From Adonisia turfae CCMR0081 (GTDB taxonomy: Bacteria > Cyanobacteriota > Cyanobacteriia > Phormidesmidales > Phormidesmidaceae): 64,000 bases of DNA. Numbering within the stretch: position 1 is the stretch's first letter; each line of letters begins with the position of its first letter. The notes under the pieces were generated by a model that was not told the DNA's origin, searched no databases, and was given only the letters and a program-made list of their open reading frames with translations. The stretch covers positions 2,428,983-2,492,982 of the forward strand of contig NZ_QXHD01000004.1 in the NCBI RefSeq assembly GCF_011009555.1. The letters are read 5' to 3'. Position numbers and translations under genes: made by a program. Shown here piece by piece: positions 1-64,000 of the stretch.

Positions 1-948
1 CGCCAAAAACTCTTCCCCAACACCAACAACAACCTTTTCCCCACCCTCCCCACCACCACCCTCCTCCTGCTAATAAAAGCCTGTCAGCACCTGCAAGACT
101 GGCCCCTGATAATCCACTGCTGCCAAGAATACCAAACTCGCCTCGACCGAGCCGACAACAACAAACCCTCTCGCAACAGCCTCAACAACCTACACCTGCT
201 CAGCCAAGCCTACCAACACCTCGGCCTGTACCCCCTAGCCCAACAAACCCTACAACGAGCCATTCACCAGACTGACCAGCCCCCCCAAACCCTCCTCGAC
301 GCTTACCAACAACTACAAAAACAAACCAAAACCCTCCCCAACGGCATCGACACCCTACAAACCGACCCACTCATCCTCACCCCCCTCCAAAGCCACCACC
401 AAGACAACTTTCTCTGGCAATACGCCGACCCCACCATCGCCGAGCTGTGCAACCTGCCCGACTTCAACAACGCAGACGAAGACTGGCAACAATGGCTCCA
501 CACCAACCAAACAACCACCAAACACCTGTTCGCCGTCAACCACCGCCACTGGGGCCTGATCGGCTCCGTCGGCCTCGAACACTTCAAACACATCGGCTTT
601 TTCCACTACTGGCTCGGCCAAAACTTCCAAGGCCAGGGCCACGGCCCCCAGGCCGTCACCACCCTGCTCAACTGGGCACATCGTTACTTAGGTCTACGCT
701 GCTGCTACGCCACCACCTATCGCCACAACATCCCCTCCCGCAAAGCCCTCGCCAAAATTGGTTTTCAACCCATCCCCCTAAAAGTAGTCCTCCCCAACAA
801 CCCAGCCTATGAAGAAGACATATTTTATCGAGGTAACCAGAAAAGCGACAGAGCCCTATTTTCTGAGATTAATCGACTTTTTATAGAACGTGATTTTGAA
901 GGACAGGTGGTGTCGGTGGGGAGGAGAGGGGTTGGACTAGCGGCGTGA
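1..948 (+). CDS. TPR/GNAT acetyltransferase, 5'-truncated by window edge
   Basis: The frame is open from base 1 to a TGA at 946-948, with no start codon in the window, so the N-terminus lies upstream. The first ~110 visible residues are helical and TPR-like (pattern LSQAYQHLGLYPLAQQTLQRA). The rest is a GNAT fold: a V-G-L-E-H strand, then the acetyl-CoA loop Q-N-F-Q-G-Q-G-H-G, then N-I-P-S-R-K-A-L-A-K-I-G-F, the usual 'N.aS...l.klGF' signature. The family transfers an acetyl group from acetyl-CoA to an amine; the substrate here is unknown. Third codon positions are overwhelmingly C or A up to about base 840, unlike most of the window, and the last ~100 bases lose this bias. The next gene, a methyltransferase, also ends in TPRs, so the two may belong to one modification locus. 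Confidence 0.8.
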   Translation, partial: RQKLFPNTNNNLFPTLPTTTLLLLIKACQHLQDWPLIIHCCQEYQTRLDRADNNKPSRNSLNNLHLLSQAYQHLGLYPLAQQTLQRAIHQTDQPPQTLLDAYQQLQKQTKTLPNGIDTLQTDPLILTPLQSHHQDNFLWQYADPTIAELCNLPDFNNADEDWQQWLHTNQTTTKHLFAVNHRHWGLIGSVGLEHFKHIGFFHYWLGQNFQGQGHGPQAVTTLLNWAHRYLGLRCCYATTYRHNIPSRKALAKIGFQPIPLKVVLPNNPAYEEDIFYRGNQKSDRALFSEINRLFIERDFEGQVVSVGRRGVGLAA

Positions 949-956
949 GAGGGAAA

Positions 957-1158
957 GTAAAAAGTAGCAAGTAGAGAGTAACAAGTTTGTATGCAGAAAA
1001 CCCAGTCCAGCTAACTGATTATTTTTCACTTGTTACTTTCCCACAACGCCAACCCATTACTTGTTACTTCTTACTTTTTACTCTTTACTTTTCTCCCAAC
1101 GCCAACCCATCCAACTTTTTACTCTTTACTCTTTACTTTTTACTCTTTACTTCCCACT
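957..1158. repeat. Degenerate heptamer repeats (STRR type)
   Basis: Short runs of TTACTTG, TTACTTT and TTACTCT units, and AAGTAAA/AAGTAGC on the opposite strand, fill the gap before the methyltransferase. They resemble the short tandemly repeated repetitive (STRR) heptamers known in cyanobacteria. The reading frame through them is open by chance. Confidence 0.75.
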
Positions 1159-1161
1159 CCC

Positions 1162-2787
1162 ATGGCCCACTGCATCGGCAAAAAACGAAAACGACACCCC
1201 AGACACCGTACCCAAAACGGCTACGCTGCCAGCCACGACCACCGAGGCCACTGCATCGAGCAATCTCAGCCATTTTCCCAGTCTCTGTTATGGACCCTGC
1301 AGCGCGACTACTTCACCCAGCGTGGTATAAACGCATGGTCCCAGGGCGAAGTGCCCCACTACATCACCAGTAACCCCACTATTGCTACCGCCTACGCAGA
1401 AATTGTTTTTGCCCACTGGCAAGATCAACGCCAGCACATCACCAGTGCTCAGCCCTTCTATCTATGTGAGCTGGGTGCAGGCTCCGGGCGCTTTGCCTTT
1501 CAGTTTCTTACCCACCTCACTCAGCTTTGTCAGCAACACCAAGTTCCCCCTACCCATTTTCGCTATATCCTCACCGACTTTGCCCAGGCCAACCTTGATG
1601 CCTGGGAGCGTCATCCTCAGTTCCAACCCTTTTTCCAGCAGGGCATCCTTGATACCGCTCGCTTTGATATTAACAACGACGACCACCTTACCCTGCACCA
1701 TAGCGGCGAAACCATCAGACCCGGTACCCTTGAACGCCCCCTGGTGGTCATCGCCAACTATCTTTTTGACAGCATCCCCCAGGATCTGTACTACATCAAC
1801 AACGGTGAGATCCATACCTGTCTTGTCTCCCTATTCTGCCAACAAAATCCCCAAACCCTTGCCAAGGCAAAACTGCTGGAGCACATCGAACTCCACTACG
1901 ACTACCAACCCACCGATCTCAGCCGGTTAGACCCCACTCTGCAGACCCTACTGCGGCACTACAAAAATCGCCTCACCGACACCCACCTGCTAGTGCCCAA
2001 CATTGGCTTTCTCTGCCTCAAACGACTGCAGGCACTATCCCAGCAAGGACTGCTGCTACTCTCCGCTGACAAAGGTAAACTCGACCTCAGCCACCTCCAG
2101 GGCAATCGGCCCCCCAGACTGGTCACCCACCATGGCTGTTTCTCCCTTAGCGTCAACTACGGCCTATTCCAAACCCTTTGCCAACAGCAGGGAGGCATTG
2201 CCCTGATGCCGGCATCCCACCACAGCCTCTGCGTCATCGCCCTAATCATGGGCCAGCATCCAGAGCGCTACCACCACACCCAGTGGGCCTATGAGCACTA
2301 CATCCAAACCTTTGGCCCCGACGACTTTTTCCGCATTACCAAACACGTACGCAACACCCTGGACCAAACAACAGTGGCCGACATTCTGGCTTACCTACGC
2401 CTCAGCCAGTACGACAGCCATCAATTTAACCGCTACCTACCCCGACTACAGCAGCTTGCCCCCCATATTACCTCCCAGGAACAAACCACCCTCCTAACCA
2501 CCATCGACCAAGTCTGGCAGCGCTACTTCCCCATCGGCGAAACCAACGACTTTGCCTTTAACCTAGCCAGCTTCTGCTATCAACTCCAAGACTACCAGCG
2601 AGCCCTAACCTACTTCGAACAATCACTACAACTCCACGGCCCACAAATTAACACCCTGCTCAACACAGCCCTATGCAGCCAGCACCTAAACCAAAACCAC
2701 CGAGCAAACACCCTCCTCAAACAAATACTCAACCAAGACCCCAACCACAAACAAGCCAACAAACTACTAGCCAACATAAATAGTTAG
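1162..2787 (+). CDS. SAM-dependent methyltransferase with C-terminal TPR
   Basis: A 541-residue protein. The SAM-binding motif I is E-L-G-A-G-S-G-R at about residues 103-110. It is followed by a motif-II-like acidic strand (ILTDFAQANLDAW) and the segment VVIANYLFDSIPQDL. The last ~110 residues contain TPR-like helices (NLASFCYQLQDYQRALTYFE). The family moves a methyl group from S-adenosylmethionine; the acceptor is unknown. I chose ATG 1162 because the in-frame codons upstream, from 1030, only translate the TTACTTT heptamer repeats. The protein starts with a basic Lys/Arg/His-rich stretch. It lies downstream of a GNAT-TPR gene on the same strand but is separated from it by ~210 bp of repeats, so co-transcription is uncertain. 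Confidence 0.8.
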   Translation: MAHCIGKKRKRHPRHRTQNGYAASHDHRGHCIEQSQPFSQSLLWTLQRDYFTQRGINAWSQGEVPHYITSNPTIATAYAEIVFAHWQDQRQHITSAQPFYLCELGAGSGRFAFQFLTHLTQLCQQHQVPPTHFRYILTDFAQANLDAWERHPQFQPFFQQGILDTARFDINNDDHLTLHHSGETIRPGTLERPLVVIANYLFDSIPQDLYYINNGEIHTCLVSLFCQQNPQTLAKAKLLEHIELHYDYQPTDLSRLDPTLQTLLRHYKNRLTDTHLLVPNIGFLCLKRLQALSQQGLLLLSADKGKLDLSHLQGNRPPRLVTHHGCFSLSVNYGLFQTLCQQQGGIALMPASHHSLCVIALIMGQHPERYHHTQWAYEHYIQTFGPDDFFRITKHVRNTLDQTTVADILAYLRLSQYDSHQFNRYLPRLQQLAPHITSQEQTTLLTTIDQVWQRYFPIGETNDFAFNLASFCYQLQDYQRALTYFEQSLQLHGPQINTLLNTALCSQHLNQNHRANTLLKQILNQDPNHKQANKLLANINS

Positions 2788-2798
2788 AAACCATCCCC

Positions 2799-2917
2799 TA
2801 ACTTGTTACTCGTCACTCGTTACTCGTTACTCGTTAATTGTTACTCGTTACTTGTTACTCGCCACTTTTTACTTTTTACTTTCTACTTGTTACTCGTTAC
2901 TCATCACTCGTTAATTC
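2799..2917. repeat. Tandem TTACTCG heptamers (STRR type)
   Basis: Runs of TTACTCG with variants TCACTCG, TTAATTG and TTACTTG occupy almost the whole gap between the methyltransferase and the collagen-like gene. They are the same repeat family as at 957-1158. No coding role is visible. Confidence 0.85.
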
Positions 2918-2932
2918 CCCCCCTCCACCACC

Positions 2933-4621
2933 ATGACCACCACCACCTTTTCCACTCGCACCGCCTGGGAAGCCGAAATAAAAGACAACCCATTAACCAT
3001 TGAAACCTTTGATGCCGAGCGTCCTCGCCCGTTAATTTATAACGATACCAATACCGTCGGTGTTCTAGAAATAGAGACCATACGACCGACGGGCGCGACG
3101 GGCAGTATGGTGATCATCGACGCCACCAACTCCCATGCATTTAACACCACCAACGCCTTTTACTTGGGTCTTGATGGTAACCCCCAGGCATCCCTGACTA
3201 TTCACTTCCCTAAACCTGTTTTAGCCTGGGGGGCAAACTACTCAGCTCCCAAGTCCGTAGGTGACTCAGCCCAGGCTACCTTTAACGAGGATACCTATGA
3301 CTTTCCGGCCACAAATTCTGAGGGCTTTATTGGGTTTGTTAGTGATACGCCTATTTCCTCTGTTGTGATCCAGAATCCTGGCAGCAGCTTTGCCACCCTG
3401 GTGCTGGATGATTTCTCATTTATTACCGGCCCCCGCATTACCAGCCCCATCGACGGTGCGATTGTCACCGCAGGAGAGTCTGTAGTCTTTTCCGCCATTC
3501 CCGCCGAGGTTACTGACCCCATTTGGACCTCCAGCATCGATGGTGTGCTAGGTAGCGGTACCAGCCTTTCGTCGGATCTGCTCTCGACCGGTATTCATCA
3601 GATCACCATTACCGATGGGTCTTCTGAGTCAACATTCCTGCTGGCCGTGCTAAGCGTATCCCAAACGGGGCAGGGAGAAACCGGTCCCCAGGGTCCCCAG
3701 GGTGAGAAAGGTGAAACCGGGGCTCAGGGCATGCAGGGTGAGAAAGGTGAAACGGGAGCCCAGGGGCCCCAAGGTGAACAAGGTGAGAAAGGTGAAACGG
3801 GAGCCCAGGGGCCCCAAGGTGAACAAGGTGAGAAAGGCGAAACCGGAGCTCAGGGGCCCCAAGGTGAACAAGGTGAAACCGGAGCCCAGGGTCTCCAGGG
3901 TAAGCAGGGCGAGAAAGGTGAAACCGGGGCTCAGGGGGCTCAGGGTCTCCAGGGTGAGAAAGGTGAAACCGGAGCTCAGGGGCCAGCCGGTGTTATTGAT
4001 GCTGAAACCCTGGCCAGCTTACAAAGTGCGATCGCAATCCTGACTCAACGGACTGAATGCCAGCGTATATTTCATGTCCTAGAATTTGCCGGTGCGTTAC
4101 AGCTAATGCCAGATGAGGAATCAGAGCAGGATTATATTGAACTTAATCAGGCCACGGCGGAAAGACTGAAGATTGATGTTGACGACGCCATCAGCTGTAT
4201 TGCAGACATCACAAATCTTTCAGTCCAGCTAAGCGAAACAGAAATACCCCTTGATCTTGAAGTCACCCTGGTCAGGACAGATAAACAACGGGTACTCACC
4301 GTAATAGAGAATAACACCCAGATATCTGAGGATGAGATTGATGATTGCGAAATTACGATTGCTGCCAATCTTCCTGAGAATAGCCCTTGGTTGGATAAGG
4401 TGAACAGTATGGAAGTTAATCTAAATGATGGTCAAATTGTAAGAACTGAAAATGCTCCCCCCTATAGCCTATTTGGCAAGAAAAACAGTAAGTCCATTGG
4501 TGGAGAAGAATTCCTAAATGAGGGTACCCATACAATTACGTTTACCCTATTTTCTGAAGAGAATCTAGGAGGAACCGAGCTAGGAACAGTCACTCGAACG
4601 TTTACTGTTACCGATGATTAA
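2933..4621 (+). CDS. Collagen-like Gly-X-Y repeat protein
   Basis: A 562-residue protein in four parts. Residues ~1-165 are a beta-rich domain resembling lectin-like N-terminal domains of secreted bacterial proteins. Residues ~168-243 form an Ig-like domain beginning ITSPIDGAIV. Residues 248-352 are 35 uninterrupted Gly-X-Y triplets dominated by GEK, GET, GAQ, GPQ and GEQ. The last ~80 residues form a beta-sandwich module with the signature LNDG...RTEN..PY.L. Bacterial collagen-like proteins usually trimerise through the Gly-X-Y rod and act at the cell surface or in phage-like fibres. I see no classical signal peptide, so the export route is unclear. A related C-terminal module ends the 1060-residue protein at 48238-51420. 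No operon partner is obvious. Confidence 0.85.
   Translation: MTTTTFSTRTAWEAEIKDNPLTIETFDAERPRPLIYNDTNTVGVLEIETIRPTGATGSMVIIDATNSHAFNTTNAFYLGLDGNPQASLTIHFPKPVLAWGANYSAPKSVGDSAQATFNEDTYDFPATNSEGFIGFVSDTPISSVVIQNPGSSFATLVLDDFSFITGPRITSPIDGAIVTAGESVVFSAIPAEVTDPIWTSSIDGVLGSGTSLSSDLLSTGIHQITITDGSSESTFLLAVLSVSQTGQGETGPQGPQGEKGETGAQGMQGEKGETGAQGPQGEQGEKGETGAQGPQGEQGEKGETGAQGPQGEQGETGAQGLQGKQGEKGETGAQGAQGLQGEKGETGAQGPAGVIDAETLASLQSAIAILTQRTECQRIFHVLEFAGALQLMPDEESEQDYIELNQATAERLKIDVDDAISCIADITNLSVQLSETEIPLDLEVTLVRTDKQRVLTVIENNTQISEDEIDDCEITIAANLPENSPWLDKVNSMEVNLNDGQIVRTENAPPYSLFGKKNSKSIGGEEFLNEGTHTITFTLFSEENLGGTELGTVTRTFTVTDD
3674..3988 (+). repeat. 45-bp coding minisatellite in collagen-like gene
   Basis: The Gly-X-Y tract is built from near-identical 45-bp units encoding GEKGETGAQGPQGEQ, with 30-36-bp partial units at both ends. 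Neighbouring units differ by few bases, so recent slippage or unequal recombination is likely and the length may vary between strains. Confidence 0.85.
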
Positions 4622-4672
4622 AATTTGCCAAACTCCAGTGCATACTCTAATTGCTCAAGAATTAACCGTACT

Positions 4673-4702
4673 ACAAGCTCTTTAGACTAAAAAGAGCTTT
4701 GT
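4673..4702 (+). terminator. Weak hairpin after the collagen-like gene
   Basis: ACAAGCTCTTT and AAAGAGCTTTGT form an ~11-bp stem with one bulged T about 50 bp after the stop codon. There is no T-run after it, so it is only a possible terminator. Confidence 0.35.
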
Positions 4703-4807
4703 AAGCAAGTATTCATTGCTTCAGCCATAACCTTTGGAATTTATAAAATTCTTATCTCTTAACCACAATGTTAGTACGATAGGGCCTACTGGACATAGGT
4801 CAAATTT

Positions 4808-4825
4808 CGGTGTGACGTTGCACCG
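4808..4825. repeat. GGTG-ACGT-CACC near-palindrome, copy 1
   Basis: CGGTGTGACGTTGCACCG is a near-palindrome centred on ACGT, 28 bp before the AlkB-like gene. Closely related sequences occur at 8815-8832, inside the orphan parB at 12826-12843, and at 27217-27236. It could be an operator or a dispersed small repeat. Confidence 0.5.
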
Positions 4826-4852
4826 AGGCGAGATTATGCAGATATCAAACTA

Positions 4853-5440
4853 ATGAAACTACTGTCCATAGACTGTGAAGCGTTTTATGATGCTGATTTT
4901 TTAGGCAGAACCAAAGCGAAGTCACTTTTTGACGAGATTATCTCTAGCTTTGATGTTACCAACAAGACTGTCAAAATGGCCGATGGGAGCGAGCAAATCA
5001 CTGAACTAGGCACTTACCTATTTGCTGACGCGGAACTAACTTCATTCGAAGCTTTTCCAAAAGTATGGGGTAAACGGTCAGCTTGGCCTCAGACCCTGGC
5101 AAATGTGCGAGACTGCATTGAGCGGAAGACAGGTGTTCGATTTCAGGTAGCGCGATGTGTGTATTACCAAAGTGGTAGCAAAAGTATGGGCTTTCATAGA
5201 GACTTGCCAGCCTATGGAGATACATCTGCGATCGCATCCCTCAGCCTTGGAGCCGAACGGGAATTTATCTTCCGCAAGCCTACCAACCCTAACGAAAGTT
5301 TTGCTATTCCCCTTGCCTCGGGCAGTCTGCTCTTTATGGGCAAAGGCTGCCAGGAAAATTATGAGCATGCGTTGATTGCAGATCCCCAATGCAATCAACC
5401 TCGTTTAAATCTCACTTTTAGGAAATATGGTTGGGGATAG
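4853..5440 (+). CDS. AlkB-like 2-oxoglutarate/Fe(II) dioxygenase
   Basis: A 195-residue protein with every ligand expected of the AlkB superfamily. The iron-binding H115-x-D117 (GFHRDLPAYGD) and distal H172 (NYEHAL) are present. R184 and R190 in RLNLTFR keep the R-x5-R spacing that AlkB uses for 2-oxoglutarate and substrate. The core SLSLGAEREFIF and GSLLFMGKG strands are also typical. Known relatives oxidatively remove alkyl groups from DNA or RNA bases, and some act on protein. The length matches single-domain AlkB homologues. No ada or other alkylation-repair gene is adjacent. The start at 4853 has no strong ribosome-binding site but gives a complete domain. Confidence 0.85.
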   Translation: MKLLSIDCEAFYDADFLGRTKAKSLFDEIISSFDVTNKTVKMADGSEQITELGTYLFADAELTSFEAFPKVWGKRSAWPQTLANVRDCIERKTGVRFQVARCVYYQSGSKSMGFHRDLPAYGDTSAIASLSLGAEREFIFRKPTNPNESFAIPLASGSLLFMGKGCQENYEHALIADPQCNQPRLNLTFRKYGWG

Positions 5441-6142
5441 AGTTTCAAGGATGATAATAGCCTTCACTCAGACCAATCCCATTCACATAGCTGGTGACCC
5501 CAGACGGTTGAGTCGTCAAGAGTACCCCCCATAGCAGCAGGACAAACCACTCGAAACTAGCTTCGCGGCTAAAGACTGGACGGAATGTTAAAACTATTTG
5601 CTCTATGCGCTCATATAACTCCATAATAAAACCGGCTGATTGGTATGATTTCAGCCAGTTTCGGACATTCCTTGCCAGTTGGCTACAGGGATGTTCTTTT
5701 TCTAGAAATTCTCATCTGGTGGAGATTAACTTCGCACTGTCCAGTTCTGTAAATGGAAGTATTATTCTCCCAAAATGCTAGATGCAATTCCAAAATAGTG
5801 AATTGTATTCAGCCATTCTGACAGTGCAATTATGACGAATTTAATAAACTCTGCCGTTTCTCTCAGTGATCGTATTCAATTACCCCCTGTCTTTCGATCT
5901 TTTTCTCTATTTCCCATGGTGTTTACATCCCTCAATTTATTCGACCAAGTGGGGGAAAGTCTCAGTTTTGTTTTGTTATTACAAACTCAATTCAACAAGG
6001 TACAAATATCAGTAAAGTAGAGTAATGAAATTTAAATTTAAGCTTTGTTGTCAGCTAGAATACGATAGCTTGATAGTTACCTAGGTAAATTTGCGTAGCA
6101 CGCAGGAGTTCAAAAGATCAATACTACGAGGAATAAGCTCCG
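5441..6142. other. 700-bp intergenic region with no supported gene
   Basis: No frame here looks coding. The longest open frame (about 60 codons near 5832-6020) has atypical composition and no ribosome-binding site. The last ~130 bp probably hold the promoter of the DUF6916 gene, whose likely ribosome-binding site is the GAGGAA just before 6143. Confidence 0.5.
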
Positions 6143-6436
6143 ATGTTCAAAACGCTGACATTATCTGATTTTTCATCCACAGTTGGTAGTTCGTTTCAAG
6201 TCTGTCCTGAGCCTGATACTTCTTTGCAATTAGAGTTGTTGGAAGCTGTTGAACTAAGTTCGTCTTCAAGCGCTCGCTCTGAATCATTTTCCCTTCTGTT
6301 TAAGGGGCCGAGTGATGTTGTGTTACCTCAAAAGCTTTATTCCATGAACCATTCAGATCTAGGTGATCTGAGTATCTTTCTAGTACCTGTGGCCGGTGCA
6401 TCAGATGGAATACGTTACGAAGCGATCTTTAACTGA
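6143..6436 (+). CDS. DUF6916-family small protein
   Basis: A 97-residue protein whose C-terminal half has the family pattern F-S-L-L-F-K-G-P, then L-P-Q-K-L-Y, then L-S-I-F-L-V-P-V, then R-Y-E-A-I-F. In many bacteria this family is encoded beside tail-collar ('microcystin-dependent') proteins and a GNAT acetyltransferase, which is the arrangement here. The biochemical role is unknown. A GAGGAA ribosome-binding site lies about 10 bp before the ATG. It is probably the first gene of a five-gene cluster ending at the terminator near 8770. Confidence 0.75.
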   Translation: MFKTLTLSDFSSTVGSSFQVCPEPDTSLQLELLEAVELSSSSSARSESFSLLFKGPSDVVLPQKLYSMNHSDLGDLSIFLVPVAGASDGIRYEAIFN

Positions 6437-6526
6437 TTTCGATCCTTTCTTATGGGGGCGCACAGTCTTGTGCTCCTACGTCCTTGCCAGGCCAAACCTA
6501 TTCCACACAAACAACATCGATAACCT

Positions 6527-7042
6527 ATGGTTTATGTCTCAGCAGACCCATTGCTAAAAGGAGAGGCGATTGCTCGTTACGAGCTTACACTGCGACCCAT
6601 CGCCGATGCCGATCAACCTTTTCTCAGGCAGGTTTATAACAGCACTCGCGAGGAAGAATTGGCTGTTGTTCCTTGGCAAGAGGAACAAAAACAGGCATTT
6701 TTAGAGTTTCAGTTCAACGCCCAACATACGTTTTATCAGAACAATTTTAAGCAGGCTCATTATTGGGTTATTGAGCAATCAAGTGCACCGATAGGCCGAC
6801 TATATTTAGATCGACGCGCTGATGAAATTTGCATTATCGACATTGCTTTGTTGCCCGCCTATCGCGATTGTGGCATCGGCACAGCTTTGTTGAACACAAT
6901 CTTGGCGGAAGCACAGGCTAGAAATCAGCCTGTCAGGATTCATGTGGAGCCCAACAACCGTGCTCTAAACCTTTATCACCGCCTTGGATTCAGGCAAATA
7001 GGAGATGCAGGTGTTTATAACCTGATGGAATGGACACCTTAA
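6527..7042 (+). CDS. GNAT N-acetyltransferase in tail-collar cluster
   Basis: A 171-residue single-domain GNAT. It begins with the strand L-T-L-R-P-I, has the acetyl-CoA loop Y-R-D-C-G-I-G-T-A-L-L, and ends with the usual N-N-R-A-L-N-L-Y-H-R-L-G-F motif. The family acetylates amines using acetyl-CoA. It sits between the DUF6916 gene (90 bp upstream) and the first tail-collar gene (74 bp downstream), which suggests it may modify the collar proteins or their partners; this is inference from position only. Confidence 0.85.
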   Translation: MVYVSADPLLKGEAIARYELTLRPIADADQPFLRQVYNSTREEELAVVPWQEEQKQAFLEFQFNAQHTFYQNNFKQAHYWVIEQSSAPIGRLYLDRRADEICIIDIALLPAYRDCGIGTALLNTILAEAQARNQPVRIHVEPNNRALNLYHRLGFRQIGDAGVYNLMEWTP

Positions 7043-7116
7043 GGTTGATTCCTTTTCTCTTAGGGCCTAATGCCCACATGTCAACAACATGTCAATTTAA
7101 ACCAGGAGATCACGTT

Positions 7117-7620
7117 ATGAGTGAACCTTTTTTAGGGGAAATTAAGATGTTTGGCTTTAACTTTCCCCCAAGGGGGTGGGCCAAGTGCGATGGGGAGACC
7201 TTAGCGATTAATCAAAATCAATCACTGTACTCCCTATTAGGCACGACGTACGGTGGCGATGGTCGGACCTCTTTTGCCCTACCAGGCTTACGGGGACGGG
7301 TGCCCATCGGCTTTGGCAGTGGTTATCCCCAGGGGCAACGGAGCGGTGAAGAAGGTTCCACCCTGACAACATCTGACATGCCATCCCACACCCACACGGT
7401 TCAGGCAACGAGCGCTGATGCTTCGGGCACTACCCCAATCGATCAGGTCTTAGCCCACACTGCCAACGTAAACATTTATGCAGATGCCGCAAATCTGGTT
7501 TCTCTAAATTCAAATACGGTTGGTTCTGCCGGTGGTGGGCAGGCTATCGATAATATGCAGCCCTTCCTTGCGGTCGAATTTTGTATTGCTCTGACGGGTA
7601 CATTCCCTCCACGTAATTAA
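7117..7620 (+). CDS. Tail-collar (Mdp-like) protein 1
   Basis: A 167-residue member of the phage tail-collar/microcystin-dependent protein family. It opens with EPFLGEIKMFGFNFPPRGWA-like sequence, continues with C-D-G-E, then Y-S-L-L-G-T-T-Y-G-G-D-G-R-T-S-F, L-P-D/G-L-R-G-R-V-P, and ends with Q-P-F-L-A-V-E-F-C-I-A-L-T-G. ATG 7117 is preferred because AGGAG lies 8 bp before it and the family motif begins there; the frame is open upstream to 7030. The family resembles short phage tail-fibre tips but often occurs outside prophages. It is the first of three tandem paralogues. Confidence 0.9.
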   Translation: MSEPFLGEIKMFGFNFPPRGWAKCDGETLAINQNQSLYSLLGTTYGGDGRTSFALPGLRGRVPIGFGSGYPQGQRSGEEGSTLTTSDMPSHTHTVQATSADASGTTPIDQVLAHTANVNIYADAANLVSLNSNTVGSAGGGQAIDNMQPFLAVEFCIALTGTFPPRN

Positions 7621-7632
7621 GGAGATTAATTC

Positions 7633-8160
7633 ATGGTAACACCCTATATCGGCGAGATTCGCATGTTTGGGGGCAATTTTGCCCCTGTTGGTTGGGCCCT
7701 ATGTGATGGTTCACTATTGTCGACTCAGCAAAATGACGCCTTGTTCTCACTGCTCGGTACCATTTATGGTGGCGATGGCCGTACTACGTTTGGGCTACCC
7801 GATCTCCGGGGGCGAGTGCCTATGCATTATGGCGAGGGACCAGGGCTCACCAATCGTCCTATTGGAACAAAATCAGGCGTAGAAACAGTCACTCTTACGG
7901 CTAGTAACATCCCCAACCATACCCATGTTTGGCAGGCTTCCAGCAATTCTGCTACCGACACTGTGCCAACTGGTAAAGTTCTTGCCACGGCTCCTGATGC
8001 CCATCCTATCTATGCCGAAGATGCTTCAGGCACTAGTAGTATGTCATCGTCAGTGATTGCTAGCAGTGGAGGGAGTGCTTCCTCAGTGAACAACCTCATG
8101 TCCTTCCAGGTCATTAACTTTATTATTGCCCTTACGGGTATCTATCCAACCCAAACGTAA
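7633..8160 (+). CDS. Tail-collar (Mdp-like) protein 2
   Basis: A 175-residue paralogue of the preceding gene, 12 bp after it, with AGGAG before the ATG. It shows the same order of motifs: Y-I-G-E-I-R-M-F-G, W-A-L-C-D-G, G-T-I-Y-G-G-D-G-R-T-T-F, L-P-D-L-R-G-R-V-P, P-N-H-T-H, and a final F-I-I-A-L-T-G-I-Y-P. The three copies differ most in the Ser/Thr-rich region around residues 100-145, probably the exposed or ligand-binding part. The very short spacings point to one transcript. Confidence 0.9.
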   Translation: MVTPYIGEIRMFGGNFAPVGWALCDGSLLSTQQNDALFSLLGTIYGGDGRTTFGLPDLRGRVPMHYGEGPGLTNRPIGTKSGVETVTLTASNIPNHTHVWQASSNSATDTVPTGKVLATAPDAHPIYAEDASGTSSMSSSVIASSGGSASSVNNLMSFQVINFIIALTGIYPTQT

Positions 8161-8177
8161 TTAGGAGATCCACTACC

Positions 8178-8708
8178 ATGGCAGAACCATTTATTGGCGA
8201 GATCAGACTTTTTGGCGGTACCTACGCCATTCGGGGTTGGGCATTTTGTAATGGGTCAACCGTGAGTATTAGTCAAAACCAGGCCCTCTTTGCCGTACTT
8301 GGCACCACCTTTGGTGGGGATGGCCGTAACACCCTTGGTCTACCCAACCTTCAGGGCAGAGCTCCCGTTGGCATGGGTCAAGGACCAGGCCTTAATCGTT
8401 ACAACATTGGGCAACATGGAGGCTCTGCCACAGTGACTCTCACGGAGAGCAACATGCCTTCTCATACCCATCAGGCAGCAGCAGTAGAAGTACCAACCGC
8501 TTTTGGTGGATCAACAACTGCATCCAACAATATTTTGGCCCAGCCAGATATCAACATCTATGGCAGTGCCACTAGCCCTGTTGACATGGCAAGTAGCAGC
8601 CTGAGTTCAGTCGGTTCTGACTCGTCGAGTACGGTTGATAATGAACAACCCTACTTAAGCCTCAATTTTCTCATTGCCCTTACTGGTATCTTTCCAAGCC
8701 GGGGCTAA
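8178..8708 (+). CDS. Tail-collar (Mdp-like) protein 3
   Basis: The third tandem collar paralogue, 176 residues, 17 bp after the second, with AGGAG upstream. It keeps F-I-G-E-I-R-L-F-G-G, W-A-F-C-N-G, G-T-T-F-G-G-D-G-R-N-T-L, L-P-N-L-Q-G-R-A-P, P-S-H-T-H and F-L-I-A-L-T-G-I-F-P. Three collar proteins after a GNAT and DUF6916 is a recurrent bacterial layout. No sheath, tube or baseplate genes are nearby, so a complete phage tail is not supported. Confidence 0.9.
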   Translation: MAEPFIGEIRLFGGTYAIRGWAFCNGSTVSISQNQALFAVLGTTFGGDGRNTLGLPNLQGRAPVGMGQGPGLNRYNIGQHGGSATVTLTESNMPSHTHQAAAVEVPTAFGGSTTASNNILAQPDINIYGSATSPVDMASSSLSSVGSDSSSTVDNEQPYLSLNFLIALTGIFPSRG

Positions 8709-8740
8709 AGCTTTCTTTGGAAAAATACACGCAATGACAG

Positions 8741-8774
8741 CAGGTTAGCGCCTCAGAACGCTAACCTGTTTTTT
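8741..8774 (+). terminator. Rho-independent terminator of the tail-collar cluster
   Basis: CAGGTTAGCG (8741-8750) pairs perfectly with CGCTAACCTG (8759-8768) around an 8-nt loop, followed by six Ts. It lies 33 bp after the last collar gene. Confidence 0.92.
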
Positions 8775-8874
8775 GGCTGAAAGCAAACGGTAGGCTATTT
8801 GCCATATCCATTGAGGTGCAACGTCATGCGCCCTTTGAGGTGAGGTACGTGAGCACAACGACGTGAATCTTAGT

Positions 8875-8912
8875 AAGAAACCGTCGCTGGTTTAGACCAG
8901 CGACGGTTTCTT
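8875..8912 (-). terminator. Terminator of the RTX/beta-helix gene
   Basis: AAGAAACCGTCGCTGG (8875-8890) and its complement (8897-8912) form a perfect 16-bp stem with a 6-nt loop. It lies 68 bp past the stop of the minus-strand gene at 8980; the outer A/T pairs supply the U-rich end. Confidence 0.85.
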
Positions 8913-8979
8913 GTTAGCTGCCCAGAGATTATCTAACCCATGCTGATCAGGTCAGATAATACAGCTGATTTAGAGTGAC

Positions 8980-11700
8980 CTAAAAAGATACACCAAAGTT
9001 GACGTTATTGCCAAATTGCCCCACCGAATCACCATTATTTAATCCGGAAATATCGGCCAGGGCTTGGGCAACATTTACGACGGCATTTGCACCACTGTCA
9101 ATGAAGAAGATGTCTGCTTCAAACGGGAGATTACCAGTGCCGGTGGTGCCATTGTCACTCTGCATGTTGTTGCCAGTCACACTGATATTTAACGTGGCAT
9201 TGTCCTCCGCATTCAACGCCAAACTAGCATTGTTGGCAATACTCGGTGCTATTGCTGACGGCACACTATTGTTAGTCACCGTGGCATTAATGGTACCGTT
9301 ATTCTCTGAGTCAATCAGAATATGGAAGTTACCGGTGCCATCAACGGTGTTGTTGTCGACTAAGACATCGAGAACACCTGCAAAGTTTATGACCTCAATG
9401 CCTGAACCGGCCCCTAGCGTGCCAGTATCGGCATCAATGTCGTTGTTACTGATCGTCGCCGTCACACCATCGCCACTATTTTCAAGCCGCAGCACATCGG
9501 CACCACTTGAGGTGCCACGATCAATCGTATTGCCGGTGATATTAACAATGGCATTGTTAGCATTGTTGTCAATCAAGAACCGGGTCAGGTTTGTTCCTGT
9601 TGGATTGACTGGAGTCAGGGTGTTATTCAGGATGTTGAGTGTGGCACCAGCCGTGTTGTTTGTAATCGCAAGATTACTTCCGTTGTTACTAAAGACCACA
9701 TCCTCAAGGGTCAGGCTACCGACATTGGAGCCAGTAATATCGCCGTCAACGTCAATCCCCTGCACCGTATTACTCGACGCCAGACCAATATCACCGGTGA
9801 TTGTCGGTCGATTGGCGTTAGCCCCAGAGATCAGAGTGGTGCCACCAACCACTAAATCGGTTGTTTGACCCAATAGGGACTGACCATTCTCCAGAGTAAT
9901 GCCGCTACCATAGGAGCCATCCAGGACGTAGATGGTATCGCCAGCACCATCAAGGCCGTCGCTGCTACCGCCAGTGTTAATGGGAACTAGGCTATTGAAC
10001 GGGTTCCCTGACGTGCCATCGCCGCCAGCTGCTGCATCATCGTCAACATACCAGATGCGATCGCTACTCACATTAATCGTCGCCGTTGCCGTGCTGCTAC
10101 CGCCATTGCCATCTAAGACAGTAAACGTGAAGGTATCGGCAACGCTGGCATCGCCTGCCTCAGGAGTATAGAAGAAACTACCATCGGCATTAATGGTAAC
10201 GCTTCCACCCTCCGTAGTAGTCTTCGTCTCCTCAAGAACAGACAATGTATCACCATTGGCATCTGTCGCACCGGTGAGCAGGCTAGTTGCACTGGTTACA
10301 GAGGCCACCTCATTACCAGGAATATCTGCACCAGCAACCTCTAGCACCGTATTACCAAAGGTGGAATAGGACTGATTCTGGGCAACAGGATCCACATTTT
10401 CAACCACATCGGTAACCGTGATAGCAATGTCTTGAACATCCGTTAAACCACCTGAGTCAGTTGCGGCGACCTGAATGTCGTAGACATTATTGCCACCAGC
10501 ATCTCCAGGATTCTCAAAATCAGGTGCTGCATTGAACGTGACTACACCAGTATCAGCATCAATGGAGAACAGGGCTTGATCGGCACCACCAGTGAGGCTA
10601 TAGGTCAAGCCTGAGCCTTCAGAGTCATTATCATCGGTCGCATTGACATCAATTGCACTCGTCTGTTCCTCCTCAACGCTAGCCGTGGCTGAACTCGTAA
10701 TTGTCGGTGCTGCATTCTCAGCTACATCCGTCACACTAATGACCAGGTCTTGCGTATCGGTCAAACCAGAGGAATCTGTAACCGTAACCTGAAGCTCATA
10801 GTCATTGTTGCCATTGGCATCAACAGGCGCTTCAAAGTCCGGCGCATTGGTAAAGGTCACCACACCACTGTTGGCATCAATCGAGAATAAGGATTGGTCT
10901 GCTCCACCTGTGAGACTATAGGTCAAGCCTGAACCCTCGGAATCATTATCATCCGATGTCTCCACATCTATCGCACTGGTCTGATTCTCCGCCACACTCG
11001 CTGTCGCAGAACTGGTAATGGTTGGTGCACTATTAGAGCCGCCGTCATCAAAGATAAAGTCATCCTCAGTTAACTTATTAGGACGAATTCCTACAAGTTT
11101 TGCCAATCTCTCACCATCATTCGGGTCGCCTGGTTTATCAATGCGAATCTCTGAACTGAATCTACCGTGTTTGCGGATATCCAAATCCTCAAAGGTGAGA
11201 CCGCCCTCTAACTGAATTTTATCTTGTCCATCCTTAAAGTCTGTTAGTACGTCAAATCCATTGCCAGGAGCTAGCAAAACAATATCTGAGCCTTTACCAA
11301 GATGGATAACGTCGTTACCTAATCCACCATCCAGAAGATCGTTACCTGAACCACCAAGCAGTAAGTCATTACCATCACCGCCGCTGAGATTGTCATTGCC
11401 ACCATCCCCCCAAAGTGAATCCGCACCCTCACCGCCAAAGAGCCAGTCGTGGCCTTTACCACCTAGCAATACATCATTACCAACACCGCCCTCTAATTTA
11501 TCGGTTCCTCTACCACCGGAAAGCCAGTCATTACCAATTCCACCTTCCAGTAAATCGGCCCCGGCCATCCCTTTGAGGCGATCATTACCACCCAGACCAA
11601 ACAGTTGATCGTTTAAATTGGTACCATTCAAGACGTTATTGCCACCATCTCCGGTGAGGACAACGCCATTGACTTCTGGGTTAAAAACTCCGTCAGACAT
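8980..11700 (-). CDS. RTX-cadherin-beta-helix secreted adhesin-like protein
   Basis: A 906-residue protein. Residues ~17-150 hold many nonapeptide calcium-binding repeats (G-G-x-G-x-D-x-L-x). Two cadherin-like domains follow at ~227-330 and ~331-433, each with D-D-N-D-S-E-G-S-G-L-T-Y-S-L. An Ig/VCBS-like domain lies at ~437-550. Residues ~555-900 are an Asn-rich right-handed beta-helix region (N-N-x-x-x repeats). There is no N-terminal signal peptide; type I secretion is plausible from the RTX repeats, but their N-terminal position is unusual because type I substrates normally carry them near the C-terminus. AGGAG stands 9 bp before the ATG. The upstream region carries repeat element A (11843-11892). 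Confidence 0.85.
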   Translation of the reverse strand: MSDGVFNPEVNGVVLTGDGGNNVLNGTNLNDQLFGLGGNDRLKGMAGADLLEGGIGNDWLSGGRGTDKLEGGVGNDVLLGGKGHDWLFGGEGADSLWGDGGNDNLSGGDGNDLLLGGSGNDLLDGGLGNDVIHLGKGSDIVLLAPGNGFDVLTDFKDGQDKIQLEGGLTFEDLDIRKHGRFSSEIRIDKPGDPNDGERLAKLVGIRPNKLTEDDFIFDDGGSNSAPTITSSATASVAENQTSAIDVETSDDNDSEGSGLTYSLTGGADQSLFSIDANSGVVTFTNAPDFEAPVDANGNNDYELQVTVTDSSGLTDTQDLVISVTDVAENAAPTITSSATASVEEEQTSAIDVNATDDNDSEGSGLTYSLTGGADQALFSIDADTGVVTFNAAPDFENPGDAGGNNVYDIQVAATDSGGLTDVQDIAITVTDVVENVDPVAQNQSYSTFGNTVLEVAGADIPGNEVASVTSATSLLTGATDANGDTLSVLEETKTTTEGGSVTINADGSFFYTPEAGDASVADTFTFTVLDGNGGSSTATATINVSSDRIWYVDDDAAAGGDGTSGNPFNSLVPINTGGSSDGLDGAGDTIYVLDGSYGSGITLENGQSLLGQTTDLVVGGTTLISGANANRPTITGDIGLASSNTVQGIDVDGDITGSNVGSLTLEDVVFSNNGSNLAITNNTAGATLNILNNTLTPVNPTGTNLTRFLIDNNANNAIVNITGNTIDRGTSSGADVLRLENSGDGVTATISNNDIDADTGTLGAGSGIEVINFAGVLDVLVDNNTVDGTGNFHILIDSENNGTINATVTNNSVPSAIAPSIANNASLALNAEDNATLNISVTGNNMQSDNGTTGTGNLPFEADIFFIDSGANAVVNVAQALADISGLNNGDSVGQFGNNVNFGVSF

Positions 11701-11842
11701 TTACTTAGTCTCCTAAAGCAGTTAAAAAATAAGTGAGTAATCTTTTCTGATGCAGTCCCGTGGCTAGATCATTGCAACGTTGTTTGAACCTATCTTACTT
11801 ACGTCAATGACCTCACTATCGCGAAAACTTCTAGCAGAAAAC

Positions 11843-11892
11843 ATCCTGAAATGTTCAGGTTTGTTCAGATAAAAGTTCAGATTTATTCAGGT
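11843..11892 (+). promoter_or_regulatory. TTCAGGT tetramer element A
   Basis: Four TTCAG[G/A]T units start at 11854, 11864, 11876 and 11886, spaced 10, 12 and 10 bp. A CCTGAA lies 9 bp before the first. The element is 143-192 bp upstream of the minus-strand RTX gene. The same architecture recurs four more times in this window. In-phase direct repeats of this kind are typical of OmpR/PhoB-type response-regulator sites, which is inference here. Confidence 0.7.
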
Positions 11893-12050
11893 GTTATAAA
11901 CATGTGTGATTTGTGTCAATCTATGGGGTTAACACAAATCACACTTAGCAATTGATTAGTAGGTAGCCATCAAAGGTAACCGTCCAAAAAGAAACTAGAC
12001 GCAATTTGAGTCAGACCATTACAAGAACATAATACAGTCTTTCCTCAGTG

Positions 12051-12081
12051 AAAAAGGCTGGCTATTCCTTGACAGCCAGCC
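12051..12081 (-). terminator. Terminator downstream of orphan parB
   Basis: GGCTGGCT (12056-12063) pairs with AGCCAGCC (12074-12081). On the minus strand the stem is followed directly by TTTTT. It lies 310 bp after the parB stop; I see no gene in between. Confidence 0.75.
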
Positions 12082-12393
12082 TCTTATAAGAGAGTCTCTA
12101 CCTAAGTACGTTTTTTACCCTAAGTCTCTCCTCAGATTTGGCATCTGATGAATGGCATTGCCCTATTCCATATCCAAATAATAATTTACTCAACAAAGGC
12201 TCTAAGAGAGATACATGCTCAGCATACAAATCTGCATCACTCAAGTTACTTCACTAATAGACAACTTAAAATAGTTACTAACCATCAAGTTGACAAGAGA
12301 TTGAGCACTACAATCAATAGCATTGACAGCATTTGACCTTCAAATCAGGCATCTATCAAAGTATCTTAAACATCCTTATTGCACGCCTTAAAA

Positions 12394-13407
12394 CTATTCA
12401 CCAGCATTCTTTAAAAAATCATCTAATGTCTGTAGAATAGTCTCAAGCTGATGTCGTTGATCTTGATTGAGCTGTTGTTCAACCTTATTTATCTGTTGAG
12501 CGACAACTTTTAGTTGATGACCAAGAGAGGCTGAAGCTTGTTTAATCGGTTCAGATACTTCTGCTCTTAATGCTTTCACCCTCTGCTGCACCCACCGAAA
12601 TGATGTAGACTCTCGGTTTAAGATCTCCTCCAGCAATGCCTGACGCACTGTTGTATCCTTAAGCTTATGCATCTCTAAAGCAATTGACCACGAGATTTGT
12701 CCTTTCAGGTGAGCTTGAATCAGTTCATTCGGTAGGAAAAGACTACGCAAGTTTCGGGTTCGAAACGTTTGTAGTTCAATATCAAAGGACCGCAGCACTG
12801 CTTCAATATTTTGCAATTCTTGGCTTGGTGCAACGTCACACCGGGAACGTTTATCCGGATGCCCTTCTGTTCGTATAATTTTAGAGGCTTGAGCTTGACT
12901 GAGTCCATAACGCATCTCGATCAATCGCAAGATGGCCATAGTTTCCTCTAATTTGCTGAGATCAACTCGTTTAATGTTCTCAATCAGCGAAAACTGTAAC
13001 GCCTCTTCATCACTAAACTGATTTACCAAACAGAGAACTTTTTTAATCCCTGCTTTTTTAGCAGCTCGCCAACGACGTTCCCCTGCAATCAGCTCATATC
13101 GCTCAGTATCTAACGGTCTAACATTAAGTATCCCCTTAAAGCCATTCTCTCTAAAATTCTTGGCCAGGCTATCGATTTCCGACTCATCAAAATACTGACG
13201 CGGTTGCAATGTTCCAGATTGAATATTCGCAACAGCTATCCACTGCTCCATAGACACATTATCTAATCGTCTTTCATTTAAGCATTGTTTGTCACCCTTA
13301 ATTTCCCTCTGACTTTCAACAATAGGGAATATGAGACTATCACTCTGTCCATCGGGTAGCTGAACAGTAGAACTCGTAGATAAAGTATTTAGATCGTCTT
13401 TAAGCAT
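12394..13407 (-). CDS. Orphan ParB-family DNA-binding protein
   Basis: A 337-residue ParB-family protein. The N-terminal ParB/Srx fold carries both conserved CTP-binding/hydrolysis motifs, G-E-R-R-W-R-A-A at 109-116 and E-N-I-K-R-V-D-L at 143-150. A helix-turn-helix region begins near R-Y-G-L-S-Q-A-Q-A-S. The C-terminal ~80 residues are helical and Gln-rich, suiting dimerisation. No ParA gene is adjacent: it stands alone between genes for secreted proteins, and the only ParA in the window is 32 kb away with a different partner. Solitary ParB-like proteins can act as gene regulators (VirB of Shigella is the known example). Element B lies in its upstream region. A GGTGCAACGTCACACC near-palindrome lies inside its coding sequence. 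Confidence 0.88.
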   Translation of the reverse strand: MLKDDLNTLSTSSTVQLPDGQSDSLIFPIVESQREIKGDKQCLNERRLDNVSMEQWIAVANIQSGTLQPRQYFDESEIDSLAKNFRENGFKGILNVRPLDTERYELIAGERRWRAAKKAGIKKVLCLVNQFSDEEALQFSLIENIKRVDLSKLEETMAILRLIEMRYGLSQAQASKIIRTEGHPDKRSRCDVAPSQELQNIEAVLRSFDIELQTFRTRNLRSLFLPNELIQAHLKGQISWSIALEMHKLKDTTVRQALLEEILNRESTSFRWVQQRVKALRAEVSEPIKQASASLGHQLKVVAQQINKVEQQLNQDQRHQLETILQTLDDFLKNAGE

Positions 13408-13574
13408 TTTTCGGTTTCCTGGCTGGCCATCGTTAGGTTTTCATTGATTTCAAGAACAACGCCATGGTGAAAGATGTGCACTCTACTCACCAAAATTGCT
13501 AAAGTAAAATACAAACTCTGATAACTCACATCCCCAATATGCCGAATAGTGAGAGCAGAAAAAATACCGATAAG

Positions 13575-13625
13575 TTGAGGTTTATTCAGGTAAAAGTTCA
13601 GGTAAAAGTTCAGGTTTATTAAGTA
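13575..13625 (+). promoter_or_regulatory. TTCAGGT repeat element B
   Basis: Units start at 13575 (TTGAGGT), 13585, 13597, 13609 (all TTCAGGT) and 13619 (TTAAGT), with spacings 10, 12, 12 and 10 bp. The element lies in the 581-bp gap between the divergent parB and the 2991-residue FHA-CHAT gene and could serve either. I see nothing else definite in that gap. Confidence 0.7.
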
Positions 13626-13988
13626 ATTAGAGGGATGAGTGACTGCAATCATGACGCCAGCTTGCTCAGATCACCATTTTCTCCGGACAGCTGTGAAGTT
13701 CATCACTGGTCCTAGCCGTTTCTAAACTTGACTTCATTATGGCCGGGTCAAGCCAACTGCCATAGTAAAGCTTCAATGGGTCCTGGAGAGGAATTAGTTA
13801 TGTTTTTCCTTACCCGATCGGATTGACGCATCTCCTTGTATTTCAGGTGCTTTTACCTCTGATGTATGTAAGAGAATGAGTTTTTATGAAGGGTTCCTTA
13901 TATACCTTATACATTTCGATACAATATCATCGAGTTTCGAATTCCTCAGGGTGTCCATAGGCAAAATCACATTGAACCAATTCTCACA

Positions 13989-16900
13989 ATGATGGGCAAG
14001 TCACGCACTATAAAGGGTAACTTCAGTAAACTCCTTGGTTGGAAAATATTGAGCACAGTGCTCACCTTACAAAAGGTCATGATTGACTTTAGAGGTGCAT
14101 CTGAAAACCAGAATAGCAACATGTCAAGCTCCCAGAAATCAACCCATATCAAGGATCAGCAACACTCAGAAAAATTGAAACAGTTGTTAATTCTTAGCTT
14201 TTGTAGTCTCTTACCAACAAGGCCAGCATTAGCTCAACTGATTCCTGATGCCACTACAAATACCCAGATTCAGCCCAACGTTAATGTGAGAGGCTTGCCA
14301 TCGGATTTAATCGAGGGGGGCACGATCCGTAGCGATAATCTTTTCCATAGCTTTCAAGAATTTAACATTGCCCCTGGTCAGGCAGTTTACTTTGCCAATC
14401 CACTGGATATCAGTAACATTTTCTCACGAATCACTGGACAAAACACCTCTAGTATTGACGGCACGTTAGGGGTTCTGGGCAGTGCCAATCTCTTTTTACT
14501 GAATCCTAACGGCATTATCTTTGGACCCAGTGCCAGTCTAGATATTCCTGGCTCCTTTACAGCTAGTACGGCAGAGGCATTTACCTTTGGTGATGATGTC
14601 GAATTTAGTGCGACCAATCCTCAAGCGCCGCCTTTGCTGACCTTAAGTGTTACCCCAGGAGTTCAGCTGGGTCAGGGGGATATTACCAATGCCGGTAGTC
14701 TGGCAGTACCAAGCGGACAAACGCTCACGTTGCAAGGACGCAACATTACCCACACAGGTGATCTCATGGTTCCTGGTGGCACGGTAGGGCTATTTGGTGA
14801 AACAGTAGGGGTACTGGATAGCGCGCTGATTGATGTCTCGGAGAGCAACGGAGGGGGCACCGTTTTAATTGGTGGGCTCTTACAAGGTGCGAATCCAGAA
14901 CTCAATGCTCAACGCACATTTATTGGTCCTAACACTCGCATTATTGCCAATGCCCTGCAATCTGGTAACGGTGGTACGGTTGCCATCTGGTCCGATCAGG
15001 TGACGGGTTTTTATGGCGATATTACGGCTCGTGGCGCTAATAACCCAGTACAGTTCTCTAATGGCGGGTTTGTAGAAGTGTCCAGTGGCGGCCATTTAAT
15101 CTTTCGTGGCGCTGTCGATACAACCGCACCCTTTGGTCAAACGGGCATTTTGTTGCTAGACCCCACTACGATTACCATTGCCAACGGTACAGCCGATAGT
15201 GCAGCAGACGGAACAGATAGCTTTGCAGGGAATGCCTCTGGGTTGGCAGGACAGGTCTTGAGTGCTCCCCTAAGCGCGATTAATGATGTCAGTCCCAGCA
15301 CGATTTTTGAATCTGAGCTGGAAGGTCTGTCTGGGGATACCGATGTTATTTTGGAAGCAACCGATGGCATTACGGTTGAAGATTTAGCGGATAACCAACT
15401 GCGTTTTTCCAATGGAACAGGTCGCATCGCCTTTATTGCCGATGCTAATGGAGATGGCATTGGGGATGTGGTGATGCTGGATTTACAAGATACTTTAGCG
15501 ACCAATGGTAGAGATTTGACTATCTCTGGAGCCAATTTTTTGCTCGGCAACATCGACACATCCACCTTATCTGAAGAGATAACGGTTGATGTTGATGCCG
15601 GAGGCCCAATTCCAGCGACAGGTACATCGGGGTCTGCCCAGTTTAGCTTTACTGTTCCTGACGGAGTCGGCACTGTAGATGATCTGGATGTTCGATTTTC
15701 TGCTGCCCACACCTTTGATGCAGATTTAACGGTAACGCTAACAAGTCCTGATGATGACTCACTGATCCTCTTTGATAGAGTGGGGGGTAACGGTGATAAT
15801 TTTCAAGATACGCTTTTCGATGATGATGCACCCGGTTCCATTAATGATGGAACGGCACCCTTTCTTGGCACCCTTAGGCCCAACGAAGACTTAGATCTGT
15901 TTGCCGGAAACGTAGCCGACGGGGTTTGGATTTTAGATATTGTTGATAATGTTGGCGGAGACTCTGGCGAGCTGTTTCAAGCTGGAGATTTTGCCCCTTG
16001 GGGGGAAGCGGCTGGCACACAATTGTTGTTTGCTATTTTGACTGAAGGTAACGGTGGTGCGTTAGAGCTTAGATCGACGGGAGATATTTTAGCCAATGAT
16101 ATTACAACTTCTGGAGTGGGTGCCGAGGGCCAAGGCGGCTCAGTGGTGATTGATGCCGGTGGAGCATTGTCATTGACCAATATTAATACATCTGCCAGTG
16201 GCGGCGGTGGAGATATTGCGATCGCAAGTCAAGGCAATATCTCCATCAATGATTTCAACACCGTTGCCCAGACATTTGGCGGGATAGGCGATGTAGTTGG
16301 TGGAGATAGTGGAAATATTACGATTGCGGGTCAGGGGAACGTTGCCATTGGAAATGGCAATACCTCTATGCAGACATTTGGGGGTACTGACAATGTGTTT
16401 GGTGGAGATAGTGGAAATATTGAGATTTCAGCTCAGGGTAGCATCCTTACAGGCGACTTAACCACAGGAGCTACCACGTTTTCTAGTAATGCTGACAATG
16501 TTGTTGAGGGCAGGGGAGGAAATATTACTCTGTCAACCGCCCTGGGTAATATTTCTGCGAACCGATTAGACACATACGCCCAGGGCATGTCTGGCAACAC
16601 CTTAACCGGTGCAGATAGTGGAGATATCATCCTGTCATCTACATCTGGAGATATTCAAGTCTCATCCCTGGGCACCTTTTCCAATGACTTTGCTTCTGGG
16701 GATATCATTGATATTGGCGAGCGTGGCGACATTACCATTACAACAACCTCTGGGAATGTTGATATCTCAAATATTGTTTCAAGACTCCTCGCCACTGGAA
16801 ATAATATAACAGGTGGAGGCGGGGGCGATCTTTCAGTGTCAACTATCTCTGGCGATGTGACCCTTGGCAGTATGACTGCAATATCACAGGTATATGGCGA

Positions 16901-19900
16901 TAACGTTACAGGTGGCTTTGGCGGTAACATTACCATTGCCTCAGATTCCGGTAACCTTGATATTGGCCCCCTATCATCAGATTCCCGGGTCAGGAGTAGT
17001 TCCTCTAACAGTGCTGGAGGAACGGGAGGGGACGTTAGGCTCTCAACGGGGACGGGAACTATCTCTAGCGATGATATCATCACCTCCAGTAATGGAGCAG
17101 GGGGGCAAGGCGGAGCCGTTGTTATTGAAGGTGAGCTGTTGTCATTAGCCAATATTGATACCTCTGCCAGTGGCGACGGGGGAGATATTGAGATCGCAAG
17201 CCAAAGCGGCGTTACAACAGGTGATTTAATTACTGAGGCTCGAACATTAGGTGGATCGGCCAATGTTGTTGGGGGAGATGGGGGAGATATTACGATCGCA
17301 AGTCAAGGAAATCTCTTAACAGGTGATTTAACCACCTCTGTAATAACATTTTCTAGTGGTGACAATATCGTCGCAGGATCGGGAGGCAATATTGCCTTGT
17401 CCACCACCTCAGGTGATATTTTGACAGGCACATTAACCACGGATACCAATTCCACAGGGGGTAACCTGACAGCGGGAGAGGGGGGAGATATCACCCTGTC
17501 CACCACCTCTGGCAACATCCAAATCCCATCCATATTAACCATTTCCCGCGCTATTGCTGATGATGATATCGTCACTGGAAACGGTGGTGATATTGCCATT
17601 ACAACCACTTCTGGGAATATCGATATCTCAAATGCTAATGCAAGAACAATAGCTGGGGGAGATAATGCAACGGGTGGCAGCGGGGGTGTTTTTTTTGTTT
17701 CCACTCTCTCCGGTGATGTAACCCTTGGGAGCATTACGTCAACGTCAAATATATCAGGAGAGACTGTTTCAGGTGGCTCTGGAGGCAACCTGAATGTTTT
17801 CACAAACTCCGGCAATATTGATGTAGGTGGCGTATCTTTAAATTCCACAACCAGTAATAGTAGTTCTTCGAGTGCTGTAGTTTCTGGAGGGACAGGGGGA
17901 GACATTCTGCTCTCAACCGTGACTGGCAATATCTCTAGCAGGTCTTTGCAAGCCACGACAATCATAAGTGGAAATACGGAGAATTTGATTGCCGGTACTG
18001 GAGGGCAGGTTGAAATTGCTAGCGAGGCAGGTACTATCAATCTCCAAACTATTAATACGTCTACATCACAAAGCTCATCAACGGGGACATTAATGGGAGG
18101 TCGCGGTGGTGATATTTCAATTACAAATAGAACTGGAGATATCCTTGTCACATCCGGCTTAGAAACCAGTTCAAATACGTCTTCTTCTGCTCAAACAGCC
18201 CCAACAATTGTGGGGGGAGATGGGGGAAATATCTCAATTACTAACGATGTTGGCGACATTACAACTCAGGTTCTGCGGACGTTTGCCAGTACATCTTCTT
18301 CAACCGGAAGTACCCAGGGAGGCGATGGAGGAAGTATTACGCTATCGTCCAACTCTGGAGATATTACCGTTACTGATTCTATAAGTACGTTCGCATCTCT
18401 CAATGCTGCCGACAGTGATGATGCAGTTGGAGGCGATGGAGGCGATCTGTCTATATTCTCCAACAGTGGTGAGATCGATCTGAATGTTCCGATATCCACC
18501 TTCTCGTTCTCAGAAGCAGGAGCATCAGGTAATGGGGGAGATATCTCTCTGATTACAGAACAAGGTAATATTTTAGGCACCAATGTGCTAACTGGTGAGG
18601 CGCTCTCCCTACGTTCATTTTCCATTTCTGAAAATGCGGCAGGGAGCGGTAGTGGGGGCCAGGTCATCCTGTCGGCTCAGGATTTGATTTCAGGTTTAGA
18701 TATTTTGACGGTTTCTTCCCAAGGTCAGGCAGGAAACTTGTTAGTGAATGGCACTGGTGATCTGCTGTTAGATAATGTTGATCTCATCACCAGTGCCACA
18801 GTCTCCGTGAATATTGGTTCTGGTCCACCGCTGATTATTGAAATTGATGGGATTGGAGAATCGGGAGATGTCGATATTATTGGCAATGGCGATCTAACCT
18901 TGGGTAATAGCAGCATTATCAGTAGTGCCCAGGGCATCCGCGATGCAGGGGATGTACGCATTACCAGTCCAGGATTGATCACGATTCAAGACGAGACTCA
19001 GATTTCTAGCAATACGGTGAGTTCAGGTGCCGCTGGGGATATTTCGATTAATTCAGATACAGAGATTTTGGTTACAGGGGACAACACATTTTTGTCAGCA
19101 GTGACCGATGCCCAGGGCAGTGCGGGGAATATTTTGCTCAATGCACCCCAATTAACTCTGGCAGACAATGCTCGGATTACGGCCACAGCAACCGCCACAG
19201 CGACGGGTATTGAGGGCAGCGGCAGTATCACCCTAAATGCCTCTAGCATGGATTTGGCAGGTGAAGTGGGAGTTTTTGCTGAAACAGAAGGGCAGACACC
19301 GGCTGGTACATTGACTCTACAGCCGTTTGATACAAACTTTGGACAGGGGGCTGCTGTGTTAGATCCTGAGTTAAGTATTCTTCTAGCACCTGGTGCCAAC
19401 ATTTCTGCCTCGACATCTGGACAGGGACAGGGGGGAAGTTTACAGGTATTTGCGCCAGAAGCGATTACCATTGCCGGTCCCGGAAGATTGGCCGTTGAAT
19501 CTAGGGGCGTAGGGGATGCTGGAGATATTGAGATTGAAACACAGCAGCTGACGCTGACCGATGATGTAGAGATCTCTGCCTCCACCTTTGGTACATTGCC
19601 TCTTCCCAATACGGGGACGTCTGGCTTTAGTAGTCCGGGGGATGCGGGAGATATCAGGGTGAATGTCGATACGGCCAACATTACGAACGGGGCAACCATT
19701 CAGACAAATACTGAAGGAATTGGCAATGCGGGCTCGATTGACGTCAATGTCAGCGATACTTTGAGACTGAATGGGGGTGCGATCGCAGCCAACACAACAT
19801 CCACATCCACCGGTCGCGGCGGTAACATTAATGTAACGGCTAACACCGCTCGCTTGAGTAATGGCAGCATTACCGTTAATAGTCAGGGCGAAGGACAAGG

Positions 19901-22900
19901 AGGCGATATCTCCGTTGATGCCGATTTGCTCTCTCTGCGAAATCAATCGGACATCAGCGCCACCACCGCCAGTACCGACGGCGGCAACATCAGCATTCAA
20001 GCAGAAGATGCCCTGATCCTGGCCGATCGCAGTGAAATTAATGCCACAGCCGGTACAGCGGCTGCCGGGGGAGATGGCGGAAATATCGACATCAACGCCC
20101 AATTTATTGTTGCGCTGCGGGAAGGTCAAAACCGGATTACGGCTGAAGCGTTTCAAGGTAACGGCGGTAATATCAACATTGTTACCATTGCCTTGCTAGG
20201 TACAGAGGTGCTCGATATTTCCGCCTCTTCCCAGTTTGGCTTAGATGGTGAAGTCTCCATTAATTCCCCCAATCTTGATCCAGCTAGAGGCTTAACCCAG
20301 CTGCCCACTAATCTGACCGACGCCAGTAATCAAATTGCCAATGCCTGCGCTATTGATCAACAGGGTCAAGCCCAATTTGTTGTCACTGGCCGTGGCGGTT
20401 TACCCACAACACCCGCCAGTCTGGCCACCAGCTTTTATCTACTATCTGACCTAGGCGTTCGTCAGATACCCGTCATTTCACAAACACCCCAGCCCAAAGA
20501 AGTGAAGTTTGGGAACCCCCATGAAAATGTTGTCGAGCCCGCCAATAGTGTGAATCATCTGCTGCAACAAGCCGCCCGTGCCTACCACCGAGCGGACTAT
20601 GTACAGGCTATTAACCAATGGCAACAGGCGGCGACCCAGGTCAGTTCAGACGATGATCCTTCAACCTATGCAGCGATCCTCAGCAATCTTTCCCTGGCCC
20701 ATGCTCAGCTAGGGGATTGGCAGCGGGCAAATGCCGCCATCGTGGCCAGTCAGCAGCTCCTCACCCCTGATGTGGTTACCCCCCAACTGCTGGCTCAGGT
20801 TTTGAATGCCCGTGCCAGCCTTAACCTGGGTCAGGGAAATACACAAATGGCCATCACCGACTGGCAACAGGCCGCCGCTATCTATGACCATATTGGCGAT
20901 CGTTCAGGATACCAGCAGGCTCAGCTGAATCAGGTTCAAGTACTGCAATCAAGAGGGTTGTACCGTCAGGCTCAAGCTCAGCTACAAGACATTTGGGCAT
21001 CGTTAGAGAACGAGCCCCCATCATCTGAAAAAGCAATCCTACTATTGACATGGGGCAATAGCCTACGCATCAGTGGCGAACTATCCCAGGCAAAATCCAC
21101 CCTGGAAACTGCGCTGGCCATCGCCCAACAACTCAATCAGCCAGGGTTAACGAGTCGGATCTTACTTAATCTGGGACATGCTACCCAGGCTGATCAAGCC
21201 CTTGCCTATTATCAACAGGCATTTGCGATCGCACCCACTGCACTCAGTCGTTTTCAAGCCAGTATTAGCCAGCTTCGATTGCAGGCCAATCAAGACCCCG
21301 CAGCTGCCCAGCATCTTTGGGCCAATCTCAAACCCACAATCCAGCAATCTCAGCTGCCCACTAGCCATGAGGCCATGTATGCCCAATTAAACCTGGTTCA
21401 CACCGTCTTGAACTCTAGCCTTGAGCCGGTACCGGCTCATCTCTTGTCTCTGCTCGATCAGATTGCTCAACAGTCTCAGATCCTGCAAGATCCGGTTGCG
21501 GAAGCTTACACCCTGGGTTATCAGGGAGAGATTTACCGTCAACAACAACAGTGGCAACAAGCCGAAGCTTTGACACAAAAAGCATTCCGTCAGGCCCAAA
21601 CCCTACAACTCCCAGAAGTGATATATCCTGTTGCTCTGCAGCTAGGTCGGTTGCACAAAACTCAAGGTAAACGTGCCCAAGCCATCGATGCCTATGGGGC
21701 CGCCATTGATGCACTAGAAATTTTACGCAAAGACCTGATCGCCACCAGCGATGATGTTCAATTCACGTTTCGAGATGATGTAGAACCGATTTATCGGGAA
21801 TTTGTCAAACTCTTATTGTCAGACAACACCAGCCATTCTCCCCAAGAAAACGATCTAAGGAAGGCCAGAGAACTGATTGAGGCACTACAGGTCGCTGAAA
21901 TTAATGACTATTTCCAAGACGCCTGTGTGCAGGGATCGTCTACCTTTGCTGACGAAATTGACCCAGCGGCGGCCGTTATTTATCCAATTCTGTTGGAGGA
22001 GCGCCTTGACGTTATTATTAGCGTTGGCGGTAATCTAACGCATTACAGTCAGCCCGTTTCTTCTCACGAAGTAGAAACAACCATTCAACAACTGCTCGGA
22101 TCGTTGACATCGCCTATTCGAGCGAGACGCACCAGCACTACTCAACAGCTACAGCAAGTCTACGATTGGATAATCCGTCCAGCAGAAGCCGATTTAGAAC
22201 AACAAAATATTGAAAACCTTGTATTTGTGGCAGATGGCGTTTTACGCACATTACCACTGACAACTCTCCATGATGGAGAACACTATCTGATTGAAAAGTA
22301 TAATGTTGTTCTTTCTCCAGGCTTAAGTCTATTAGACCCACAGCCTTTGCCACAGCAGGGCCTAAACATGTTGGTGGGTGGACTCAGTGAGGCTCGCTCT
22401 GGCTTCCCCGCTCTACCCTTTGTCCCAGAAGAGGTCCAGGACGTCACGGCGCAAATTCCAAATAATCAAGTCTTACTCAATCAGACCCTAACTCAGCCTA
22501 ATTTGCTGAACAGCCTCAAAACAGCCCCAGCCAATGTGGTGCATTTGGCTACCCATGGAGAATTTGGGGCAACAGCTGAAGACACATTTATCTTGACTTG
22601 GGAAGGAAAACTCACCATGGAGGAAATGAGCCATGTGCTACGGGCACGAAATAGTAGTGACCTATCCCCGGTAGAGCTATTGGTCTTTAGTGCTTGTAAA
22701 ACAGCATCCGGCGATAGTCGAGCTGTCTTAGGGATTGCTGGTACAGCCATTCGTTCTGGGGTACGCAGTACCTTAGCCGGACTATGGGCCATTAATGATC
22801 AAGCCGCCGCTGCCTTTATGGGTGAGTTTTACCAGGCGTTGGCACAGCCAGGAGTGACTAAGGCAGAAGCCTTTAGACAGGCACAGTTAACCTTGATGCA

Positions 22901-22964
22901 AGATCCAGAGTTAGCCTCTCCCTACTTCTGGAGTCCGTTTGTCCTGGTAGGGAACTGGCTATAG
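13989..22964 (+). CDS. Giant FHA-type TPS protein with P-domain, TPR and CHAT
   Basis: A 2991-residue protein, counted from the ATG at 13989. A late hydrophobic segment ending A-L-A-Q (~residue 83) is the probable signal peptide, so the real start may be 14079 (AAAGG upstream) or 14121. Residues ~86-330 are the haemagglutinin-type two-partner-secretion domain (L-F-L-L-N-P-N-G-I-I-F-G-P). Residues ~548-685 look like a proprotein-convertase P-domain (F-T-V-P-D-G...L-T-S-P-D-D-D...I-V-D-N-V). A long Gly/Ser/Thr beta-helix made of G-G-D-I repeats runs to ~2110. TPR-like helices occupy ~2190-2600. The C-terminus is a CHAT caspase-fold domain with the catalytic pair H2856 (LATHGEF) and C2903 (FSACKTA). 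The architecture FHA-TPR-CHAT occurs in cyanobacteria; function is unproven. No TpsB pore gene lies in the window. Confidence 0.9.
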   Translation: MMGKSRTIKGNFSKLLGWKILSTVLTLQKVMIDFRGASENQNSNMSSSQKSTHIKDQQHSEKLKQLLILSFCSLLPTRPALAQLIPDATTNTQIQPNVNVRGLPSDLIEGGTIRSDNLFHSFQEFNIAPGQAVYFANPLDISNIFSRITGQNTSSIDGTLGVLGSANLFLLNPNGIIFGPSASLDIPGSFTASTAEAFTFGDDVEFSATNPQAPPLLTLSVTPGVQLGQGDITNAGSLAVPSGQTLTLQGRNITHTGDLMVPGGTVGLFGETVGVLDSALIDVSESNGGGTVLIGGLLQGANPELNAQRTFIGPNTRIIANALQSGNGGTVAIWSDQVTGFYGDITARGANNPVQFSNGGFVEVSSGGHLIFRGAVDTTAPFGQTGILLLDPTTITIANGTADSAADGTDSFAGNASGLAGQVLSAPLSAINDVSPSTIFESELEGLSGDTDVILEATDGITVEDLADNQLRFSNGTGRIAFIADANGDGIGDVVMLDLQDTLATNGRDLTISGANFLLGNIDTSTLSEEITVDVDAGGPIPATGTSGSAQFSFTVPDGVGTVDDLDVRFSAAHTFDADLTVTLTSPDDDSLILFDRVGGNGDNFQDTLFDDDAPGSINDGTAPFLGTLRPNEDLDLFAGNVADGVWILDIVDNVGGDSGELFQAGDFAPWGEAAGTQLLFAILTEGNGGALELRSTGDILANDITTSGVGAEGQGGSVVIDAGGALSLTNINTSASGGGGDIAIASQGNISINDFNTVAQTFGGIGDVVGGDSGNITIAGQGNVAIGNGNTSMQTFGGTDNVFGGDSGNIEISAQGSILTGDLTTGATTFSSNADNVVEGRGGNITLSTALGNISANRLDTYAQGMSGNTLTGADSGDIILSSTSGDIQVSSLGTFSNDFASGDIIDIGERGDITITTTSGNVDISNIVSRLLATGNNITGGGGGDLSVSTISGDVTLGSMTAISQVYGDNVTGGFGGNITIASDSGNLDIGPLSSDSRVRSSSSNSAGGTGGDVRLSTGTGTISSDDIITSSNGAGGQGGAVVIEGELLSLANIDTSASGDGGDIEIASQSGVTTGDLITEARTLGGSANVVGGDGGDITIASQGNLLTGDLTTSVITFSSGDNIVAGSGGNIALSTTSGDILTGTLTTDTNSTGGNLTAGEGGDITLSTTSGNIQIPSILTISRAIADDDIVTGNGGDIAITTTSGNIDISNANARTIAGGDNATGGSGGVFFVSTLSGDVTLGSITSTSNISGETVSGGSGGNLNVFTNSGNIDVGGVSLNSTTSNSSSSSAVVSGGTGGDILLSTVTGNISSRSLQATTIISGNTENLIAGTGGQVEIASEAGTINLQTINTSTSQSSSTGTLMGGRGGDISITNRTGDILVTSGLETSSNTSSSAQTAPTIVGGDGGNISITNDVGDITTQVLRTFASTSSSTGSTQGGDGGSITLSSNSGDITVTDSISTFASLNAADSDDAVGGDGGDLSIFSNSGEIDLNVPISTFSFSEAGASGNGGDISLITEQGNILGTNVLTGEALSLRSFSISENAAGSGSGGQVILSAQDLISGLDILTVSSQGQAGNLLVNGTGDLLLDNVDLITSATVSVNIGSGPPLIIEIDGIGESGDVDIIGNGDLTLGNSSIISSAQGIRDAGDVRITSPGLITIQDETQISSNTVSSGAAGDISINSDTEILVTGDNTFLSAVTDAQGSAGNILLNAPQLTLADNARITATATATATGIEGSGSITLNASSMDLAGEVGVFAETEGQTPAGTLTLQPFDTNFGQGAAVLDPELSILLAPGANISASTSGQGQGGSLQVFAPEAITIAGPGRLAVESRGVGDAGDIEIETQQLTLTDDVEISASTFGTLPLPNTGTSGFSSPGDAGDIRVNVDTANITNGATIQTNTEGIGNAGSIDVNVSDTLRLNGGAIAANTTSTSTGRGGNINVTANTARLSNGSITVNSQGEGQGGDISVDADLLSLRNQSDISATTASTDGGNISIQAEDALILADRSEINATAGTAAAGGDGGNIDINAQFIVALREGQNRITAEAFQGNGGNINIVTIALLGTEVLDISASSQFGLDGEVSINSPNLDPARGLTQLPTNLTDASNQIANACAIDQQGQAQFVVTGRGGLPTTPASLATSFYLLSDLGVRQIPVISQTPQPKEVKFGNPHENVVEPANSVNHLLQQAARAYHRADYVQAINQWQQAATQVSSDDDPSTYAAILSNLSLAHAQLGDWQRANAAIVASQQLLTPDVVTPQLLAQVLNARASLNLGQGNTQMAITDWQQAAAIYDHIGDRSGYQQAQLNQVQVLQSRGLYRQAQAQLQDIWASLENEPPSSEKAILLLTWGNSLRISGELSQAKSTLETALAIAQQLNQPGLTSRILLNLGHATQADQALAYYQQAFAIAPTALSRFQASISQLRLQANQDPAAAQHLWANLKPTIQQSQLPTSHEAMYAQLNLVHTVLNSSLEPVPAHLLSLLDQIAQQSQILQDPVAEAYTLGYQGEIYRQQQQWQQAEALTQKAFRQAQTLQLPEVIYPVALQLGRLHKTQGKRAQAIDAYGAAIDALEILRKDLIATSDDVQFTFRDDVEPIYREFVKLLLSDNTSHSPQENDLRKARELIEALQVAEINDYFQDACVQGSSTFADEIDPAAAVIYPILLEERLDVIISVGGNLTHYSQPVSSHEVETTIQQLLGSLTSPIRARRTSTTQQLQQVYDWIIRPAEADLEQQNIENLVFVADGVLRTLPLTTLHDGEHYLIEKYNVVLSPGLSLLDPQPLPQQGLNMLVGGLSEARSGFPALPFVPEEVQDVTAQIPNNQVLLNQTLTQPNLLNSLKTAPANVVHLATHGEFGATAEDTFILTWEGKLTMEEMSHVLRARNSSDLSPVELLVFSACKTASGDSRAVLGIAGTAIRSGVRSTLAGLWAINDQAAAAFMGEFYQALAQPGVTKAEAFRQAQLTLMQDPELASPYFWSPFVLVGNWL

Positions 22965-22974
22965 GCTGCTGTGT

Positions 22975-23802
22975 CTAAGGACGATGCAGATACATTAACC
23001 CAAATAGACCCATACCCAAGACAGCGGCTGTGCCCATAGGTTCAGGCACAGATTGAGTTGCAGGCTCAGAAACCGTAGGCATTACAGATTGAGTAACAGC
23101 GGGCAGCACAGGGGGCGTAACAGGAGGTGTAACCACAGGAGTGGGAATCACATCGGCTGCTGGGCTGTTAAACCCTCTGATCGCAATAACAACATCATTA
23201 AAATCACGATCATTGCGACGACCTATGCGATCTTCAAATCCCAAGAGTAAAAATTCACCTGATTTATAGCTAGCGATATGGGCTTCACCATCAGGATTTT
23301 TACTAGCATCCATACCAAACAGGTTGCCATCAGCCTGTAAGAAGAAATCGACAACGGTACCGTTAGGCATTGCCCCCAAACTCTTTCCCTGGCCAAGCGA
23401 TAAGGGGCCATCGGCCTCAGGGATTAAGCTATAGGGGGAGGCAATATCATTCCAAATAGTATTTAAATGATGGCCAGCATCTGTTGAATAGAACAGCTGG
23501 CTCCTAATAGCAGCTCCTTCATTAATAAAGAAGACTTCAATGTTATCTACCCCAGTCTCCCAGGTAACATCGTCCAGACTGACAGGGTTAAGGGCGGCAT
23601 CACTAATGGCACTTCCCTCTTGATTGGTGGCCAGTCGATTAAATAATGACCATTGAGCATAGCTGAGCCCATAGCGATGGCCTAGCTGTTGCTCATAGGC
23701 CACTTTAGAAAGACTGGCAGCCTCTGCACCTGGGGTAAATACTGTGGCTGCCATCAGCGCAGCACAACATGATGTGAAGACCTGTGTAAACTTTATACTC
23801 AT
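22975..23802 (-). CDS. DUF4114 protein with PEP-CTERM sorting signal
   Basis: A 275-residue exported protein. It has an N-terminal signal peptide ending near P-G-A-E-A-A, a DUF4114-type core ending in the acidic motif D-R-D-F-N-D-V-V-I-A-I, a Pro/Thr/Val-rich linker, and a C-terminal PEP-CTERM tail: V-P-E-P, a hydrophobic helix and a final H-R-P. PEP-CTERM proteins are processed by exosortase and reach the envelope or matrix; no exosortase gene is in the window. The gene converges on the giant FHA-CHAT gene with a 10-bp gap. Its upstream region carries an 11-bp inverted repeat (23822-23853) and element C. Confidence 0.88.
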   Translation of the reverse strand: MSIKFTQVFTSCCAALMAATVFTPGAEAASLSKVAYEQQLGHRYGLSYAQWSLFNRLATNQEGSAISDAALNPVSLDDVTWETGVDNIEVFFINEGAAIRSQLFYSTDAGHHLNTIWNDIASPYSLIPEADGPLSLGQGKSLGAMPNGTVVDFFLQADGNLFGMDASKNPDGEAHIASYKSGEFLLLGFEDRIGRRNDRDFNDVVIAIRGFNSPAADVIPTPVVTPPVTPPVLPAVTQSVMPTVSEPATQSVPEPMGTAAVLGMGLFGLMYLHRP

Positions 23803-23821
23803 TAATTTTTTCCCGCAGCGA

Positions 23822-23853
23822 CGATAGTGGATTGTGCGATATATCCACTATCG
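23822..23853. promoter_or_regulatory. 11-bp inverted repeat in leader of the PEP-CTERM gene
   Basis: CGATAGTGGAT (23822-23832) and ATCCACTATCG (23843-23853) are perfect inverted copies with a 10-bp loop, 20 bp before the start codon. It could be an operator or a leader hairpin. Confidence 0.6.
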
Positions 23854-23884
23854 CCAATGGCAACAACAGAAAAAATCCCGGTTT

Positions 23885-23923
23885 ATTCAGGTTTATTCAG
23901 GAAAAAAGCAGATTTATTCAGGT
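23885..23923 (+). promoter_or_regulatory. TTCAGGT tetramer element C
   Basis: Units start at 23885 (TTCAGGT), 23895 (TTCAGGA), 23907 (AGCAGAT) and 23917 (TTCAGGT), with spacings 10, 12 and 10 bp. It is 83-121 bp upstream of the minus-strand PEP-CTERM gene. Confidence 0.7.
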
Positions 23924-23928
23924 GTTGG

Positions 23929-23967
23929 GAAAGAAAAAGCGAGTATGGAACTATCCACACTCGCTTT
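23929..23967 (-). terminator. Terminator of the second RTX protein gene
   Basis: AAAGCGAGT...ACTCGCTTT forms a 14-bp stem with one mismatch (23936-23967). On the minus strand it is followed by a T-rich run (complement of 23931-23938). It lies 130 bp past the RTX stop and directly abuts element C. Confidence 0.75.
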
Positions 23968-24096
23968 AATCGCCCATAGAAAACTCAACTCGATGCCAGG
24001 TTGATCTTTTGCAGATAGTTAAAGACAACTAGAACCATGACAACACCAGTATCTATAGCAAAACTAGCTATAGCAAAACTTGTCTTGGTCAATCGG

Positions 24097-26541
24097 TTAA
24101 ACAAACTGCGCCTGGGCAACAGATATGTTGGCATCTTGAACAAAACCAATCAAATCTGGTTGGTCATCGAGTCCTACATAGCTGATTTGCGTGCCTGCCC
24201 CCAGACCGTTAAAGTCCTCGACAAAGGTAAAGTCGTAGCTCTGGTTGGACACAGAAGACAGATCCTGAAGTTGAATCTGATCTGGACCACGTCCAAAATC
24301 AGTGATCACAGCCAGATCAGCATCACCCATACCCTGATAGAAAACATGTTTGTCGTTCCCCAGTACGAAGGTATCTCTACCATTACCGCCCGTTAAAATA
24401 TCAAATTCACCTTTTCCTGGATTGCGTGAAGGTTGATCAACGCCCGAGAGCCTATCTGGAGCGTTGCCTCCATTGAGAATATCGTCTCCAGATGTTCCGG
24501 TCAGGATATCTTTCCCATTGCCCCCGTTTTGGGTCTTGCCAACTCGTACTTTGACCGTTCCAGTGTCCAGAAGTTCACCGTCACTGACTGTGTAATCGAA
24601 CGTAGCAACACCGCTAAATCTTTTATTAGTCGAAGTGTAAATAATATTGCCGTCATCATTCAGAGTCACTGTGCCAACTGTCTTGCCATTCCTACTGACG
24701 GCATTTGCTGTCACTCCAGTGATCAACAGGGCATCACCGTTAGCATCGGTATCATTCGCCAAGAGAGTTGATGCCAGGATAGTCTTAGGATTGTTGAGGC
24801 TTTGATTAGCCGTTGCAATATCGTCAACAGCGACGGGAGATTCATTACTAGGACCACTAATGGCAATGTTCAGATTGACAGTGGCCGTATCGATTGCACC
24901 GGTCCCATCAGCAATTGTATAGGTAAAGCTATCCTCTACAACCCCATTTCCCAAGGAGCTATCAGGAGTATAGATAAAGCTACCATCACTATTGAGGGTT
25001 AAATTACCAAAGTCTAGCTGTATTGGGTTTCCGATCAGCGTATCATTGTCATTGGCAGCAATGATTGTAAGGGACGTGCCCTCAAAGTCAAAATCGGAAC
25101 CCTGGCCATTATCCGATAGCACATTACCCGCAAACGAGTCAGTACTGGTTAAGGCAAAGACATCATCGACGGCAATGGGGATAAGATTAGTCGCAATTGA
25201 CTCAATTTGGGTATCGAGATTGGTGCCAGTATTTTCAGTAATCACATCATCAAAAGTTTTGATCCCAACAACAGCAGCCTCCAGGTCATTGGCGACTTGA
25301 TTTTGGGTAACTTGCTGGGCCTGAAAGATGTTGACTACTGCATCCTGAGGAGAGTTATTGGTTGCCGTAGTTAAGATTGCTCCCGTACTGGCCGCAATCA
25401 CCTCACTGATGGCAGTACTATTGTTGCTAACAGTGTCTAAATCGAGCGAAGGATCCTGATTTTTAAGGTTGGTGACCGTTGCCTCAAGGATAGTCTTCAC
25501 CGTATCAACATCACCCAAGTCAACAGCATTTCCGGCTTCTGCCTCAGGTTGGATCACCTCAAGGGCTGTCATGGCAGTCGTGAGCTGCAGCGTCATGGGT
25601 GACTTATCTGGTAACGCCCCTGACAGGGTCTCCCCAGTCTGGACAATCAGGGTTTGCAAAGACACCAAATCAGCTAATACCTCAGCTCCCACGGCATCAC
25701 CATTGGCCGCAGCCGAGAGCGGGTTAAAGTTGGTTAGATCGAGAGAATCGGGCAGGTCAAACGCCGTCTTGATCAGAGCTTGTGATTCTGCCGAAAGCAG
25801 TCCCACATTACTAAAACCGTCTCCTAGGGTGAGGTTGCGAAAGTCGAACCCTGAGTCATTAACACTGAGGTTAAAGTCTGCAATTGCATCTGGAGTGCCC
25901 CCTACGGTGGGATCATCAACAAAAACATTAATGTTGAATTCAGACTGGACATCAAAATCCAGGTTAGTGCCAGCGGCTAGAAATAATTCAGTACCCTCGA
26001 TTTCAAAATTAGCGGCATCAGCCCCTGTGAGCCCAAGCGTGTTGGTGCCTAAATCATCATCGGTAACATTAATATCGGCAACCTTAATGCGAGTGGTCGT
26101 ATCTGTGTCTTCCCGTAAAGCAGCAGTACGATTGGTCAAAGTTACTGCACTGGGAGCTTGATTAATGCTACCAATGACTAAATCATTGTTAGCACTCAGA
26201 GATCCTGCCTCTCCTGGAGTAGGTAACGTCAAATCAGGAATATCGGGAGACTCAATGATGCCGATAGATCCTTCACTGAGATCAAAAGCTGTTGTTGAGA
26301 AATAGTCTAAGTCAGAGCTGACATCTCCAGACTGAACAGTATAGGTGAATTGTAATGTGTTGGATCCATTTCTGCCGCTGAAGTTAGCAAATCGATCGGT
26401 AGTGCCAGTCTCCAATAAAAGTCGTGGGTTTCCATTTACAAATAAGTTAGAGTTGTCAAACTCAACATTAATGGTAATGATATCGCCCACTGTATAGGCT
26501 TGATTGGAGTTAGGTGAGCTGACATTGATGATTTGAGCCAT
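24097..26541 (-). CDS. RTX protein with cadherin/VCBS-like domains
   Basis: An 814-residue protein from the internal ATG at 26541, chosen because M-A-Q-I-I-N-V opens the first recognisable domain; the frame extends to 26592. Residues ~1-115 are a bacterial beta-sandwich with G-D-I-I-T-I-N-V-E-F and L-Q-F-T-Y-T-V. A cadherin-like domain follows (~125-235), then a mostly helical Thr/Ala/Asp-rich segment (~240-460) that I cannot assign, two Ig/VCBS-like domains (~460-670, with N-D-T-D-A-N-G-D), and C-terminal RTX nonapeptides (~675-745). Ending in RTX repeats without a signal peptide fits type I secretion. Transporter genes are not visible. Element D lies upstream and a good terminator downstream. 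Confidence 0.82.
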   Translation of the reverse strand: MAQIINVSSPNSNQAYTVGDIITINVEFDNSNLFVNGNPRLLLETGTTDRFANFSGRNGSNTLQFTYTVQSGDVSSDLDYFSTTAFDLSEGSIGIIESPDIPDLTLPTPGEAGSLSANNDLVIGSINQAPSAVTLTNRTAALREDTDTTTRIKVADINVTDDDLGTNTLGLTGADAANFEIEGTELFLAAGTNLDFDVQSEFNINVFVDDPTVGGTPDAIADFNLSVNDSGFDFRNLTLGDGFSNVGLLSAESQALIKTAFDLPDSLDLTNFNPLSAAANGDAVGAEVLADLVSLQTLIVQTGETLSGALPDKSPMTLQLTTAMTALEVIQPEAEAGNAVDLGDVDTVKTILEATVTNLKNQDPSLDLDTVSNNSTAISEVIAASTGAILTTATNNSPQDAVVNIFQAQQVTQNQVANDLEAAVVGIKTFDDVITENTGTNLDTQIESIATNLIPIAVDDVFALTSTDSFAGNVLSDNGQGSDFDFEGTSLTIIAANDNDTLIGNPIQLDFGNLTLNSDGSFIYTPDSSLGNGVVEDSFTYTIADGTGAIDTATVNLNIAISGPSNESPVAVDDIATANQSLNNPKTILASTLLANDTDANGDALLITGVTANAVSRNGKTVGTVTLNDDGNIIYTSTNKRFSGVATFDYTVSDGELLDTGTVKVRVGKTQNGGNGKDILTGTSGDDILNGGNAPDRLSGVDQPSRNPGKGEFDILTGGNGRDTFVLGNDKHVFYQGMGDADLAVITDFGRGPDQIQLQDLSSVSNQSYDFTFVEDFNGLGAGTQISYVGLDDQPDLIGFVQDANISVAQAQFV

Positions 26542-26850
26542 CTTTGAAATTTTCCCTGAAAGAACAACTTGGGTAGAATGCCTAAACCACATCCAGGTTG
26601 AAACCTGCAGTTTCTTTTAGATCAAAACGACCACTTTAGGCCTGAAAAATATTTGATACAACATCGTAAACAATCATCAGAATTGATGATTGTTGCAGAA
26701 TTTATCTGCTAACTGTTATTGCATTATCTTTGGCCTGTTTCGTTATTAAAAAAACTACCAATGAGTGTAATAAAGGGCATAGAAGGGACTAGTAAGTCTT
26801 GTCCCCGTTTGGACATCTTCAATATCGCTAAAATCTTTAACAGAAACCAT

Positions 26851-26898
26851 CCTGAATCATTCAGATTTATTCAGGTAATTGTTCAGGTTTATTCAGGT
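26851..26898 (+). promoter_or_regulatory. TTCAGGT tetramer element D
   Basis: Units start at 26860 (TTCAGAT), 26870, 26882 and 26892 (TTCAGGT), with spacings 10, 12 and 10 bp. CCTGAA stands 9 bp before the first, as in elements A and E. It lies in the 820-bp divergent region between the second RTX gene and the second FHA-CHAT gene. Confidence 0.7.
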
Positions 26899-27065
26899 GC
26901 TGAAAGAAACAGTATTGTAACTGTCCTAAAAGAACTCAAACACAACTTATAGCCCAACCCTAGACTAGGGAAACATACATAGAACTGAGTTTATTGTTTT
27001 TAGTCAGATACCATCGTCGATATCCTTACTCTTTAAGGACTAACGATATTTTTAGTGCCAACAAT

Positions 27066-27113
27066 CCTGAATGCTGCAGGATTGTTCAGGTAAATATTCA
27101 GATTTATTCAGGT
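27066..27113 (+). promoter_or_regulatory. TTCAGGT tetramer element E
   Basis: Units start at 27075 (TGCAGGA), 27085 (TTCAGGT), 27097 (TTCAGAT) and 27107 (TTCAGGT), with spacings 10, 12 and 10 bp and CCTGAA 9 bp before the first. It is 252-299 bp upstream of the second FHA-CHAT gene. Confidence 0.7.
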
Positions 27114-27216
27114 TTTGGAAGAATCGGTGATTGTAATCATGGCAAGAGATTGATGCAGAGCACAATTTTTGCTCAGTGTGAGTTTAGGCCTTATTACCGA
27201 GTCTGCATTACTCATC

Positions 27217-27236
27217 TCGGTGCAACGATGCACCGA
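27217..27236. repeat. TCGGTGCA-ACGA-TGCACCGA inverted repeat
   Basis: A perfect 8-bp inverted repeat with a 4-nt centre, 129 bp before the second FHA-CHAT gene. It is related to the near-palindromes at 4808, 8815 and 12826. Confidence 0.5.
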
Positions 27237-27364
27237 ACTCGTTTATTTCATATTTTCTCCAACCGTGAAGCACCTGACTGTAATACTTCTTTAAAGTCCT
27301 AAGATTTATCTGAGATAATCAGATAGATGGATAATCGACCTAAAACTCCTACAGTTTTGAAACA

Positions 27365-30300
27365 ATGTTTGGACTAAAGCCCTTACTACATAAATTACTC
27401 TTGAGTCAAGATTGCGCTAATGTACCGGTCATTACTCTACAGCTGCTATTGCTGGTTATCTGTATCTTACTCCCCCAAAAGCCAGGGTTAGCTCAAATTG
27501 TGCCCGATAGTACCTTGCCAAATCCTTCGACTGTTCCAACTGGAGCTGATTCAGGCACTTTACCTAATGTCTTAATCGAGGGAGGGACGCAGAGCAACAC
27601 CACATTGTTTCATAGCTTTGATCAATTCAACGTTAACCTCAATCAGGAAGTGCGATTTGCTAATCCAGCTGATGTTGAAAATATTTTTTCCCGAGTGACT
27701 GGAGGACGGCTATCTAATATTAATGGCTTGTTAGGGGTTAATGGCGTAGCCAATCTATTTTTCTTAAACCCAAATGGTGTAGTGTTTGGCCCTGACGCCG
27801 AATTAAATCTAAATGGCTCCCTGGTGGTGTCTACTGCTGATCAGTTTCTCTTCCCAGGTGATAATAGCTTTAGTGCCGTTAATCCACAGGCTCCCCCAAT
27901 ACTAACCCTGAGTACCCCCATCGGACTACAGTTTGGAGCTAATCCGCAAGCCATTACGGTAGATGGAGCATCGCTCAGGATGCGGACAGGGCATCCATTG
28001 GCCTTAGTAGGTGGAGATGTTACTGCCATTAATGGGGCAGACTTTAGAGTGCAGGGAGGACGAGTGGTGTTGGGGGGACTATCTGGCCCAGGTACGTTAA
28101 CCCTAAACCTTGATGCAGTGGAGTCTGAGGATGTTGTTAGCATTCAAACTGGTGTGAATCGGGCAAATGTCACCTTGGATGATGCCAGAATTTCCAACCA
28201 GTTTGAAGGGAATGGAGACATTCTCATTACCGCCCAAAACATCACTCTGACAGCGAGTGTCTTAGAAACTGGTATCAGAGATAATTCAGGTACACCTGAA
28301 AGTCAAACTGGTGAGATTATCTTAGATGCGACTGGAGATGTTCAAATTATTCAGAATTCTAAAATTGTTAATGAGTTTAGGAATAACTCTTTAGGTAATG
28401 GTGGGGATATTACCATCAGAGCAAATAATCTTAATGTGAGCGATCGCAGCGATATTTCTACACAGACTCCTCGCAGTGGCAGAGCAGGCGATATTTTAAT
28501 TAATGTCGAGAATCGTATTCTGGTGCAGGGGGGAGAAGAACTCGACGATCGACGTCGCGGGAATAGCGCTGGCAATCCAAAGCCTGATGAAAGCAGACCT
28601 GAAAGGTCGCAGCGAGCACCCAGAACGTTGATTGATTCAGGCTCTCGAGCTAACGAGTCAGGTGCGCCAGGTAATATTACTCTCCTGGCTCAGGAGATAA
28701 TTTTAGAGGGCGAGGCGCGGGTTTCAATTAATCATGATGGTCCGGTTCGAGGCGGGGATATCACCTTTGAGAGTGACTCTTTTCAACTGCTATCAAGTGC
28801 CTCGGTTAATAGCGTCGCCAATGGTACAGCCCGAGCAGGTGATGTGAATATCCGAGCTAGCAGCATTCTGCTTGAAGATCAGGCTCGCCTTCGAGGTCTG
28901 GGTGATGGTACACCTGGAATTGATTCTACTGTGGGTAACGGTGGCCGGAATGCAATAGGCGGGACAGTAAACATTACCACAGATAATTTAACCGTTATCG
29001 GGGTAAGGATTGGTGCTACGGTTCTGGGTGAGGGCCAGGGTGGAGCGGTGGTGATTAACGCTAGCGATACCGTCACTCTGACTACAACCGAAGCCTCTGG
29101 CAGAACCTCAATTGCCAGCGCAGTGCGGGAGAGCAGCCCGTCAGGAACAGGTGGTGATATTTTAGTTAATGCTCGACGTCTGATTGTTGAAAACGGCTCT
29201 GCTATTGACGCTGGTGTGGCAGAACCTGAGGCTGATATCAATGGACCTCGCATTAGTGGCACCATTACCTTGAATATTGAAGAAGATATTGTTTTGCAAG
29301 GAACACTGCCGGACGGTCAGCCCAGTCGCATTCTCACCCAGCTCAGCCAGAATGCGACTGGAGCAGGGGCGGACATTGTGATTGACACGGCTGAACTGAG
29401 CCTGGCAGACGGTGGTCAAATTTCAGCGGCCACCTTGGGGAATGGTCCGGGAGGTAGTGTCATAATCCGGGCTAGTGAGAGAATTACATTAGCGGGCTCA
29501 AATGCTCAAATCGAACTATCTGCAGAAGAAGAGTCTAACTTTGTTGCTAATGATAAGGGTTTACCTAGTGGTATCTTTGCTAACTCACCAGGAATGGGCG
29601 ATGCAGGGGATATTGAGATTGAAACTCCTGAACTGGTGTTGCGCGATCGCGCCCAGATTTCTGTTAGCAGCGAAACTTCAGGGGAGTCCGGAAACATTGG
29701 GGTGACGGCCAACAATATTGTGTTAGATAGTGGCTTTTTGAGTGCGGATGCGATCGCAGGTGAAGCAGCCAACATTACCCTGAATGTTGAAGACACACTC
29801 CGATTACGTAACGGCAGCCAGATTTCCACCAATGCCAGAGAGGATGCTAATGGGGGCAATATATCCATTTCGAACCCGAATGCAGTTTTGCTCCGGGATG
29901 AGTCCCGCATCTCTGCCGAAAATCCAGGAGGTACGGGTAATGGCGGGAATATTAGCATCCAAACCGACTTTTTTGTAGCGGCTCCCGAAGGTCTGAATCA
30001 AATCATTGCCAATGCCGATCGGGGTGATGGTGGGAATATCAACATCATTGCCAATTCTCTCTTAGGAACAGAATTTCGAGAGTTTTCTGCGTCTTCACGA
30101 TTTGGTGTAGACGGTGACGTTGAGATTGACTCGCCCAATCTTGATCCAGCTAGGGGTACCACCGAACTGCCCGCAAACCTGGCCGATGCCAGCAACCAAA
30201 TTGCCAACGCCTGCTCCATCGATCGACAAGGACAAGCTCAATTTGTAGCAACCGGGCGCGGCGGTTTGCCCATCACACCGACCAGTCAGCCCACAGGCAT

Positions 30301-32866
30301 TTCCCCATTACCCGACCTCGGCAGACTGACTACTGACCAAACACCACAAACCAATGCAACTCTCCAAGAAGCCCAGGCATGGTCTGTCGCTTCGAATGGT
30401 GACATTCGCCTAACAACAGGTTCTTCCTCTGAGACTAGTTTTCTCAATGCACTTTTGCAGGAAGCTGCCCAAGCCTACTATCAAACTGACTACACAGAAG
30501 CCGCCACCCTATGGAGTCAAACTGCAACTATTCTTACCCAAGGGGATGACGCATTAACCTATGCATCTACCCTCAGTAATCTAGCGCTTGTCTACCATCA
30601 GCTAGGCAACTGGCAGCAGGCAGATGCTGCTATGAGCGCCAGCCAACAACTGTTAACTTCCGACAACGCCACCCCCCAGATCATTGCCCAAATTCTCAAT
30701 ACTCGTGCCAATCTACACCTCAGCAAAGGTAATGCCCAGGCGGCCATTACCGATTGGCAACAGGCGGCAGATAGCTATCGTAACGCTGAGGATATTGTCG
30801 GCTATCTCCAAGCACGGCTAAATCAGGCGCAGGCATTACAGTCTCTCGGCCTATATCGTCAGGCCCAACCACTGCTGGCTACAATTACTAATAGCCTCGC
30901 GGAGCAGCCCCCCTCCCTCCTCAAAGCTACTGCTTTACTCACCCTCGGAAACGGTTTACGCAATAGTGGTGAAACTATCCAAGCAACGCAAACATTGGAA
31001 GCGGCCCTGGCCATTGCCCAAGACCTGAAACAACCTGCTCTTGTTAGCCAAATTTTACTGAATCTAGGCCACACGAATCCAACCAGCCCTGACCAAGCCG
31101 TTGCCTATTACCAAAAAGCCTTGGAGATAGCTCCCACGGCCCTCGATCAGCTACAGGCCAGTGTAAGTCAGTTTCAACTACTGGTAACGCAAGAACCCAA
31201 AGCAGCGCAGCAACTTTGGGCTGATCTAGAACCGACGCTCCAACTGTCAAATCTCCCTGCCAGCAGAGAGAGTATTTACGCTCAGCTATATCTCATCCAT
31301 ACTTTATTGCAACACAGTCTATCTTCCGGTGCCTCTGAGAGTTTAACCACGTTACTCAATCGTACAAATCAGCAAGCGTTATCGTTACAAGATACTGTTG
31401 CTCAGACCTACCTGCTCGGCTATCAGGGAGACTTCTATGGGAAAAAACAACAGTGGGATAAAGCTGAAGCATTCACTCAAAAAGCATTTCGCCAGGCCCA
31501 AACACTCCAAGCCCCCGAAGTGATATATCCTGTGGCTTTACAACTAGGGCGTCTGCAAAAAGCCCAAGGAAAACGTGCCCAAGCCATTACTGCTTACAAT
31601 GCTGCCATTGAGGCTCTGGAAATTCTACGGAAAGATCTGATCGCTAGTAGCGATGATGTCCAGTTCACGTTCCGGGATGATATTGAGCCCATTTATCGCG
31701 AGTTTGTCAAACTTCTACTCCAGACAAATGGCAGTCACTCTCCTATGAAAGACGAGTTGAGACACGCTAGGCAACTCATCGAGAACTTGCAGGTCGCTGA
31801 AGTCAATGACTATTTCCAGGATGCCTGTATCCAAGGGTCTCCTGTATTGGCGGATGAAGTGGATCCAACCGCCGCCATCATCTACCCCATTCTCCTTAAT
31901 GACCAGCTTGATGTCATCATCAGCGTGGGTGATGATATTCAACATTACAGTCAATCCGTTGCTTCTGCAGAGATTGAAAAAACGGTTCGACAATTACTTA
32001 GCTCGTTCACATCGCCCATTCGGGCAGGACGACCTCACACCACTGACCAGCTTAAACAGGTTTATGATTGGATCCTGGGTCCCGCAGAGGACTATCTCGC
32101 TCAGCAAAACATTGAAAGCCTGGTCTTTGTCGCTGATGGTGTCTTGCGCACATTACCCCTGACCACATTGCATGACGGTGAGCAATATCTGATCGAGAAA
32201 TACAATGTCGTTCTCTCACCTGGGCTGAGTCTCTTAGAGCCACGTCCTCTACAGCGACAAGGGTTAGCAATGCTGGCTGGGGGTCTAAGTGAAGCTCGCT
32301 CTGGTTTTTCTGCCTTACCTTTTGTGCCTGATGAACTGCAACAGGTCACCACACAAATTCCTAACAACCAGGTGCTGTTCAACCAAGCACTGACTAAGAC
32401 CAATCTTCTTAACAGCCTCAAAACAGCCCCAGCAGGTGTGGTGCACCTTGCCACCCATGGCGAGTTTGGATCAACCGTCGAGGATACGTTTATTCTCACC
32501 TGGGATGAAAAGCTTACCATGGAGGAAATGAGTCGAGTTTTGCAAGCTCGAAACCGCAGCGACCTCTCCCCAGTAGAGTTATTGGTGTTTAGTGCTTGTA
32601 AAACCGCAGCGGGTGATAGTCGAGCGGTGCTAGGCATTGCAGGTACGGCGATCCGTTCTGGGGTGCGCAGCACTTTAGCTGGACTATGGGCCATTAATGA
32701 CCAGGCCGCAGCCACCTTTATGGCTGAGTTTTATAAGGCCCTGGCTCAACCGGAGACTACTAAAGCCGAAGCATTTCGTCAGGCGCAGCTAGCCCTTATG
32801 CAAGACCCGCAGTTAGCCTCTCCCTATTTCTGGAGTCCTTTTGTTCTGGTAGGTAACTGGTTATGA
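27365..32866 (+). CDS. FHA-type TPS protein with TPR and CHAT domains
   Basis: An 1833-residue paralogue of the giant protein at 13989-22964. A signal peptide ends near G-L-A-Q (residue ~44). The two-partner-secretion domain follows (~45-290, L-F-F-L-N-P-N-G-V-V-F-G-P). A shorter beta-helix region rich in G-G-D-I and G-N-I runs to ~960, TPR-like helices to ~1440, and the CHAT domain fills ~1490-1833 with H1698 (LATHGEF) and C1745 (FSACKTA). By eye the TPR and CHAT parts are very similar to the paralogue, while the beta-helix passenger is much shorter and lacks the P-domain. CHAT domains are caspase-like cysteine-protease folds; the substrate is unknown. Transcription is probably from the divergent region carrying elements D and E. 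Confidence 0.9.
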   Translation: MFGLKPLLHKLLLSQDCANVPVITLQLLLLVICILLPQKPGLAQIVPDSTLPNPSTVPTGADSGTLPNVLIEGGTQSNTTLFHSFDQFNVNLNQEVRFANPADVENIFSRVTGGRLSNINGLLGVNGVANLFFLNPNGVVFGPDAELNLNGSLVVSTADQFLFPGDNSFSAVNPQAPPILTLSTPIGLQFGANPQAITVDGASLRMRTGHPLALVGGDVTAINGADFRVQGGRVVLGGLSGPGTLTLNLDAVESEDVVSIQTGVNRANVTLDDARISNQFEGNGDILITAQNITLTASVLETGIRDNSGTPESQTGEIILDATGDVQIIQNSKIVNEFRNNSLGNGGDITIRANNLNVSDRSDISTQTPRSGRAGDILINVENRILVQGGEELDDRRRGNSAGNPKPDESRPERSQRAPRTLIDSGSRANESGAPGNITLLAQEIILEGEARVSINHDGPVRGGDITFESDSFQLLSSASVNSVANGTARAGDVNIRASSILLEDQARLRGLGDGTPGIDSTVGNGGRNAIGGTVNITTDNLTVIGVRIGATVLGEGQGGAVVINASDTVTLTTTEASGRTSIASAVRESSPSGTGGDILVNARRLIVENGSAIDAGVAEPEADINGPRISGTITLNIEEDIVLQGTLPDGQPSRILTQLSQNATGAGADIVIDTAELSLADGGQISAATLGNGPGGSVIIRASERITLAGSNAQIELSAEEESNFVANDKGLPSGIFANSPGMGDAGDIEIETPELVLRDRAQISVSSETSGESGNIGVTANNIVLDSGFLSADAIAGEAANITLNVEDTLRLRNGSQISTNAREDANGGNISISNPNAVLLRDESRISAENPGGTGNGGNISIQTDFFVAAPEGLNQIIANADRGDGGNINIIANSLLGTEFREFSASSRFGVDGDVEIDSPNLDPARGTTELPANLADASNQIANACSIDRQGQAQFVATGRGGLPITPTSQPTGISPLPDLGRLTTDQTPQTNATLQEAQAWSVASNGDIRLTTGSSSETSFLNALLQEAAQAYYQTDYTEAATLWSQTATILTQGDDALTYASTLSNLALVYHQLGNWQQADAAMSASQQLLTSDNATPQIIAQILNTRANLHLSKGNAQAAITDWQQAADSYRNAEDIVGYLQARLNQAQALQSLGLYRQAQPLLATITNSLAEQPPSLLKATALLTLGNGLRNSGETIQATQTLEAALAIAQDLKQPALVSQILLNLGHTNPTSPDQAVAYYQKALEIAPTALDQLQASVSQFQLLVTQEPKAAQQLWADLEPTLQLSNLPASRESIYAQLYLIHTLLQHSLSSGASESLTTLLNRTNQQALSLQDTVAQTYLLGYQGDFYGKKQQWDKAEAFTQKAFRQAQTLQAPEVIYPVALQLGRLQKAQGKRAQAITAYNAAIEALEILRKDLIASSDDVQFTFRDDIEPIYREFVKLLLQTNGSHSPMKDELRHARQLIENLQVAEVNDYFQDACIQGSPVLADEVDPTAAIIYPILLNDQLDVIISVGDDIQHYSQSVASAEIEKTVRQLLSSFTSPIRAGRPHTTDQLKQVYDWILGPAEDYLAQQNIESLVFVADGVLRTLPLTTLHDGEQYLIEKYNVVLSPGLSLLEPRPLQRQGLAMLAGGLSEARSGFSALPFVPDELQQVTTQIPNNQVLFNQALTKTNLLNSLKTAPAGVVHLATHGEFGSTVEDTFILTWDEKLTMEEMSRVLQARNRSDLSPVELLVFSACKTAAGDSRAVLGIAGTAIRSGVRSTLAGLWAINDQAAATFMAEFYKALAQPETTKAEAFRQAQLALMQDPQLASPYFWSPFVLVGNWL

Positions 32867-33111
32867 TAGTTCCTTTGGCTGCTTGAGTTACTTACTGATT
32901 GTTGAAGACTTGAGGTAGATTCAATCCTTAGTAGTTGTAAGTTGTTGAGAAGTTCATCGGTCAGAATATCAACGATGATATCACCACCACATTCAAGAAA
33001 TCCCCGAATTGCGTCTGGAAGCCGTGCGATCGCACGCTGGCGTACATCGTCGATCATAGGAAAACGCTTAAGCCGTTCAGGGTTTTGCACAGATGCCACT
33101 GTGTTTGGCAT
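32824..33111 (-). CDS. Small hypothetical protein, doubtful
   Basis: A 95-codon frame opening M-P-N-T-V-A-S-V. The first ~60 residues look protein-like (FPMIDDVRQRAIARLPDAIR, then DIIVDILTDELL). The last 15 codons overlap the end of the convergent CHAT gene. No family is recognised and no clear ribosome-binding site is seen. It may be the fourth and last gene of the minus-strand group that starts at 34458. Confidence 0.3.
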   Translation of the reverse strand: MPNTVASVQNPERLKRFPMIDDVRQRAIARLPDAIRGFLECGGDIIVDILTDELLNNLQLLRIESTSSLQQSVSNSSSQRNYHNQLPTRTKGLQK

Positions 33112-33242
33112 ATTTGAATAACTTTGTTTGTATGTTCAGGACTGGAGAAAAAATAGGGTATGCAAATCTCCGGACGGGGATAAACCCGTGCCACTACCAG
33201 AAATAGATAATCATTGAGAGATGCCTCACTGTGGCGGGTTTG

Positions 33243-33920
33243 TTACCCTTTTCTTCTATTCAAACAAGGTACACTCATCCAAATCTCTTCTGTCTCATAA
33301 AATTCTCCCCGCTGTTCCAGCTGAAACCCTCCGAGCAGTGCCGCGATCCAAACTTCTACCAACGGCATCCGTAACTGCTGCTGTAGTTCTATTAACCGTT
33401 GAGGGGCCAACTTGCGTTTAGCTGAAATGGCAGCAATCCAAGCTGATACGTCCTCGGAATGAGCAACCGACAACGCCTGTTTCTTAGTTTCCTCAAAGGT
33501 CAGCTCATCCACCAGCGCCAGGATCGCTTTTTTATCCACGTCAACCACTAAAGACCCACCATCAGAAATATCGTCTGGCTGTTGTGCAGAATAATTATCT
33601 GACCGCCGCACCAACTCAGAAAAGTCTATCTCCTGAGTCTGCCGCGTTAATCCTCGCAGCCAGTCCCCATCCATCACAGGTCCATCACTATTATTTGCAT
33701 CCTGCCAGTCCTCCCAAAGAACTTCGGACTTTGCCTCACATATCTCCGCCAACTGCGCCAATACGTCCCCACCCATCCGCAACTGCTCTCGCCAGGGCAA
33801 CTCTGCCATCACTCTCTCAAACTGCTGCCACAGCTCTAAAATATTCGCCTCCTCCGGCATATCCACCGCCTCCTCAAAGGCATCCCCGAGGTCCAGCTCT
33901 AGCTGACGCACATCAATCAT
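33243..33920 (-). CDS. Conserved-looking hypothetical, 225 aa
   Basis: I do not recognise the family. The protein is acidic and largely helical, opening M-I-D-V-R-Q-L-E-L-D-L-G. It has a central Asp-rich linker (D-N-Y-S-A-Q-Q-P-D-D) and a C-terminal helical segment with A-A-I-S-A-K-R-K-L-A-P-Q-R-L. There is no signal peptide or membrane segment. Its start overlaps the end of the 181-residue gene upstream by 8 bp, so the two are almost certainly co-transcribed and translationally coupled. The pair faces away from a tyrosine recombinase. Confidence 0.7.
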   Translation of the reverse strand: MIDVRQLELDLGDAFEEAVDMPEEANILELWQQFERVMAELPWREQLRMGGDVLAQLAEICEAKSEVLWEDWQDANNSDGPVMDGDWLRGLTRQTQEIDFSELVRRSDNYSAQQPDDISDGGSLVVDVDKKAILALVDELTFEETKKQALSVAHSEDVSAWIAAISAKRKLAPQRLIELQQQLRMPLVEVWIAALLGGFQLEQRGEFYETEEIWMSVPCLNRRKG

Positions 33921-34458
33921 CCACTACCCCACCAGAGTCGAAACTTTCTTTCAAGGGACAATCCTTAAGGGGACACTCGATGGGCTCCAATCGAATCTCA
34001 TTGGAAAAGTGAGTTATCCCAAAACGTTCTTTCAAATAGGGCATTACCTTCTGTTCCATGTAGCGTTCTAGCTGACGCTTACGGTATCCGGCGCAGTGGA
34101 TGGGCTCTACTTCTAAAACTTTTTGACCGTTTTGGATAACGGTAGCTGCGATCGCATGGACCGGCGCATCCTTCCGCTTTTCCCGCCAAATATACAAATT
34201 TGCATAGGGCAACGAACTCGCCACCACCTCTAACGAAATTCGCTCCACCCCATCATCTGCCCTGGCTGCAGCCACCTGCTGGCGATACTCCACCCGCCGC
34301 TTTTCATTCAAACCTTGCCGATTCCGATAGTGAGACCGTCGCCGATGACATCGCTTTTCCACCCAGCAACCATCACCAGACGCCCCATGGAGCTGCCTGG
34401 CCATGGCCACACTCAACTGAGCACAAGCCACACATTTTGGGTTAATCCGTCGTGCCAT
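33913..34458 (-). CDS. Hypothetical protein with N-terminal Cys/His cluster, 181 aa
   Basis: The basic N-terminus holds C-V-A-C near residue 9 and then C and C-H within the next ~30 residues (G-C-W-V-E-K-R-C-H-R-R-R), suggesting a zinc-binding module. It is followed by a compact alpha/beta domain with R-K-R-Q-L-E-R-Y-M-E-Q-K-V. The C-terminus has an unusual C-P-L-K-D-C-P-L-K-E repeat. The family is unknown to me. It overlaps the next gene by 8 bp and is divergent from the recombinase with a ~200-bp gap. A nucleic-acid-binding role is possible but unproven. Confidence 0.65.
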   Translation of the reverse strand: MARRINPKCVACAQLSVAMARQLHGASGDGCWVEKRCHRRRSHYRNRQGLNEKRRVEYRQQVAAARADDGVERISLEVVASSLPYANLYIWREKRKDAPVHAIAATVIQNGQKVLEVEPIHCAGYRKRQLERYMEQKVMPYLKERFGITHFSNEIRLEPIECPLKDCPLKESFDSGGVVDD

Positions 34459-34662
34459 CTGCCACCCAACACCAAGAAATCGACAAAACGCTCTAGTTTC
34501 AAGCTTAATGATAGCTCAAATTCAGCAGATTATTTTTAGTGTAAGTTTTTGCGTAATCTATAAAAAGGGGATTAGTTTGGGTAGAATTTGAGCCATGGGG
34601 AGAGGCCTACGCTAGATTGGGCGTTTTACCCTGCGGGTTGTTTCAAAGAATGGGAGTTGGCG

Positions 34663-35643
34663 ATGGCTCGTGATATCCCTGAGCCCACCTTTATTGAGTT
34701 TGGCCAGGCAGCTAAGGAACCGGTTCGGGTGGCTGAGGATTTGGGCTGGCAGCGGGTGGTGGAGTTTTTGCGATCGCGTGAGCTATCCGCCAGTACCCTC
34801 AAAGCCTATGAACGGCAGCTCCGGCTCTTCTATACCTGGACCCAGAATAAACCCTGGCACGACATTACCCACCGCGACATTGACCGCTACAAGCAATACC
34901 TGAAGAACCGGCCCAGCAAACGGGGGGGAGCGCTGGCTCCAACCACCATCAATCAGGCCCTGGCCACACTGAAGAGTTTCTTCAAATGGCTCACCGTCAA
35001 GGACTATATCACCCGCAATCCCACCCTCACCATTGAGTTTCTCAAAGAACCGGCTAAGCCCCCTCGGGATTTAGCGGAAACTCAGATTAATCAGCTATTT
35101 GAGGCCCTGGCCTACCGGGGTGATTCTGAAGTGCGCGACCGGGCAATTCTCCAGGTGCTCAGCCATGGATTACGGGCCAGGGAAGTGTGCGGTCTGGATA
35201 TCAGCGACTATGATGGACGGCGGTTGAGGGTGCGTGGGGCTAAGTGGGGCAGTGATGGCCTGGTGCCGTTAAAGCCGGAGGCGGTCGCCGTCTTGGATAG
35301 CTATCTGGGGTGGTTGGTACGCCATGGGTTCGTCGTCAGCCAGGAGACTCCCTTGTTTATTAGTTTGTCTAATAACAGTCGGGGGCAACGCCTGGGCTAT
35401 AGCGGTATCTATGAGTTGGTCAAGGATTTGGCGCAAGCCAGCGAGTTAGAGGACATCCATCCACACCGCATGAGACATACCTTTGCCACGTCGCTCGTCG
35501 CTGCTGGCATGAACCCATTGTTGGCTAAGCGAGCGGTTCGCATTCGCTCTGACAAAATTTTTGCTCGGTACAGTGACCGAGCCTTGGATCTCAAAATGGA
35601 AGAGGCGTTTGAAGAGATTTATGGGGCGTCTGAAGAGTCATGA
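34663..35643 (+). CDS. Tyrosine recombinase (XerC/D-like integrase)
   Basis: A 326-residue recombinase. An N-terminal SAM-like core-binding domain (L-S-A-S-T-L-K-A-Y-E-R-Q-L) precedes the catalytic domain with R171 (H-G-L-R), H268-x-x-R271-H272 and the nucleophile Y303 (A-R-Y-S-D). The usual second His of the L-G-H motif, ~9 residues before the Tyr, is replaced by V-R-I-R. ATG 34663 is chosen because GGAG lies 8 bp before it; the frame is open to 34588. Such enzymes resolve plasmid dimers or integrate mobile DNA. It is followed by a ribbon-helix-helix protein. Confidence 0.85.
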   Translation: MARDIPEPTFIEFGQAAKEPVRVAEDLGWQRVVEFLRSRELSASTLKAYERQLRLFYTWTQNKPWHDITHRDIDRYKQYLKNRPSKRGGALAPTTINQALATLKSFFKWLTVKDYITRNPTLTIEFLKEPAKPPRDLAETQINQLFEALAYRGDSEVRDRAILQVLSHGLRAREVCGLDISDYDGRRLRVRGAKWGSDGLVPLKPEAVAVLDSYLGWLVRHGFVVSQETPLFISLSNNSRGQRLGYSGIYELVKDLAQASELEDIHPHRMRHTFATSLVAAGMNPLLAKRAVRIRSDKIFARYSDRALDLKMEEAFEEIYGASEES

Positions 35644-35755
35644 TTTATTGATCTTTAGAACCTCACGTTGTGGACAGGCCTACAACATAAAACCCTATCT
35701 AGACAAGGCTTTCAAGCGCCATACTAGAGTTGGTAGGTATGTCCCTTGGAGTGTG

Positions 35756-35941
35756 GTGAGTGTGAGTAAGGAGCCAAAGGAAAAAATTGTAGAGCTGAAG
35801 CTACGAATTCCTATAAGCTTGCGCAGTGAGTTCAAATCTATGTGTGCTGCCAGGGATGAAAATATGAAAGATGTGCTGGTTGCTTCTATGCGGAAATATA
35901 TAGAGCAGCACAAGTCAGACAAGAGTGAGTCTGTGCTTTGA
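35756..35941 (+). CDS. Ribbon-helix-helix DNA-binding protein
   Basis: About 62 residues. The core K-I-V-E-L-K-L-R-I-P-I-S-L-R-S-E-F followed by A-R-D-E-N-M-K-D-V-L-V-A-S-M has the beta strand-helix-helix pattern of CopG/ParG-like proteins found in plasmid copy control and partition. The frame is open upstream into the recombinase gene. GTG codons at 35753, 35756 and 35762 fit the start of the fold best, but ATG 35621 is possible. It lies 112 bp after the recombinase. Confidence 0.5.
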   Translation: MSVSKEPKEKIVELKLRIPISLRSEFKSMCAARDENMKDVLVASMRKYIEQHKSDKSESVL

Positions 35942-36069
35942 TTTTGAGTCTACTGGTTTCGCCCACCTTACGATTGCTCGTACTCTCTACCAAGAGATTG
36001 TCATACGAAGCGTAAAGGACAGAGAATGGACTAGTTTTGCGGCTTTCTCAACTTAAAGGAGGTACTGCC

Positions 36070-38124
36070 TTGGATGGACTCAGGGAATTGATCGTTGATA
36101 ATCCTTTGGTGGCCTTTACTACGTTGTTGTTGGTGAGCCTGACTCTGCCGCCTTTGTTTGAGCGGTTGCGGTTGCCCGGCTTAGTCGGCCTTTTGTTTGC
36201 CGGGGTGGTACTGGGACCCAGTGTTTTAGGACTACTCGACCCAGCGGGCGATATCGAAAAGCTCTTTGCCGATGTGGGCAAGGTTTATCTCATGTTTGTG
36301 GCCGCCTTGGAGATTGACCTGCAGGAATTTAGTCGCAACCGCGATCGCGCCATGAAATTTGGCTTCCTCACCTTTGCCATTCCCCTTATGGGGGGCATTT
36401 TGTTGGGGCGCTGGACGGGGTTTGGCTGGGTGGCGGCAGTGCTCATTGGCTCACTCATGTCCTCTCACACGCTGTTGGCGTATCCCATCGTCATGCGACT
36501 GGGCGTCACCCGCGATGAGTCGGTTACCGTCACGGTCGGTGCGACGATTTTTACCGATATTGCGGCGTTACTAGTGCTGGCGGTGTGTGTCTCTCTACAG
36601 GGAGGTGACTTTTCGCCGTTCTCGTTGACCTTGCAAATGGTGGGGTTGGCAGTTTATGCCGCTGCTGTGCTCTTTGGCCTGAACTGGGCCGGGCGTCTGT
36701 ACTTTCGCCGTACCGGCAGTGAACAGGGCAATCAATTTTTGTTCGTGCTGCTAGCGGTGTTTTTGGCGGCGGTCGGGGCGCAGATGATAAATGTCGACAA
36801 GGTCGTGGGCGCATTTCTCGCGGGCTTAGCGGTAAATGGCGTGGTGGGCGATGGCCCGGTTAAAGAAAAGGTGGAGTTTGTTGGCAGTGTCCTGTTCATT
36901 CCGTTCTTTTTTGTCTGCATGGGATTGCTGCTCAATGTGCCGATTTTTATCGAAGCGTTCACCGATCGCCTTGGGTTGACCGTTGGCATTGTGCTCGTAC
37001 TGTTGTTGACCAAGTTATTGGCAGCGGCAATCGCGGGCCTCTGGTTTCGCTATAGCCCCATGCAAATCTTGACCATGTGGTCACTGTCTTTGCCCCAGGT
37101 GGCTGCCACATTGGCCGCTGCTTTAGTCGGGTTGCAGGTGGGGCTGATCACCGCTCCGGTCTTCAACGCGGTGATTGTGCTGATGTTGGTCACGTCCCTG
37201 GTGGGTTCGACAACAACTAGCCGATTTGCTAGCCAATTGCCCCTCCCCGTCGGACCGTTAGTCACCGATGGCACGGATGACTGGCTCGAACCGGCGGGGA
37301 CACCATCGAAACCGTTTGTTGTGGTCGTCCCGTTGTCAAATCTTTCAACACAGCGTTATTTGATTGAGATGGCCGCCTTCATTGCCCAACATGAAAAAGG
37401 CTATGTGGTGCCGCTGGCGATTGCCCCCGCCCATGCACACATGGATGATCCGCAATTGCTGAACGCTCTAACCTATCACCAGCAAATCCTGCAAACGGCC
37501 CAAGCCATCAGCGATGCCGTCGGCACCGAAGCCCGCCCGCAAATCCGCATCGACGACGATATTGCCGAGGGCATCAGCCGCACCGCCCGTGAGTATGATG
37601 CGCAACTCGTGGTGATGGGCCGCAGTCAGACCGAAGGGTTGCGGGCGCGCCTCTTAGGCAGCTTAATCGACAATGTGCTTTGGGCCTCTCACTGCCCGGT
37701 GGTGGTGACTCGGTTGAAAAAAACTCCGATTGAGCTAAAACGCATCTTGATTCCCGTCAAGATTATGACCCCGCAAACCATCCGCACAATCCGCTTTGGA
37801 CAGGTGTTTGCGGCTACCCATGAGGCCTCCATTACGTTGCTGCACGTCAGCGATCTCATTCGTCCCGCCCAAGACCTTCAACGTTTCAAAGGCCAACTGC
37901 GCGCGGTCATGGCCGAGGGAGACCAGGTCGAGTACGGTATCAAATGTGTCCGCCATGATGATCCGGCTGCCGTCATTTTGGCCGCGGCTCGCCATGTGGA
38001 TCTCGTGATTTTGCGCTCGATGCGTCGCCGCACTGCAGGCGGTCTGGCCGTCAGCGATGTCACCCATCAGGTGATTGATACCCTTACCTGCTCCGTCGTC
38101 CTGTTTGGCGAACCGCATTCCTGA
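36070..38124 (+). CDS. CPA2 cation:proton antiporter with two Usp domains
   Basis: A 684-residue protein. Residues ~10-385 form a multi-span monovalent cation:proton antiporter domain of the CPA2/KefB type, with L-F-A-G-V-V-L-G-P and D-K-V-V-G-A-F-L-A-G-L-A-V-N-G. Residues ~420-555 and ~560-684 are two cytoplasmic universal-stress-protein-like domains; the first has the V-M-G-R-S...L-L-G-S nucleotide-loop pattern. It would exchange Na+ or K+ for H+ across the membrane with regulation from the Usp tail. I chose TTG 36070 because AAAGGAGG ends 7 bp before it; a second in-frame TTG lies at 36037. Confidence 0.88.
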   Translation: MDGLRELIVDNPLVAFTTLLLVSLTLPPLFERLRLPGLVGLLFAGVVLGPSVLGLLDPAGDIEKLFADVGKVYLMFVAALEIDLQEFSRNRDRAMKFGFLTFAIPLMGGILLGRWTGFGWVAAVLIGSLMSSHTLLAYPIVMRLGVTRDESVTVTVGATIFTDIAALLVLAVCVSLQGGDFSPFSLTLQMVGLAVYAAAVLFGLNWAGRLYFRRTGSEQGNQFLFVLLAVFLAAVGAQMINVDKVVGAFLAGLAVNGVVGDGPVKEKVEFVGSVLFIPFFFVCMGLLLNVPIFIEAFTDRLGLTVGIVLVLLLTKLLAAAIAGLWFRYSPMQILTMWSLSLPQVAATLAAALVGLQVGLITAPVFNAVIVLMLVTSLVGSTTTSRFASQLPLPVGPLVTDGTDDWLEPAGTPSKPFVVVVPLSNLSTQRYLIEMAAFIAQHEKGYVVPLAIAPAHAHMDDPQLLNALTYHQQILQTAQAISDAVGTEARPQIRIDDDIAEGISRTAREYDAQLVVMGRSQTEGLRARLLGSLIDNVLWASHCPVVVTRLKKTPIELKRILIPVKIMTPQTIRTIRFGQVFAATHEASITLLHVSDLIRPAQDLQRFKGQLRAVMAEGDQVEYGIKCVRHDDPAAVILAAARHVDLVILRSMRRRTAGGLAVSDVTHQVIDTLTCSVVLFGEPHS

Positions 38125-38228
38125 AAGTTCGCAGATCCCTATGGTGCACCGGAAGCGTCGTGATTTATGGAACACCGATTTAGATGCAAAACTATAGATA
38201 TAAATTTCCCTAGGGGAGACTAGACCAT

Positions 38229-38678
38229 ATGCAAATTTGGGTAGATGCCGATGCATGTCCAAATGCCATTAAAGAAATTTTATATAGAGCCGCCAAACGC
38301 TTAGGGATTCGTCTGACCCTGGTGGCAAATGCACCCATGCAAATTCCAGCATCTCCCCATATTGATTCAGTTCTAGTCCGATCAGGTGCTGATATGGCAG
38401 ACAACCACATCACACAGCACATGGCACCCGGTGACTTAGTGATTACGGCAGATATCCCTTTAGCCGCAAACGTGATTGAGAATGGAGGTATTGCCCTCAA
38501 CCCTAGGGGTGAATTTTATGATGCGGGCAATATCCGAGAGCGGCTATCGATGCGGAATTTTATGGAGACTCTGCGCAATAGCGGCGTGGAAACCGGGGGA
38601 CCTCCACCGTTAAATCATCGAGACCGTGAAGCATTTGCTAACCAACTTGATCGATTTTTAACGAAATACATCCATTAA
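38229..38678 (+). CDS. YaiI/YqxD family protein (DUF188)
   Basis: A 149-residue protein with the family hallmarks: N-terminal I-W-V-D-A-D-A-C-P, then [26 protein letters not shown] and a final N-Q-L-D-R-F-L. The family resembles small PIN/NYN-like nuclease folds with acidic clusters, but its function is not established. A GGGGAGA-type ribosome-binding site precedes the ATG. It is about 100 bp after the antiporter gene and may be read from the same promoter. Confidence 0.9.
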
Positions 38679-38874
38679 CCCCTCATACCAAATCCAAATT
38701 TATTAAACTCGATTAAAAATAGACCATCCTGTAGGGGCACTCCCTTGTGGATGCCCTTCGATACCGGGTGCTATCAGTCAGGATTTCGTATTAGTATTGC
38801 GAAACTCAAAACAGTACTTGTGTTCTACTTTGGGTTATGCTAAAACAAGGCCAGTTGTTTCAGGCTAACTTGCT

Positions 38875-39153
38875 ATGAACAAAGGTGAATTGATTGACGC
38901 GATCTCAACATCTACAGACCTACCTAAAAGTGTTATTGATACCGTTGTTTCCGCTACTGTTGACACGGTTGTCGATACTGTCGCCAATGGTGAGAAAGTA
39001 ACGTTGGTCGGCTTTGGCAGTTTTGAGCCCCGGGACCGCAAAGCACGCGATGGACGTAACCCCAAAACAGGTGAAGTTATCAAGATTCCAGCAACGACTA
39101 TTCCCGCATTTTCCGCAGGGAAGGCCTTTAAGGAGCGGGTAAAAAATCCATAG
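38875..39153 (+). CDS. HU-family DNA-binding protein
   Basis: A 92-residue HU/IHF protein: M-N-K-G-E-L-I-D-A-I start, V-T-L-V-G-F-G-S-F-E saddle strands, R-D-G-R-N-P-K-T-G arm and F-S-A-G-K-A-F-K-E-R-V end. Such dimers bend and compact DNA. It ends just before a strong terminator. The adjacent Ro60 gene is convergent. HU is usually chromosomal, but additional copies on large plasmids are known. Confidence 0.95.
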   Translation: MNKGELIDAISTSTDLPKSVIDTVVSATVDTVVDTVANGEKVTLVGFGSFEPRDRKARDGRNPKTGEVIKIPATTIPAFSAGKAFKERVKNP

Positions 39154-39189
39154 TCCCACCTTGACGTTTCTTTCAAATCAACATTGAGA

Positions 39190-39232
39190 CCAAAAGATAG
39201 GTGCGTCAGTGGTGCACCTATCTTTTGGTTTT
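39190..39232 (+). terminator. Terminator of the HU gene
   Basis: CCAAAAGATAGGTGC (39190-39204) and its complement (39214-39228) form a perfect 15-bp stem, followed by TTTT. The 3' end of the convergent Ro60 gene starts 3 bp later, so the stem may serve both strands. Confidence 0.88.
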
Positions 39233-39234
39233 AT

Positions 39235-40839
39235 TTACGTCCCTGCTGCAATCATTTGGATCGCTTTGGGCATGGCTGGGTCAAATCCACTAAAGTCCCA
39301 GGAGTCAGGATCCTGGGGATCCACTAGACTCACCTTGTAAGGAGCCAGTGTCACATAGATCGCCTTTGCCTGAGGATTTACCCGACGGCGATAGTCCGCC
39401 AGACGCTGACTAGGATGGGCCTTACCTGCCCAACTTTCACAGTCAGTCCAAAAGCAAAACACATCAACGTGAACCCGATGACGAATAGCCCAGTCGTAGG
39501 CTACAGCCGCATCCGTACCCCCAAAGTTTTGGTTAGACGCTTTCGCCAGGGCTGAACTAAAACTATCGCGAGCCGTAATTTTTAGATCGCAAAACTCCGT
39601 CGAAAAACCACGAATAATATAGTTTTGCTCAGCTTTAGCCGTAGCCAGTGCCAACGTAGTGGCAATCTCACAACAGGTTAAACCACCGGAACTAACCGTG
39701 TAATAGGACATGGAACCAGACACATCCACCGCATGCAGGAATGTCTTACCTGTCGGCTGAACAACATCAAAGGAACGCTCCAGGGCGGTTTCTAAAATGT
39801 CTAACACACGGGGAATAGGCTGCCATGTTTTCTGACTGCGGCCCAGCTTGCCACCAGACTGATAGGTCTTGAGCGCCTTGAGAATATCAATGGGGTGGAT
39901 CCGGGCTTTGCGCAGATTCTTTTTACTCTGCAGTCGTTCTGCTAGATATCTCAAGTTCTTGCTTCTATTGAAGGTCAAGACACCTAAATGGGTGAGCGAC
40001 CCTAAATTACGTAGGAGCGCCCCCATGGGCATATCCTTGAACAAGAGCTGCCAGGCCTCGCGATCCATGTTCCCCACAGGGGCAATCATTTCATGGGTCA
40101 ACCGCCCTTGACGAATGGCTTCCAGGGTTAAGGATGGGTCACGCTTAACTCGCTCGTACCACCAAATTTGAGCCATCGCTTCACTAGGAGGTGCTTCTGG
40201 TAGGCTAGTCCATCCCTGGGTAGCCCACTGGTAAAGGGCCTGATGATCGGGTGTCTCAGGTTTTACGTGGAACAGACGCAACGCATCTCGGTGGGTGTAA
40301 CCATGACGCTGCTGATACTTCAATAACTGATAGGCCAAGGCCCTGGCATCAGGATTAGCCAACCAGGTTTTGCCACAGGCACGGATCAGCTTACCAAAGC
40401 CCCGTAGGCTGCGGGTGTAGTTAAGCCATTCATAGAAATGGCTGCCGGTTCGCACGACCTGCAAAAAGATCTCCTGAAATGCCCCCTTGGCAGCTGGGGT
40501 TTCTCCTATGGACAACAACACTAGGGCAAACAGAGGCGCACTATTATTAATGGCATGGCCATCGCTGGCATAGAGAATCTCTTGTGCCGTGCGGGCCGAA
40601 TCGATAACCACAGCTTGGGTGACGACATTGACAAACTCCTCAGTCAGCTCATGCTTATTGGCATAAAAGCTACCTTGGGCGGTGCCCAATAACAAACAAC
40701 GACGTAGCTGTTGCCACAGGTCAATTTTGAACTGATATCCACCGGAACGACCCTGGATCATATCCGCCTGTCGACCAGGAATTGGCTGAGTTTGAGGTGT
40801 TCGATTTGCTTTAGTAAAAAAGGTGTAGTTTGCTTTCAC
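39235..40839 (-). CDS. rsr: Ro60 orthologue (Rsr), TROVE plus vWA domains
   Basis: A 534-residue Ro60 autoantigen homologue. Residues ~25-345 form the TROVE HEAT-like ring (G-G-Y-Q-F-K-I-D-L-W-Q-Q-L-R-R-C-L-L-L-G-T near the start). Residues ~365-530 are a von Willebrand A domain with a complete metal site: D372-x-S374-x-S376 (VDVSGSM) and T442 in F-G-G-T-D. Ro60 proteins bind Y RNAs and misfolded RNAs; in Deinococcus the Y RNA tethers Rsr to polynucleotide phosphorylase for structured-RNA decay. The GTG start at 40839 has GGAGGG about 9 bp before it. A tRNA-like RNA gene lies 75 bp upstream on the same strand, as expected for a Y RNA partner. Confidence 0.93.
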   Translation of the reverse strand: MKANYTFFTKANRTPQTQPIPGRQADMIQGRSGGYQFKIDLWQQLRRCLLLGTAQGSFYANKHELTEEFVNVVTQAVVIDSARTAQEILYASDGHAINNSAPLFALVLLSIGETPAAKGAFQEIFLQVVRTGSHFYEWLNYTRSLRGFGKLIRACGKTWLANPDARALAYQLLKYQQRHGYTHRDALRLFHVKPETPDHQALYQWATQGWTSLPEAPPSEAMAQIWWYERVKRDPSLTLEAIRQGRLTHEMIAPVGNMDREAWQLLFKDMPMGALLRNLGSLTHLGVLTFNRSKNLRYLAERLQSKKNLRKARIHPIDILKALKTYQSGGKLGRSQKTWQPIPRVLDILETALERSFDVVQPTGKTFLHAVDVSGSMSYYTVSSGGLTCCEIATTLALATAKAEQNYIIRGFSTEFCDLKITARDSFSSALAKASNQNFGGTDAAVAYDWAIRHRVHVDVFCFWTDCESWAGKAHPSQRLADYRRRVNPQAKAIYVTLAPYKVSLVDPQDPDSWDFSGFDPAMPKAIQMIAAGT

Positions 40840-40914
40840 TTATCGGCCCTCCTGGACAATCATCAAAATTAGACAAGGGAGTAGAGCAGGAGTTGCACCC
40901 GCATCTGAATTCAA

Positions 40915-41055
40915 TGTGACAGGGGGGATTCGAACCCCCGACCTCCCGCTTAGAAGGCGATAACCCTAATTCGTCGACCCTTGCGGATAAGGCCCCTTAC
41001 GAATAAGGGGGTTGAAAAAGGAATTTAGGCGCTCTATCCTCTGAGCTACTGTCAC
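40915..41055 (-). ncRNA. yrlA: YrlA-type Y RNA: tRNA mimic with 68-nt insertion
   Basis: Read on the minus strand from 41055, the sequence folds as a tRNA: acceptor GTGACAG/CTGTCAC (7 perfect bp), T8-A9, D-arm GCTC-AGAGGATA-GAGC, a CTTCTAA 7-nt loop before GCGGG, and T-arm GGGGG-TTCGAAT-CCCCC, then discriminator A with no encoded CCA. About 68 nt are inserted in the 5' half of the anticodon stem. The insertion has a basal helix CCTAA/TTAGG extended by TTC/GAA past a bulged A, a perfect CCCCTTA-TTCG-TAAGGGG hairpin and a second small hairpin. Bacterial Y RNAs encoded beside rsr are known to contain tRNA-like domains, and this one lies 75 bp upstream of rsr. A tRNA-Arg(UCU) carrying a very short intron is the alternative. 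Confidence 0.8.
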
Positions 41056-41217
41056 TTGGTGTCCATGGGCTAGGTTGGAACCCGTTTGCCCCTCGACATG
41101 TTTAGAATAGGCAAGCGATTTACCCCTAAGCGAATGCTGGTTCAAGCAGCTCAAAGGCTTAATTAATAGGCGTTTTACAATTGAGGGGTGCTGGTCAGTT
41201 AGGGGGGGACCTCAACT

Positions 41218-44004
41218 TTGCCCAAAATCAGTTATGGTCCGGTGGCCAAACAGCGCACATTAACACTGCTCATGGCCCTGGTGGACTATGGCAATGATGA
41301 ACTGGAGGTGGATGACGTGGCGCTGGAGCGGCTGCGATCGCAACTCAATCTTCACTGGACCACCGATCGACAGCTGATCGTTCGCACCAAAATCCGTAAT
41401 CTTGAAACCCTCACCCATCTATCAGATAGCAATCAGGCCCTAACAAAAGCTCAAATTAAAACCGCCCTTCACCATCTGGAAAACCATCTAGAGCTGTTAG
41501 AGGATAATCGCACCAGCCGTCGGGGGTCAGAGGTGTGGCACTTTACGTTAACGTTGTGGCACCACCGTCGAGATCGCACCGCCCTACTCAACACCTTTGA
41601 TCACACCTGGGAACAGCGTCGCTCTGTTCCCTCAGAAGGCCAAGCTGAAAAACCAGCAGAACACGACATCTGGCAGCAATATTGTCAGCAAGCCCTGGCG
41701 GCTACCGTTCAAACAGGACTGACCTCTAATCTGCTTAAGCCTACTGACACCGGAGTTGACCCAACCAAGCTACACATCCCGCTGGCTTTAGTGGATCACA
41801 CCTTAGAACAATCTACAAAGCAACCATCAGATATTGAAACCATCAACACAGCTGAATTGCTGACTTATCTTCAAAACAGCACGATTCAAACTCTGGCCAT
41901 TGTGGGAGAACCGGGGTCAGGTAAAACCACACTCTTACAACAGCTGGCACAGCAGATTCTACAGCAAACCTCTGATTTAGCCATTTTGATTCCCCTGGCT
42001 CGTTTAGGAACCACACTGATTGAAGACTATGTCTTAAAAGACTGGCTTAAACTTGCCCTAAACCAGCGAGCAGTGACCCCTGAGCAACAAAACGCCCTAG
42101 CTGAACACATTGAACAGGGCCATGGTTGGCTGCTGCTGGATGCTGTAGATGAAATGGACCAACGTGGCAGTTTAGCCATTACTCAACTCGCCAATCAACT
42201 ACAGGGTTGGCTGAGTAATGGGCGTATTATCGTCACTTGTCGCCTCAACCTTTGGGATGCAGGCAAAAATACCTTGGGTCATTGGCCCACTTACCGACTG
42301 CTGGGTTATGAAAAGTATCGGCAGCAAATCCAACACTTTATTCGTCAGTGGTTTTCCCACCAGCCTGAACAAGGAAAAGCCCTGTGTCAAAAACTCTCAC
42401 TTCCAGAAAACAAGCGTCTTCGCCACAATCTCCGTAATCCCCTACGTCTGGCCTTACTTTGCCGGTTAGGAAATAGCGGACACCTTCCCAACACACAACA
42501 CCAGCTCTACCAGCAGTTTGTTACGGCTCTTTATGACTGGCAGCAGGACACCTCACCCACGACGCTGCTAGAACAGCATCAAATCAATACGGTGCTATCA
42601 AAACTCGCCGTTGTCACCCTCAAAGCCTCGACCACCCAGCTGAATCTCCCGCTGGTCACTCAACACCTGCAAGCCGAAGAACTCCCCTGGTTTGAACGGG
42701 CAATGCAACTAGGTTGGCTAATGCCCCTGGCAACGTCCACAGGTGAAAAAGTCTACGGCTTTCTGCATGGTACATTTCGTGATTATTTTGCAGCCCAGGC
42801 TATCGAAGAGTGGCAATATTTTACGACCCCAAAGGACGCTCAATTACCCATGGTGTTACCAAACTGGCAACCCGTGATTCTGCTCTGGTTAGGTCGTAGT
42901 GATATCGAAAACGCTGACAAGACGGCGCTAATTAATGCCTTACTTGACTTCCAAGATAACTGTGGTGGATTCTTTGAGCATCGCACCTGGCTACTTGCCG
43001 GTAGAGCCTTGGGAGAATATTCTGAGTTTCCCAAAGCCCATGGCATCATTCAACAACTGATAACATGGCGTTTTAACTTAACACGCAAGATATCACCCAT
43101 CTTGATCGAAGCGGCTAAAGCGGCCTTAGCTGAGTCTGATCTGAGTCAGGTGACCCAGGTGCTTACCCAGTTCGCGCAAGACCCCAACCAGGATTTCTTT
43201 GATCGATGGATGGCCGCCTACAGCCTAGGGCGCAGCTACGATCCACAGAGTCAGGTCGCCGTCGAAACCCTTGAAGCGTTATTACCTACCGCACGTAGTG
43301 ACTATCTCAAAATGGATATGGCCCGTCATTTGGGCACGCTATCCCCAGGCCATGGTTTAGCCATTGAAACACTAGAAGAGATTATTCATAGGAGTCAACA
43401 ACCTATTGCAAAACGAAAAGCGGCTCTACGATTGGCAAAGGTTGCTCCCCATCATCCCTTACCTGTAGCAACTTTAGAAGACTTACTAGCCCATAATCCT
43501 CAAGATAAACCGACATTAGACGCGCTGGTCAACCTTAACCCCAACCATCCCGTCCCCATAAACAGAGAGTCATCCTCCCAATCTCCTAGACGCTTACAAC
43601 ACCGAAGCGGCAAGAAACAGCAGTACCAGCCTGATATTGCTAAACAAATTGACAGTCTGGTGACTCGGATAGAAAAGGGCGATCGCAATCGCCTCCGACT
43701 AGCCCAAAAGCTGAGCCAGCTGCAAGCTGGACATCCTATTGCCATAAATACACTATGGCAATATCTGATCACTAGCGAGAATAAAACGCAACGTAAACAA
43801 GCTGGCAACGCATTACAACGTGCGGCTACTGATGATCAGTTACCCCAACTCGTCTCAAAACTACGCCTCATATACGAACAAGCCACCATAGCCGAAAACA
43901 AAGATCAACAATTAGCCTTCTTCAAATTACTCTGGACTTGGTCAGATACCTTAGGTTATCTAGACTTTCTTGCAGCTTGGCAGAGCACTGAAACTGAGTT
44001 GTGA
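41218..44004 (+). CDS. NACHT-like STAND NTPase with helical repeats
   Basis: A 928-residue protein. Residues 1-200 form a helical N-terminal domain of unknown type. The NTPase follows: Walker A G-E-P-G-S-G-K-T at 230-237, Walker B L-L-L-D-A-V-D-E at 305-312, and a sensor-like I-V-T-C-R. A winged-helix region and HEAT-like alpha repeats (~600-810) follow, including A-A-Y-S-L-G-R and K-A-A-L-R-L-A-K. The layout resembles bacterial NLR-like proteins, several of which are anti-phage sensors; no defence role is shown here. The TTG start follows a GGGGGG stretch. It is divergent from the Y RNA/rsr pair with a ~160-bp shared promoter region and ends next to the left 36-bp partition-type repeat. Confidence 0.82.
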   Translation: MPKISYGPVAKQRTLTLLMALVDYGNDELEVDDVALERLRSQLNLHWTTDRQLIVRTKIRNLETLTHLSDSNQALTKAQIKTALHHLENHLELLEDNRTSRRGSEVWHFTLTLWHHRRDRTALLNTFDHTWEQRRSVPSEGQAEKPAEHDIWQQYCQQALAATVQTGLTSNLLKPTDTGVDPTKLHIPLALVDHTLEQSTKQPSDIETINTAELLTYLQNSTIQTLAIVGEPGSGKTTLLQQLAQQILQQTSDLAILIPLARLGTTLIEDYVLKDWLKLALNQRAVTPEQQNALAEHIEQGHGWLLLDAVDEMDQRGSLAITQLANQLQGWLSNGRIIVTCRLNLWDAGKNTLGHWPTYRLLGYEKYRQQIQHFIRQWFSHQPEQGKALCQKLSLPENKRLRHNLRNPLRLALLCRLGNSGHLPNTQHQLYQQFVTALYDWQQDTSPTTLLEQHQINTVLSKLAVVTLKASTTQLNLPLVTQHLQAEELPWFERAMQLGWLMPLATSTGEKVYGFLHGTFRDYFAAQAIEEWQYFTTPKDAQLPMVLPNWQPVILLWLGRSDIENADKTALINALLDFQDNCGGFFEHRTWLLAGRALGEYSEFPKAHGIIQQLITWRFNLTRKISPILIEAAKAALAESDLSQVTQVLTQFAQDPNQDFFDRWMAAYSLGRSYDPQSQVAVETLEALLPTARSDYLKMDMARHLGTLSPGHGLAIETLEEIIHRSQQPIAKRKAALRLAKVAPHHPLPVATLEDLLAHNPQDKPTLDALVNLNPNHPVPINRESSSQSPRRLQHRSGKKQQYQPDIAKQIDSLVTRIEKGDRNRLRLAQKLSQLQAGHPIAINTLWQYLITSENKTQRKQAGNALQRAATDDQLPQLVSKLRLIYEQATIAENKDQQLAFFKLLWTWSDTLGYLDFLAAWQSTETEL

Positions 44005-44036
44005 ACTAGTGCATTCAGGTGCAGACGTCTGCACCT
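44001..44036. repeat. Left 36-bp partition-type repeat with 20-bp palindrome
   Basis: AGGTGCAGACGTCTGCACCT (44017-44036) is a perfect 20-bp palindrome preceded by GTGAACTAGTGCATTC. The whole 36 bp recurs at 45898-45933 with only a few changes and the same orientation. The two copies bracket the parA operon, so a centromere (parS) or operator role is likely. Confidence 0.7.
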
Positions 44037-44065
44037 TCGGATACTATTAACCAGGATTTCGTAGA

Positions 44066-44992
44066 CTATGACAAAATACGTTCAATCGCATCCCTCAGGG
44101 CACTTAATCGTTGCAGTTGTAGATCGCTAAGAACTAACGCATCCAACTCTTCAACAGCATGGTTCAGGTTATCTAGCATGCGATCAGCTTTGGTAATTTG
44201 GCTAACTGTCTTCTTGCCATTGTTAGCTTTACGTTGTTTTTCGTGGGTACTGATCGCTTTTCTTAGTTGAGAAAATGACACCTCATGCACTTCAATGATG
44301 TCTTCTTCAAGGGGCAACTTACCCGCAAGCAACCCCGTTAACGCAACAGGTTCGGGCAAGCGGTAAACCTGTTCTAGCTTGGATACGCCCAGTTCCAGAA
44401 CACCAGCAATACTATCGGCATAGGAATCTAAAAAGGACTCAACAATATCTTTATTGACCTGTTTCCCTAAGGATTTAAGATGTTGTTCCAGTTCAGTAGA
44501 TAATGCCTTGCCATCACGAATGGACTCGGCAATTTGCAAGAACTCTTTTAAGCCACGAGTCACCCGCCGATAGGCCCACACCTGGCGTGTGGTAATAGGC
44601 GTGCCATTGGGTCGACGCACTTCACCACCTTTAATAAAAGCAGTGAGATTATCATAATCTTTCTCCTTATAGAGATGCTTCTCTTCAATTACATCTAAGC
44701 GACTACCAATGGCATAGGCATATATGGTGCTTTGGGCCTGGGCTGTTTGGAGAGCCTGATCAATCTGACCTTGATAGGTTTCAATTTCATGCAACAGCGT
44801 ATTCAAGGGCTGAGCATTATTGGCCTGACAAATATCGAGTGCCCGTAACCAATTTTCACGATCGGCCAGGTCCACACGTTCTAAGTTGACAACTTCATCT
44901 GTCGTCTTACGTTTGGGGACAACCGCTAATTTGCGAGGTACGGGGGCTTTCTCAGCAACAGTCGCTACCCTGGAAAAACTTTTTTTAGCCAA
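44066..44992 (-). CDS. ParA-partner protein (putative centromere-binding)
   Basis: A 308-residue, mainly helical protein that overlaps the end of parA by 8 bp (ATG inside the parA tail), so translation is coupled. It has a basic N-terminus (M-A-K-K-S-F-S-R, then K-R-K-T-T-D), a central region with I-T-T-R-Q-V-W-A-Y-R-R-V that could be a DNA-binding helix, and a C-terminal helical region. I cannot see canonical ParB motifs (GERRxRA). By position it should be the DNA-binding partner of ParA and would recognise the flanking 20-bp palindromes; this is inference. Confidence 0.7.
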   Translation of the reverse strand: MAKKSFSRVATVAEKAPVPRKLAVVPKRKTTDEVVNLERVDLADRENWLRALDICQANNAQPLNTLLHEIETYQGQIDQALQTAQAQSTIYAYAIGSRLDVIEEKHLYKEKDYDNLTAFIKGGEVRRPNGTPITTRQVWAYRRVTRGLKEFLQIAESIRDGKALSTELEQHLKSLGKQVNKDIVESFLDSYADSIAGVLELGVSKLEQVYRLPEPVALTGLLAGKLPLEEDIIEVHEVSFSQLRKAISTHEKQRKANNGKKTVSQITKADRMLDNLNHAVEELDALVLSDLQLQRLSALRDAIERILS

Positions 44993-45824
44993 CGGTCTCT
45001 ACCTCCAGAAGATTAGACGAACTACGTAGGGATTCTAAATACTCTGCGATCGCAACAAACGGTTTACGATGTTCTTCTTTCACAGAGCTGTACGAATAAA
45101 GAGACTCCCCTTGAGCCGATAGCTCTGAGTACACAGTTAAATCCCGAATGGGAGGAGAGGTCCAAGACTCTTCTGCTTGATGGGGCAAATGGGTACGCAC
45201 ATCCCAATCGATAATTTGCTGGTGGATGCTCTTATGCAAACTGGTGGACTTCATGCGGTTCGGAACCAATGTGGAAACTCGCAAATCAGGATTCGCCCGA
45301 TCAGCAATCTGACTCACCATTTGCAATAGTTCTGGAATATTCTTCAGAGCAAAGTACTCAGTTTGCACTGGCACTAACACCTCATCACAGGCAACTAAAG
45401 CATTTTTGGTAAATAGACCTTCCCCTTTAGGAGTATCTAGCAGCACGTAATCGTAGTTCTCATAAATACTATTAAACTGAGCCAAGGCATCCCTTAGACG
45501 ACTCTCACTGGATAAGCCTTTTTCGATTTCAGTTTGATATCCACCTAAATCCATCCCTGGAGTAAGCAGGTGACACCACCCCTGCACGTCGATAATGCCC
45601 TGAGCCATCAGATCAGCCTGATCTCGCTTGGGAGCATAGAGGATTTGACCAATATCAGGGGATGAAGCGTCGCGTTCAACGCCCATAGCGGAGGACAGAT
45701 CCCCCTGATGGTCTAAATCAATGCATAAAACTTTTTTGCCCAGATGGGCTAGGGTGGCAGCTAGACAGAACGTAATAGTGGTTTTGCCAACGCCTCCTTT
45801 AATTGCTGCGATCGCGATAATCAT
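44985..45824 (-). CDS. parA: ParA-family partition ATPase
   Basis: A 280-residue ParA/MinD-type ATPase from ATG 45824, where the family's usual opening M-I-I-A-I-A-A-I begins; the frame is open 15 codons further upstream. The deviant Walker A is K-G-G-V-G-K-T-T at residues 9-16, followed by V-L-C-I-D-L-D-H-Q-G-D-L-S (switch I) and Y-V-L-L-D-T-P-K-G (Walker B). It lacks an N-terminal DNA-binding domain, as in small plasmid ParAs. With the overlapping downstream gene it forms a two-gene partition operon, bracketed by identical palindromic repeats. It would move DNA to daughter cells through ATP-driven nucleoid gradients. Confidence 0.93.
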   Translation of the reverse strand: MIIAIAAIKGGVGKTTITFCLAATLAHLGKKVLCIDLDHQGDLSSAMGVERDASSPDIGQILYAPKRDQADLMAQGIIDVQGWCHLLTPGMDLGGYQTEIEKGLSSESRLRDALAQFNSIYENYDYVLLDTPKGEGLFTKNALVACDEVLVPVQTEYFALKNIPELLQMVSQIADRANPDLRVSTLVPNRMKSTSLHKSIHQQIIDWDVRTHLPHQAEESWTSPPIRDLTVYSELSAQGESLYSYSSVKEEHRKPFVAIAEYLESLRSSSNLLEVETVG

Positions 45825-45897
45825 TGTCCCAATCCACAATTGCACAACTGTACACCGGACAGGATACATCAGTATTGCAATTTTGAACCATAAAATT

Positions 45898-45933
45898 GTG
45901 AATTAGTGCAATTAAGTGCAGACGTCTGCACTT
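45898..45933. repeat. Right 36-bp partition-type repeat with 20-bp palindrome
   Basis: AAGTGCAGACGTCTGCACTT (45914-45933) is a perfect palindrome preceded by GTGAATTAGTGCAATT. It lies 74-109 bp upstream of the parA start, a position that also suits autoregulation. Its partner copy is at 44001-44036. Confidence 0.7.
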
Positions 45934-45970
45934 ACAAGAAAAATATGGCAGTGGATACAACACTGAAGAC

Positions 45971-46006
45971 CCTATGGTGTGGACGGTTTTGATCTCACAC
46001 CATAGG
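45971..46006. promoter_or_regulatory. 11-bp inverted repeat CCTATGGTGTG/CACACCATAGG
   Basis: Perfect 11-bp arms with a 14-bp spacer lie between the parA operon and the iteron region. There is no T-run, so an operator or origin element is more likely than a terminator. Confidence 0.5.
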
Positions 46007-46085
46007 ATCGCAGATCTGGCAGCGGCACGGCAGAAAGCTATCCTACTTCAACCTGAGTAGGGCGAAGACATCCAGCCATAATGCT

Positions 46086-46304
46086 ATGTACGATGCCTAC
46101 TCTATAACCGTTCGCTCAACGATCAAATTAGGCATATCATTCATGGTGCAATCCTTACTTTGCAAGGGTTATAGCTTTGTTTGCCCGCCGTTCAATTCAG
46201 TTCGACGAGTGTTCGAATATGAAGCCTTTGAACGGTATGGATACCGATTTACCTGCGAGGGTAAGGATAATACCGAATTTATCTGGAGCGTAGAAAAACT
46301 TTAA
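46086..46304 (+). CDS. Small hypothetical protein beside the iterons
   Basis: A frame of 72 codons, or 53 from the ATG at 46143. The C-terminal half (R-R-V-F-E-Y-E-A-F-E-R-Y-G-Y-R-F-T-C, then T-E-F-I-W-S-V-E) looks protein-like, with aromatic and charged residues alternating. I recognise no family. It ends 2 bp before the first iteron and could encode a small plasmid maintenance or copy-control protein; no direct evidence supports that. Confidence 0.35.
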   Translation: MYDAYSITVRSTIKLGISFMVQSLLCKGYSFVCPPFNSVRRVFEYEAFERYGYRFTCEGKDNTEFIWSVEKL

Positions 46305-46306
46305 AT

Positions 46307-46842
46307 AGGGTGTCAGAAATCTAGCCACTCATTGGCTGAAACCAGTTCAAAACAAGGCCTAAAGGGTGTCAGAAAACTCAGCGGAAACGCTTTAGAATAG
46401 GGTGTCAGAAAACTGAGGGCTAATAGGCTCAAACACTTATTGCATAAGCACTAGAAGGTGTCAGAAAATTAAAATTCGTAAGTTCGGCATCTTTACCCAA
46501 CCCTGTAATATCAAAAACCACTTGCCTTGATTTCTGCCCCCCGATTAAAAGTCAGCCCATAATGGGGCTATTCTCAATAATCAATACCTTTGTACTTATT
46601 AGTCCACACAATGCTCGAATCTGGTCAGGTAGTCCCCATTAAATTTAAGGATCGCGACTTCAGGGTTGTGATCATCGATCCAGACGGACTTGGCCCCGAC
46701 CGACCCACCATTGGTGTGGGCTATCGCACCATGAGTCGCCATACCAATGTACCGGCCCAAACCTTTGCTGATAGGGTGTCAGAAATCGAAGGGGTGAACT
46801 ACCTCAAGCTCCCATCTGGCAAGCAGTTTAGGGTGTCAGAAA
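46307..46842 (+). repeat. Iteron array AGGGTGTCAGAAA, six direct copies
   Basis: Copies start at 46307, 46363, 46399, 46455 (AAGGTGTCAGAAA), 46773 and 46830, all in the same orientation. Four precede the putative replication gene and two lie inside it, where they encode R-V-S-E-I. Direct repeats of this length next to a plasmid-type gene are the usual look of an iteron-controlled replication origin. Confidence 0.75.
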
Positions 46843-47417
46843 TCAAAGCAAATGACGGCAATACCTACCGGGTAATCGAAGCATCTGACTGGGTAGAATT
46901 GGTCAGCGACTGGGCAAAGAATCCTGGAAAGCTGCGGGCAAAGGCAAAAAATGGACTGATCGACTTTTTGGCCTGGTTTGCAGCTGAAGGTCTATATGCT
47001 GAGGCCTACACATTTCTCAAGCAAACGTACACTCGCGAGGATAGTGAACGAATTCAGCAATGGCTAGTGGCTCGGCAGGCAGGTAAGCCAGCCAGAAAGG
47101 ATTGGGCCTACGCCGTCGCCGAACAAGGGGGAAACAGTCCCTACAAATTTGGTAAGTGGACTAACTATGTCTATCGTGGCCTGTTTGGTATGGATGCCAG
47201 CGAGATCAAACAAATCTGGGAAGCGCCTGTCTCGGGTTCGCGGCACATTGCTCGCAACTATATTCCTGAGACGCTGGGATTGGAGATGGTTGAGTATTGC
47301 GAAAAGCTAGTGGCTATTTTTGAACTCGACGATTTGGAGCAGGCCCATGATGAAGCTATTCGCATGACCCAGATGAAATTTAGACAGCGATTAGACTCTG
47401 AAAGATTAGGCGACTGA
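46611..47417 (+). CDS. Putative plasmid replication/control protein
   Basis: A 268-residue protein of no family I recognise. ATG 46611 is preferred; the frame opens 7 codons earlier at a TTG. The N-terminal half is mixed alpha/beta (F-R-V-V-I-I-D-P-D-G). The C-terminal half is helical with K-P-A-R-K-D-W-A-Y-A-V-A-E-Q-G-G and Y-K-F-G-K-W-T-N-Y-V-Y-R-G-L-F-G, which could be DNA-binding helices. Four iterons precede it and two lie in its coding sequence (residues ~55-77). It is followed by a second repeat array. The context suggests a Rep or copy-control protein, but no initiator motif is visible. Confidence 0.5.
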   Translation: MLESGQVVPIKFKDRDFRVVIIDPDGLGPDRPTIGVGYRTMSRHTNVPAQTFADRVSEIEGVNYLKLPSGKQFRVSEIKANDGNTYRVIEASDWVELVSDWAKNPGKLRAKAKNGLIDFLAWFAAEGLYAEAYTFLKQTYTREDSERIQQWLVARQAGKPARKDWAYAVAEQGGNSPYKFGKWTNYVYRGLFGMDASEIKQIWEAPVSGSRHIARNYIPETLGLEMVEYCEKLVAIFELDDLEQAHDEAIRMTQMKFRQRLDSERLGD

Positions 47418-47455
47418 AAGCAGCACTTACGTTAAAAGCTTTGCAGACCGAGCAT

Positions 47456-47851
47456 CTTAAAATAAGACAAGCAAATCCGTATCGGCTCACCTATAGGCCA
47501 AAGGGCCAGAATTACTCGAAAGTTTTGTCTCAATAAGACAGCATTATCCGTATCGACTCACCTGTTAGCAGGGCTGTCTTAACGGCTTGTCTCAATCGCT
47601 AAAATTCTCCGTATTCGATCACTTCACCGTCTTGGTAACGATAGTGATTGGAACCGCTAGGGCTAGAGCAAATGTAAGTTTGTCTCAATTTTTAAGACAG
47701 TCTTATCCGTATATAGTCACTACTTTATCTACCGAAAACCTATATTCCTTGTAAGTCAAGGTTTACAGCCAACCTTCGTCAGCTCTACGGACTGTATTCA
47801 GCCCTAAAGCCAGAAAAATTATAAGACATGTCTCTCTGTATTAAATCACTT
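47456..47851 (+). repeat. Five copies of a ~38-bp repeat (TTGTCTCAATAAGACA...)
   Basis: Copies begin near 47456, 47525, 47587, 47679 and 47819. The shared pattern is TTGTCTCAATAAGACA, ~5 bp, then TTATCCGTAT and a TCACYT end. TGTCT and AGACA form an inverted repeat inside the unit. All copies have the same orientation and spacings of ~60-140 bp. No gene fits between them. They could be a second set of initiator or partition sites. Confidence 0.7.
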
Positions 47852-47927
47852 GTGTCTCCTCAGCAGGTTGAAAAGCTTTTAGTGGCATCACATTGCTTCT
47901 GGAAAGTCAGGGTTTTTTAGAGAACAG

Positions 47928-48107
47928 GTGAGATCGCTATCCACCATAGTCAACATCCTTGAGCAGCTACAACAACTAGATTGGGGACCACAACGCATAG
48001 GTCAAGAGCTACAAGCATGCTTCTCAGTATCCTCACTAGCCCATCTCACGAGTGAACAAAGACAACAGTGGTTATCTTATTTGAGAGCGCACCCTGATAC
48101 AGAATAA
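47928..48107 (+). CDS. Short hypothetical protein, GTG start
   Basis: A 59-residue frame: V-R-S-L-S-T-I-V-N-I-L-E-Q-L-Q-Q-L-D-W-G-P, later H-L-T-S-E-Q-R-Q-Q-W-L-S-Y-L. It is amphipathic and helical and looks protein-like, but has only a weak ribosome-binding site and no ATG. It follows the repeat array and may be a small accessory protein or a remnant of a longer gene. Confidence 0.35.
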   Translation: MRSLSTIVNILEQLQQLDWGPQRIGQELQACFSVSSLAHLTSEQRQQWLSYLRAHPDTE

Positions 48108-48237
48108 AGGGATGGATGGATTGCGATCGCAAATTCTAAAAGGTCTTGAATCGCTGCGCGCGATCCGTCCAAAGTCCAAAGAGTTTGGATCGACCACTGT
48201 ACATATAGTAAATTCGACTGCCTAAGTTCTTCAAAAA

Positions 48238-51200
48238 TCATTCTATAAATGAGAACTGAACAACTCTCTCTCTGCCCTCTATTCCAAGACCTTCTGGCTT
48301 GGAAAAAGCTTTTACACTTAGCGTATAATTTCCTAATACAGGTTGAACTCCATTATTACTGTAAAGGAAATAAGGACGTGTGTTCTCAGTTCTTGTCTGT
48401 TGGCCATCGTTAAGATTCAAAACCACACTACCAACGTATTTCGGATCAGCTATTGCCCTTAGGTTAATCATAGATGGCATATCATTAATGCTGAGCACAT
48501 CACCATTTTCTATTGACTGGATATCTGCTTGAGTTTGAGCATCTACAAGTGCTAAGCCCATAATAGCCAGGGCAGGTGTTGGCTCTGAATCTGTTGATTC
48601 CCACTGCCAGCTCCCTGGAGGGTTCTGGACCCAGGCTGGCAGATCATCGTTGGCTCGTACATAAAGCAAATTAGTAGGAACACGAATATCCCACGGTTCA
48701 CCAACCAGAATTTCACCCTGTGGTGCCCCCGTACGTTCTTTAATTTCATCGACAATCGATACATAGAGGGGACTGGTAATTTGTGGTGGTTCTCCCTGGC
48801 CATCCCACAATTTACCCGTATCTAGATAATGTTGTAACGCTGTTTCAAACCCTGGGCGTACAGAAATCACGACCCGAGCTGCACCTGCCTTTAAAAACTC
48901 ACGAAATTGCGGATCTGGATTGTCGGTTGTAAACCGATCTTCCCAGGTATTGGTACGGCTCCAGAAGTATGGGTAAAACACATATTGCATTTGTTCCCAT
49001 TCAAACACCTGCTCAAAGAATCGGATCAAACTTCCTTCTTCCCGCGCTTCATCAAAATCAAAAATAGGTGGAGCACCATCCATTACCGCATTGATAAATT
49101 CATAACGGCTACCGGTGACAATAGATATGGCATGTTTCTTTAGTTCATTGCGCTCCGTTATGCGATTGAGAGACGGTGGAGCCCCAAAACTTCTTTCTTC
49201 TTCCGCTGCAGCCTGCGCCAAGGCTTGCTCCGCTCTGATAGCAGCTACCTTCTCCTCATATTCCAATACCCGTCGCTCATAGGCCTGTTGAATCTTTTGG
49301 AATGTTTTTAATTTCCATTGTTCATAAGCTTCAGGTCTGCGTTTGCAGAATATTGTGATATCAACAAGAAAGGTACGACTCTCAAAAACAAATACCCCTA
49401 CTGATAGCTGCGTACCTTGTGGATAACTATAATGCCCCGAATCTAAGCTGATATATTGTGGGAATCCAGGCCAATTTCCACCTTGTGATCGCGTAATGCG
49501 GTGAAATCTTGATCCGATCAGCACTGTAATCGCTAGGTCATCGTCAGTGGTAGCTTGAGCCGCATATTCCACTCTTTCAGGGCCATATTCTTCTGGTATG
49601 GTGAGCTCTTTCGTTTTTGCAAACCGAGGCGTACCACCTTCATCACCACCCTCATTCGTAATGGCTGCAGATGCTAATACATAAGGAGCAGGTGGGGGAT
49701 CAATTTCAGTAGCGCCATACTTAGCTGCTTCAGAGCCATAATTGGTCTCATTGATTTGCGTATGAGAGGTTAGCGTAAACCTAGGAGGGGGATCTGGTAA
49801 CTCTAGCTCACTATCTGGTTGATTACGGAGATAATGCAAATAAGAGGCGGGTTCCGGAATCATGAAGTCATACATCATGCGGATGCCATAGTCAAAGACT
49901 TGAGCCTCGTAAATTTTGTCTACAAACTGATAGACCCCACGAATATGCTCCGCCCCATTATTGGTTAAGGAATGGGTATTTTTCTCCTCAACCTCTCGCA
50001 ATATTCGCCGTGTTCTTTCTTCACGAATATGCTCAACTATCTTCTCAAGCGAACGCTCAACAATATTTTGGGCATAGCTGGTTGAGTTGCTATTGGTTTC
50101 CTCAACTGATTGACTGGTCTCTAACTCGAAATTGGTGGAAAATTCAACATATGGTCCATATTTACCCGATAGATTGACGCCGAAATTTACATTCTGATCC
50201 TGTTGAATAGTTCGAGAAGCCTCTCGATTTAACTCAAATCGCTGGGAGGTTTCGAGTTCATTCTGCTCTTCACGGGTTGTTTCAAAGACATTGGAGAATG
50301 TTTCCTCAACCAGTTGAAGTTCACGCTGTTCTCTTGATTTTGCCTCACCAGATAAAATATTTTCAATATGTGCGACTTCCGTAGGCTCATAGCGCTTAAT
50401 TTGTTGCTTAACGACAAGAAGATTACCGACTCCAGAAGGACGAATATCTCTCTGGGTGCTGCCAAGCTCTGCATGACGAATTACGCGAGCAATCTGCGGT
50501 TGAGCATTAGGATCTACACTGGTTGAGATCGCAGACGACTCTTGCTGAAGCGTCGTATATATATCCATCACGATGGCATGAATGGGCGTATTTTCTGGAT
50601 CAATCTGTTGTGATTCAAGCACCGCCCGTGTCTCAGTCGATAAACTGTTGACGACAGTCTCCTTTAGCGCAAAAACATTTGTCCCTTCAGTGTTTACTTC
50701 AGCTGATTCTGGCTGTATCAGGTTCTGGTTGCGATCGCATCTCATTAATTCTTGATAAGCGTTATAAAGCTGAGATTTTCGATCAATCGTCGTATCTTCT
50801 GATTGAGTAGTGACAGCAGTTACAGTCGGTTCCGATGAAGCTGCTTTTCGTAAGCTGACAACTGACGTTAAGGCATCCTCTGGAATAATAATGGACATGC
50901 GCAAAAATCTATCCCAGGATAGCTGTATATCTTCTTCAGCCGCAGTCTGGACAATAAGATAGTAAGCGCGATAAATGTTTTGTAAGATACTCAGATTTGG
51001 CAATGAATTAGTAGTAAACATCCTTGCCAAAAGCGTGTCAGATAAACGCACCCTATCTTGTTGAAACGCGGCATCGTTTGCTAGTTCAGAGATATCCGCT
51101 ATTTCCAACAAACCTGTAAGCGTCACAATAAACAAATCTGTAGAAGGCTCATCCGCGTCTGAGGTGGTGGCTATCGAATTTTGAATAGCTGTGCCATGCT

Positions 51201-51420
51201 GAAGTTGCTCAGGGGAACGAACAAACAGCCCACTTTCAGAATTATTAGCAATATAAGTATCGGCAATGGATTGCCTCTCAGTGACCGTTGTAGCACTTTG
51301 CATCTGCGTAAAGAAATTCGTCGACGCTACCAACGGAATAAATTGATTTTCAGCCAGACTAATAGGTGGACGCAGCTGAACAAACCTAAACAGGTCATTT
51401 GGTGAGCTTTCAGGTCTCAT
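48238..51420 (-). CDS. Large multidomain protein, function unknown, 1060 aa
   Basis: I do not recognise the full protein. Residues 1-330 are mixed helical. Residues ~340-500 are strongly charged and helical (E-S/T-Q-R-F-E-L-N-R-E-A-S-R-T, I-V-E-H-I-R-E-E-R-T-R-R-I), interrupted by a short Gly/beta segment (V-N-L-S-G-K-Y-G-P-Y-V-E-F-S). Next come D-F-M-I-P-E-P-A-S-Y-L (~518) and Pro-rich linkers. A second coiled-coil-like stretch occupies ~700-740. The last ~75 residues are the LNDGQQTRTEN..PY.L beta module shared with the collagen-like protein. No signal peptide or membrane span is seen. It is divergent from the arginine-deiminase-like gene with a 437-bp gap, hinting at a functional pair. Confidence 0.75.
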   Translation of the reverse strand: MRPESSPNDLFRFVQLRPPISLAENQFIPLVASTNFFTQMQSATTVTERQSIADTYIANNSESGLFVRSPEQLQHGTAIQNSIATTSDADEPSTDLFIVTLTGLLEIADISELANDAAFQQDRVRLSDTLLARMFTTNSLPNLSILQNIYRAYYLIVQTAAEEDIQLSWDRFLRMSIIIPEDALTSVVSLRKAASSEPTVTAVTTQSEDTTIDRKSQLYNAYQELMRCDRNQNLIQPESAEVNTEGTNVFALKETVVNSLSTETRAVLESQQIDPENTPIHAIVMDIYTTLQQESSAISTSVDPNAQPQIARVIRHAELGSTQRDIRPSGVGNLLVVKQQIKRYEPTEVAHIENILSGEAKSREQRELQLVEETFSNVFETTREEQNELETSQRFELNREASRTIQQDQNVNFGVNLSGKYGPYVEFSTNFELETSQSVEETNSNSTSYAQNIVERSLEKIVEHIREERTRRILREVEEKNTHSLTNNGAEHIRGVYQFVDKIYEAQVFDYGIRMMYDFMIPEPASYLHYLRNQPDSELELPDPPPRFTLTSHTQINETNYGSEAAKYGATEIDPPPAPYVLASAAITNEGGDEGGTPRFAKTKELTIPEEYGPERVEYAAQATTDDDLAITVLIGSRFHRITRSQGGNWPGFPQYISLDSGHYSYPQGTQLSVGVFVFESRTFLVDITIFCKRRPEAYEQWKLKTFQKIQQAYERRVLEYEEKVAAIRAEQALAQAAAEEERSFGAPPSLNRITERNELKKHAISIVTGSRYEFINAVMDGAPPIFDFDEAREEGSLIRFFEQVFEWEQMQYVFYPYFWSRTNTWEDRFTTDNPDPQFREFLKAGAARVVISVRPGFETALQHYLDTGKLWDGQGEPPQITSPLYVSIVDEIKERTGAPQGEILVGEPWDIRVPTNLLYVRANDDLPAWVQNPPGSWQWESTDSEPTPALAIMGLALVDAQTQADIQSIENGDVLSINDMPSMINLRAIADPKYVGSVVLNLNDGQQTRTENTRPYFLYSNNGVQPVLGNYTLSVKAFSKPEGLGIEGRERVVQFSFIE

Positions 51421-51857
51421 AAGTAGGCCTCCAGCTAAATTATTGAAAATTATTGAAGTTTAAAGCACACTTGAACAAGTAACAGCCACTGCACACATAA
51501 CTGTTATTTCAGAGAATTCGTCTCAGGCATAGGGTCTTAGAGATATCATATCTCGTGAAAATTGATGTTAGTAACTTACATGTTACAAATTATATTCTTG
51601 TTAGTTATTAGTAAAGCCTCATTTTGACGGTTTTGTAGCATTTTTAATACCTGACGGCATTCTGCGCAGCATTACTTAATCGGAGAAAAAACAAAGAGTT
51701 TGCTTCTCGGAACTTAATGATCAACAAAAAAATAAGAGCCGTTATCATACTAAGAACAGCTGGCATAAGATACCGACAATGCTAGAAAGCATTAAAAATA
51801 AAGTGGAACTGACTTTATTTGAACCAGAACCATAAGCGCTGTAAAGGAGTGTTTCAC
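51421..51857. other. 437-bp divergent promoter region
   Basis: AT-rich sequence between two divergent large genes. The only clear signal is the AAAGGAG ribosome-binding site 8 bp before 51858. I see no gene, RNA or long repeat. Confidence 0.5.
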
Positions 51858-54653
51858 ATGCCTGGAATTGAGCTCCATGCTGACTTTGACCGTGATGGAG
51901 GACTCACGGGAAACCCGCGTGAGCGAACTGCCCGCCAGAACTGGCCAGGTGCCATTGTGGTTCCGAATCTTGACCGCGATCAGCGTCGCTTACCTGCAGC
52001 TGTCTCCAGCAGCTCAATTCCACGGGCCGATTACAGCTTAGCTACCGCCAACAGTGGTGATGATGAACTAGTCCCCCTGCAAATTAAAGTGATAGCTGGT
52101 GCGCTTGGTCCCAACGAGAGTCTTCATATCCGTTGTCCTGGTGTTATGCATACCCGTATTCGCCTCTCCGACAGTACAGGTCAGATCATTCCCCAGCGGC
52201 TAGGAGAGCCTGAGGTGTTTGAACTGCCTCCCATCCCCACTAATGGTCGCTTAAACCTTACACTCCAAGTTCGGACAATTGCAGGGGCCAGTTTTGGGCG
52301 ATTATCTAATCTCGAGCTCGCCTATCGAGCAGATGCCCGTGAGGAGACTCGCTTCGAACTCATACTATTTCGAGTTGATAACCTTGGCAGAGTCCATGAG
52401 GAAGATCGCGGTCGTTTCTCAGTTGCCCCCTTTATCTTGGATGATCGACAGGCACCAGCGGTACGGCTCTACATGGTCAACACCGATGCCAATCATCCGT
52501 CATTTGTTGATGTTCAGAATGCTACACGGGCGGCGGCGGTCCCGATGGTCCAGGTGCCACCTGAGATTAGCAATGGTGATACCTGGTTACAGGACCAGTA
52601 TCAGCACAGTTTTTTACAAGGGCCAAATCACTTTCGACAGCTCATACTACATCTTCCTCGTCTACGTCATGAAAATACGAACGCAACCGTAACTGACAAC
52701 CTGGAAGATTTTGTCAACAGCCATTTTCGTTCACGCAATATTGGACTTTACAACGATCTTTGGGAGCGGATTATCGTCGTTAATACCACCGATGGAAATG
52801 TCCTTAGGATTGACTTTCGCGCAGTTACCGATTGGGCTAAGCGAGTACTGAGAATTCTAGACGTGGCGGAACGACTTAATCACTTTGGGAAATTAATAGA
52901 CACCACCTGGCAAGAAATTAATGTGATGGCTTGGGTTGATACCCTCAGCAGACTTAGATCGGAGCTTGCTAGATTAAATCAAACCCTCGACCGGGCCATT
53001 GATGAAGCGAGACCAGAACGGGCAGAACTGATCAGAGGGTTGAAGAAAGCAGCGGAGAGCCTTGTAGATGAGGTAACTACTGAATTTACTGTCGTACGCG
53101 GTGGTAGTGGTAGAGACTTAGGCCTTCGATCTGAGATTGCTGGACAGACCGCTACAATAAATCGCGACACAGCAGAACGTCTCTTTGATCGGGCCAATCA
53201 GATGAATAGCTCAGCGAACTATGGCGGGAATGTCGAATCGACACCGCCCGTTCCTGGTGCTCCGCTTGGCAAGATAATCATTGGTAATTTTATCTTTGGT
53301 GACGGCAGTGAATTTGTCGATCCCGATCTACTGCGCGTACTCGCCAAACAGAAAAAACAACCCATTGTTGAGATTAATACGGCATGGCTGCGGGTTGGTC
53401 ACATAGACGAGATGATGGCTATTGTACCACATGGACGGTCCGACTTTTCTGTTCTGCACGCCTCATCACGGGCAGCAATGGCCCTTCTACAGCGAGCTGA
53501 AACCCGTTATCGGGCTGGGCTCCCTGCCAATCATCCTGATACTTTCCGCAACCGCCCCTCCGGTGTACTTTCACGGTTGATGAATGAAGGCAGTTCTCCG
53601 GTCACGCGGCTTTTTCGCGGTAAAGCCTGGCTACACAACCATCCTCCCGCCCAGCGTGGTCAGATACCCGAATCCCACGAACCGCCTGCTACTTACATTA
53701 AATTAGCCGAAGGGTTGAGTGCTGGAAATGGGTTTAATATACACCGAATTGGCTATGTCCCAGGGGAAGGACCGCCGCGTCGTTATCCGGCTGACATCAC
53801 CCCCTTTGAGATTATTTGGGCAGAGCGTGATGCCCGCAACAACAGTACCAATGACTTTATTGACAGCGAATTTCTACAGCCAAGCCGTGTCCATTTACAA
53901 CGAGAGTTAGGGGTGCCTATTTATCCTATTCCTGTTCTCTGGGATAGGGTAGATGATATCAATCGCTTTCAGGAAGCATTTTGGCAACAGCCCACGACCG
54001 CATATTCGCCGGATATTGCAAATATGCAAGTCCTAAACAATCATCTGCTGGTTCCCAAGCCCTACGGCCCACGTATGCGACCCAGGGATGCCATTGCAGT
54101 GGTTCAAGCAGCGATGCAAGACGTTGGGGTGCCAGGTACCATCCGTGCCCAGGTCGGCCATCGACTGATCAGGCAACATCGTATGACACGCGCCCATTAC
54201 TGGATTGAAAAAGTATCTCCCGCTTACCTGTTCAGTCCTATTGGCTCCATTCGAGCGTCCTATGGTGGCTTAATGGATCAACAAGATGTGATTGATGCTT
54301 TTAAGGATAGTTTCCCCGGTGCCTCAGACCGTGAAATTCAACGCCGATTGATTATCCCCAACAGGCGTCATTTTGACGCACGTGGTATTTTACGCCGCGA
54401 TCATACGCGGCTCTTGGTGAATGATGGTATGGTCGACCTGTTTGAGTTGTTTACGGCAGCGATCGCAGCTCATTTAGGGGTCACTATTCATTTTGTAGAT
54501 AGTTGGTATTATCACATCCGCGAGGGCCAAATTCATTGCGGCACCAATGTTTTGCGTCGGCCTCGAAGGAGGGCCGGATTACCTAATGTTTGGGATATAC
54601 CTGATGTGGAGTTTCGTGGCCAAATCTTGATCTTTGAGGATGACGAAGTTTAG
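51858..54653 (+). CDS. Protein-arginine deiminase (PAD)-like protein
   Basis: A 931-residue protein from ATG 51858 (AAAGGAG 8 bp upstream). The four catalytic residues known from human PAD4 (D350, H471, D473, C645) have counterparts: D246 in G-D-T-W-L-Q-D, H515 and D517 in V-G-H-I-D-E, and C894 in I-H-C-G-T-N-V. The conserved Y-G-G-N-V-E-S-T-P-P loop is at ~454-463. N-terminal ~200 residues are Ig-like beta domains, as in PADs. PADs convert peptidyl-arginine to citrulline, normally with calcium. The D-to-H and H-to-C distances are 269 and 379 residues versus 121 and 172 in PAD4, so the catalytic domain carries two large insertions, the first helical (~265-450). Cyanobacterial PADs are known relatives of the animal enzymes. 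Confidence 0.88.
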   Translation: MPGIELHADFDRDGGLTGNPRERTARQNWPGAIVVPNLDRDQRRLPAAVSSSSIPRADYSLATANSGDDELVPLQIKVIAGALGPNESLHIRCPGVMHTRIRLSDSTGQIIPQRLGEPEVFELPPIPTNGRLNLTLQVRTIAGASFGRLSNLELAYRADAREETRFELILFRVDNLGRVHEEDRGRFSVAPFILDDRQAPAVRLYMVNTDANHPSFVDVQNATRAAAVPMVQVPPEISNGDTWLQDQYQHSFLQGPNHFRQLILHLPRLRHENTNATVTDNLEDFVNSHFRSRNIGLYNDLWERIIVVNTTDGNVLRIDFRAVTDWAKRVLRILDVAERLNHFGKLIDTTWQEINVMAWVDTLSRLRSELARLNQTLDRAIDEARPERAELIRGLKKAAESLVDEVTTEFTVVRGGSGRDLGLRSEIAGQTATINRDTAERLFDRANQMNSSANYGGNVESTPPVPGAPLGKIIIGNFIFGDGSEFVDPDLLRVLAKQKKQPIVEINTAWLRVGHIDEMMAIVPHGRSDFSVLHASSRAAMALLQRAETRYRAGLPANHPDTFRNRPSGVLSRLMNEGSSPVTRLFRGKAWLHNHPPAQRGQIPESHEPPATYIKLAEGLSAGNGFNIHRIGYVPGEGPPRRYPADITPFEIIWAERDARNNSTNDFIDSEFLQPSRVHLQRELGVPIYPIPVLWDRVDDINRFQEAFWQQPTTAYSPDIANMQVLNNHLLVPKPYGPRMRPRDAIAVVQAAMQDVGVPGTIRAQVGHRLIRQHRMTRAHYWIEKVSPAYLFSPIGSIRASYGGLMDQQDVIDAFKDSFPGASDREIQRRLIIPNRRHFDARGILRRDHTRLLVNDGMVDLFELFTAAIAAHLGVTIHFVDSWYYHIREGQIHCGTNVLRRPRRRAGLPNVWDIPDVEFRGQILIFEDDEV

Positions 54654-54828
54654 ATAGTGGCTCAAGGATAAAGATGATGGTTGGGGTCTCTTGCGTCCCA
54701 TCTAGGAAATAGGTCTGAGGAGATTCCAACCTAAGACAGGCGAGATTGCGATCGCTTATCCCATCAATGTTGTGCTAGAACAGCTCCGTGCTTGGGAGGT
54801 TATGAAGTAACTTTTGTCTTCATAACAA

Positions 54829-55404
54829 TTACCAAGGTGTCTCCCAATGCTGAGGCTTACTCAATCGTTCCAACAGGGGAATCTCCTGCAGCCAGATCTC
54901 AGGCAAAATTGCTCCTTGTAAATTTGTCTCACGTAAGTTGGTGCGTGTCAGCTTGGCCTGACTGAGATCAGCATTTTGCAAATCAGCCCCATAGAGATTG
55001 GCCCCACGTAGATCTGCCTGCTGTAAATTTGCTTGCTGTAAATTTGCACCAGCCAGTATGGCTCCTTTTAGGCTGGCTGAAGATAGATCAATCTGGGACT
55101 GAAGCGTTCCCGTGAGCACTGCTTCACAGAGGTTAGCATGCTGCAAATTGGCCTGTTTGAGATTGGCCCCACTTAAATTGGCAACAATCAAAGTGGTCCT
55201 GCGTAAATTCGCACCACTCAGATTGGCCATGACTAGAAAGGCACCACTCAGATTGGCATTTTCCAGGATAGTATGGGACAAATCAGCCCGGATTAAATTA
55301 ATACCGCTGAGTTTTGCTCCAGCCAAATTTACTCCACTCAGATTAACTTTGCTGAAATCTCGTTCTCCAGCCGCGTATCGTTCTAATAGCTCTTCGCGAT
55401 CCAT
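54829..55404 (-). CDS. Pentapeptide-repeat protein
   Basis: A 191-residue protein made almost entirely of A[N/D]LXX pentapeptides (A-N-L-S-G, A-D-L-R-G, A-N-L-Q-Q), about 25 of them from residue 20 to 165, which fold as a right-handed quadrilateral beta-helix. There is no signal peptide or membrane span. Pentapeptide proteins are abundant in cyanobacteria; some mimic DNA, most are uncharacterised. It is divergent from devB with a 176-bp gap. Confidence 0.92.
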   Translation of the reverse strand: MDREELLERYAAGERDFSKVNLSGVNLAGAKLSGINLIRADLSHTILENANLSGAFLVMANLSGANLRRTTLIVANLSGANLKQANLQHANLCEAVLTGTLQSQIDLSSASLKGAILAGANLQQANLQQADLRGANLYGADLQNADLSQAKLTRTNLRETNLQGAILPEIWLQEIPLLERLSKPQHWETPW

Positions 55405-55580
55405 GGAATTCTCCTCGGTGCTGCGATATTTGAGCTTTAACCCAGGTGCCTGGGAGTATCGAGTTTGATAGCGATAAGACTTGTAAGGTTTCCCTCTTAA
55501 GTATATTTACTCTAACGTAAAATCTAAATGGAGATTCTAAACCGTCAACAAAGTCAACACCACATTAGAGGGTTGGCACA

Positions 55581-56771
55581 ATGGCTCGTATTCTTCATCG
55601 CAAACTATTTCCCCAGGATTGGGTCACAGGTACGATAGCCATCCTACTGGTGGGGACAACAGGTACCTATTTTGTTCTGTCTCAGGCACAAGAGCAGAAA
55701 TTGGCGCAGGATACCCAGGTCGAAATTCTGCCTGCTAAAGCAGTGACTGCCCTGGGACGGCTGGAACCTCAAGGGGAGGTGATTAAGCTTTCGGTAGCGA
55801 ATGCTCAGGATAGTCGTGTGAACCAGCTCTTTGTTGAAGAAGGAGATTGGGTAGAGGCTGGCAAGGTAATCGCTATTTTGCAAGGACTGGATAAAAAACA
55901 GGCCGAATTAACAGAGGCACAACAGAATGTGGTCATCTATCAGGCCAGACAAGCCCAAATTGAAACTGGGGATGCCAAGATAGCAGACATCGCCGCCCAA
56001 CAAGCCGTGATTAATCAGCTCAAAGCCCAGCTCCGTACTGAAACCATTGAACGACAGGCTGAAATTACCAGTGCTGAAGCTGAACTCAGACACGCGAAAC
56101 AAACCTATCAGCGGTATCACCAGCTCCATCAATCAGGGGCTGTTGAAACAATGGCACTAGATGAACGACAGGAGACTTTCGAAACGACTCAAGCAGCCTT
56201 AAGTGAAGCTGAGGCCCATTTAGAAAATACGGTATCCACTCTGCAAGAACGAATTCGACATGAGCAGGCCTTATTGGCCAAACTTGAGGAAGTTCGTCCG
56301 GTTGACTTGCACGTAGCCCAGGCAGAAGTGGAGCATGCGATCGCACAGGTAAATCGCATCAAAGCCGAACTGGAAGACTACTATGTACGGGTACCGGTGG
56401 CAGGCCAAATTCTGAAAATCAACACCCGTGTGGGGGAGCAGGTCAATACCAGCCAGGGCATTGTGGAACTGGGGCGCACCGCTCAGATGTATGCGATCGC
56501 AGAAGTCTATGAAACCGATGTGGGTCTGGTACAGCCAGGACAGCGAGCTGCCGTGATTAGCGAACATGGTGGTTTTGAGGGTGAGATCCGAGGCACCATT
56601 GACCATGTGGGCATGCAAATCAAAAAACAAGATGTGATCGATGCCGACCCGGCGGCAGATAAAGATGCACGGGTGGTTGAAGTGAAGGTGCGGATTGATC
56701 CGGAAGATAACGATAAGGTGGCAGGTCTGACCAATCTGCAGGTACGCATCACAATCAATGTAGAACGCTGA
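55581..56771 (+). CDS. devB: DevB-like membrane-fusion protein (HlyD family)
   Basis: A 396-residue periplasmic adaptor. One N-terminal membrane span (I-A-I-L-L-V-G-T-T-G-T-Y-F) is followed by the half-lipoyl motif A-L-G-R-L-E-P-Q-G-E-V, a long coiled coil (~115-255, with Gln/Glu/Ala heptads) and the second half-lipoyl/beta-barrel region (V-R-V-P-V-A-G-Q-I-L-K-I). With DevC and DevA it forms a MacAB-like ABC exporter that works with a TolC outer-membrane pore. In heterocyst-forming species DevBCA exports heterocyst glycolipids; homologues elsewhere export other envelope molecules. devC starts 11 bp later. Confidence 0.93.
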   Translation: MARILHRKLFPQDWVTGTIAILLVGTTGTYFVLSQAQEQKLAQDTQVEILPAKAVTALGRLEPQGEVIKLSVANAQDSRVNQLFVEEGDWVEAGKVIAILQGLDKKQAELTEAQQNVVIYQARQAQIETGDAKIADIAAQQAVINQLKAQLRTETIERQAEITSAEAELRHAKQTYQRYHQLHQSGAVETMALDERQETFETTQAALSEAEAHLENTVSTLQERIRHEQALLAKLEEVRPVDLHVAQAEVEHAIAQVNRIKAELEDYYVRVPVAGQILKINTRVGEQVNTSQGIVELGRTAQMYAIAEVYETDVGLVQPGQRAAVISEHGGFEGEIRGTIDHVGMQIKKQDVIDADPAADKDARVVEVKVRIDPEDNDKVAGLTNLQVRITINVER

Positions 56772-56782
56772 GAGGTGGGCTG

Positions 56783-57970
56783 ATGAAGTCTCCTGCTTTC
56801 CAGATATTGTTCCAGCATTTACGTCAGGAGCCGCCCCTAGGCTGGGCGCAGCTGAGCCATCAAAAAGTACGCTTATTGGTTGCTCTAACGGGAGTGGCCT
56901 TTGCCGATATTTTGATTTTCACCATGCTGGGCTTTCAGAGCATGTTGTTTGAGGGCTCCACCTTTGTCCACAAAAATCTGCGGGCCGATCTGGTGTTGCT
57001 GAGCCAGCGTACAGAGGCCTTGTACTTCGGGCAAACATTCTCTCGACGTCACCTATATCAGGCCAATGCCGTTGAAGGGGTGGCCTCTGCTAAGCCGTTC
57101 TATTTTGGTGGGGGTGCGTGGATAAATCCCTGGGATGGCGAAAGCACTGATGTGATGGTGCTCGCATTTGATCCTGCCCATCCTGTCTTGGATTTACCCG
57201 AAGTTGATCAGCAGCTCGACAAGATTAAACTGCCCAATGTAATCTTGCTTGATCGAAAAACTCAGCCCAAAGTTGGCCCTGTTGCGGAGACCCTGGATCA
57301 AGGCAAATCGGTAACCACCGAACTCTCAGGGCATCGCATTAAGGTGGAAGGATTGTTTACCCTGGGGAGTAGCATTTTTACTGAGGGGCATCTGATCACC
57401 AGCGATTCCAACTATTTACGCTTTACTGGCCCAGATAGTTTGGAAACGGTCAATGTAGGGGCATTAATTCTGGAACCTGATGCCGATCTTGAAACTGTTC
57501 GACAAGCCCTTGATACCCGTTTACCCAAAGAGGTTAAAGTACTTACCCCTGAAGAATTTATTCAAATTGAGGTCGGCTTCTGGGCGAGTCAACCCTCAGG
57601 GGTTATCTTCAATTTTGGAGCGGTTATGGGCCTGGTGGTTGGCATTGTGATTGTTAATCAGGTGTTGTACTCCGACGTTAACGACCATTTGTCAGAATAT
57701 GCCACCCTTAAAGCCATGGGTTACTCTGATCGAAGACTGTTGATGGTAGTCTTTCAAGAAGCGGCGATTCTAGCAATATTAGGTTTTTTGCCTGGTTATG
57801 GGGTTTCGTTAGGGATGTATCAGTTGCTGGCTTATTTAACGAAGATTCCCCTTGGCATGCGATTGGGGGTGACATTGCAAGTGTTTACGGCCACGGTGGC
57901 AATGTGCATGATTTCAGCAGCCATTGCCATGCGAAAACTGCAGTCTGCGGATCCGGCAGATGTCTTTTAG
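56783..57970 (+). CDS. devC: DevC-like ABC exporter permease
   Basis: A 395-residue permease of the DevC/MacB type: one N-terminal span (V-A-L-T-G-V-A-F-A-D-I-L-I-F), a large periplasmic domain (~65-255) and three C-terminal spans, ending A-D-P-A-D-V-F. The sequence H-L-S-E-Y-A-T-L-K-A-M-G-Y is the family's conserved coupling region to the ATPase. It lies 11 bp after devB, so the two are certainly co-transcribed. The stop codon falls inside a TTAGTTC heptamer run. Confidence 0.93.
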   Translation: MKSPAFQILFQHLRQEPPLGWAQLSHQKVRLLVALTGVAFADILIFTMLGFQSMLFEGSTFVHKNLRADLVLLSQRTEALYFGQTFSRRHLYQANAVEGVASAKPFYFGGGAWINPWDGESTDVMVLAFDPAHPVLDLPEVDQQLDKIKLPNVILLDRKTQPKVGPVAETLDQGKSVTTELSGHRIKVEGLFTLGSSIFTEGHLITSDSNYLRFTGPDSLETVNVGALILEPDADLETVRQALDTRLPKEVKVLTPEEFIQIEVGFWASQPSGVIFNFGAVMGLVVGIVIVNQVLYSDVNDHLSEYATLKAMGYSDRRLLMVVFQEAAILAILGFLPGYGVSLGMYQLLAYLTKIPLGMRLGVTLQVFTATVAMCMISAAIAMRKLQSADPADVF

Positions 57971-57994
57971 TTCTTAGTTCTTAGTTCTTAGTTC
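57967..57994 (+). repeat. Four TTAGTTC heptamers between devC and devA
   Basis: Four perfect tandem 7-bp units. The first contains the devC stop codon. They have the same STRR character as the repeats at 957-1158 and 2799-2917. Confidence 0.85.
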
Positions 57995-58067
57995 CAGTCC
58001 ATTACCCACTACTTACCGTTTGAAGCTCCGAGTCTAAAACTCAAAATTCAAAACTCACTTTCAAGCC

Positions 58068-58772
58068 ATGTTTTCTCAACCTGTTGTTACCGTTCGTCAT
58101 CTCAACCATGCCTTTGGCAAGGGCGAATTACGCAAGCCGGTTTTGTTCGATGTAGATTTAGATATCTGTGCAGGGGAAATTGTCCTGTTAACTGGCCCGT
58201 CTGGTAGTGGCAAAACCACCTTGCTGACGTTGATTGCGGGGCTACGGTCTGTGCAGGAAGGCAGTGTTAATATCCTGGGGCAAGAGTTACTTGGGGCGAG
58301 GAAACAGCAGCTGGTGCAGGTGCGTAACCAGATTGGGTTTATTTTTCAGGCCCATAATTTGTTGGCTTGTTTGACGGCACAGCAGAATGTGGGCATGTCA
58401 CTGCGGCTACATGACAATCTGTTGCTTGAGGACCGGATTGATCGCGCTCAGGCAATTCTGGAGGCAGTTGGTATGGGCGATCGGGTTAGCTACTATCCAG
58501 ATAGTTTGTCGGGGGGGCAGAAACAGCGGGTTGCGATCGCACGAGCCCTGGTCAGCGAACCGAAAATTGTCCTTGCCGATGAACCCACCGCCGCGCTGGA
58601 TAGTAAGTCTGGCCGTGATGTGGTCGACATTATGCAGCGTTTAGCCAAACAACAAGGCGGCACAATTTTGCTCGTCACCCACGACACTCGCATTCTCGAC
58701 ATTGCCGATCGCATTGTCCATATGGAAGACGGTCGCCTGGCCCATGATACGGCGCTAGTCAGCAGTGAGTGA
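58068..58772 (+). CDS. devA: DevA-like ABC exporter ATPase
   Basis: A 234-residue ABC ATPase with Walker A G-P-S-G-S-G-K-T (43-50), Q-loop F-I-F-Q-A-H-N-L, signature L-S-G-G-Q (147-151), Walker B I-V-L-A-D-E-P (167-173) and the H-loop V-T-H-D. It belongs to the MacB/LolD/DevA group and would power the DevB-DevC exporter. The 97-bp gap after devC holds heptamer repeats but no terminator, so the three genes probably form one operon. Confidence 0.95.
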   Translation: MFSQPVVTVRHLNHAFGKGELRKPVLFDVDLDICAGEIVLLTGPSGSGKTTLLTLIAGLRSVQEGSVNILGQELLGARKQQLVQVRNQIGFIFQAHNLLACLTAQQNVGMSLRLHDNLLLEDRIDRAQAILEAVGMGDRVSYYPDSLSGGQKQRVAIARALVSEPKIVLADEPTAALDSKSGRDVVDIMQRLAKQQGGTILLVTHDTRILDIADRIVHMEDGRLAHDTALVSSE

Positions 58773-58778
58773 TTTCCT

Positions 58779-58812
58779 CACAAGTTCCTCATGCTTTATT
58801 TTCATACTGAAA
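58779..58812 (+). promoter_or_regulatory. CACAAGTTCCTCAT element, copy 1
   Basis: CACAAGTTCCTCAT followed by a TTT and TTCATACTGAAA block, 31 bp before the small membrane protein gene. The same ~34-bp arrangement precedes the SDR gene (60819) and its broken copy (63355), and an inverted copy faces the flavodoxin-like gene (63319-63331). Confidence 0.6.
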
Positions 58813-58842
58813 GGATAAGAACGCCAACTTGAGCTGAACCAT

Positions 58843-59088
58843 ATGAACAACTTAAATCGGAACAACCTTAATCGAAAGAAGTCCTGGCTTGGCTTTTTGG
58901 GATTTCTAGGATTTCTGGGATTTCTAGGATTTGTTCAAGATATTCCGGCATTTCTATTTTATTTTTCGTTCTTTTCTTTTTTTAGTGCTTTTCGCTATGT
59001 GAGGGAAGAGCTAAAGTATCTTAGCCTGCTAGGCGTGGTTGGATTTATCGTGGCAATATTGGGTGTCCTGGGGATTATTCCAGTCTGA
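58843..59088 (+). CDS. Small membrane protein with GFL repeats (DUF3796-like)
   Basis: An 81-residue protein with a basic Asn-rich start (N-L-N-R-N-N-L-N-R-K-K), then four G-F-L repeats at ~17-30 encoded by ~12-bp DNA repeats, a Phe-rich first span and a second hydrophobic span (L-G-V-V-G-F-I-V-A-I-L-G-V-L-G). It resembles DUF3796 proteins. The function is unknown. The DNA repeat could slip and change the number of G-F-L units. Confidence 0.65.
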   Translation: MNNLNRNNLNRKKSWLGFLGFLGFLGFLGFVQDIPAFLFYFSFFSFFSAFRYVREELKYLSLLGVVGFIVAILGVLGIIPV

Positions 59089-59160
59089 TGTTTTAACAAT
59101 GTGAGAAGGAGCAACCCATGAATATGATCACAAAATGATCGCAAAGCGGCTTCTTTTCTA

Positions 59161-59544
59161 GTGAAAAAGACGATGAGTGAAAACGGTTTGCGCATGATCG
59201 GTGTAGCAGTTGCATTTCTGCTGGTTTTTGGAACCGGCTTCTATTTGACCCATTTCGGTAGGCCATATGGTGTGGCTCTTTTTACAGCGCATAAGCTGGT
59301 TGCAACTGGAATACTGGTCTTCCTTGGGGTAAACATCTACAAAATTTACAAGACATCAGCATTGGGGGAGAGCGCATGGCTGATTATATCACTTGCGGTT
59401 CTGGCATTTGTTGTCATGATTGCATCGGGTAGCGTGCTGAGTGCAGTCAAATCCGCACCAACAGTGATTGCGGCTATTCACAAAGTAGTCTCGTATGTGA
59501 CGGTGCTGCTTGCGATCGCAGCGTTCTATTTGCTGCTGGAGTAG
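59161..59544 (+). CDS. Small integral membrane protein, four spans
   Basis: A 127-residue protein with four hydrophobic segments (around residues 10-28, 38-56, 72-90 and 107-126). His residues near the membrane edges (L-T-H-F, A-H-K-L, I-H-K-V) recall small cytochrome-b-like four-helix proteins, but I cannot confirm haem binding. The GTG at 59161 or the ATG at 59173 could be the start. It converges on the acyltransferase-like gene with a 4-bp gap. Confidence 0.65.
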   Translation: MKKTMSENGLRMIGVAVAFLLVFGTGFYLTHFGRPYGVALFTAHKLVATGILVFLGVNIYKIYKTSALGESAWLIISLAVLAFVVMIASGSVLSAVKSAPTVIAAIHKVVSYVTVLLAIAAFYLLLE

Positions 59545-59548
59545 AGAA

Positions 59549-60625
59549 CTAAACCCACGCAAATAATTTTCTCACACCCGCCCGCTTCACGGAAAAATGG
59601 GTGAGCAAAAGAACAATTAAGCCAACAAGCGCTGCATCAACGGCATTGAGCTTACTAGTATCAAGGATCAACATACTCCACCCAAAAAGCACCCACTGCA
59701 CAAAATATATCGCGGTAACGTTCTTACTCCAATAAATCAGCACCTTGATGATTCGATTTTCACTGCTCAACGTTTGTTCCAGCCAATGGCAAACGCTAAA
59801 CCATACCAAAACGAACCCAATCATTAACAAATGGATGCTTGCGCCACTTCGATAGTAATCGCCCGTAGGGGAAAGAATATCGAATGCTAAAACTCCAACA
59901 GCACTTAAAAGAAATATAACTACTCCCAAAGCGCTTAGGGCAAAACCATACCAGCCCATTTTCCGTAGGCTACTCTTGAGCCTGTCACCACTGAGCAAAT
60001 ACCGGCTGAGATACATGCCTAATAGTGGATAAATTATCCATGGAAAAAATGGGAAATAGACAGTGTTAGCCTCTCCCCAAAAAGGATCAAAAAATGGATT
60101 ACTACCGAATCTACCCCACAAGAACGGAGAAGCTAAAAGTACAGTGAGAATCAGCAAAGGTATCGTATTTTTTTGATCAGTTATTTTTTTGATCAAGGTG
60201 CAGAAAATTAGAGATAAGCCAGCCAGATGAAAAATATCAACAGCAAATAGCAGGGTTAGAAGAGTCTCACCTTCAGCTAAGTTAAGGTTATCCCTGCCAT
60301 ATAGCGATATCGCGATGAGCACAGGGATCGTGAATCGCAGTAGGTTTAAAATAATCCCAAGTATCAGTAGCTTAATCCCCCGCCATATATTTTGGCGCGT
60401 ACTTGCCTTTGATTTTATTAAAAATGCTCCCATCAGTAGCATAAATACTGGAGCAGCAGGAGCCGTCCCTAAGAAGACAAAAAGATTCGCTAATAAGCTG
60501 TCTCCTTCGCCGCCAGACACTTCATGGACAATCATGCAATGCTGGGTAAACATGCCAAATACAGCAAAACCCCGAGCAATATCTAAATAGTAACTTCGTT
60601 TGTTAACCTTGCCTTGTGGTGTCAT
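59549..60625 (-). CDS. Acyltransferase-like multispan membrane protein (DUF1624/DUF418 type)
   Basis: A 358-residue protein with about ten membrane spans. It opens with the family signature Y-L-D-I-A-R-G-F-A-V-F-G-M-F-T-Q-H and contains F-M-L-L-M-G-A-F-L. Relatives are heparan-alpha-glucosaminide acetyltransferase-like and OpgC-like membrane acyltransferases acting on sugars or cell-wall polymers. The substrate is not predictable. It is divergent from the SDR gene, with a 263-bp gap. Confidence 0.75.
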   Translation of the reverse strand: MTPQGKVNKRSYYLDIARGFAVFGMFTQHCMIVHEVSGGEGDSLLANLFVFLGTAPAAPVFMLLMGAFLIKSKASTRQNIWRGIKLLILGIILNLLRFTIPVLIAISLYGRDNLNLAEGETLLTLLFAVDIFHLAGLSLIFCTLIKKITDQKNTIPLLILTVLLASPFLWGRFGSNPFFDPFWGEANTVYFPFFPWIIYPLLGMYLSRYLLSGDRLKSSLRKMGWYGFALSALGVVIFLLSAVGVLAFDILSPTGDYYRSGASIHLLMIGFVLVWFSVCHWLEQTLSSENRIIKVLIYWSKNVTAIYFVQWVLFGWSMLILDTSKLNAVDAALVGLIVLLLTHFSVKRAGVRKLFAWV

Positions 60626-60818
60626 GATTGATAAGAATTACTGGCTAAATTGTTGAGTGAGCAATTGTGGTTTCAATTTAACACTCCAACCGGTTACATG
60701 ATTGACTCAACAGAAACCTCTACTGGTGAGCATATTTCTATCCTGCGACGAGAAGAGTTTGGCACGCCAGAGCCGCCAAACATCAGCTCAGTTAGACGAT
60801 AGGTTCACCTCATAACCT

Positions 60819-60853
60819 CACAAGTTGCTCATATTTTGCGTTCACACTTAAAA
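60819..60853 (+). promoter_or_regulatory. CACAAGTTGCTCAT element, copy 2
   Basis: CACAAGTTGCTCAT, then a TTT and TTCACACTTAAAA block, 36 bp before the SDR gene. It is aligned base for base with the copies at 58779 and 63355. Confidence 0.6.
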
Positions 60854-60888
60854 CTTGGGTCGGGCAAACTGAAGACGTAGTTTGATTT

Positions 60889-61755
60889 ATGGGACAGAGA
60901 ATGGCAATGAGAACGAACAAACTATTAGGAAAAATTGCTCTGGTGACGGGGGCAAGCCGTGGCAACGGCAAAGGAATTGCCATTGGCCTAGCGGAAGCAG
61001 GAGCTACCGTTTATGTCACAGGAAGAACAATGAATCAGGGAGATAGTAAGAATGGGCTTCCTGGCGGACTTCAGCAAACAGAAGAAGAGATCAGACAGCA
61101 AGGCGGCATCTGCATAGCTGTTCGCTGCGATCATACAAACGACAGTGAAGTCAAGAAAGTTTTTGAGCAAATTGAACAGGATCAAAACCGCCTTGATATC
61201 CTTGTCAATAACGTGTGGGGTGGGTATGAAACCCTGTTCAACGAGAAGGGGGAATATGTCTGGGAGTATCCCTTCTGGGAGCAACTCTCATCACAGTGGG
61301 ATTCCATGTTTGCTGCCGGGGTTCGAGCCCATTGGATCGCCAGTCGTCTGGCAGCGAAAATAATGGTCACTCAACAGTCAGGACTCATCGTCAATATTTC
61401 GCATTGGGCAGGACAAAAGTATAGTGGCAACGTCTGCTACGGGGTATCCAAAGCGGCCACCGATCGGTTAACGGCAGACACCTCACATGATTTGCAGCCT
61501 TATCAAGTGGCAGTGGTCTCTCTTTATCCGGGGCTGGTTCGAACAGAAAGAGTCATGCGAGCGGCGGAATACCTGGATTTAAGTAATTCTGAATCTCCCC
61601 AGTTTTTAGGAAAAGTGGTTGCGGCCTTGACATCAGACCCAACTATCATGGAAAAGTCAGGTAAGGTTTTAGTTGCCGCGCAATTAGCCATGGATTATGG
61701 GATTACTGATATCGATGGAAAACAACCTAGACCGCTAACACTTGATCAAGCCTAA
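60889..61755 (+). CDS. Short-chain dehydrogenase/reductase (SDR)
   Basis: A 288-residue SDR resembling DHRS1-type enzymes. The cofactor motif T-G-A-S-R-G-N-G is at 20-27. L-V-N-N-V-W-G-G corresponds to the NNAG region. The catalytic triad is S171, Y184 and K188 (Y-G-V-S-K). It would use NAD(P)H to reduce or oxidise a carbonyl/alcohol; the substrate is unknown. ATG 60889 is used; ATGs at 60901 and 60907 are also possible. The last 324 bp are duplicated at 63458-63781 on the far side of the flavodoxin-like gene. Confidence 0.88.
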   Translation: MGQRMAMRTNKLLGKIALVTGASRGNGKGIAIGLAEAGATVYVTGRTMNQGDSKNGLPGGLQQTEEEIRQQGGICIAVRCDHTNDSEVKKVFEQIEQDQNRLDILVNNVWGGYETLFNEKGEYVWEYPFWEQLSSQWDSMFAAGVRAHWIASRLAAKIMVTQQSGLIVNISHWAGQKYSGNVCYGVSKAATDRLTADTSHDLQPYQVAVVSLYPGLVRTERVMRAAEYLDLSNSESPQFLGKVVAALTSDPTIMEKSGKVLVAAQLAMDYGITDIDGKQPRPLTLDQA

Positions 61756-61814
61756 ACGGAACAACGGAGTGACGCCATCACATCAAATGCCATCACATCA
61801 AAAATCACCAGTAG

Positions 61815-63185
61815 TCATGGCCTTACTCTTGCATAAGGTTGGGCGAACAGTTCTTTCTCGCCAACTTGATTTTCAGCCGCACTTTGCCGCCAGTGCCGTT
61901 GGGCCAATTTGATAAACAGCCATCGCCACAGACTGAAGGGCATAAAGGGAATCGGTGTTTTTGTCATCAGCTTGGCGGCTTCAGGTGGAACCATTTGCCC
62001 ATCCGCCAGGGCTGCACTGGTGATATCCAGGGCCTGGATAACATGCTCTACTGGTGGCCCCTCGCGCTCAGTTCCCTTGATAGGTTGACCTCCAAACAAC
62101 GCTTCTCCGGCTCCCAGCGCCAGCCCTCCTAACCAAATCAGCCCCGTATCAATGGCAAAGCGTTGACAGATAGCTAACGCTAGCGCATTGTGATGGGCTT
62201 CGGGAAATCCATTGTTAGCGATCGCAAAAAGCCGTTTCGGACTTTCCGGTGGGTCGGTGGAGAGATGCTTAGCCATCACCTCAAGTGACTTCATCACCAG
62301 GAATGGGAGTGAATCGACATACAGTGGAAACGCCAACAGTATCAGCTCAGCTCGGTCCACAGCCGCCAAAAATTCCGCTTGCCCCTCGCCCTGTAAAAGG
62401 TTTTTCCTGAGTGTTAATGACTCGGTTTCCCACCCCCGCTGATTGAGTTGCGCCAACACATATCCGCCCAAGACGCCGGAGGTGCTGGGGGATTTAACCT
62501 TGGGGCTACCGATGATCAGTAAAGCCCGACCTGGGCCACCCAGGGTTGGAGTGTCAACGCCAGCTGTCACTGTTGGCATTAGCGAGGCAACCACCTTACT
62601 TGACGGAAGATTATCATTTCTAACCAGCACGGATTGAAGTTGCTGGCGCACATCTTCTGGAGCATCCGTACTTAAGACAACGTCGGCAGCATAGGTGGGA
62701 GCATGAGAGTTGAGGGCGTTGCGCCCAACCAGCAGCTTAAACAGGTTGGCTTCCGCGTCATTCGACTGATGCTGGACGCCAATGCCGACCAGTCGCGGAT
62801 TTTTTGAATACCGGGGGTGGTGATGAAATTCACCATGATAAATGCCAAAATCAGGAAGAACTAGCGGTATCCGGCGATCTTGACTTTTTTTGATTTCCGA
62901 TGAATATCCCCCAAATGTAACAGGAGTAAAGAGGATGGTCAGATCACTCTGGATGACTGCCTGAGTAATATCACGCCCTGCATCAGGCTCCAGACAGATG
63001 CCCGGCGTTTTTACCCAGCAGCCAAAGCAGCCGATACAGGTGCCCATTTTGATGTCTCTCAATGGAAAAGTCTGCACCGTTGCGCCACTACGGTGCAGCT
63101 CATTCAACAGAAGGTCTAATATCAGGGATAGGGATTCATCACCTACGCCTGAGCCATCTAGAAGAACAATTTTTTGATTCAACAT
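61815..63185 (-). CDS. Two-domain flavodoxin-like NAD(P)H oxidoreductase
   Basis: A 456-residue protein from ATG 63185, where GGGAGG lies 7 bp upstream; the frame is open to 63245. It appears to be two flavodoxin-like folds in one chain. The first (1-~170) has K-I-V-L-L-D-G-S-G and a Cys-containing G-T-C-I-G-C-F-G-C-W loop typical of iron-sulfur flavoprotein/FMN reductase relatives. The second (~220-400) has L-L-I-I-G-S-P-K-V-K-S-P-S-T-S and L-L-A-F-P-L-Y-V-D-S-L-P, the FMN-reductase pattern. It should bind FMN and use NAD(P)H. It lies between the SDR gene and its broken copy and shares their promoter element in inverted form. Confidence 0.8.
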   Translation of the reverse strand: MLNQKIVLLDGSGVGDESLSLILDLLLNELHRSGATVQTFPLRDIKMGTCIGCFGCWVKTPGICLEPDAGRDITQAVIQSDLTILFTPVTFGGYSSEIKKSQDRRIPLVLPDFGIYHGEFHHHPRYSKNPRLVGIGVQHQSNDAEANLFKLLVGRNALNSHAPTYAADVVLSTDAPEDVRQQLQSVLVRNDNLPSSKVVASLMPTVTAGVDTPTLGGPGRALLIIGSPKVKSPSTSGVLGGYVLAQLNQRGWETESLTLRKNLLQGEGQAEFLAAVDRAELILLAFPLYVDSLPFLVMKSLEVMAKHLSTDPPESPKRLFAIANNGFPEAHHNALALAICQRFAIDTGLIWLGGLALGAGEALFGGQPIKGTEREGPPVEHVIQALDITSAALADGQMVPPEAAKLMTKTPIPFMPFSLWRWLFIKLAQRHWRQSAAENQVGEKELFAQPYARVRP

Positions 63186-63318
63186 AGGAAACCTCCCACA
63201 TACTACAAAGAGTGTCTGTTCGTCTTCGGTCGCCGTTGCACACAACAGAATTATGAGCCGTCATCATTGGCGGCGAAGATACATCCCATTGCTTACTTCC
63301 AAGTTTCAACAAAAAAGT

Positions 63319-63389
63319 TGAGGAACTTGTGGGGGGATCCGCTTTAGAGAGCTTCACAAGTTCCTCATGGTTTGTCCTCAAACTTAAAA
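63319..63389. promoter_or_regulatory. Back-to-back CACAAGTTCCTCA elements
   Basis: TGAGGAACTTGTG (63319-63331) and CACAAGTTCCTCA (63355-63367) are perfect 13-bp inverted copies separated by 23 bp. They face the flavodoxin-like gene on the minus strand and the SDR remnant on the plus strand. The plus copy continues with the TCAAACTTAAAA block seen at copies 1 and 2. Confidence 0.65.
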
Positions 63390-63457
63390 AAGGGAAATGT
63401 GACCTGAAGATGTGGCGTTGAATCTATCGTAACAAACCATCAAAATAAGGAAGCCCT

Positions 63458-63781
63458 GTCTGCTACGGTGTATCCAAAGCAGCCACCGACCGGTTAACAG
63501 CAGACACGGCCCATGATTTTCAGCCTTATCAAGTAGCCGTGGTTTCTCTTTATCCGGGATTGGTTCGAACGGAAAGAGTCATGCGAGCAGCAGAATACCT
63601 GGATTTACGTAATTCTGAGTCTCCCCAGTTTTTAGGAAGAGTGATTGCTGCTTTGGCATTAGCCCCAACTATCATGGCAAAGTCAGGCAAGGTTTTAGTT
63701 GCCGCCCAATTAGCTATGGATTATGGGATTACTGATATCGATGGCAAACAACCTAGCCCCCTAACGCTTGATCAAGTCTAA
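63458..63781 (+). pseudogene. Internally deleted copy of the SDR gene
   Basis: These 324 bp align without gaps to the last 324 bp of the SDR gene (61432-61755). I count about 34 substitutions, roughly 90% identity, mostly at third codon positions. The catalytic Y-G-V-S-K region is present but the cofactor-binding half is missing. The upstream 70-100 bp still resemble the SDR promoter and leader (CACAAGTTCCTCAT, then CTGAAGATGTGG), so the copy seems to have lost about 540 bp internally. An ATG at 63539 could start an 80-residue fragment, which could not be an enzyme. Confidence 0.85.
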
Positions 63782-63855
63782 GGCGGCTCAATTTATTCAG
63801 ATGCGCGTACAATTGATGGGACATCGTTAACCACCCCGATCAGGAGAAGTACACT

Positions 63856-64000
63856 GTGGCTCAAGTATTCGATGTTGTTATTCGTCCCATAGAAGATAAC
63901 GAGCGACGCAGTGTACATGCTCTTATGTGTCGAGCTTTTTCACTTTCCGATCAACTGGCTTTTTCATGGACACCCAACGTCCTAGTTGCCGAGGGAGATG
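63856..64000 (+). CDS. GNAT acetyltransferase, 3'-truncated by window edge
   Basis: A GTG start with AGGAG ten bp upstream opens V-A-Q-V-F-D-V-V-I-R-P-I-E-D-N-E, a typical first strand and helix of a GNAT protein, followed by H-A-L-M-C-R-A-F and L-V-A-E-G-D. Forty-eight codons are visible before the window ends, so the acetyl-CoA loop is not seen. Confidence 0.65.
   Translation, partial: MAQVFDVVIRPIEDNERRSVHALMCRAFSLSDQLAFSWTPNVLVAEGD

Follow-up and report, generated by a model that had tools for sequence, protein, structure and literature searches.

We find that a 141-nt RNA encoded just upstream of rsr, the Ro60 orthologue of the cyanobacterium Adonisia turfae CCMR0081, is most probably a tRNA-mimic bacterial Y RNA in circularly permuted form. 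Its anatomy, conservation, linkage to rsr and permutation are established at the level of sequence, by analysis of the window (the whole 64,000-nt stretch of DNA examined) and of related loci. The solved tRNA-like Y RNA is a permuted tRNA that ends in its Ro stem, and the cyanobacterial family has the reverse order. Since this family keeps true tRNA ends, RNase P processing, CCA addition and charging become testable for a Ro60 partner. Permuted cyanobacterial Y RNAs were not named among the publications listed in our literature searches, but they may have been described before.

Anatomy of the RNA and its setting upstream of rsr

As the initial annotation had proposed, a tRNA-like RNA of 141 nt (41055-40915, minus strand) lies directly upstream of a complete TROVE-vWA gene on the same strand, at a distance of 76 nt, and it is the sole full copy found in the 8.66-Mb genome. 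The gene, rsr (39235-40839), encodes 534 amino acids from a GTG start (Pfam vWA_Ro60, E 4.9e-37; TROVE, E 2.4e-20), and the best solved relative of its product is D. radiodurans Rsr (2nvo, E 1e-73). A close relative of this genome is Leptolyngbya sp. PCC 7375 (L029), whose rsr is 96% identical. The acceptor stem, D-arm and T-arm, all on the minus strand, are indeed perfect. Acceptor strand GTGACAG (41049-41055) forms 7/7 pairs with CTGTCAC (40916-40922), read directly from the sequence; the D-arm GCTC-AGAGGATA-GAGC (41031-41046), in which G18G19 is present, forms 4/4, and the T-arm GGGGG-TTCGAAT-CCCCC (40923-40939) forms 5/5, both supported by sequence and covariation. The discriminator place is occupied by A at 40915, and CCA is not encoded.

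An insertion of about 68 nt had been placed in the anticodon-stem region. The insertion is real and corresponds to the Ro module, but it is not inside the anticodon stem: it follows the D-arm and precedes a complete anticodon arm of its own, with a 4-bp stem. This insert of about 70 nt is a probable Ro60-binding hairpin, its Ro-binding helix being assigned by homology to the GGTTA-motif helix common to canonical loci. In alignment A1 the two strands of the helix (41014-41022 and 40964-40972, the latter GAATTAGGG) correspond to the 3′ and 5′ strands, respectively, of canonical YrlA. A closing hairpin, ATCC-GCAA-GGGT (40977-40988), is a covarying stem (helix 4 of the covariation test) and marks the site at which canonical YrlA has both RNA ends. 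The conserved motif GGTTATCG (40958-40965), matched in the same position of phage YrlA by GGTTA[CTA], leads from the Ro module into the anticodon arm TCGC-CTTCTAA-GCGG (40946-40960), which has a 4-bp stem and the anticodon TCT at 40954-40952. Within this arm, 14 nt (CGCCTTCTAAGCGG) are identical to one genuine tRNA-Arg(TCT) of the same genome.

Two further elements of the insertion described initially proved local rather than general. The TTCG hairpin, CCCCTTA-TTCG-TAAGGGG (41010-40993), is present in the window, but it has no counterpart in the other 43 rows of A1 and is shared with the near-identical PCC 7375 locus. The CCTAA/TTAGG helix does belong to the minimum free energy (MFE) fold of the window sequence (-51.8 kcal/mol, vs -46.2 with the consensus pairs enforced), but relatives conserve instead the pairing of TCCTTnTTC with GAATnAGGG, which contains two U-U mismatches in the window copy. 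We rejected CCTAA/TTAGG as the conserved helix and keep it as an alternative pairing within this group. In the window copy the MFE fold differs from the consensus Ro helix, and none of five further rows examined has the full consensus as its MFE. The fold energy of the window element (-52 kcal/mol, z -2.31, with 3/200 shuffles equally good) is by itself a modest signal; the comparative support given below is strong.

Standard RNA-finding tools return a different picture. ARAGORN in default mode and Rfam at gathering cut-offs found nothing in the window, so that the element is not recognised there by tRNA finders or by the Rfam tRNA model. A comparison with Y RNA models had been suggested as a check, and in Rfam searches no Y RNA family matched in the window, in eight cyanobacterial loci or in five canonical loci; matches over cut-off in these 13 loci were to tRNA and tRNA-Sec only, and 13 places in the eight related loci pass the tRNA cut-off. 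In intron mode ARAGORN calls the window RNA a tRNA-Arg(acg) with a 48-nt intron, and the expectation that automated tools might report a tRNA-Arg with an intron was thus right in kind. That the locus is a genuine tRNA-Arg(UCU) gene whose intron is spliced out is, however, highly improbable. The call has a different anticodon from the TCT of the arm, whose 14-nt identity to tRNA-Arg(TCT) is the other point in favour of splicing. The genome already has two intact tRNA-Arg(TCT) genes, found among 58 tRNAs that ARAGORN reports in 40 fetched stretches (not all of the 68 Rfam tRNA places). The insert sits between the D-arm and the anticodon arm, not in the anticodon loop, and what follows the D-arm is the Ro module and then a 4-bp stem rather than a 5-bp anticodon stem. 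No intron family of Rfam matched in the window at gathering cut-offs or among ten weak matches around the RNA. Homologues of the insert occur in 80/82 rsr loci by script, in bodies with 23 anticodons, and we rejected the intron reading on these 23 anticodons and the two intact genes.

Next to the element, the 3′ half of another copy stands alone as an orphan (40879-40905, minus strand), recognised by eye from a T-arm with a TGCAACT loop and the acceptor strand TCTACTC; the counterpart of this second copy, again by eye, looks complete in a genome of the same genus. Divergent from the rsr locus is a gene identified by domain search as an EAD4-NACHT-HEAT STAND NTPase (41218-44004, plus strand). 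Across 91 loci, a divergent EAD4-NACHT gene stands beside rsr in eight and an RtcB gene adjoins it in five (partial in L033 and L089). Also present in the window are genes for a tyrosine recombinase (34588-35643) and a ParA-like protein.

Conservation, covariation and linkage to rsr

We compared 82 rsr loci, comprising the best 80 of 110 from a contig scan and two Picosynechococcus plasmid loci. A script that searched 3 kb upstream of rsr and required a GGTTATCG-like motif, acceptor, D-arm and T-arm recovered 196 elements in 80/82 loci, with one to five per locus; Picosynechococcus sp. PCC 7002, whose rsr is carried by plasmid pAQ7, has three. Under T-loop types defined after looking at the sequences, TGC-type copies occur at L031, L033, L034, L036, L089 and L106, and there is a decayed copy at L076. 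A covariance model, R1, was derived from a seed of 44 sequences, namely the window element and 43 kept from 132 type-I elements once near-duplicates were dropped. Applied to the loci, R1 matched 303 times at E <= 0.01, and the 300 matches listed cover 81/82 loci, L076 excepted, and the best match per matched locus scores 63.5 bits or more in these 81. One or more ordinary tRNAs are among these matches, as are copies on the downstream side of rsr, and many loci have additional copies far upstream. The window element scores 98.5 bits (E 1.4e-19), partly by construction because it is one of the 44 seed rows; the other 37 matches in its own genome, where 150 of 1264 candidates were scored, are all tRNA-sized (76-94 nt) and reach at most 52.7 bits.

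Across the phylum, TROVE is present in 30/244 genomes, the present one included. Excluding the latter, 22/29 TROVE genomes have a full-length element (>100 nt, E <= 1e-7) on the rsr contig, 21 of them no more than 1.5 kb from the TROVE match and one, in G097, about 3 kb away. Full-length elements were found in none of 29 TROVE-free genomes (hand-picked from 214), in which all matches were of tRNA size (77-79 nt). Both searches used E <= 1e-7 with 120 candidates scored per genome, so that misses are possible. Seven of the 29 TROVE genomes gave no R1 element: G085 holds a TROVE fragment, canonical-order copies were found in G091 (by script) and G177 (by eye), and the other four are G074, G077, G087 and G094. 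A strict sequence pattern matched only five of the 244 genomes, all with TROVE, and proved too narrow, for which reason the covariance model was used instead. Mobile copies were also sought. In phages, a DNA search hit nothing beyond short stretches resembling tRNA-Arg (20 records); its other hits were the rsr plasmids of Picosynechococcus (four records) and one Enterococcus record. Two exact patterns had no match in viral contigs.

The covariation that the initial annotation had suggested looking for in other cyanobacteria was found in each stem. In A1, 95.4% of cells are paired and 22/33 pairs have changed on both sides; neither value was reached by any of 500 shuffles, and slid controls were 41.7-49.3% paired. 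One of five covariation measures, further pair types, did not rise above shuffles (104/500 reach it). All eight acceptor pairs of A1 (the 7 bp plus position -1) vary on both sides, as do 4/5 pairs of the T-stem, 3/4 of the D-stem and 1/4 of the anticodon stem (in 20 sequences). The Ro helix shows less covariation than most of the tRNA stems, with 3/9 pairs varying on both sides, four on one side and two invariant. Unaided, RNAalifold recovers nearly the same structure as A1, with 31 pairs, 22 of which carry compensatory changes. Such change is visible even within the genus, where GTGACAG/CTGTCAC is replaced by GTGATAG/CTATCAC in L013. This compensatory acceptor change, with many more across the phylum, makes it exceedingly improbable that the element is a functionless remnant of a decayed tRNA or integration site, as the recombinase and ParA-like genes of the window and the adjoining orphan half might be taken to suggest.

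Tertiary features of tRNA are maintained as well. Among the 196 copies, the contact between D-loop and T-loop is G18-U55 in 171 and A18-G55 in 19, with no mixed pairs and six copies, three of each T-loop type, in which the elbow pair is unassigned. A18-G55 pairs occur in mitochondrial tRNAs. Both kinds coexist in several loci, so that the switch has probably occurred more than once. Strict YrlA carries D and pseudouridine modifications made by DusA and TruB. The window copy has U55; in 22/196 copies the base is G55, which precludes pseudouridine at this position. The anticodon loops of many relatives are genuine-looking by sequence. Seven-base loops have U33 in 98/99 and a purine at position 37 in 94/99, and among the 23 different anticodons that they present is one that would read a stop codon; the remaining 97 of the 196 elements stand outside this count (28 of type I without a clear stem, nine with 6-nt loops and 60 of other types).

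The position of copies relative to rsr raises the question of whether the element acts mainly in cis, as a tRNA-like leader that controls rsr expression rather than as a free Y RNA. A leader hairpin, GTCC-AGGA-GGGC (40841-40857, minus strand), stands ahead of CGATAA and the start codon of rsr; it resembles the Ro-module hairpin and contains AGGAGG, a putative Shine-Dalgarno sequence; in most loci it takes the form TTG-GCCY-loop-RGGC-YGG, similar to the Ro-module hairpin CTTGCCYGnAARGGCCGA. Such a hairpin is found at the rsr start region in the window and 67/82 loci, against 81/4100 shuffled leaders and 18/1886 coding windows in a test framed after leaders had been inspected, and CCA is encoded by 0/66 copies nearest rsr (within 130 nt) and by 91/130 of all other copies, counts that are not independent events because the loci are related. 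For the mimics, an acceptor stem of either 7 bp or 8 bp was allowed ahead of CCA; the genuine tRNAs of the genome, tested after a 7-bp stem only, encode it in 11/58 cases (3/43 outside a tRNA cluster). The window copy thus falls in the CCA-less leader class, and tRNA-like maturation is least certain for this copy. Its place just upstream of rsr as the only full copy, the CCA split and the Ro-like hairpin overlapping the start region would all suit a leader. We nevertheless consider a mainly cis-acting role unlikely: many loci have further copies far upstream of rsr and others have them downstream, and the full set of tRNA tertiary constraints exceeds what a leader needs.

Circular permutation relative to YrlA

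According to two published studies, canonical YrlA consists of a large stem formed by its 5′ and 3′ ends plus a tRNA-like domain (PMC8394870), and its crystal structure superposes on tRNA via circular permutation (PMC11472068). The canonical order, in which T-arm, acceptor hairpin and D-arm are flanked on the outside by the Ro strands, was found in 4/5 phage or plasmid rsr loci fetched (by script in L111-L114, not in L115), and also in L168 of the same phylum. The helix ending at GGTTA measures 8-9 bp in 4/5 canonical copies tested and 6 bp in the fifth, lengths that are matched in 102, 8, 2, 26 and 393 of 2000 partner shuffles for the five copies. The cyanobacterial module order is a rotation of this canonical order. 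The predicted ends of the window RNA lie in the acceptor stem instead of a large stem of 5′ and 3′ ends, and the Ro stem of its family is closed by a short loop, a tetraloop in the window copy. The broader features of bacterial Y RNAs, a position beside a Ro60/Rsr gene, a tRNA-like module with D, T and acceptor arms and, by homology, a Ro-binding helix, are all found here. We conclude that the best reading of the sequence comparisons is a circular permutation of YrlA, not YrlA carrying an insertion. The original designation as a YrlA-type RNA therefore holds in that the RNA is Y-type and rsr-linked, and fails as to topology; its placement of the Ro part on the anticodon side, with true tRNA-like ends, is supported by synteny, covariation, the permuted YrlA modules and the intact tRNA-Arg(TCT) genes.

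In L114, where two phage copies stand in tandem, R1, a model of the permuted order only, aligns over their junction (141 nt, 48.5 bits, model positions 1-128); the D-arm, the Ro module and the anticodon and T-arms all fall into register, and the acceptor stem is only partial. A junction match in L112 reaches 38.6 bits and lacks the T-arm. Ordinary tRNAs reach comparable scores in that search (<=55.7 bits), so the evidence here is the length of the match and the order of its modules. Within the phylum, canonical copies occur in G091 (the L168 copy found by script) and G177 (by eye, at L172), and in G097 a permuted element (76.2 bits) lies within a real tRNA array near rsr, with canonical ones nearby by eye. 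Two other canonical-order calls were set aside, one in L167 judged spurious and one in L174 that spans two permuted copies.

Read across its junctions, an array of tandem copies in one form also contains the other form, which suggests how the change of order arose, and by the same token the mature RNA might be canonical YrlA spanning neighbouring copies, the permuted order being only a way of reading the array. We regard this as very unlikely. The window has a single full copy, for which only the permuted reading is possible; acceptor pairing and covariation fall inside each unit; L032 alternates two acceptor stems, each of which pairs within its own unit; and a short loop caps the Ro hairpin. 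On the preferred reading of a permuted Y RNA, this natural permutation pair allows the origin of Y RNAs to be asked, with a plausible route through tandem arrays.

Proposed mechanism and comparison with known systems

We propose that the RNA is transcribed with or ahead of rsr, that RNase P would cut at the 5′ end of the acceptor stem, and that the 3′ end would be trimmed and, in the window copy, receive CCA. The built-in hairpin would then be bound by Rsr, and the tRNA body may either gate the Rsr ring or tether Rsr to a partner that recognises tRNA, for which PNPase, by analogy with D. radiodurans, or RNA-repair factors are candidates. The hairpin at the start codon, shaped like the Ro hairpin, could allow spare Rsr to repress its own translation, a repression that would be lifted once Y RNA or damaged RNA titrates Rsr away.

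Genomic and transcript context fits stress-linked RNA repair. RtcB is present in 24/24 TROVE-bearing and 11/24 TROVE-free genomes examined, a comparison uncontrolled for genome size and kinship, and the EAD4-NACHT neighbour is of a piece with this setting. In published work, TROVE transcripts rise sharply under erythromycin in Chlorogloeopsis (PMC6424891), TROVE and RtcB transcripts rise together in cyanobacterial coculture (PMC11423583), and YrlA is proposed in a Salmonella study as a possible inhibitor of an anticodon nuclease (PMC7790460). Concrete functional predictions follow from the diversity of anticodon loops and from the difference in CCA encoding between the leader copy and the rest. 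We speculate, as a tentative and rather doubtful extension, that cyanobacteria have diversified un-permuted tRNA mimics with their own anticodon loops, often with CCA and held by Rsr via the Ro hairpin, whose role might be that of decoys or sensors where nucleases damage tRNA or translation is under stress; that repair by RtcB might be coupled to these mimics, as might, in one group, a defence switch of the EAD4-NACHT kind; and that the two Y RNA topologies might interconvert by tandem duplication in tRNA arrays.

Group I introns interrupt cyanobacterial tRNA genes, and they share with the present locus a tRNA gene broken by a structured insert; the window insert differs in that it sits elsewhere, is much shorter, has no intron-family match and is homologous to Y RNA parts. 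With tRNA-Arg(UCU) the window RNA shares the D-arm, T-arm, 7-bp acceptor stem and anticodon loop CTTCTAA, and it departs from it in the Ro module of some 70 nt after the D-arm and in the 4-bp anticodon stem. Permuted tRNA and permuted tmRNA genes are natural examples of circular permutation in tRNA-like RNA, and Rfam tmRNA_permuted gives a weak T-arm match near the window RNA. In contrast to those genes, the RNA with the usual tRNA ends is here the variant, and its relative YrlA is the permuted tRNA. The Y RNA-Rsr-PNPase complex of D. radiodurans (RYPER) has in common with our system the family of its protein partner, and a RYPER-like tethering of Rsr to PNPase may apply here by analogy with that organism. 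In 2014 Chen and colleagues reportedly described Y RNAs close to Ro60 in more than 250 species of bacteria and phages. As with YrlA of Salmonella, mycobacteria and phages, the window RNA lies near rsr, mimics the D-, T- and acceptor arms, has a helix ending at GGTTA and belongs to a family that can occur in more than one copy, as YrlA does in the phage loci L112 and L114. Unlike YrlA, in which the Ro stem is open and the acceptor is looped, it combines open, tRNA-like ends with a closed Ro hairpin.

Genes around rsr and a shared upstream block

The window carries a gene for an EAD4-NACHT-HEAT STAND protein (41218-44004, + strand), oriented divergently to rsr and its Y RNA. In 8 of 91 loci (L029-L035 and L106; L029 is from Leptolyngbya sp. 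PCC 7375), rsr has a gene of this type as its upstream neighbour. The interval that separates the Y RNA from the NACHT gene contains a promoter-like block, GGGGnAA-N-CCTATTCT, at 41104-41126 on the minus strand. This block is present in 6/78 loci (L029, L030, L031, L033, L034 and L106), all six of which also have the NACHT neighbour. Elsewhere in the window, genes for a ParA-like ATPase (44985-45869, - strand) and a tyrosine recombinase (34588-35643, + strand) are possible mobile-element genes.

Partial, extended and reduced Y RNA copies

The window also holds part of a second Y RNA: an orphan 3′ half, made up of the T-arm and acceptor strand (40879-40905, - strand), which L029 and L030 have too. 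Judged by eye, L012, from the same genus, has an apparent full version of this second copy. In genome G014 (locus L014; contig C1, 1036693-1036889), the two matching parts of the Y RNA lie 195 nt apart, versus 20 nt in the window, so the region between them seems to tolerate added sequence. At the phage rsr locus L112, a third Y RNA-like unit adjoining rsr (2363-2430) keeps the Ro strands and GGTTA and has no D-arm or T-arm; on these features it appears to be a Y RNA that lacks the tRNA body. Within a Y RNA array, L062 contains a tRNA-sized element without a Ro module (744-817), which scores above the Rfam tRNA cut-off (51.2 bits); ARAGORN made no tRNA call on it, and its T-loop looks decayed.

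RtcB and tRNA arrays around rsr

An RtcB RNA ligase gene lies close to rsr in some genomes, as at L106:3245-4504, L032:6846-8027 and L169:4339-5463. Among the genomes examined, with genome size and kinship uncontrolled, RtcB is encoded by 24/24 that bear TROVE versus 11/24 TROVE-free ones. In three cyanobacterial genomes (G074, G097 and G177; loci L166, L170, L172, L176 and L178), rsr is located inside or beside tRNA arrays, with 23 tRNA genes called in L176, and in G097 and G177 Y RNA-like units are interspersed among the tRNA genes of these rsr-linked arrays.
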